DNA of 23,086 nucleotides. It comes from a virus. Position numbers and translations under genes: made by a program. Positions 1-23,086 of this stretch are shown one piece after another (the stretch's first letter is position 1; each line of letters starts with the position of its first letter). The DNA is taken from the IMG/VR virus record IMGVR_UViG_3300046454_000041, positions 1 through 23,086 of that record; one strand, given 5' to 3'. The notes below the pieces were generated by a model, which saw only the letters and a list, made by a program, of their open reading frames with translations, was not told the origin of the DNA and made no database searches.

Positions 1-96
1 ATGATTGTAGCCAAAGCCACAGCGATCGCAGATCGCAAACGCCTGCGGATCACGTGAATTGACCCTCGCCCTGCCAAACTTGCTGGCGTAGCTCAT
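1..96 (-). CDS. Small zinc-motif phage protein, truncated by window edge
   Basis: The first 32 codons of a gene that runs off the left edge. The peptide begins MSYASKFGRARV and contains a CDRCG pair (C-x-x-C) near residue 23, followed by GYNH, which looks like half of a zinc ribbon. The ATG overlaps the stop of the adaptor gene as ATGA, so it is probably translationally coupled to it. From memory, proteins with this opening are common small conserved proteins next to head-completion genes in alphaproteobacterial phages. Their function is unknown. The second cysteine pair expected of a ribbon would lie outside the window. Confidence 0.75.
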   Translation of the reverse strand, partial: MSYASKFGRARVNSRDPQAFAICDRCGFGYNH

Positions 97-794
97 CTGA
101 AATACCCCTGCAGCTGGGGCGCAATATATTGCTGCGCGGTTTCGACGTTATTAGCGGCGGCGGCGGCGTAGGCCGCATCGGCGGCAGGCCCCAGCATGGC
201 CAGCCGATCGGGTGCCCAGCTCATCGCCAGTTTGGCTGCGAGGCCAACCGCAAAAGCATTGAGCCAGACCACCGGTATCGCCGGGATCTGGGCGTTGTCA
301 AGATTGGCGTCTTGCGCCTGCCGCAGCACATAGGCCGTCAGATCGTAAGTGTCATCGGGCGGGACCGGCCATATGCTCACTGTCGGCGCGAGCTGGCGGT
401 CCATCCAGAAAACAGTCGGGAAGCCTTCCTGCACCTTGTTGGGGTAGCTCGCATATTCGGTCCTGCCGACCGGCAGGATGATGCGATCGAGCAGCGCCCA
501 CGGCGGCCCATGCGTGATGTAGGTGTCCAGCATGACGACGATGTCGGGATCGAGGTCATAAGTGGCTTGGCCCTCGAGCAGCGGGATCGTGATCTTGTCC
601 ACCTGCCAGAGATTGACGCCCTTCAGGCTCCAGTCGCCCAGCAACAGGTTGGCGGCGATGCTGGCGTCAGCCATGTGCTCTTGAAGGATGGCGGTGCGGC
701 GCACGCCGCACAGGCCGTAGGAATAGAGAACCAGCTCGCCGACACTCGGCGCGTAGCTATAGGTTCCGCTTGTCCCGCCGAGTGCTGTTGGCAT
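93..794 (-). CDS. Putative head-tail adaptor / tail tubular-type protein
   Basis: A 233-residue protein. The N-terminal half is predicted helical (ELVLYSYGLCGVRRTAI, then HMADASIAANLLLGDW) and leads into a beta segment (QVDKITIPLLEGQATYDL). The C-terminal half is alanine-rich helix. This helix-rich layout, the length of about 230 residues and the position after the capsid genes match head-completion or adaptor proteins of podoviruses (the P22 gp4 / T7 gp11 class). The role would be to join the portal ring to the tail. The assignment is by pattern and context, without an alignment. The start is well supported by AGGAG six bases before the ATG. It overlaps the small gene before it by 38 nt and the next gene by 4 nt. 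Confidence 0.65.
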   Translation of the reverse strand: MPTALGGTSGTYSYAPSVGELVLYSYGLCGVRRTAILQEHMADASIAANLLLGDWSLKGVNLWQVDKITIPLLEGQATYDLDPDIVVMLDTYITHGPPWALLDRIILPVGRTEYASYPNKVQEGFPTVFWMDRQLAPTVSIWPVPPDDTYDLTAYVLRQAQDANLDNAQIPAIPVVWLNAFAVGLAAKLAMSWAPDRLAMLGPAADAAYAAAAANNVETAQQYIAPQLQGYFR

Positions 795-954
795 TACGCG
801 CTCCTTTGATCGATTGCGTCGCCTCGATCATACTCGCGGCGTCTCCAGCCATCAAACTTCCGAACCCAGCAGTGCCGCCCAGCCCTTTCAAACTTGCCAG
901 ACCGGGCGACGAAGCCAGCTTGTGGTGACCGTTCGAGAGCCCTTGGTTGGCCAT
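757..954 (-). CDS. Small hypothetical protein, overlapping
   Basis: A 65-residue basic protein opening MANQGLSNGHHKLASS. It contains a Gly/Ala/Leu-rich stretch (LASLKGLGGTAGFGSLMAGDAAS) and a basic C-terminus. The ATG shares its A with the stop of the 220-residue gene (TGATG), the junction type used repeatedly in this operon, which argues that it is real. Against it are a weak Shine-Dalgarno sequence and a 38-nt overlap with the following gene. It fills what would otherwise be a 159-nt gap in an unusually tight gene string. I do not recognise the family. Confidence 0.5.
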   Translation of the reverse strand: MANQGLSNGHHKLASSPGLASLKGLGGTAGFGSLMAGDAASMIEATQSIKGARNANSTRRDKRNL

Positions 955-1616
955 CAGTAATTTCCGCTGTCAGGTTGCTTGAAGGTGGCGGTGACCGAAC
1001 CGGTGCCGCTGTTCAGCAACACGCGAGCGAACATCGGCGGAAATGCATAGTTTCCCTGCAACGACGTCGTCGCGCCGACCAGCGTGGCGTCAGGATGCGG
1101 AAGCCACGTCACATTGGCTGGGAGAACCGGATCCGTCGGACTGTTCGGATCATCGAGCGTCTGCTGAATTGTCCAGTTGACCGTGCCATTGGCGGTCACC
1201 TGAATCGCGACGCCATTGGCGTTCCAGTCATCAAAGCGCACCCATGTCGATGAAGTGATCGCCGGGCTGGCGTTGGTGCCGACCGTCAGGCCCGCCACAC
1301 TCGCCGCCGAGCTGGTGATCGAGGTGACCGTCTTGTAGTTTTTGGTGCTGACCACCGTGGCGATGTTGCCGCCAACGATGGCTTCGCTTTGCACGGCTCC
1401 GAAGAAATCGGTGCCGGTGATCGTGAAAGTGGTGTTGGAGTTGTTGCCGGTGGAGGCAAAAGCGATCTGGCGCGCCTGATCGAGGACGGCGACGCCATTG
1501 ACGACTTTGGAGCCGTTCAACAGCAGCGGGCCCGCCGGTGGCGTCTGCGACAGGCAAATGCCGTTCGTGACAAGCGCGGCGAGGGGCGCGGCGGTAACTA
1601 CAATCGGACGACCCAT
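954..1616 (-). CDS. Probable virion structural protein, 220 aa
   Basis: A 220-residue protein rich in Thr, Ser, Asn, Gly and Val, with almost no charged residues over its middle (FTITGTDFFGAVQSEAIVGG, ATVVSTKNYKTVTSITSSAAS). This composition is typical of beta-sheet virion proteins such as decoration, head-fibre or tail-tube components. The C-terminal part (WLPHPDATLVGATTSLQGNY) looks like a separate small beta domain. It lies between the capsid cluster and the adaptor. AGGAG six bases before the ATG supports the start, and its stop overlaps the start of the next small gene. The exact structural role cannot be read from sequence. Confidence 0.6.
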   Translation of the reverse strand: MGRPIVVTAAPLAALVTNGICLSQTPPAGPLLLNGSKVVNGVAVLDQARQIAFASTGNNSNTTFTITGTDFFGAVQSEAIVGGNIATVVSTKNYKTVTSITSSAASVAGLTVGTNASPAITSSTWVRFDDWNANGVAIQVTANGTVNWTIQQTLDDPNSPTDPVLPANVTWLPHPDATLVGATTSLQGNYAFPPMFARVLLNSGTGSVTATFKQPDSGNY

Positions 1617-1636
1617 GATGCGCTCCTAAAGAAGTT

Positions 1637-1661
1637 CAGGGGCCTTTCGGCCCCTGTTTTT
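1637..1661 (+). terminator. Hairpin terminator with the T-tract on the plus strand
   Basis: Eight-base perfect arms CAGGGGCC (1637-1644) and GGCCCCTG (1649-1656) enclose a four-base loop and are followed by TTTTT (1657-1661) on the plus strand. Read on the minus strand, the direction of every nearby gene, the same stem has a GAAA loop but only a weak tail (AACTTCTTT). It may therefore block antisense transcription, or act as a processing or attenuation hairpin between the genes at 1675-1986 and 954-1616. Confidence 0.65.
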
Positions 1662-1674
1662 AGACCGGATCTGG

Positions 1675-1986
1675 TCAATCCATCGTGGTCTTTTGCAGCT
1701 TCCTGCCCGGCGCTGCGGTGCCAGCTCGAGCCGAAGAGAACGGGCTGTCTTCACAGGAGCCGCCGCTCTTGCGCGCGGCGCGACCGCCGTGGGCGCGCGC
1801 TGAAGCCCCGACCGGACCGCCGACCTGCTTCTTGACCTTCCCGCCCTTCTTGGCGTGAAATTCATCGGCTTCCTCGTGCACTTCGTCTTCCTTCTCGGAG
1901 TGCTTCATCTCTTTGTTTTTGACGTCTTTAGCTTCGACTTTGTCGCCCTTGGTGGGGCCGCCGAACTTGCGCGCAGTTGCTTTCAT
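1675..1986 (-). CDS. Small highly charged KGG-motif protein
   Basis: A 103-residue protein that starts at the ATG at 1986, which has AAGGGG upstream. Residues 11-45 are extremely rich in Lys and Glu. They are followed by glycine-pair motifs: KKGGK near residue 47, VGGP near 56, and AHGGRAARKSGG at about 65-76. The last motif nearly matches AHGGRVGRKSGG in the 385-residue protein at 7349-8506, so the two proteins share a module. From memory, such GG-motif proteins are common in alphaproteobacterial and pelagic phages near structural genes, and their function is unknown. The charge pattern suggests binding to DNA or to another virion protein. Confidence 0.6.
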   Translation of the reverse strand: MKATARKFGGPTKGDKVEAKDVKNKEMKHSEKEDEVHEEADEFHAKKGGKVKKQVGGPVGASARAHGGRAARKSGGSCEDSPFSSARAGTAAPGRKLQKTTMD

Positions 1987-1999
1987 GACAGGGCACCCC

Positions 2000-2467
2000 T
2001 TAGCTCGATGACGTGGTCTGGACATAGTGGACGGAGACCAGCGCCGCGCCCGCGTTGCCCGCGCCGACATTGACGACGCGAATGAAAATCGGCCCAGTGA
2101 CCGGCGCAGGAACGCCCGCCGCCGTGTAGCCGCGCTGGGCGGCGACGTTGGCGGCGCTCTGCGTCATGGCCGGGAACGGAGCCGCCGCCTTCAGATCGGT
2201 CGCGCCGACATATTGCGCGCCGCCAGCCACGTTGCCAATGGTGAGCGTCGAGGAGGTGGCGCTATTCCACGCCGTGAACGTGGCGACTTCGAACCCCATG
2301 ATCACGGAGCCCGCCGGAATATTGAGCACAGTGTCGGTAGTGCCAGCGCCAGTATTAAGGATCACAGTGTCCTGATAGGACTCGATGAACCCTTTATTTG
2401 GGCCGCCGACCTGACCTTGATCGAGGTCGCCTGTGATGACCGGCCCAGTGAAGTGTGTCGCACCCAT
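2000..2467 (-). CDS. Probable virion protein (small beta-rich), 155 aa
   Basis: A 155-residue protein directly downstream of the major capsid gene. It opens MGATHFTGPVITGDLDQG and continues with alternating small and hydrophobic residues (VILNTGAGTTDTVLNIPAGS, FTAWNSATSSTLTIGN). Low charge and high Thr/Gly/Ala content, together with its position, fit a capsid decoration or head-fibre protein. AAGGA before the ATG supports the start. The gap to the capsid gene stop is only 24 nt. No specific family is claimed. Confidence 0.6.
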   Translation of the reverse strand: MGATHFTGPVITGDLDQGQVGGPNKGFIESYQDTVILNTGAGTTDTVLNIPAGSVIMGFEVATFTAWNSATSSTLTIGNVAGGAQYVGATDLKAAAPFPAMTQSAANVAAQRGYTAAGVPAPVTGPIFIRVVNVGAGNAGAALVSVHYVQTTSSS

Positions 2468-2491
2468 GTGCTTTTTCCTTCTGTGCCAGTA

Positions 2492-3406
2492 TTACGAGGT
2501 CGGGAAGTTGCCGTAGATCGCCCGCCAGTTGTAGTAGCCGAACGAATAACGCTCGTATCCTTTCACCAGCAAGTTATCGGTCACGAAATCGACTTGCATA
2601 TCGGTTTCGAACTTAATTCTCTCCATGAATGACAGACCGTCAATATTGGTGAGAAGGAACCAAGCGAAAGCAGACGTCAAGAAGTCGTTGACGATATAGC
2701 CTTCGGGCAGTCCCCCCGAAGTGGTCAATATTGCGTTGACGTCGTTGTCTGCTGTTCCGGGCCGCAGCTCGGTTTTGGTCAGGCGGATGGCCACCGGCTC
2801 CAGCTGGGGCGGCACGATCAGTTTGCGAGCGCGCGCAAACACCTTCAAGCCCGCCTGATCCTTGAAGTTCGTGCGAGTTGCGATCATGCTGTTGAGCAGG
2901 GTGGATTCACTCAGATCGACTTGCACCGCTGGCATGTTGCCAACCGTCGCGCCGTCGATCGGATGCGCCACGGCACAGAGCGCCTGACCGTCTCCGCCGA
3001 TGTTGGCGTTGTAGGTCGTCGCCGTGTTCAGGATGTTCGCGCCGTAGATTTCCTTGGTTTGCTGAAATGACTCGATCAGGCCGAGGTTCGACGGATGGAA
3101 CTGGGTCTTGTAGAGGTTGTCGTCGATGGCCTTGCGGGTCATCGCATAGCCGAGACCGATTTCGGTGTGCTCCTGATTGTAGACGTAGCGTTCGCCAGCG
3201 CCGTTGTCGAAGGAGGTCTGGCCGCCTTCAGTCTTCAGCTGGGCGAGGCCGAGATACCGCATTTCAGCGGTGCGCTCGAGCGCCAGCTTGGAGGTGTGTT
3301 TCGTGAAGACCTTGTCGTATTGCGACGGGATCATCTCGTATTTGCCCTCAACACCGCGCAAGCCCGGAAGCAGAAGGTCTTTGATGGCGCTGAGATTGAC
3401 GGCCAT
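2492..3406 (-). CDS. Major capsid protein (HK97-fold type)
   Basis: A 304-residue protein. Its length, its position downstream of a scaffold candidate, and its own terminator-flanked unit fit the major head protein. A polar N-terminal helix (SAIKDLLLPGLRGVEGKYEM) is followed by QTSFDNGAGERYVYNQEHTE. A motif ALCAVAHPIDG at about residues 142-152 is a signature I associate with Mu gpT-like and related capsid proteins. The C-terminal part (ERIKFETDMQVDFVTDNLLVKG) resembles the beta-rich P-domain end of such proteins. It would form the icosahedral shell. No signal peptide or cleavage site is evident. The GGAG Shine-Dalgarno sequence lies nine bases before the ATG. The subfamily is uncertain. Confidence 0.85.
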   Translation of the reverse strand: MAVNLSAIKDLLLPGLRGVEGKYEMIPSQYDKVFTKHTSKLALERTAEMRYLGLAQLKTEGGQTSFDNGAGERYVYNQEHTEIGLGYAMTRKAIDDNLYKTQFHPSNLGLIESFQQTKEIYGANILNTATTYNANIGGDGQALCAVAHPIDGATVGNMPAVQVDLSESTLLNSMIATRTNFKDQAGLKVFARARKLIVPPQLEPVAIRLTKTELRPGTADNDVNAILTTSGGLPEGYIVNDFLTSAFAWFLLTNIDGLSFMERIKFETDMQVDFVTDNLLVKGYERYSFGYYNWRAIYGNFPTS

Positions 3407-3431
3407 TTTGGTTCACTCCAATTAAAGCGCC

Positions 3432-3457
3432 AAAAACCGCCCCTTGCGAGGCGGTTT
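3432..3457 (-). terminator. Rho-independent terminator before the capsid gene
   Basis: Perfect eight-base arms AAACCGCC (3434-3441) and GGCGGTTT (3450-3457) enclose an eight-base loop. On the minus strand the stem ends in TTTTT and then GG. It lies just downstream of the 201-residue gene and 26 nt before the capsid ATG. It could terminate part of the upstream transcript or stabilise a processed capsid mRNA. Confidence 0.7.
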
Positions 3458-3466
3458 GGCCGTTGA

Positions 3467-4072
3467 TTACACGCCGGTGAAGTTGCGAGTGTTGACGGTG
3501 TTGAACGCCACCACGGCCCAGTCGTAGGGCTGACCATTGCTGAGCGTGCCCTGCGCGCCGGGCGGATCGTTGATGATCGCCACGATCCTGAAGGGGTTGT
3601 TGGCCACGTTCAGGTTGCCTGCGGTCATGTCGAGAGTGTAAGCGGAAATGCCGTTGAAGGCGTTGCCCGCGGCGAAAATGAAGCCGACCGTGGCGTTGAC
3701 ATCGACCAGCGCCGCGCCGGTGGCGTCGGACTGGGCGACGAACTGGGCGTTCGGATCGTTGACGACATAGCCTCTGGCGGAACCGGCCACAGCATCGCTG
3801 CCCGGCCAGTAGTTCGACCAGACGACACGTTTCTGCGCGATGGAGAGATATTTGCAGCCCTGAAAGATGCCAGCGATGCCGAGGACGGCGGGCGTGTTGC
3901 CCGAAGATGCGGTCGGAGCGGCGATCGAACCGTCGGCCTGCGCGACGACGGGGTCGCCGAAATAGATCGCAGGCGCGGTAACGGTGATCGCGTACTCGAC
4001 CTGCTCATAGGTCGGGGCCGAGCCGTTACCCCTGAAGTGGCGGAATCCGAAGGGAGCGTTGATGTTCGGCAT
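3467..4072 (-). CDS. Probable head decoration / minor capsid protein
   Basis: A 201-residue protein beginning MPNINAPFGFRHFRGNG. A start with N-APFGF-R is one I recognise from small head proteins encoded next to major capsid genes in many phages. The rest is beta-prone and low in charge (EQVEYAITVTAPAIYFGDPV, VAQADGSIAAPTASSGN), which fits a capsid cement protein. An upstream in-frame ATG at 4111 would add 13 residues, but it lacks a ribosome site, while AGAGG lies before the ATG at 4072. Hairpins flank the gene on both sides (3434 and 4185), so its expression is probably set separately. The role is inferred. Confidence 0.65.
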   Translation of the reverse strand: MPNINAPFGFRHFRGNGSAPTYEQVEYAITVTAPAIYFGDPVVAQADGSIAAPTASSGNTPAVLGIAGIFQGCKYLSIAQKRVVWSNYWPGSDAVAGSARGYVVNDPNAQFVAQSDATGAALVDVNATVGFIFAAGNAFNGISAYTLDMTAGNLNVANNPFRIVAIINDPPGAQGTLSNGQPYDWAVVAFNTVNTRNFTGV

Positions 4073-4184
4073 AGCGCGCAAACCTCTGCTAGGAGGCTCG
4101 TCATCGCGCACCGGGGCGAATAGGAGACCGGGAGTTGTTGAACCACCCCCGAGGGCGGCGTATTCGCGTATTTACTGCCGAATG

Positions 4185-4206
4185 AACCCCGCCGTCAAGC
4201 GGGGTT
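4185..4206 (-). terminator. Stem-loop, probable terminator or attenuator
   Basis: Perfect arms AACCCCGC (4185-4192) and GCGGGGTT (4199-4206) with a six-base loop. They lie eight bases downstream of the stop of the 180-residue gene. The T-tail is poor on both strands (TTCATT on minus, TTTGTAAAAA on plus), so attenuation or mRNA 3' protection is as likely as full termination. Confidence 0.5.
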
Positions 4207-4214
4207 TGTAAAAA

Positions 4215-4757
4215 CTATCCTTCAGGGACCGGCATGGGCACGTAGCCCTTCTTGACGCTGGTCATTGAATCGCCCTTGTTGCTGCGGTCGAACTGCCCGG
4301 GAGGCGCAGCAGTGATCTGCTCTTCCTTGTTGCGAACCTGCTTGCGGGCCTTGTCGCGCTCGGCACGCTCGGCCTGCCGGGTCAGCTCCAGCGGACGCTC
4401 CATCAGGATCATGCCCTTGCGGGTGATGAAGGTGTCTTTGGAGCCATCGGGCATGAAATGCGGATGGCGACGGGTTTTCACCGGCTCCCAGCCAGCGCGC
4501 GCCAGCTGCACCTGATAGGCCGGGTCTTCCTTGCCAAGCAACACGTGACGCTTCCACTGGTAATCCCAGCCCGGCGGAATGTCGGACGGCGCGATGTAAA
4601 ATTCGTCGGTGCCTGCGTCAAGAATTTCATCGCCAAAGTGACCGCGTAATACGGCCATACGGTCTGCAGCGCGCTTGAGGTGGTCCTCAAAGCTTTCGCG
4701 CATCGGCTCGCGCTCAAATTCAGGAGCGCCCAGCCCGGGGATCTTGGAGGCGGCCAT
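4215..4757 (-). CDS. Conserved phage protein of the capsid module, 180 aa
   Basis: A 180-residue protein with a helical charged N-terminal third. A central motif IPPGWDYQWKRHVLLGKEDP falls at about residues 60-79, followed by ARAGWEPVKTRRHPHFMP and then a highly charged helix (LTRQAERAERDKARKQVRNKEE). From memory, the GWDYQWKR motif marks a conserved but uncharacterised family in marine and alphaproteobacterial podoviruses, found between portal and capsid genes. The start is supported by AAGGA and by a TGATG overlap with the scaffold stop, which suggests matched expression with the scaffold. The molecular function is unknown. Confidence 0.7.
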   Translation of the reverse strand: MAASKIPGLGAPEFEREPMRESFEDHLKRAADRMAVLRGHFGDEILDAGTDEFYIAPSDIPPGWDYQWKRHVLLGKEDPAYQVQLARAGWEPVKTRRHPHFMPDGSKDTFITRKGMILMERPLELTRQAERAERDKARKQVRNKEEQITAAPPGQFDRSNKGDSMTSVKKGYVPMPVPEG

Positions 4758-5629
4758 CAGTGAATCCTTCCTTGGCCAATGCGGCCCGCTTTGATCATGT
4801 CTTCCTTCGCCTGCGCGTATTCCTGCTCAGTCTGGCCGGAAATTTCAGCAGCTTCGCGCTCGGCAGGCGTCAGGCGCATACTGCGAGTGTTGACGCTGCC
4901 GCGGCTGACTGGAGCTGCTGGCGGAGCCGCGGCGCGCGCCGGAACCGCTTTGGCGGCGGCAGCCATCGGATCATCATCGTCATCATCGTCATTTTCTTCG
5001 ACGTTCGTGACAGGCTTCTTGTTGTAGATCGTCTGCTCGACCGTGTGAAAATATTCGTCGGAATCCGGCTCGATGTCATTGGCGACCGCCAGATTGTGGG
5101 CGGCGATCATCTTGGCATAGAGTTTCTGGTCTCGAGCACATTCGGGATGGGCTCGAACCCATGCGGCGGAGCGCGGCGTCAGCTGGCTGGCCAGCGCCTC
5201 CACCGGATCCTGCGACATGGTGCGGATCGGTTGCGGCGCTTGCGGCTTCGGCTGCGCCTCCATGGCGGCCTTGCCGTTCTCCAGCTGCAGTTGTCTGGCG
5301 GCTTCGTCAGCCAGCTGGTCATCCAGCACGGCGACGGCGTCCCAGTCGCCTGCCGCCGCGGCCTGCGCCTTGGCGTTGCGGATCAGCGTGCGCTGTTCCT
5401 TGACGCGCTCGATCGCCGAGGTGACCAGCTGCAGCTGGCTGTCGGCCACTTCGTTCTGCGAGCTGTGCGCAGCCTGCGCCAGCTCGTTGGCGCGCTTCTC
5501 GGCGTCGGCGCGCGCCGCCTGCTCGCGGGCGAGCTGCGCCTTCAGTTCGGCGATCGGATCCGGCGTTTGCTGTTCAGCCCTGTCAACCGGCGGTGTCCAG
5601 TCTGGGTCGATGTTGGGGTCTTTGGCCAT
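4757..5629 (-). CDS. Putative capsid scaffolding protein
   Basis: A 290-residue soluble protein upstream of the head genes. Residues about 25-120 are a long Ala/Glu/Gln/Arg coiled coil (AELKAQLAREQAARADAEKR and on). A mixed middle follows, then an acidic run of seven Asp near 214-220, an Ala/Pro linker, and a small C-terminal helical tail (RLTPAEREAAEISGQTEQEY). A coiled coil plus a short basic or helical C-terminus is the usual design of scaffolding proteins that guide procapsid assembly and then leave. The ATG at 5629 (MAKDPN) has GGTGA just upstream. A GTG at 5638 would overlap the previous stop as GTGA and is the alternative start. The stop overlaps the next ATG as TGATG. Confidence 0.65.
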   Translation of the reverse strand: MAKDPNIDPDWTPPVDRAEQQTPDPIAELKAQLAREQAARADAEKRANELAQAAHSSQNEVADSQLQLVTSAIERVKEQRTLIRNAKAQAAAAGDWDAVAVLDDQLADEAARQLQLENGKAAMEAQPKPQAPQPIRTMSQDPVEALASQLTPRSAAWVRAHPECARDQKLYAKMIAAHNLAVANDIEPDSDEYFHTVEQTIYNKKPVTNVEENDDDDDDDPMAAAAKAVPARAAAPPAAPVSRGSVNTRSMRLTPAEREAAEISGQTEQEYAQAKEDMIKAGRIGQGRIH

Positions 5630-5634
5630 GGGAT

Positions 5635-6021
5635 TCACCAGATCAGGTCAGGCGAGCTGACGCGCCCTTTGATGGAGGTATCGACGAGAAAGCGGCAGTA
5701 GACGCCATTGATGCCGGTGGCCCAGCCGTCGGAGGGGCGAAAGATGACCCAGTCCTCTACATTGACGTCTTCGAAATTCCAGCCGCCGGTGCTGACAAAA
5801 GCCTGCGCCCCTTTCTTGATCACGAGGCCGACTTTGGATTGGTATTGATCTTCATCTCGCGTCTGGCCGGGCAGGAAGATGCCGGACTTGGTCTTTTCAG
5901 GACGCTGGTAGACCGCAACCAGCACGTGGTTGGTGAACAGCTCGATGCCCGAAATGTCGCCCAATTCTTTCAGGAGCTTCAAACGAGGCTCCAATTCATG
6001 CTCCATCTGGGCATAAGCCAT
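5635..6021 (-). CDS. Phage GroES-like co-chaperonin
   Basis: A 128-residue protein. Residues about 26-118 match the Cpn10 fold pattern: a first strand (GIELFTNHVLVAVYQRPEKT), then KSGIFLPGQTRDEDQY, which corresponds to the mobile loop of GroES, then SKVGLVIKKGAQAF and VEDWVIFRPSDGWAT. The family replaces or supplements host GroES on GroEL. Phage versions such as T4 gp31 serve capsid folding. Its place immediately upstream of the scaffold and capsid genes supports that role here. GAGG lies before the ATG, which shares its A with the previous stop (TGATG). The final 10-15 residues (SIKGRVSSPDLIW) are an extension beyond the core fold. Confidence 0.75.
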   Translation of the reverse strand: MAYAQMEHELEPRLKLLKELGDISGIELFTNHVLVAVYQRPEKTKSGIFLPGQTRDEDQYQSKVGLVIKKGAQAFVSTGGWNFEDVNVEDWVIFRPSDGWATGINGVYCRFLVDTSIKGRVSSPDLIW

Positions 6022-6236
6022 CAGCGGCCTCTTTCACGTTCTTCGATAATGCGTTCGGCCTCGTCGAGTATTTCGATGGCCTCATACAGGCCCCTCACTT
6101 GACCGACCAGCTCGCGGTACGCCTCAAAGGTGGGCACGCCGCCGCCAAACGCCATATTGTCTTTCAAAGCATCGACCCGTATGCGGACCTGCTCCCGCAT
6201 ACTTTGTGCGAACGCGGCCCGACTTGTCAATGCCAT
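6021..6236 (-). CDS. Small conserved helical phage protein
   Basis: A 71-residue, mostly helical protein. The segment IRVDALKDNMAFGGGVPTFEAYREL is followed by a charged helix ending in EEAERIIEERERGR-like residues. From memory, this N-x-x-FGGG-x-x-x-F-x-x-Y pattern is a frequent small protein between portal and capsid genes in podoviruses, with no assigned function. AGGA lies seven bases before the ATG, and the gene follows the strong terminator at 6296-6335. It may therefore need its own promoter or readthrough; I could not identify a clear promoter in the 60-base gap. Confidence 0.7.
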   Translation of the reverse strand: MALTSRAAFAQSMREQVRIRVDALKDNMAFGGGVPTFEAYRELVGQVRGLYEAIEILDEAERIIEERERGR

Positions 6237-6295
6237 CGCTTGATCCTGCTACGTTCTTGCTGTATGACGCCTTGTTCCTGCCCCGGAACCGTGAC

Positions 6296-6335
6296 AAAAA
6301 GGGCCCCGCTACGCCGGATGTACGCGAGCGGGGCC
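6296..6335 (-). terminator. Strong rho-independent terminator
   Basis: Arms GGCCCCGCT (6302-6310) and AGCGGGGCC (6327-6335) pair perfectly over nine bases, and three more pairs can form around a one-base bulge. On the minus strand the stem is followed by CTTTTTG, a classic terminator. On the plus strand the tail is TTATTTTG, so it may work both ways. It separates the Pro/Gly repeat gene from the GroES-scaffold-capsid block. Confidence 0.8.
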
Positions 6336-6346
6336 TTATTTTGTCT

Positions 6347-7057
6347 TTACGCCGTCGGCGTCGGCTTCGCGCCCCAGTCCTTGTCGATTTCGAACACCCA
6401 CGCAAAGCCGGTCTTGCCTACGCCCTCGCTGCCGTCGCTGCACTTTTTGGGTGCCGCCTGCGGATAGACTTCGACCGGAACCCAGTGGCCGCCGACAACC
6501 GGCGCTTCACTCTTGGGCGCGGCGACCGGAAGGTCGTCTGAACCCTGCAGCCAGCCAACCGCCTTGGTTTCGCCATCGACCACGATGCAGATCCTGCCGG
6601 GCCGGTGCGGGGGCTCAGTCGGAAGCGTCTCGTCGATCGGCAGCTGGATGACCTGCACCACCGGCACGCGCGGCGTGGGGATCGGATGGCCGGGAGGTGC
6701 CGGAAGGATCGGACCCTGCGAAGGGTAGACCGGAAGGCCGGGCAGGCTGTTGTCGGGATGGCCGTAGCCGGGCAAGCCCTGATCGGGATGGCCGTAACCG
6801 GGGAGGCCATGCGAAGGATGAGGCGGCCTGCCGGGCAGGTCATGATCGGGATGGCCGTAACCGGGCAAGCCCTGATCGGGATGCGGATGTGTGGGGCGAT
6901 CAAAGCCCGGATCCACCGGCGGCGCGCCAGCGCCAAAGCCCGGATCAACCGGACGCCAGCCGGGCTGGCCGAAACCGGGGTCAACTGGACTCCAGCCGGG
7001 ACCGACTACGTCGCCAATATCAGCCACTCCGCGAATTACAACATGACGCAAAACCAT
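6347..7057 (-). CDS. Pro/Gly-rich repeat protein with C-terminal domain
   Basis: About 236 residues in three parts. The N-terminus has three PVDPGF units (about residues 25-52). The middle (about 58-115) is a degenerate 8-10 residue repeat built on HPDQGLPGYG. The last 100 residues form a compact domain (GRICIVVDGETKAVGWLQGS, then HWVPVEVYPQ and FAWVFEIDKDWG). From memory, proteins with GLPG-type repeats occur in the same genomic place in rhizobial and marine phages and are uncharacterised. The repeats may form an extended linker or a capsid-surface element. Tandem ATGs lie at 7060 and 7057. The GGGAG Shine-Dalgarno sequence is seven bases from the second and four from the first, so 7057 is preferred. 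A strong terminator follows. Confidence 0.65.
   Translation of the reverse strand: MVLRHVVIRGVADIGDVVGPGWSPVDPGFGQPGWRPVDPGFGAGAPPVDPGFDRPTHPHPDQGLPGYGHPDHDLPGRPPHPSHGLPGYGHPDQGLPGYGHPDNSLPGLPVYPSQGPILPAPPGHPIPTPRVPVVQVIQLPIDETLPTEPPHRPGRICIVVDGETKAVGWLQGSDDLPVAAPKSEAPVVGGHWVPVEVYPQAAPKKCSDGSEGVGKTGFAWVFEIDKDWGAKPTPTA
6706..6883 (-). repeat. In-gene repeats encoding HPDQGLPGYG units
   Basis: About six to seven degenerate copies of a roughly 24-30 bp unit that reads GATCGGGATGGCCGTA plus ACCGGG on the plus strand. Copies around 6770-6800 and 6845-6875 are nearly identical at the DNA level. Third-position changes between copies show that the peptide is what is conserved. Recent copies could recombine and change repeat number. 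Confidence 0.7.
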
Positions 7058-7076
7058 CATTCATCTCCCTGTTTCA

Positions 7077-7352
7077 TTACTGGCATGTTTCACGGTAGCG
7101 ACGGCAATTTCCCATGCCCTCCTCACCGCGCTCCGACTTGTATTCGCATGCGAGACGAAGCTCCTCGCATGTGCGGCCCCAGCTGCGATGACGACCATAG
7201 TCCGGCAGCGGATTCACGTGGACGCCGCCCGGTCCGATTTCGATCTGCTGGGAACGGGCGGAAATGATGAAGCCTGCAAAAGCGAACAGCAGGATCAGAA
7301 GCCCCAGAGCAACGGCCATTGCATGGTTGGCTGCACTTTTTTCGAAGCTCAT
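7077..7352 (-). CDS. Small single-pass membrane protein with Cys-rich tail
   Basis: A 91-residue protein. One transmembrane helix at about residues 11-31 (AMAVALGLLILLFAFAGFII) is followed by a soluble tail with four cysteines (TCEELRLACEYK and GNCRRYRETC). The tail pattern C-x6-C, then C-x6-C, recalls hypothetical proteins of Bradyrhizobium and relatives, which supports a rhizobial host (from memory). With the tail on the periplasmic side, it could form disulfides. GGAG lies before the ATG, and ATGA overlaps the previous stop. A role in the host envelope, lysis or superinfection control is possible but undecided. Confidence 0.65.
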   Translation of the reverse strand: MSFEKSAANHAMAVALGLLILLFAFAGFIISARSQQIEIGPGGVHVNPLPDYGRHRSWGRTCEELRLACEYKSERGEEGMGNCRRYRETCQ

Positions 7353-8506
7353 GGTTTCTCTCCATAGGCTTTGATCTTCTCGAGGCGGCCCTTGCCGCCG
7401 CCTGCAGCATGCTGGATCGGATAAGCCCGCCCGCCGGAAGCGCGCGGCATGCCACCCGGCGGAGGCATGGGCATCGGAGGCGGCCCGCCCATCGGAGGCG
7501 GCCCGCCTGCGCCCGGAGGCGGCCCGCCCGGCATTGCCGGAGGCGGCACCGGAATCGGACGCGGCGGCGGCGGAGCCGGAGGCCCGCCCGGAGGCTGCTG
7601 CTGTTCACCGCCGGGCGCGTGCGCCCCGATGATGATGTTGATATTGGTCCTGCCCTTGCCAGTCTTGCCGCCATGGGCGCGCGCGGCGCGCATCGAGCCG
7701 CCGCTGCACTTCTTTTCAGCCTGCTCAGCCTGATCGGCCTTGTCTTCCGCCTCGTCGGGATCTTCTCCCCCGCCTGCAGCGCGGTGGTGCCGCGCCAGTT
7801 TCTTGGCGCAAGCTTTGTCTTCCGCCTTGTATGGATGCTCGACCTTGCCGCCGCGCTTTTTCGGGGTCTCGCCGCCGCTGTTGTCTTCGGCGTACCCATG
7901 CAGACGTCCGGGGCCGCTCGAGCCATCGTCGCCCTTCTTCGGCAACACAACATCAGCGTTGTCTTTGGTGGATCCGCCCGCATCACGTTTTACCGCGCCG
8001 CCCTTCTTGACGTGCAGCAAACCGGGTGCGCCCTGACCGAACTGCATGCGCTGCGGAGCGACGCCTGCGACGTTCTGCGTGGCCTGCCCAGCCGCCGCAG
8101 CCTGTTGCGGGCTGGTGATGGCGTTGAAGCCGCCCAGCGGGCCGCCGCCAGCCTTTCCGCCGCGCTTCAGGCCGCCGACGTGCTTGCTGCCATAGATCGA
8201 CTTGTTGGCGTCCACCACATCGTTCATGGCGATTTCATCGGCGATCTTTCTCGGCATGCCTCCGCCGCTCTTGCGGCCAACGCGGCCACCGTGGGCATGG
8301 TGCTCCTCGCCGGTCACCGCGCCGCCGCGCTGATAGGCGCGTGGGGCGACCGGGCGCAGGCCAGCCTTGATGTCGGCGTTGAGCGGATCCGAGCCCTCGA
8401 CAGGCCCGAATGAGCTGGCGTCAACCTTGCCAGCTGACATATTGCCTCCCAGCCTTTGGGCTTTAGCCTTCATCGCTGCGCGGTATTGTTTTGCTTGTGC
8501 GGACAT
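7349..8506 (-). CDS. Large KGG/AHGGR-motif protein with Pro-rich tail
   Basis: A 385-residue low-complexity protein. It carries repeated glycine-pair motifs: QRGGAV near 59, AHGGRVGRKSGGG at 71-83, LKRGGKAGGG near 113, VKKGGAV near 166, KKRGGKV near 217 and RAHGGKTGKG near 276. A charged helix (DPDEAEDKADQAEQAEKK) falls near 250. The motif RTNINIIIGAHAPGG at about 286-300 precedes a Pro/Gly tail (300-352) and a final ASGGRAYPIQHAAGGGKGRLEKIKAYG. From memory, this arrangement recurs as an uncharacterised family in phages of Rhizobiales. It shares AHGGRxxRKSGG with the 103-residue protein at 1675-1986. AGAGGA lies before the ATG. A virion-internal, DNA-contacting role is only a guess. Confidence 0.65.
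   Translation of the reverse strand: MSAQAKQYRAAMKAKAQRLGGNMSAGKVDASSFGPVEGSDPLNADIKAGLRPVAPRAYQRGGAVTGEEHHAHGGRVGRKSGGGMPRKIADEIAMNDVVDANKSIYGSKHVGGLKRGGKAGGGPLGGFNAITSPQQAAAAGQATQNVAGVAPQRMQFGQGAPGLLHVKKGGAVKRDAGGSTKDNADVVLPKKGDDGSSGPGRLHGYAEDNSGGETPKKRGGKVEHPYKAEDKACAKKLARHHRAAGGGEDPDEAEDKADQAEQAEKKCSGGSMRAARAHGGKTGKGRTNINIIIGAHAPGGEQQQPPGGPPAPPPPRPIPVPPPAMPGGPPPGAGGPPPMGGPPPMPMPPPGGMPRASGGRAYPIQHAAGGGKGRLEKIKAYGEKP
7475..7528 (-). repeat. Three direct copies of a 15-bp GC-rich unit
   Basis: CGGAGGCGGCCCGCC occurs at 7475-7489, 7493-7507 and 7514-7528 (spacing 18 and 21 bp). Shorter partial copies follow at about 7538-7590. It lies inside the 385-residue gene and encodes GGPP-x units of its Pro/Gly tail. 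It is coding low complexity, prone to slippage. Confidence 0.75.
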
Positions 8507-8529
8507 GGTTTTAGTCCTCTCGGGTGTTT

Positions 8530-8543
8530 GGCCCCCGGGGGCC
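8530..8543. repeat. 14-bp perfect palindrome in the intergenic gap
   Basis: GGCCCCCGGGGGCC reads the same on both strands and lies in the 43-bp gap between the membrane-protein gene and the 385-residue gene. It could fold as a small GC hairpin at the 3' end of the membrane-protein mRNA. It has no T-tract, so it is not a standard terminator. Confidence 0.5.
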
Positions 8544-8549
8544 GGGAAG

Positions 8550-8804
8550 TTACGACCGCGGCAACTTGAGAGAGCCTGACGACAGCAGGCAGCTGATCAG
8601 ATCGAACGCGACGTAAATGACAAAAATGACCACGATCGCCCATACGACGATCTTGATGATCTGCAGGATGATGTTCACCGCATCACCAAAAATGCCAGCA
8701 TTGGCCACCACCCACGGCACGAACAGCTGCAGGATGGCGACGATTGCGCCGACGATCACGATCCAGATCAGCAGCTGTTGCAGCCAAGCGAGTGAAAAGC
8801 ACAT
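8550..8804 (-). CDS. Two-helix membrane protein, holin candidate
   Basis: An 84-residue protein starting at the ATG at 8804, which has both AGGAT and GGGGAG upstream. An earlier in-frame ATG at 8870 would run deep into the preceding gene and lacks support. Two strong hydrophobic helices fall at about residues 10-34 (QLLIWIVIVGAIVAILQLFV) and 49-73 (IIKIVVWAIVVIFVIYVAF). A short loop separates them, and the tail is slightly basic (SSGSLKLPRS). Small size and two helices are compatible with a holin, but no endolysin is seen in the window and the neighbours are virion genes. It may instead be a membrane-active virion or entry factor. Confidence 0.6.
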   Translation of the reverse strand: MCFSLAWLQQLLIWIVIVGAIVAILQLFVPWVVANAGIFGDAVNIILQIIKIVVWAIVVIFVIYVAFDLISCLLSSGSLKLPRS

Positions 8805-8808
8805 GATC

Positions 8809-11800
8809 CTAACTCCCCAAAGCGCGTTGGGCGTGTAGTTTGGCAGGTTTGGCCGTGACACGCAAAGCACGGTTCACCATATCGACATCGCCGCCGGTGC
8901 TGAACGCAGGCAGGCCCTTTTTGATCTTCTCACGCAACTCTTTCGGCAGCTTGACTGAGTGCAGCGTGGTCTGGGCGTCGTCGCCGCGCTTGCCGTGTTT
9001 GGAAGGGTGTTTGATGGTTACTGGTTCAAAATCAGCCTCATGCCCCAACTTTTTGAGAATCTCCTTGAGCCGGGTCGGCACCAGCTTGTCGTAATACGCC
9101 TTCATGCCTTCGCCGCCGCCGCGCAGATCGTCGCCGGTGAGCACATGCGCGCCGCTCTTCGGTTCGGTGGACAGCAGCCGGTTGGCCAGATCGCGACCGA
9201 CATACTGGTGCAGCTGGTCTGGTTCGACTTCCTGCGGCGACGCGCCAGCGCCAGCATGCTGGAAAGCATAAAGATGCTTCCGGCTAGGCTCATAGCGTAT
9301 TTCGCTGAAGTGCTTCTGCATCCCGTAGCGATCGGCATGCTCTTCGCCCGGCGTCCACGCCAGCCGATCGTGACCGCCTCGAGCCGCCTCGATCAAAGCC
9401 CTCTTGAGCCCCAGATCGGTCCAGCCGTTGGTCGAGCCAATATGTGGACCGGCAGGCACCGCCCACTCATGTTTGTGTAGCTTCTGAAAGCGCGCCTCTT
9501 CCGCCGGGTCGGCAAAGCCCTCTTTGCCACGGCGGCTGCGCATTTCCTCGAGGTTCTTCTGCCAGTCGGGCTCCGGCTCTGCGCCGCGCACGCCATGCTC
9601 ACGCGCACCCTGCCCCCAGTCGCTCTGCAGCTCCTCGAGGTGGAGCGCCTTCTCGCCATTGGGCAGCTTGCGATCGGACATGCGCAGGTGGGCCAGCACA
9701 TTGGGCTCATCCCAATGGCTGGAATGATAGTCTTTCGCTTTGGCCTTGGCGACATGCTCCTGCTGCAGCTGGCTGTAATGGCGCTGCGCCGCAGTCTGGG
9801 CGTCATGCAGGGTCTTGTATTCGGCCATCTTCTCGGGATTATCTTTGTCGAGCGCATACTGGTTGCGCATGTGCCAGCCATTAGCCGCCCAGTAAGTGTC
9901 GTTCTGGTGCTTGAGCGCCGCCTGCATCTCCGGCGTCGCCGGTGGCGTCGGCGTCTTGGGCGTGTGCATCACCAACTCGCGATAATTCTGGCCGCCGGGG
10001 ATTGAGTATTCCTCATATTTCGGGCCGCCTGCGCGCTCGCCCTCGTCATCCTCGTCGATGTCGTCGTCGCTGTGCGTGGTCTCGTTGATCCGCGGCAGGT
10101 TGAAGCGCATGTGCCCGGCAAGCTGGTCGCGCGTCACGCTTTTTTGATCGCCGAACTTGCCCATGGGGTTGGCGTGCGCCAGCTCCTCCGGCTTGACGCC
10201 CTTCATGCTGGCGATCATCTGCTGCGGCGAGCCCTTGGCCTGCGGCAGCGCAGCCGCGGCGTCGCCCGCCTGACTGTAGAGGCCGGATGGCGTGAGGGCG
10301 CGGGGAGCAGTCATGGCCAGCGCCTTATCGACCACGCCGCCTTCGGCGTAGCCGGGCACGCCAGCTTGTTTCAAGCCCTGCTGCACTTCCTGCGCGTGCC
10401 CAACGCCCTGCGCCATTTCCTCATTGATCGGCTGAACATTCTTCTGCTCGCCCATCATTTTGATAAAACTCGACCGCGCTCCAGCTGCTTCAGACAGCGG
10501 ATGCGTCATGCCTGCAGCATGATGCTTGAGCGCGAAGCCACGCTGCACTTCCGGCATGGCGTAGTGCGCCAGCACGTTGGGCACGTCGCCGACATACCTA
10601 CCGCCGGTGGGCACGGGATATGTATTGTGCTCGAACGCGGAGGCTTCCGGGTGCCCGCCCGTCAATTCGACGATGCGGTGCCCGAGCATGTGGCCGGGGG
10701 TCGTCAGCGCCGCCGGATCCGTCAGCGCAACGCGCGTGTGCCCGATATGCGGGACGCCTTTTGCATGCCACCCGGCCTTGTCTAGGTGCTTGACGACCAA
10801 GCTGCGCGCGGTCCCGGGCAATTTGAGCAGGTGATCGCGCGCCTCGCGCGGGTTGCTGAAGCCGGGCCAGTTTTCCATCGACGCCACCGCCTTGGCACGC
10901 GCCGCTGCGTCTGGCTCATGCGCGCCTTTTTTCAGTTCGGCGTCCAATTCCTGCGCCACTTTGGGATCCAGCGGCTGCGCGGCGATCTGCGACATCAGGG
11001 CGTCGCTCATCTGGCGGGATGAATCGACGCTCTGCGGGCCCATTGGCTTGTAAACGCCAAAAACTTTGCCGTGTTCGCCAAGTTTCTTGACCGTGTTGGC
11101 AAAACCGCTGGCGTTGCTCTGGGCATTGGCCCAAACCGCGCCTTTATTTGGCTCGCGCATGTAATCCGGGCCCGCATGCAGGTCCACAGGCCAGCCTAAC
11201 GCCTTGTCGTTGATGTGAGTCAGTCGTCCCAGCCGCGAACGGTCGCCGCCGACGTTAATTAGGCTCGCGCCCTTGTTTTTTCGGATGAAATCCTGCCAAT
11301 CCAGCTGTTTTACAGGCTTCGGCGTGACGCCCGGGATCGGTTCTACTGTCGAAGTGACATCACTGATCGGTCTGGTGCCGCCTTTGAAGTTGGAATACGA
11401 CATTCCCGACTTCGAATCGAAGGTTTGGTTGACGCCATGGGTCTTTTGAGCCAGCGCCAGCGCCTTTTTAACCAATTCTGGGTTTGGATTGGCGTAATCC
11501 GGCGTGTTTAGCAGCTGTTCGCGCACATTTTGGTCGCTCGCGCCCTTCCACAAGCCTCCCAGACCGCCTGCGCCTCCAAAAACTGCGTGCATGGAGCGTG
11601 CAAGTTCATGACTGCCTAGATCAGGCCACGTCCCGCCCGAGGTTTTGATGATGCTGCCGCCCTTGGCTGCGTAGCGCATGGCGTGCATCAGGTCGGCGTG
11701 CGTCGTTTGTTCGCCTGCCGACTTGTCCCAGATCGCATGATGGGCAAGGTGCTGGTAATAAGGCTCCAAATCTTCCGGTATGCCGAGCTGCAGCGCCTTC

Positions 11801-13329
11801 TGGCGTGCAGCCAGACGATCGACCGCCTCCTCTGCGCCGCCTACGCGCGACATCGGCTTGGCCGCCTCGCTGGTTGGCCTGCCGGTGTTGAGGATGAGCT
11901 GGCGCGCATCGAGCGTCGGCTGGTTGCCCATACCCAGCATCGAGCCCAGAAAGCCCGCCTTGGCGATGTTGACGCCCGGGACCGTCTTGATGAAGTGCCG
12001 CCACAGGGTAGGGTTGGCGTCTTTGTGGCGCGACGCCTGCACCATCTTGGAGACGTGGCCTTCCATGCCGGGCAGGTTATGCGCGGCCCACGCCAGCGCC
12101 TTGCCTTCGGTGTCGTTTTGCTTGCCGAATGGCCTGAATTTGCGCACGGCGTCGGCGATCGCGCCCTCGTGCACGCGCCCACGCTCGGCGTGGTGCAAGT
12201 ATTCCTGCCCCATTGGCGTATGCAGCCACTCGCCCATGGCTCCTTCGGGGCGGAGCGAGTCCACGCCTTCGGGCACTTGCCAGCCATTGGCCTCGAGCGT
12301 CTTGCGCGGCAGCGCGCCGCGACCGATCGAGGCGCGTGTGATGGCGTAAGCCTTGAGCAGGTCGCGCGGCGTCAGGCCCTTGGTGGCGGCCTTCTCGGCA
12401 GACTCGTCCATGAAGCGGCCAAAATGCTGCACATGCGACGGAATTTCGCTCATGTGGCCCAGATCGGCGTGGACGTCGGCCAGTGGCCGCCATGGCATAT
12501 CCTGCAGCTTCTGGGTCGGCGCATCCTGATAGCGGGATAGATCGATCGGCGGCTTAGCGGGAGCTGGCGGCGGCGCAGTCAGCTGGCCGCCGACGTCACG
12601 CCCGGGGCGTTCATCGGGTTCAAAGCTTTGAGGCTCGCGCCGCGGCAGGTCATAGACGCCATGCTGCTGGTTAAGCGCCTGCACTTCCTCGTGCGGCAGC
12701 ACGCGATTGACCTTCATGCCGCCGCTGATAATCCAGTTGCCGGTCATGTTGGGGTTGGTCTTGTAGCGATAGTGGCCGCCGTGCGGCACCTGATCAGTAA
12801 TGTGCGCGGTGGCCAGATTGGGCAGGCCGCTTTTCATAATCTGAGCCCGATTGTGGGCGACGCTCTGCCAATCGACGTCTGCCGGGTGCTCGACTTCCGC
12901 CCAGACATGCTCGGGCGGGCGCGTGTCGGGCGCTGTGAGCCCCTTCTGGCTTTTGGATCCGATGTGCGTGGCCACCGGCATGTCGCCAGAGTGCCAGCCG
13001 GGCCGGTAGGCCAGATCGCCGAGCTTGCTTTTAACCTTGCCTTTGTCCTTGCCCGGGGGACCGGCTTCGGCGCTCAGCCACTTGCCGATCGGTACCTCTT
13101 GGTTGGCGTTGACGTAGAGCGGGAACAGCTTGCCGTTCTTGTGCCGGAACAGCTTGTAGGCTTTGACCGTCTTCTCCGGCTCCGGCATGGTCGGATCGAC
13201 CGCGCCGCCGTCGGCGTAGCCTTCCGGTATGCCGCCATTGTGCATCGGCGCGCCGCCGCCGACGACATGCGGGATGTGCTTGTAGAGGTTGTGCGCCGTC
13301 AGCAGCGCCGAGCGGATGGCCCTGTTCAT
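8809..13329 (-). CDS. Giant polyvalent internal protein, 1506 aa
   Basis: A multi-domain protein. Domain 1 (about 55-230; KAYKLFRHKNGKLFPLYVN to VNRVLPHEEV) is an uncharacterised domain I have seen in other phage giants. A helical region follows. Segment 450-485 (VPGVNIAKAGF, then PTLDARQLIL) looks like the helix-hairpin-helix plus catalytic-Asp pattern of DNA glycosylases. A middle domain starts near 685 (INVGGDRSRLGRLTHIN). The last domain (about 1110-1480) carries GGQNYREL, LHLEELQSDWGQ at 1229-1240, and GGEGMKAYYDKLVPTRL, the signature of large polyvalent-protein-associated domains. Glycine-pair joints occur at YADGGAVD (38), YAEGGVVD (994) and STGGDVD (about 1478). Such proteins are thought to be packaged and injected. 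The ATG overlaps the portal stop (ATGA). Confidence 0.75.
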   Translation of the reverse strand: MNRAIRSALLTAHNLYKHIPHVVGGGAPMHNGGIPEGYADGGAVDPTMPEPEKTVKAYKLFRHKNGKLFPLYVNANQEVPIGKWLSAEAGPPGKDKGKVKSKLGDLAYRPGWHSGDMPVATHIGSKSQKGLTAPDTRPPEHVWAEVEHPADVDWQSVAHNRAQIMKSGLPNLATAHITDQVPHGGHYRYKTNPNMTGNWIISGGMKVNRVLPHEEVQALNQQHGVYDLPRREPQSFEPDERPGRDVGGQLTAPPPAPAKPPIDLSRYQDAPTQKLQDMPWRPLADVHADLGHMSEIPSHVQHFGRFMDESAEKAATKGLTPRDLLKAYAITRASIGRGALPRKTLEANGWQVPEGVDSLRPEGAMGEWLHTPMGQEYLHHAERGRVHEGAIADAVRKFRPFGKQNDTEGKALAWAAHNLPGMEGHVSKMVQASRHKDANPTLWRHFIKTVPGVNIAKAGFLGSMLGMGNQPTLDARQLILNTGRPTSEAAKPMSRVGGAEEAVDRLAARQKALQLGIPEDLEPYYQHLAHHAIWDKSAGEQTTHADLMHAMRYAAKGGSIIKTSGGTWPDLGSHELARSMHAVFGGAGGLGGLWKGASDQNVREQLLNTPDYANPNPELVKKALALAQKTHGVNQTFDSKSGMSYSNFKGGTRPISDVTSTVEPIPGVTPKPVKQLDWQDFIRKNKGASLINVGGDRSRLGRLTHINDKALGWPVDLHAGPDYMREPNKGAVWANAQSNASGFANTVKKLGEHGKVFGVYKPMGPQSVDSSRQMSDALMSQIAAQPLDPKVAQELDAELKKGAHEPDAAARAKAVASMENWPGFSNPREARDHLLKLPGTARSLVVKHLDKAGWHAKGVPHIGHTRVALTDPAALTTPGHMLGHRIVELTGGHPEASAFEHNTYPVPTGGRYVGDVPNVLAHYAMPEVQRGFALKHHAAGMTHPLSEAAGARSSFIKMMGEQKNVQPINEEMAQGVGHAQEVQQGLKQAGVPGYAEGGVVDKALAMTAPRALTPSGLYSQAGDAAAALPQAKGSPQQMIASMKGVKPEELAHANPMGKFGDQKSVTRDQLAGHMRFNLPRINETTHSDDDIDEDDEGERAGGPKYEEYSIPGGQNYRELVMHTPKTPTPPATPEMQAALKHQNDTYWAANGWHMRNQYALDKDNPEKMAEYKTLHDAQTAAQRHYSQLQQEHVAKAKAKDYHSSHWDEPNVLAHLRMSDRKLPNGEKALHLEELQSDWGQGAREHGVRGAEPEPDWQKNLEEMRSRRGKEGFADPAEEARFQKLHKHEWAVPAGPHIGSTNGWTDLGLKRALIEAARGGHDRLAWTPGEEHADRYGMQKHFSEIRYEPSRKHLYAFQHAGAGASPQEVEPDQLHQYVGRDLANRLLSTEPKSGAHVLTGDDLRGGGEGMKAYYDKLVPTRLKEILKKLGHEADFEPVTIKHPSKHGKRGDDAQTTLHSVKLPKELREKIKKGLPAFSTGGDVDMVNRALRVTAKPAKLHAQRALGS

Positions 13330-15833
13330 GGCTTTTTGCCTTTCGGCTTGGCGGCGGCAGGCTTTGGCCGGGCTCTGGCGACCGCGATCGCCTTTTCCTT
13401 GTCCTTGTCGGCCAGCGCGTGCTCGTGGGCGTGGGCTTCAGCCTGCATGCCGCGCTCGTGCTGGTGGGCCGCGCCCTCGATCGCCATGGTGCGGTGGTCT
13501 TCCGCCTTGGTCTGCAGCACTTCTTTGGCCAGATTGACGGCGTTTTCCTTGGCTTTGGCCTGCAGCTCCTCTTGGTGGTGGGCGTCGTCCATATGCGTGC
13601 CCGCCACCTTCAGCTGCAGCTCCTTGGCGCGCGTCCCAGCGTTCTGCAATTCGGCCTGCGCCTTGGCTTGCGCGATCGTCATGTTGTGTTCGGCGACCGT
13701 CTGGCCGGTCTCGGCCTCCATGCGCTTGGTTTCGGCCATGTGGCGATCGACTTCGGTGTCCACCTGCCCGCCACCGGCGAGCCCTTGCCCCTGCGCCTCC
13801 GCCAGCAGGCTCTGGCTCTTGGCGTCGGCCACCTTGGCGTCGGCCTGCGCCTTGATCATCTGGGCCTGCGCCTGCGTCTGCTTGGCCTGCGTCTCGGCCT
13901 GCTGCTTGAGCAGCTCGGGCGGCGGCGCGGCCTGCGCCTGCGGAGGTGCCATGAACTGTTGCGGATTGGTGAAGCCGAGCGCCGACACCGCCGCGGTGTC
14001 GATCGCGATCGGGTCATAGAGCCCGGGGCTCTGCTGCTGCAGCTGCTTGAGCGCCATGATCTTCATGATGCGCTGGGCGTAGCTCGAGGTGTTGGGGTCG
14101 GCCTGCGGCGTCAGCTCGTTGTTGTTGAGCGCGGCGAGGAAAGTCTGCTCGTCCCATTGCGTGGCTGGCTTTTTGTTGGCGCGCCAGAACGCCTTGGGGT
14201 TTTCCTTGAAACAGCGGACCATCAGGCGAAATTCTTGCGCCTGCGCGGCGTGCATGCGCTTGTGGACCGCGTTCAGCACCTTGGTCGCCTGCTCGATCAG
14301 GGCGAGGATAGTGCCGACCGGGATGTCGGCCTTGCCCTCGCCGACCGGCATCTCGGCGGTGCCGCCAACACGCTGGCCAGTCTGCACCATGTTGTCGATC
14401 AGCTGCATCAGCGCCGGGCTCGGCGGCTGGTAAGGCAAGGGCATGATGGCCTGATTTATGGGTAGCCCGCCGGTCTTTACCAACGCGCCACCGCCCGGCG
14501 GCACGCGGAAGATATTGGTGTTCTGGCGAGCCCCCGTGTCTGCCATCAGGAAGCCGGGGAAACTGGCGAACATGCCAGCATCGAGCATTTCTCTCCATGC
14601 AGCCGTCGTTGCGTTGGTGGTGTTGCCAAGGATGTGCAGCAGGCCGAGGTCGTAGAAGCCCAGCCCGGGCACATAGGTGTATTTGACGAAATTCTCGCGC
14701 GCGACCGGCAATTTTCGCGTCTCTTCGTCAAAATTGCGGGTGACCGACAGCACTTGCTTCGACGACACGTCGATGGTGACGCAATAGGGCACCTCGAGGC
14801 CGGACACTTTGCCCTTGTGCTTGTGTTCGTAGCCCTTGATGTCCAGCTCGCAATAGCACTCGTAGATTTCCCGGTTGCGGTCATCCGGGCGCATCGAGCT
14901 GGGCGTGATGCCCTGCTGGTTGTTGGCCGCCTCCTTGGCCGCGTCGGTCTTGGGCTCGAGCGGCGTCGCCAGATCGATGTCGCGGTAAGCGCCGATGATC
15001 TGCATGCGCTTGACGGTGGACGGCTTCATCTGGATGCGATGGGTGACGCGCTTGGCGTTGGCTAGGTCGGTGGCGGCGTCGTTGACGATGAGGTCGTTGG
15101 CGTCAACCGATTCAGACACGGGCCGATTTCGTAGCGGACAATTATAAACTTTCTTGAACGAGGTGCCGCCGAATCCAAGCAGCAGAAACATCTTATCCGT
15201 GTCGGGATAATATTCAGTGGCGGTGACCGTAAGATAGTGGTTGAGGTCTTTCTGGAGCGCATTGGCCACCGTGTCTTGCTGGATATTGCCCTGATTGCCG
15301 TCGTCGCGGATCTTGACCGGGCCGTCGGTCGGCAGCATTTCCGAGCGGGCGTTGGCCTGAAAACGCAGCACGGCCTCCTGCAGCAGCGGGTGCCGCACCT
15401 TGGACATGCCTTCGACCGGAGCGCCGTCGGTCGAGCCGGACACGTTGGGCAGCTCGATCTTGAACCCGAGCAGCTTGATGCCTTGGGCGCGCTCCTCGAT
15501 CCAGTCGCTGCGGCTCTGCAGGTCGTCATCGACGCCGCGCAGCAGGTCGTCGGCGATGCGCGCCAGCTCGTTGTCTTCGATCTTGTCGGCTAGGTTGTCG
15601 AACCAGCCTGCGTTCTCGTCTTCCGGCGCGCCGATCAGCGGGTTGCCGTCGAGGGAGACAGTGACCGATCCATCGGCATGCTCGATCTTGATGACCGCGC
15701 CGGATTTATCGACTTCTGGCGCGCCTTCGTAATTCTCGTTGTCGTGCCTGATTGAGAGGCCGGGGGCGATCGCGCCGGGCACTCCCTCGTTGGTGACGCG
15801 GATAGAGGGTGACAGTCCCGGCACAAGCGGCAT
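13326..15833 (-). CDS. Portal protein (P22-like podovirus type)
   Basis: An 835-residue protein starting MPLVPGLSPSIRV, with GAGGA six bases before the ATG at 15833. Longer in-frame extensions give an Arg-rich, unlikely N-terminus. Recognisable portal segments are WFDNLADKIEDNELARIADD with SDWIEERAQGIKLLGFK (about 75-120), HPLLQEAVLRFQANARSEML (about 147-166), and the stem/crown region with GTAEMPVGEGKADIPVGTIL. It forms the dodecameric ring at the packaging vertex, docks the terminase and carries the tail adaptor. The last 190 residues are a Gln/Ala/Lys coiled coil (QQAETQAKQTQAQAQMIKAQ and on). This would extend a P22-type barrel into the capsid. Length is typical for such long portals. Confidence 0.85.
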   Translation of the reverse strand: MPLVPGLSPSIRVTNEGVPGAIAPGLSIRHDNENYEGAPEVDKSGAVIKIEHADGSVTVSLDGNPLIGAPEDENAGWFDNLADKIEDNELARIADDLLRGVDDDLQSRSDWIEERAQGIKLLGFKIELPNVSGSTDGAPVEGMSKVRHPLLQEAVLRFQANARSEMLPTDGPVKIRDDGNQGNIQQDTVANALQKDLNHYLTVTATEYYPDTDKMFLLLGFGGTSFKKVYNCPLRNRPVSESVDANDLIVNDAATDLANAKRVTHRIQMKPSTVKRMQIIGAYRDIDLATPLEPKTDAAKEAANNQQGITPSSMRPDDRNREIYECYCELDIKGYEHKHKGKVSGLEVPYCVTIDVSSKQVLSVTRNFDEETRKLPVARENFVKYTYVPGLGFYDLGLLHILGNTTNATTAAWREMLDAGMFASFPGFLMADTGARQNTNIFRVPPGGGALVKTGGLPINQAIMPLPYQPPSPALMQLIDNMVQTGQRVGGTAEMPVGEGKADIPVGTILALIEQATKVLNAVHKRMHAAQAQEFRLMVRCFKENPKAFWRANKKPATQWDEQTFLAALNNNELTPQADPNTSSYAQRIMKIMALKQLQQQSPGLYDPIAIDTAAVSALGFTNPQQFMAPPQAQAAPPPELLKQQAETQAKQTQAQAQMIKAQADAKVADAKSQSLLAEAQGQGLAGGGQVDTEVDRHMAETKRMEAETGQTVAEHNMTIAQAKAQAELQNAGTRAKELQLKVAGTHMDDAHHQEELQAKAKENAVNLAKEVLQTKAEDHRTMAIEGAAHQHERGMQAEAHAHEHALADKDKEKAIAVARARPKPAAAKPKGKKP

Positions 15834-15862
15834 GGCGCGTCCTCGAGGGATGTTTGGCCCGA

Positions 15863-16069
15863 CTATACGTCCAGATGGGGCTCCGGGTCCAGTTCGGCCT
15901 GAAAACGACGCAATCCCTCCTTGGCCGCGGCGTCTTCGTCGTCGGCGATGATGGTGTAGTCGCGCCTGTGCTCGTGTGACGGGTCCGAAACATAGACCTT
16001 CCACATCGACTTTGACGGCATGCCGCTGGGAAACACGAAACGATCGACAGTGGCCTGCGCTTTCATCAT
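15863..16069 (-). CDS. Small hypothetical protein, 68 aa
   Basis: A 68-residue protein opening MMKAQATVDRFVFPSG. It reads as a small mixed alpha/beta fold: SMWKVYVSDPSHEHRRDYTI is strand-turn-strand, and ADDEDAAAKEGLRRFQAEL is a helix. The pattern 'strand, A-x-D-x-x-A-A-K-E-G-L-x-R-F' is common in tiny phage proteins that resemble DpnD/PcfM-like domains, but no identity is claimed. The ATG at 16069 has AAGGG upstream and shares its A with the stop of the Gp49-type gene (TGATG). A 29-nt gap follows to the portal start. Confidence 0.6.
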   Translation of the reverse strand: MMKAQATVDRFVFPSGMPSKSMWKVYVSDPSHEHRRDYTIIADDEDAAAKEGLRRFQAELDPEPHLDV

Positions 16070-16773
16070 CACATACCCTTCAGGACGTTGCGGAGCACAT
16101 AGCCCTCGAGCGCCCAAATCTTGCGCCGGGCGTCGTCGAAGGCGATGCGCTTGGCGATGGTTTCATCGAAAGTCATCGGCGAGGAGCAGCCAGCCTCGCC
16201 GACGACGTGATAGCCGTTCATCAGCTCGATGGCGCAGATCATCAGCGTGCTGTCAGGAAAGCGATAGTATTTCACCTGACGGATGCGCTGGTCGATAATT
16301 TCCGGCGTAATACGCGGCGCAGTCTTGCCGCCTTCGCGGATCTGCATCTCAACCTGTTCTTCGGCTAACCTGCTCATAGGCTTTTCCTTCACATCGGAGC
16401 CGCCCCAGCCAAGGGCGTCAAGTTCGACTTGGCTGCTGGTTTTCCACCGCCAATCCTGCATTTCATCGTTGTAACGGTATTCGCCATCCCAGCCGCCGGT
16501 GTTGGTGGCGACAAACGCCTTGACGGGCTTGTCATGGGTCAGGCCCTTGCCGTGCAGCGGGCCGCCGTGGCAGACGCCGTTCAGGAAGCCATTAAGGTTC
16601 TTTTCAAAGACATTCGGCACGTCATTGCTCTCCCACAGCCATTTTTCAGTCGCGTCATGCCGGTACTGGCCAAGCGAAATCGGGCCCGGTGCCAACAGCT
16701 CCTTGGTCGGGAGGTGGTTGGCGTAGCACAGGCCATCCCATGGGCCGCCGTAGCATCTCCCGGCATAAGTCAC
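16069..16773 (-). CDS. Two CxGGPxxG modules joined to a Gp49-family domain
   Basis: A 234-residue protein from a GTG at 16773. It has GGGAG at good spacing and a GTGA overlap with the previous stop. Residues 6-49 (GRCYGGPWDGL to KWLWES) and 66-112 (GVCHGGPLHGK to WRWKTS) are two copies of one module with pattern G-x-C-x-G-G-P-x-x-G and a closing W-x-W. Residues 150-232 (RITPEIIDQRIRQVKYYRF, MNGYHVVGEAGCSSP, ARRKIWALEGYVLR) match the phage Gp49 family (PF13876, unknown function). An ATG at residue 133 (16377) has its own AAGGA eight bases upstream, so the Gp49 part may also be made alone. Confidence 0.7.
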   Translation of the reverse strand: MTYAGRCYGGPWDGLCYANHLPTKELLAPGPISLGQYRHDATEKWLWESNDVPNVFEKNLNGFLNGVCHGGPLHGKGLTHDKPVKAFVATNTGGWDGEYRYNDEMQDWRWKTSSQVELDALGWGGSDVKEKPMSRLAEEQVEMQIREGGKTAPRITPEIIDQRIRQVKYYRFPDSTLMICAIELMNGYHVVGEAGCSSPMTFDETIAKRIAFDDARRKIWALEGYVLRNVLKGM

Positions 16774-17057
16774 GCTTTCACTCCCACGCCGGTGATCAGC
16801 CGACAAGTGCCATGCGTGGTCGGCGCGACGGCGTCCGGTATCCACGACATGCAGCGCGTGGCGATGCAGTTCATGTTTTTCTGGATGTCCTCATCAGTCG
16901 CGCCGTAGGCCAGCCGCATGCCGCGAGAGTTGGCGACATGGGGGGTGCCGCTGACCGGCGGCACCGCAATGATCGTGATAAAAGGGCACCACAGCGTCTT
17001 CGCCACATCGATAGCAAGGCCACTGATCGGCGCGACTTTGTCAGAGATTTCGGTCAT
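16770..17057 (-). CDS. Hypothetical protein, 95 aa
   Basis: A 95-residue protein starting MTEISDKVAPISGLAIDVAK, with GGAG eight bases before the ATG at 17057. It has a hydrophobic stretch (LWCPFITIIAVPPVSG) too short and Pro-rich to be a clear membrane helix. A later polar part contains three cysteines (NMNCIATRCMSW, THGTCRL). It begins inside the last 17 nt of the preceding gene and ends in a GTGA overlap with the next one, so it belongs to the coupled accessory cluster between terL and portal. I do not recognise the family. Confidence 0.6.
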   Translation of the reverse strand: MTEISDKVAPISGLAIDVAKTLWCPFITIIAVPPVSGTPHVANSRGMRLAYGATDEDIQKNMNCIATRCMSWIPDAVAPTTHGTCRLITGVGVKA

Positions 17058-17253
17058 GATGCAGCTCCACCCAATTCCAGAAACCAGCCCCATCGTTGCA
17101 ATATTCATTGCCTTCAGGGGCCGAGACAAATCGCGAACCTGCTGTCATGCGAAGGCCCTGCCAAGGCCCGTCGCGACAGACGCCAATCCACAGCTTCACC
17201 GGCTCAAATGGCGGCACCGGCGTGAACAGCGGCGGCTTAAACTCGCCGCTCAC
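17041..17253 (-). CDS. Single CxDGPxxG-module small protein
   Basis: A 70-residue protein. A Pro-rich leader (FKPPLFTPVPPFEPVKLW) is followed by GVCRDGPWQGLRMTAGSRF and, after about 20 residues, YCNDGAGFWNWVEL. The C-x-x-GP-x-x-G start and W-x-W end match both modules of the protein at 16069-16773, so these are paralogues within one operon. The GTG at 17253 overlaps the previous stop as GTGA. A further upstream ATG at 17277 would add eight residues. Function is unknown. The conserved Cys and Trp suggest a small folded domain. Confidence 0.6.
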   Translation of the reverse strand: MSGEFKPPLFTPVPPFEPVKLWIGVCRDGPWQGLRMTAGSRFVSAPEGNEYCNDGAGFWNWVELHHDRNL

Positions 17254-17402
17254 TGCCTGAACCGCCCTTCGATCCACGATCTGGGCTTGCGCTCGCGCGT
17301 GGTGGCGACCGGCGGCTCTTCCTTGGCCGCGGCGCGCTTGGGCTCAGGCTCGCGACGCTGCGGCTTGGGATCAAACTTCGGGGTTTCTCTCTCGTGGCTC
17401 AT
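17250..17402 (-). CDS. Small charged protein, 50 aa
   Basis: A 50-residue, strongly charged and Pro-rich peptide (MSHERETPKFDPKPQRREPE, then PKRAAAKEEPP, ending RSWIEGRFRQ). It has GGAGAGG ideally placed before the ATG at 17402 and a GTGA overlap at its stop. The small size and disordered composition give no functional clue, and it could be a protein-binding or regulatory peptide. Support comes from the ribosome site and from the way it fills an otherwise empty interval in the operon. Confidence 0.5.
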   Translation of the reverse strand: MSHERETPKFDPKPQRREPEPKRAAAKEEPPVATTRERKPRSWIEGRFRQ

Positions 17403-17556
17403 GGCGCGCCTCTCCGTTTTTCGGTTTTTCGCCTGTCATAAAGGCAAAATACTTTTCTGCCGCCTCGATGACCTGCTGCGGCGGCAGCGTGCTCGCCAGA
17501 TTGTTGGCGAAGGCGAGCGCCTGCACGCGCAGTTGAATCTGCTGGTCTTCAGTCAC
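17371..17556 (-). CDS. Small helical hypothetical protein, 61 aa
   Basis: A 61-residue protein from a GTG at 17556. GGAGG lies eight bases upstream, and GTGA overlaps the stop of the Tad2-type gene. The sequence is helix (TEDQQIQLRVQALAFANNLA), then TLPPQQVIEAAEKYFAFMTG, then a basic disordered tail. The second helix, with V-x-x-A-x-x-Y-F-x-F-x-x-G, is a pattern I have seen in small phage proteins of unknown role. It overlaps the next gene by 32 nt. Confidence 0.6.
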   Translation of the reverse strand: MTEDQQIQLRVQALAFANNLASTLPPQQVIEAAEKYFAFMTGEKPKNGEARHEPRERNPEV

Positions 17557-18062
17557 GGCACAACCCTCCAGTCCTTGGCCAGCATGTCGCTCTGGCTTGC
17601 GAGCCAACCCATCAGCAGCTCGCCGGTGGCGGTCTTCATGATGATGCAGGGCAAAACTTTGACCGTGCCGCCGGGCTGCAGACGGGCGTAATCGCGGGCA
17701 GGCTTCGACCACAGCTTCTCGCTGTACACCTCGCGCGCTCCATTAACGCCGGACAGGGCGATCCACATATCCTTGCCGTTCCAGCCGTCGCGCTGCACCT
17801 TGAGACCGCTCTCCATCAGCAGGATGGCCGCGCCGAAGTCCATATTGACGCCTTGGATCGACGGCATGCGATCATTCTCGGCGACGTGGGCCAGCTCCTC
17901 CATATTCTGGCGCTGCTCGGGCGTCTGGAGCGGATGGCCTTCGTCCGGCTGCGTCGGCCCTGCGCCAAAGCCGCCCACGCCGTAGCCGCCCGGGTGCGTC
18001 TCGTCGAGCGCATCAGCAATCGAAGACTTGATATTCCCAACGCTGTGAGGGAAGCGTGACAT
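17553..18062 (-). CDS. Tad2-like Thoeris anti-defence protein (DUF2829) with N-terminal extension
   Basis: A 169-residue protein. Residues about 74-168 fit the DUF2829 / Tad2 family (PF11195): MDFGAAILLMESGLKVQRDG, then WNGKDMWIAL, then LPCIIMKTATGELLMGW, then LASQSDMLAKDWRVV. In characterised members, Tad2 assemblies bind the cyclic-ADP-ribose-type signal made by Thoeris TIR proteins and so stop the defence response. The first 70 residues are not part of the usual domain. They include a Gly-rich loop (HPGGYGVGGFGAGPTQPDEG) and a helix (PEQRQNMEELAHVAEN), so the protein is longer than typical Tad2. AGGAG before the ATG at 18062 decides the start. It lies 13 nt after terL. The ligand is not predictable here. 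Confidence 0.8.
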   Translation of the reverse strand: MSRFPHSVGNIKSSIADALDETHPGGYGVGGFGAGPTQPDEGHPLQTPEQRQNMEELAHVAENDRMPSIQGVNMDFGAAILLMESGLKVQRDGWNGKDMWIALSGVNGAREVYSEKLWSKPARDYARLQPGGTVKVLPCIIMKTATGELLMGWLASQSDMLAKDWRVVP

Positions 18063-18075
18063 TGGTGTTCTCCTG

Positions 18076-19704
18076 TCAAACCGAATACAGAGGCGGGGGC
18101 TGCTTAACATTATTGAAATCCATCTCGTTGGCAAGGTCAGCCAGATGCTCTTCCGAGCGAATTAGCAGGCCGGAATCGCGTAGGTGGCGGATGGCCTGAC
18201 TGACGGTGTCGGTCAAATCATCGTGCTTGGCCTTGGGAAAGCTGGCGACCTGCCGGATCACCAGCTCGGCCCATGATTTGTTGGGCGCATACACCATACC
18301 TTCGGCGAAGAAATGCTCGACGCTGTGCAGCCGCGACAGCTTGTCCTGATTGCCCGGGTTGATGAGGTGGACCGCCCATGGCTCATGCGCGTAGAGGCGG
18401 CGCAGCTCCTGCGACACCGATATGCCGCTGGCCTTGCTCTCGATCAGCAGACGATCGACCTTCATCGACTTGCAGGTTTCGGCCACCCGTTTGACCAGAT
18501 CATGGATCGACAGCCGGTCCTGCCATGCGAACATCAGCACGATCTTGCTCATGCCTTCAGGGCCGCCGCCCTTGGGCATCGGGAACGGCTTGCCGTAGCG
18601 ATCGGCCCCGCGCGTCGTCATCTTGTCGTGCTCGCCCGAGAACACGCCCCACACCGTCATGGCGCTATAGTCGTTCTGGGTCTTTTCGGTGTAGGCGGTG
18701 TCGATCGAGGCGAGAATAAAGTCGAGCGGCGGGTACTCGGGCTGGACCCACAGCAGCCAGTCGGCGTCCTTGACCACGCCGCCGCCTCGAGGGGTCGGCG
18801 CTTGCTGCATCTGCCCGGCGGTGGCGTAGGGCCCGAGGATCTTCTCGTCGCGATCGACCACCGCCAGCGGAAAGCGGGCCGGGAACAGCAGCTCGCCGTC
18901 GATCTGGCGCGGATCCTCGTAGCCCAGTCTGGTCCCGCAGGCCCGGTCGGGGTCGAAGCGCATCGGCAGCATGATGTGGTCGTAGCCCATGTCGCCGTCG
19001 AGGATGGTGCCGCTGACGTCGTTCTCGTGCACCCGCTGCATGACCACGATAATGGCGCTGGAGTCGGGCCGGTTGAGGCGGGTCGGCAGGGATTCGCGGA
19101 ACCACGTGCAGACGGTCTGGCGATCGGCGTCGCTGTCGCCGCCCTTGACGCTATGGGGGTCATCGACGATCACGATGTCGGCGCGCCAGCCGGTGACGCC
19201 GCCCGCGGCGACCGCCATGCGCCAGCCGGTGGCGGTGTTCTCGTAGCGCCGCTTGGCGTTCTGGTCGCTGGTCAGGATGACGCGATCGCCCCACAGATCC
19301 TGATACCACTCGCTCTCGATCAGGCGGCGCATCCGCATGTTGTCGCGCTCAGCCAGCTCGATGTTGTGGCTGACGGCGAGGATGCGCAGGTGCGCCTTGT
19401 TGCGCGGCCCCCACAGCCATGCCGGAAAGAACACGCCGACCAGCATCGACTTCATCATGCCGGGCGGGACGTTGATCAATAAACGATTGTAGACTTCGTC
19501 ATCGACGCGCTCCTCGCGCTCGATCGCCTCGAGATGCTGGCAGATGAAATCAATGTGCCAGTTGTGAAAATAGACCTGCCCGGGCTCGATGTGCTTCCAC
19601 GCCATCTTGACAAAATCAGCCAGACTGCGCTCGCACAGCTCCTTGTCGATCGACCGCTTCAGGGCGTGGGCGTCGATCGTTCTGGGCAGGCTGATTGTGG
19701 TCAC
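18076..19704 (-). CDS. terL: Terminase large subunit
   Basis: A 542-residue packaging motor. The ATPase half has a deviant Walker A (VPPGMMKSM, 79-87), Walker B with acidic pair (IVIVDD, 177-182), and a coupling-type segment (MQRVHENDVSG, 222-232). The nuclease half has the three acidic stations of the RNase-H-like fold: D335 in ASIDTAYT, E422 in IESKASG, and D495/D496/D499 in KHDDLTD. It cuts concatemeric DNA and drives it through the portal. The GTG start at 19704 has AAGG upstream and a GTGA overlap with the preceding 35-residue gene. Length is normal for the family. A packaging strategy (pac or cos) cannot be read with confidence. Confidence 0.93.
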   Translation of the reverse strand: MTTISLPRTIDAHALKRSIDKELCERSLADFVKMAWKHIEPGQVYFHNWHIDFICQHLEAIEREERVDDEVYNRLLINVPPGMMKSMLVGVFFPAWLWGPRNKAHLRILAVSHNIELAERDNMRMRRLIESEWYQDLWGDRVILTSDQNAKRRYENTATGWRMAVAAGGVTGWRADIVIVDDPHSVKGGDSDADRQTVCTWFRESLPTRLNRPDSSAIIVVMQRVHENDVSGTILDGDMGYDHIMLPMRFDPDRACGTRLGYEDPRQIDGELLFPARFPLAVVDRDEKILGPYATAGQMQQAPTPRGGGVVKDADWLLWVQPEYPPLDFILASIDTAYTEKTQNDYSAMTVWGVFSGEHDKMTTRGADRYGKPFPMPKGGGPEGMSKIVLMFAWQDRLSIHDLVKRVAETCKSMKVDRLLIESKASGISVSQELRRLYAHEPWAVHLINPGNQDKLSRLHSVEHFFAEGMVYAPNKSWAELVIRQVASFPKAKHDDLTDTVSQAIRHLRDSGLLIRSEEHLADLANEMDFNNVKQPPPLYSV

Positions 19705-19808
19705 TTCAGGGCCTTCTTAATGGCATGGTATGCCGCCTCGAGCCCAACGCCGATACTGAACAGCACGATAACAGCCAGCACCGGCCACAGGGCGTCAGTC
19801 ATGGTCAT
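19701..19808 (-). CDS. Tiny single-helix membrane peptide, 35 aa
   Basis: A 35-residue peptide MTMTDALWPVLAV...AIKKALK. It has one hydrophobic helix (about residues 8-24) and a basic C-terminus. Its ATG at 19808 overlaps the previous stop as ATGA, and its TGA overlaps the GTG of terL as GTGA, so it is tightly coupled on both sides. The topology resembles very small phage membrane peptides. A spanin or holin accessory role is conceivable but unsupported. The repeated ends (IEALK and KKALK just before each stop) suggest the junction was duplicated. Confidence 0.5.
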   Translation of the reverse strand: MTMTDALWPVLAVIVLFSIGVGLEAAYHAIKKALK

Positions 19809-20011
19809 TTCAGGGCTTCAATGCGTTTGTGCGCCTCGTCGAGGCCCAGCCGCAGCCACGCCGGGTCGGCGCAGACATGCGTCCAAAACTCGTGCCGCGC
19901 GCCCTCGAGCGTCTCATGGCGCACCTTGATCAGCGGCCACGTGATGTCGGTGTCAACGCTGCGCTTGAGGCCAGCCCACCAGTCAAGGATCTTGTTCAAC
20001 ACATCGACCAT
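19805..20011 (-). CDS. Small hypothetical protein, 68 aa
   Basis: A 68-residue, Trp-rich helical protein (MVDVLNKILDWWAGLKRSVD, then ITWPLIKVRHETLEGARHEF, ending GLDEAHKRIEALK). A strong GGAGG lies before the ATG at 20011. The amphipathic N-terminal helix could sit on a membrane or on another protein. It overlaps the preceding gene by 29 nt and lies in the string of three small genes between the two terminase subunits. I do not recognise the family. Confidence 0.6.
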   Translation of the reverse strand: MVDVLNKILDWWAGLKRSVDTDITWPLIKVRHETLEGARHEFWTHVCADPAWLRLGLDEAHKRIEALK

Positions 20012-20195
20012 GGCTGTCCTCCGTGGCGTTGACGCTGACTTCCTTGATGACGAAGGCGCGCGCTGGCTCGTCCTTGCCGGTCTCCCAGCCGCGCAGAATC
20101 CAGCAGGCACCGTTCCACTCAAGGCCCAGCGGCATCACGCTGGTCTTCTCGCCGTCTATATCGACCGTGATGCGGGTCTTAATCGGTGTCGTCAT
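19983..20195 (-). CDS. Small beta-rich hypothetical protein, 70 aa
   Basis: A 70-residue protein (MTTPIKTRITVDIDGEKTSV, then LGLEWNGACWILRGWETGKD, then ARAFVIKEVSVNATED). It reads as alternating beta strands with a Trp-rich centre, a compact single-domain design. GGGAG and GAGG lie before the ATG at 20195, and the first codons lie inside the end of terS (17-nt overlap). The role is unknown. Packaging-gene neighbours do not by themselves imply a packaging job. Confidence 0.6.
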   Translation of the reverse strand: MTTPIKTRITVDIDGEKTSVMPLGLEWNGACWILRGWETGKDEPARAFVIKEVSVNATEDSHGRCVEQDP

Positions 20196-20709
20196 CCTCG
20201 TCGCTCCCCTCGACCACGTCAACGATCGAAGCCAGAGCCGCCCGGGCCGCATGCAGCTCCGGCGTGCTCAGATGGCTGACGTCGAGCTGCTGCACCGCCT
20301 TGACGGTGGCGTTGATGTTCTGCTCGAGGATCTTGCGCTCGCCCCAGTCCCGCGGGTTGAGCTTGCCCGCCAGCCACTGCCGGGCGGCGATCATGATCTT
20401 GCGGTCTTCGGGATCGACCGTCAGGTCGTCGGCCACCTCGAGAATCTCCTGCGCCGCCTTTTCGGCCCGCATGTGCATGGCGTCGTAATAGATGACTTTG
20501 AAATCAGGGTGCTCGTTGAGCCAGTAGCGCATCTGGCGGGCGCTCGGGGCCCATGGCTCTTCGATGGCGATGCGGTCGAGGGTGCGGCCCGAGGCCACTT
20601 CGTCACAGATTCGCTCGGCGACGAAGGGCGAATAGACCGCACGCCACGGCAGTTTGTATTCGCAGGGATCCTTGCGCGGCGTGCGGTAAACGAGAGGAGG
20701 TGTGCCCAT
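20179..20709 (-). CDS. terS: Terminase small subunit
   Basis: A 176-residue protein upstream of terL. The N-terminal part (about 25-75) is a helix-turn-helix module: FVAERICDEVASGRTLDRIA, then APSARQMRYWLNEHPDFKV. The central helices (about 76-120) carry YYDAMHMRAEKAAQEILEVA and KIMIAARQWLAGKLNPRDWG, which is the oligomerisation signature of this terS class. The tail is acidic (EGSDEDDDTD). It recognises viral DNA and hands it to TerL. The ATG at 20709 has no Shine-Dalgarno sequence and lies about eight bases after a -10 box, so the message may be leaderless. A copy of the phage operator lies in that promoter, unlike for the other genes between the terminases and the portal. Confidence 0.85.
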   Translation of the reverse strand: MGTPPLVYRTPRKDPCEYKLPWRAVYSPFVAERICDEVASGRTLDRIAIEEPWAPSARQMRYWLNEHPDFKVIYYDAMHMRAEKAAQEILEVADDLTVDPEDRKIMIAARQWLAGKLNPRDWGERKILEQNINATVKAVQQLDVSHLSTPELHAARAALASIVDVVEGSDEDDDTD

Positions 20710-20716
20710 GCGCCCG

Positions 20717-20745
20717 ATTATGGATCAGGCGCATACGCTTCGCAA
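20717..20745 (-). promoter_or_regulatory. Promoter for terS with embedded operator core
   Basis: On the minus strand, TTGCGA (20745-20740), a 17-bp spacer, and CATAAT (20722-20717) form a sigma70-like promoter. The spacer contains the 13-bp core GCGTATGCGCCTG (20738-20726), identical to the core in both promoters at the right end. Transcription would begin at about the A of the terS ATG. Confidence 0.65.
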
Positions 20746-20747
20746 GA

Positions 20748-20936
20748 TCAGCTTGTCTTGGTCACGCCATCGACGGTCGGCTCGTCGTCGCCGCAGGCGA
20801 AGTCGGCCCGGGGGCTGGGGCTGCTCCGGTAGCGGGCCAGCGCCGCCGCTTCAGCCTCATCGGGGTTCCTCGCCTCGACGTCGATGCTGAACCACGTGCT
20901 GACGGTCAGCTCAACGGTGTAGGTGTCAGTCTTCAA
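20748..20936 (-). CDS. Small hypothetical protein, DpnD/PcfM-like pattern
   Basis: About 62 residues. KTDTYTVELTVSTWFSIDVE is a beta hairpin, followed by the helix ARNPDEAEAAALARYRSS and an acidic end (CGDDEPTVDG). The order 'V-x-V-x-A-x-x-x-D-E-A-x-x-x-A-x-x-R-Y' resembles the DpnD/PcfM-like small-protein fold, a tentative match. The chosen TTG at 20936 has GGGAG seven bases upstream and overlaps the previous stop slightly. An ATG at 20966 would add ten residues but has a weak ribosome site. Its stop lies 38 bases before terS, at the -35 box of the terS promoter. Confidence 0.55.
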   Translation of the reverse strand: MKTDTYTVELTVSTWFSIDVEARNPDEAEAAALARYRSSPSPRADFACGDDEPTVDGVTKTS

Positions 20937-21216
20937 GGCGGCGCTCCCATGTGCTGCGCAGGTCATCAACCCGGTTGATGAACGCTGTATAGTTGAACTT
21001 GTGGCGGCACGCCTCGTTGGCGCACAGCTTGTTGGTGCTCATGCCGCCAGACGGGCCGTCGTAAAAGTCGATGCCGCCGCAGTAGGTGCAGACGAAGTTC
21101 TGTCCCCGCTTCAGATAAGTGGTGTACGGATCTTCAGGCGCGCCTTCAGGCGGCGGCGGCGCGTAGGTGATCACCATCGATCTTTTCTTGAACTTGTTGC
21201 GCAGCCAGTCAAACAT
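20926..21216 (-). CDS. Small zinc-ribbon phage protein
   Basis: A 96-residue protein. A basic N-terminus (MFDWLRNKFKKR) precedes a Pro-rich stretch. Then come two metal-binding knuckles, VCTYCGG at about residue 42 and LCANEACRHKFNYT at about 64 (C-x-x-C and C-x4-C), separated by FYDGPSGGMSTNK. From memory, this FY-G-P-x-GGMS-x-N-x-LC pattern is a recurrent small phage family of unknown function in alphaproteobacterial phages. A strong AAGGAG lies before the ATG. A nucleic-acid or protein-binding role is a reasonable inference for the ribbon. Confidence 0.7.
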   Translation of the reverse strand: MFDWLRNKFKKRSMVITYAPPPPEGAPEDPYTTYLKRGQNFVCTYCGGIDFYDGPSGGMSTNKLCANEACRHKFNYTAFINRVDDLRSTWERRLED

Positions 21217-21994
21217 GCTTTTTCTCCTTCTTCAGATTGATAGCGCCGCCGCTCAACGCCATGGCGGCCTTGCGAATCAATGCTACATCCTGCGCCAGCG
21301 TGACATATTCGCCCTTGTCCAAGCGATCGGCCAGCTCGGTCAGCCGCTGGTGAAGCTTTGGCGGAGTTATGCCCGCCGCCTTGTCGTGCAGGCGCTGCGC
21401 CTTGTCGATCCGCTGCTGTATCCCCCGCTCGAGCGCCGCCTCGCAGGCTTCAGGCGGCTCAACCTCAAAGATCGCCCCTGAGCTGGATATGCGCCCGTCG
21501 AGCGTCCAGTCGGCGTGCAGCGTGATCACCGGGCCAGCCTTGCGCCCATCACTGCTGCGCCAGTTGCGCCAGTCGCCATCAGGATCCTCGATAAATTCGC
21601 CGGGCGTGCGGCGGATCCTGACGCCGATCTGCTTGCCCTTGATATTGGTCACGCCCAGCTCGCGCAGCTCGACCGTCTCCGGGCCAGTGTGTTTGAGGGT
21701 GAACCATGGGCCCTGTTGCCGCCGCTCCTCCTTGAGCCGCGCCGCAACATTCTGGGCGTTGGCGACAAGGCGATCGATGCGCGCCTGCCGTGATTCGACC
21801 GCCAAGACGCCGTCGAACGCCCAGCGATGGGTCGGCTCGTCCTCCGTCTCGACGACGATCACCTGCTGGATGTTCGGCACGCGATCGCGCATGCAGGCGA
21901 CCGCGGCGTCGATGTCTTCCCGGCACGCGAACACCAGCTGGCTGGGCAGCAAGTCGTCGCGGCCTTCGATTTTGGTCATGGTTTTATAAGGCAT
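21209..21994 (-). CDS. Hypothetical protein, 261 aa
   Basis: A 261-residue protein I cannot assign. Residues 1-75 look alpha/beta (SQLVFACREDIDAAVACMRD, then NIQQVIVVETEDEP). A charged helix (RLVANAQNVAARLKEERRQQ) leads to a beta-rich middle (GPWFTLKHTGPETVELRELG, VRIRRTPGEFIEDPDGDW, GPVITLHADWTLDGRIS). The C-terminal 90 residues are helices ending in KKEKKHV. It is the largest gene of the early-type leftward cluster. The ATG at 21994 shares its A with the previous stop (TGATG) and has GGGA upstream. Confidence 0.65.
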   Translation of the reverse strand: MPYKTMTKIEGRDDLLPSQLVFACREDIDAAVACMRDRVPNIQQVIVVETEDEPTHRWAFDGVLAVESRQARIDRLVANAQNVAARLKEERRQQGPWFTLKHTGPETVELRELGVTNIKGKQIGVRIRRTPGEFIEDPDGDWRNWRSSDGRKAGPVITLHADWTLDGRISSSGAIFEVEPPEACEAALERGIQQRIDKAQRLHDKAAGITPPKLHQRLTELADRLDKGEYVTLAQDVALIRKAAMALSGGAINLKKEKKHV

Positions 21995-22266
21995 CAGCTG
22001 TCCCATTCGTTGTCGTCGATCCAAGCCGAACTATAGAAGCCGACGCGCTTGGCGCGCTTCAGCACTGTGCGGTGCACGTCGCTGGCCAGACAGCCGCACG
22101 ATCGCGTCTTGCCGTTGCGCAAGCTGCCGCCGCGGACGACGGTCTCCTTGCCGCAGTCGCAGCGGCACAGGTGCTGGGTCGAGCCTCGATCATTGTTCTC
22201 GGCCCGGGTGATGACCACCAGCCGGGCGAACCTCGTCCCGGCGGCGATTGGCTTGCGCGCGCTCAT
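21994..22266 (-). CDS. Small zinc-finger-like DNA-binding candidate
   Basis: A 90-residue protein. GTRFARLVVITRAENN is followed by HLCRCDCGKETVVRGGSLRN and KTRSCGCLASDVHR, so the cysteines run C-x-C-x-C-G then C-G-C-L. This pattern is widespread in small phage proteins and in the N-terminal regions of HNH or AP2-type homing proteins, where it forms a treble-clef-like zinc knuckle. No HNH catalytic part follows here. The C-terminus is basic and then acidic (WIDDNEWDS). The ATG at 22266 has GGAG eight bases upstream and an ATGA overlap. A DNA-binding or accessory role is inferred. Confidence 0.65.
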   Translation of the reverse strand: MSARKPIAAGTRFARLVVITRAENNDRGSTQHLCRCDCGKETVVRGGSLRNGKTRSCGCLASDVHRTVLKRAKRVGFYSSAWIDDNEWDS

Positions 22267-22439
22267 TTGCGTCCGCTCCATGGGGCTTGGCCGGGCTGGA
22301 CCGGCTGATCGACCAGCCGGGTCGCAGTCCATGTGCCGTCGCGGCTGTCGCGGGCGACGACATAGCCCTTCCGCTTGTAGCGTTCGGCCTGCTCCGCCGT
22401 CAGGTAGTTGACCTGCGACGCCAGATATTTGTCGCTCAT
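22263..22439 (-). CDS. Small hypothetical protein, 58 aa
   Basis: A 58-residue protein MSDKYLASQVNYLTAEQAER, then YKRKGYVVARDSRDGTWTAT, then a Pro/Gly tail. The middle is a strand-turn-strand with conserved-looking Trp. A strong GGAGG lies before the ATG at 22439, with ATGA overlaps at both ends, which makes it a firm coding call despite its size. The family is not recognised. The helix 'L-T-A-E-Q-A-E-R-Y-K-R-K-G' suggests a small DNA- or protein-contact helix. Confidence 0.6.
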   Translation of the reverse strand: MSDKYLASQVNYLTAEQAERYKRKGYVVARDSRDGTWTATRLVDQPVQPGQAPWSGRK

Positions 22440-22621
22440 TTGCGCCTCCGTCCGGCGCGCAGCGCGCCCGCCTTGCTGGCGTAGGCGCGAATCTCGCGGC
22501 AGCGGCTCGAGTGGCCCGACGGCAGCTCAGTAGCCACGACCCAGCGCCAGAAGGTCTGCTCGGGCCACTCCTCGACCGTGATGCGGTCGCTGATCTGGGC
22601 GAGGATGATGTGCTCGACCAT
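22436..22621 (-). CDS. Small hypothetical protein, 61 aa
   Basis: A 61-residue protein, MVEHIILAQISDRITVEEWP, then FWRWVVATELPSGHSSRCRE, ending in a basic tail (GALRAGRRRK). The N-terminal half is likely two beta strands, and the end would bind nucleic acid if exposed. The ATG at 22621 shares its A with the previous stop (TGATG). A GTG three bases earlier would give a GTGA overlap. A G-run lies upstream at useful spacing. Function is unknown. Confidence 0.55.
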   Translation of the reverse strand: MVEHIILAQISDRITVEEWPEQTFWRWVVATELPSGHSSRCREIRAYASKAGALRAGRRRK

Positions 22622-22854
22622 CACTGCCCCCAGATGATCCGGTTGGAGCAGACCAGACGCTCGCCGCCAGCCTGTATGACTTGCAGGGCGCGCTCGTTAG
22701 CGTAGCCCTCGTGAAACTCGGCGATGGCCAGCGCGCGGCTCGAGCGCATGCCGTAGTGACAGCCGTAGGAGCAGGGCTTGCCCTGCCGGGCGGCCAGCGC
22801 GCCCGCCTTGCGGTAGGAGCCTTCGGCCTTCAGGGTTTCGGTGGTCTTGTGCAT
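22621..22854 (-). CDS. RMF/CrpP-like small protein, first gene of the leftward operon
   Basis: A 77-residue protein. Residues 10-50 (EGSYRKAGALAARQGKPCSY, then GCHYGMRSSRALAIAEFHEGYAN) follow the spacing of the ribosome-modulation-factor/CrpP-type motif: helix A-x-x-x-G, then G-x-x-C-x-Y, then an R-x-x-x-x-x-x-W/F-x-x-G helix. The resemblance is weak and by eye. If right, it might bind the ribosome or another host complex early in infection. AGGAG lies eight bases before the ATG. It is the first gene after the leftward promoter, with a leader of about 24 nt, so it would be the most strongly and earliest expressed gene under operator control. Confidence 0.6.
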   Translation of the reverse strand: MHKTTETLKAEGSYRKAGALAARQGKPCSYGCHYGMRSSRALAIAEFHEGYANERALQVIQAGGERLVCSNRIIWGQ

Positions 22855-22884
22855 CTGCGTTCTCCTTCGCTTCAACCTGTCCCA

Positions 22885-22913
22885 ATCCTATGACATGCGT
22901 ATGCGCCTGTCAA
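22885..22913 (-). promoter_or_regulatory. Leftward promoter of the operon
   Basis: On the minus strand, a perfect TTGACA -35 (22913-22908), exactly 17 bp, then TAGGAT -10 (22890-22885). The start is predicted near 22878, about 24 nt before the first ATG. The 20-bp dyad at 22892-22911 fills the spacer and touches the -35 box, so a bound protein would block RNA polymerase. Confidence 0.8.
22892..22911. promoter_or_regulatory. Operator dyad, copy 1
   Basis: GACATGCGTATGCGCCTGTC is an inverted repeat of form GACA-n-GCG-nnnn-CGC-n-TGTC, the size expected for a dimeric helix-turn-helix repressor. It lies between the -35 and -10 boxes of the leftward promoter. The 13-bp core 22897-22909 recurs at 22965-22977 and, inverted, at 20726-20738. 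Confidence 0.75.
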
Positions 22914-22924
22914 CAGCGAGAAAG

Positions 22925-22933
22925 TTATCCACA
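22925..22933 (+). promoter_or_regulatory. Perfect DnaA box
   Basis: TTATCCACA matches the strict consensus for host DnaA. It lies in the most AT-rich stretch of the window, midway between the two divergent promoters, followed by TCTAATTTTTCACAAAG. AAGTTA occurs three times nearby (22922, 22951 and 22983). Possible roles are a replication start or host-dependent control of the divergent promoters. A single box is suggestive only. Confidence 0.55.
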
Positions 22934-22958
22934 GGCTCTAATTTTTCACAAAGTTAGA

Positions 22959-22987
22959 TTGACAGCGTATGCGCCTGTCGATAAGTT
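22959..22987 (+). promoter_or_regulatory. Rightward promoter
   Basis: A perfect TTGACA -35 (22959-22964), exactly 17 bp, then TAAGTT -10 (22982-22987). The start is predicted near 22994, giving a 24-nt leader before the ATG at 23018. The operator dyad at 22961-22979 overlaps the -35 and fills the spacer, mirroring the leftward promoter. Confidence 0.75.
22961..22979. promoter_or_regulatory. Operator dyad, copy 2
   Basis: GACAGCGTATGCGCCTGTC keeps the GACA/TGTC arms and the GCGTATGCGCCTG core of copy 1, with one base missing in the left arm. Centre-to-centre distance to copy 1 is about 68 bp, roughly six and a half helical turns, so cooperative looping is not excluded. Confidence 0.75.
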
Positions 22988-23017
22988 AGGGACAGTTGAT
23001 TTGAACGGAGCAAGCAA

Positions 23018-23086
23018 ATGACCATCACCACCGAATCCCTTCGCGTCTTCCTCGCCTACGCCAATGACGCCGACAACTGGAGCGGC
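23018..23086 (+). CDS. Rightward small phage protein, truncated by window edge
   Basis: The first 23 codons of the only plus-strand gene: MTITTESLRVFLAYANDADN, then WSG. CGGAG lies seven bases before the ATG, about 24 nt after the predicted transcription start. The segment F-L-x-Y-A-x-D-A-x-N-W-S-G is one I associate with small conserved phage proteins that continue into a winged-helix-like G-N-L-T-x-L-K motif. The part here is too short to confirm this. As the first gene of the divergent rightward transcript it is a candidate for early regulation or DNA metabolism. Confidence 0.7.
   Translation, partial: MTITTESLRVFLAYANDADNWSG

Follow-up and report, generated by a model that had tools for sequence, protein, structure and literature searches.

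A repeated dyad in the promoter spacers of an uncultivated phage is probably the operator of a phage-encoded regulator

Divergent promoters and the terS promoter in the window

The stretch of DNA analysed here (the window) spans all 23,086 bp of an IMG/VR record, and corresponds to positions 25239-48324 of G001, a 67,094-bp IMG/VR phage contig, with 100% identity and zero mismatches. A further contig, 3300046454_000472, overlaps G001 at both ends and bridges them across ~20 bp. The phage belongs to a group of tailed, uncultivated phages that probably infect alphaproteobacteria; this host range is suggested by a GcrA-like gene and by terminase relatives in Rhizobium, Methylobacterium, and Bradyrhizobium.

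Two predicted promoters diverge at the right end of the window. The leftward promoter (22885-22913, minus strand) consists of TTGACA (22913-22908), a 17-bp spacer and TAGGAT (22890-22885), and holds a strong 20-bp operator element, GACATGCGTATGCGCCTGTC (22892-22911); the rightward promoter (22959-22987, plus strand) consists of TTGACA (22959-22964), a 17-bp spacer and TAAGTT (22982-22987), and holds a 19-bp element, GACAGCGTATGCGCCTGTC (22961-22979). Between the two lies a perfect DnaA-box consensus, TTATCCACA (22925-22933, plus strand), which is identical in the related phages G003 and G004. The first gene of the leftward operon (22621-22854, minus strand; gene call at 47859-48092 in G001) encodes a 77-aa protein with no assigned function, and beyond it the unit passes through small genes before reaching terS and the structural genes. 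The first rightward gene is cut by the window end, so that only its start (23018-23086, plus strand) is seen; it encodes 80 aa (G001 48256-48498) and opens a unit of three genes, whose products are two small proteins and one larger, conserved protein; a terminator-like hairpin comes after the unit. This gene content does not bear out an earlier interpretation, made from the letters alone (the sequence-only reading), in which both units were early operons.

The terS gene (20179-20709, minus strand) encodes the terminase small subunit, 176 aa (PHROG 1482, E 4e-22). It is preceded by a promoter-like sequence (20717-20745, minus strand) with TTGCGA (20745-20740), a 17-bp spacer and CATAAT (20722-20717), from which transcription is predicted to start at or ~1 base before the ATG. 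A -10-like box 7 bp before the terS ATG is also present in G003 and G004.

The window holds exactly three copies of the 13-mer GCGTATGCGCCTG, at 22897-22909 and 22965-22977 on the plus strand and at 20738-20726 on the minus strand, and the whole of G001 contains it at the same three places and no others. An exact-match scan thus bore out the sequence-only reading, which had placed the core at these positions with no further full copy in the window; the boxes and 17-bp spacer of a sigma70-like promoter around each copy were also confirmed, and the inverted repeats of 19-20 bp that it described at the right end are real. Three-copy 13-mers are above chance (mean 0.1 in shuffled windows). Eight other 13-mers in the window are likewise present three times, which makes the count of GCGTATGCGCCTG weaker evidence than its positions.

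Distribution and conservation of the element

The exact 13-mer is only part of a longer signal, GACA-nn-CGNATNCG-nn-TGTC, which is overlaid on TTGACA/TA-box promoters at ~10 places in G001. Where three operators had been claimed, the three exact copies stand, but the full genome has about ten sites, with degenerate copies at ~7-8 further promoters, all outside the window. In G001 coordinates, sites are located at 6-25, before the gene of a ~70-aa small-regulator candidate; at 629-648 and 6888-6907, each in an early unit on the plus strand; at 45962 (weak), before terS; at 48130 and 48199, in the left and right promoters of the divergent pair; at a promoter at 48838; and at 58939, 64004, and 65628, in promoters of the leftward replication-gene block. 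A half-like site is found at 65600, and an operator-like site at 50085 lies directly behind a terminator-like hairpin.

The typical layout is TTGACA, 17 bp holding the element, and a TA-type -10 box. The operator's first arm falls within the -35 box and its remainder fills the spacer; each promoter has one operator, not a multipartite array. The -10 boxes are poor at 64004 and 65628, and roughly half of the sites in G001 lack the TGTC arm. A strict scan of G001 for TTGAC(A/T)-n16-18-TAnnnT returned eight promoters, seven of which contain the element.

A matrix trained solely on sites of the relatives G004, G011, and G012 was then applied to G001, with 40 shuffled genomes as control. Many random copies in coding DNA would have spoken against an operator; instead, the 12 best G001 matches were all intergenic, in a genome where intergenic DNA makes up 7.4%. 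Five of the 12 outscored all 40 shuffled genomes, and GACATGCGTATGCGCCTGTC had the top score in G001 (26.5 bits; maximum over the 40 shuffles, 16.6). Probable false hits among the 12 are 43296 and 48508, which look like a Shine-Dalgarno sequence with an ATG. One operator is thus repeated across many promoters of this genome and is depleted from coding DNA.

A lack of conservation in related phages, another outcome that would have counted against the claim, was not observed, as orthologous promoters keep the element. In G003 (terS 94%) all three sites of the window are kept, the rightward one as a mirror version, GACAACCGAATACGCTGTC, in which the dyad is retained, as expected for a symmetric dimer; its counterpart in G004 (terL 82%) is GACAGCGTATTCGCCTGTC. 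The GACATGCGTATGCGCCTGTC operator and the leftward promoter are both kept in G003 and G004. G004 has the element at seven orthologous promoters, with some bases changed, and none at terS; further promoters with the element are found in G011 and G012. G013 and G014 gave a single motif match each, which could be chance. The divergent operator pair is strong and conserved, and is solid.

The terS copy is weak and doubtful. Its core (20726-20738, minus strand) is without flanking GACA/TGTC arms, and with the relatives' matrix it scored 7.7 bits and ranked 21st, which is chance level (~16 such sites expected per genome). The core is identical in the 94% relative G003; in G004 a promoter-like TTGCAG/TATTCT remains and the core is replaced; and in the more distant G012 no such site or promoter was found upstream of terS, where a Shine-Dalgarno-like sequence precedes the gene instead. 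Given the chance-level score and the losses in relatives, the coordination of packaging with the other units that the sequence-only reading had proposed is unproven. There is close to an even chance that the right-end pair is real while the terS copy has no function, being a relic or a match by chance, which would be compatible with our preferred explanation. Against a chance origin, all 13 core bases are the same as in the strong sites and occupy the same spacer slot, and the block from TTGCGA to CATAAT is unchanged in G003 though the gene upstream differs.

Sister phages (terL 58-59%, including MW202675) are without the window's operator and have the palindrome CATCGTACGATG in the same promoter spacers, adjoining the -10 box. 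An exact IMG/VR scan for the promoter form of CATCGTACGATG found 18 stretches, all 18 with genes of the MW202675 kind. Covariation of extended arms in these palindromes was not significant in strict register (p 0.066). The promoter design seems to be common to the sister clades, with a different operator word in each.

Candidate regulators

A phage repressor or Cro-like dimer had been proposed to act at these sites. A lambda-like repressor/Cro system is not indicated: next to the divergent promoters there is no gene that can be recognised as a regulator, the neighbouring genes not being regulators by profile, and no integrase was found among the genes scanned. The regulator had also been expected to the right of the window: the best candidates do lie outside the window, but a helix-turn-helix gene in the rightward operon is not indicated. 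The 80-aa protein that opens this operon was considered as a winged-helix regulator and rejected as an unlikely cognate, given homologues (53-79% identical) in 23 phage contigs that fall outside the window's lineage and are without the operator. Candidates elsewhere in G001 are the ~70-aa protein, a YdaS-like helix-turn-helix protein, the GcrA-like protein, and others that belong to no clear family.

The best candidate is the ~70-aa protein (G001 62-271), which appears to be ribbon-helix-helix-like rather than helix-turn-helix. Its gene, outside the window, stands directly behind the operator at 6-25. The protein is made up of an extended stretch and two predicted helices: an invariant PMVV(M/L)TVR stretch is followed by predicted helices at residues 34-46 and 53-68, with an SVSH turn. 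Alignment with a set of known ribbon-helix-helix proteins (hhalign) covered 39 columns in the right register with P 0.0009, at a probability of only 22%. No Pfam or PHROG family matched the protein, the RHH_1 profile gave no hit, and Foldseek with two models of it returned no PDB match.

A search by this protein, not by the motif, led to two new lineages, G016 and G017, both of which carry the operator before the gene for the ~70-aa protein and at other promoters. The protein is found in every multi-site lineage whose contig extends over its locus. Six relatives without the operator (G007-G010, G015, and MW202675; 38-91 kb) lack it, as do the short or single-site contigs G012-G014. Gene-operator co-occurrence of this kind is confounded by common descent. 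In every lineage the operator before the gene is without the TGTC arm, which suggests that the ~70-aa protein autoregulates, and does so more weakly through its own arm-less operator.

The same operator could be read by the YdaS-like helix-turn-helix protein (G001 54651-54944) or by another phage protein, which we consider improbable. The YdaS-like protein is conserved in G001 and G004 at 40% identity and has weak YdaS/HTH matches, and Cro-like helix-turn-helix dimers commonly bind dyads of ~20 bp; however, no operator is found directly before its gene, and the comparison is one of G001 with G004, as the G011, G016, and G017 stretches stop short of the region.

Proposed mode of action and relation to known systems

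The repeated sequence probably serves as operator for a dimeric regulator that the phage itself encodes; this is most likely a repressor and would act on most promoters of the host-sigma70 type. For an operator that takes in part of the -35 box and occupies a spacer already at the optimal 17 bp, repression by shutting out RNA polymerase is a better fit than activation; judging from this geometry, a dimer bound to GACA-nn-CGNATNCG-nn-TGTC would keep the polymerase from the host-sigma70-type promoters over which the element is laid. One regulator would set the timing of most early units. Sites with full arms (left, right, 629, and 6888) would be stronger than the arm-less ones at terS and at the regulator's own promoter, and it is through the latter operator that the ~70-aa protein may regulate its own gene. 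The likeliest use is a genome-wide early shut-off, since no integrase was found among the G001 genes scanned with PHROGs/Pfam, a scan that covered part of the genes, and the genes seen include those for a family A polymerase, a primase-polymerase, and a helicase.

An element read by RNA polymerase or a sigma factor, strengthening or specialising promoters, is an unlikely alternative to such an operator. Its fixed place in the 17-bp spacer would suit this role, as would the preferred direction of the core, with CGNATACG pointing to the -10 box in most promoters, and a recurrent start region, GGACAGTT(C/G)AA, downstream. However, the element has dyad symmetry with a TGTC arm, which no sigma factor is known to contact; in the rightward promoter the core runs in reverse with a one-base shift, and at terS it is also reversed; and the palindrome of the sister phages is unrelated and sits closer to the -10 box. 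Least likely is that a host transcription factor binds the sites and the phage reads a host signal: a perfect DnaA box, where host factors may act, lies between the divergent promoters, and the phage also encodes a GcrA-like protein, but the exact promoter-plus-operator pattern was found in only nine IMG/VR stretches, of which five belong to the phage species of the window itself, no site with ≤1 mismatch was found in the bacterial loci examined (terminase-relative flanks only), and sister phages use another palindrome. More broadly, 2.72 Mb of terminase- or 80-aa-gene-related loci outside the window's close relatives contained no match with ≤1 mismatch, and a distant DNA search of phage records found nothing.

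The repressor operator proposed here can be set beside several known systems; a literature search on dispersed inverted repeats of phages, phiC31, and ribbon-helix-helix phage regulators found little. In the lysogeny system of Streptomyces phage phiC31, conserved inverted repeats of ~17 bp for the repressor are dispersed near promoters and terminators. The G001 sites are similarly dispersed inverted repeats near promoters, although the phiC31 repressor is, as far as is known, unrelated. Arc and Mnt of phage P22 are small ribbon-helix-helix repressors that bind promoter dyads at the immunity-I promoters and are not known to act genome-wide. Promoter dyads are a shared feature, and a small ribbon-helix-helix reader would be another if the ~70-aa protein has this fold; its sequence similarity is nil to Arc alone and marginal to a mixed ribbon-helix-helix set. 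Unlike the lambda CI/Cro immunity region, G001 has no recognisable repressor gene at the divergent promoters and a single operator per promoter.

The repressor of L5/TipsytheTRex mycobacteriophages has >20 operators or stoperators genome-wide, at promoters and in short intergenic gaps, with an orientation that follows transcription; each L5 site is an asymmetric 13-mer to which a monomer binds, and many of the sites affect elongation (PMC9283540). Dispersed sites, in G001 probably also for one phage repressor, are the common feature. In contrast to the asymmetric stoperators of L5, the G001 sites are dyads and nearly all lie in promoter spacers; the site at 50085 lies behind its hairpin. In SPbeta, a conserved repeated element, SPBRE, is bound by one master repressor, MrpR, which has a tyrosine-recombinase fold and maintains lysogeny (PMC10516654). 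G001 resembles SPbeta in having a conserved element repeated through the phage genome; it differs in its candidate regulator, which is small and ribbon-helix-helix-like, and in that no integrase was seen among the scanned genes. Dispersed phage repressor sites are thus already known from L5-like phages and SPbeta, and the present case differs from them in the dyad over the promoter itself, together with a likely small regulator.

A more tentative proposal, which we hold to be possible and short of probable, extends this to the clade as a whole. In a clade without a recognised integrase, nearly all host-type promoters may have come under a single operator, embedded in their spacers and recognised by a very small ribbon-helix-helix protein that regulates its own gene, and sister clades may have swapped the word (GACAnnCGNATNCGnnTGTC versus CATCGTACGATG), and presumably its reader, for lytic timing, as immunity specificities diverge in temperate phages. 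On the main reading too, one phage protein, possibly the ~70-aa candidate, could switch many phage genes together. An uncultivated phage group gains a testable circuit, in which the operator word and its target promoters are listed and a regulator is put forward, and the operator swap between sister clades would offer a natural experiment on the co-evolution of a phage-wide regulator and its many sites.

DnaA box and promoter module

Between the divergent leftward and rightward promoters at the right end of the window, both of which carry the operator in their spacers, lies a perfect DnaA box, TTATCCACA (window 22925-22933; position 48163 in the 67,094-bp contig G001), and the related phage contigs G003 and G004 also keep a perfect box between these promoters. 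A second copy of TTATCCACA occurs in G001 at 48802, upstream of another operator promoter. At both G001 copies, 34 bp separate the start of the box from the start of the -35 element, as though the promoter module had been duplicated.

Several operator promoters in G001, G003, G004, and a further related contig, G012, share the start region GGACAGTT(C/G)AA downstream, e.g., at window 22988-22997. An operator-like copy outside any promoter (G001 50085-50104) directly follows the terminator-like hairpin that closes the rightward unit. The first rightward gene (L022 4257-4499; beginning at window 23018) encodes an 80-aa product whose G001 and G004 versions share 99% identity, while most proteins are only 40-80% identical; in operator-less phage contigs, its identity is ~78%.

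Palindrome in sister phages, and GANTC depletion

In the sister, MW202675-like phages, the interval between the -35 and -10 boxes of many promoters holds a 12-bp palindrome, CATCGTACGATG, sometimes flanked by long inverted arms (L029 1600 and 2524; L043 7433 and 8238; L242-L259). Exact IMG/VR matches to its promoter form all fell within this group (18/18). The 61-kb MW202675 genome (L028, L029) contains 2 GANTC sites vs. ~202 expected; counts in G001 and in G004 are half of expectation, and the genes of G001 include one for a GcrA-like protein and one for an MT-A70 methylase.

The terS start

Among the head genes, window 5635-6021 (minus strand) encodes a Cpn10/GroES-like co-chaperonin (Pfam PF00166, E 1.5e-7). 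For terS, encoding the terminase small subunit, only 7 bp separate the end of the -10-like box from the ATG in G001, G003, and G004 (window 20707-20722), and no Shine-Dalgarno sequence precedes this ATG in the three contigs. The terS mRNA may therefore be translated as a leaderless transcript.
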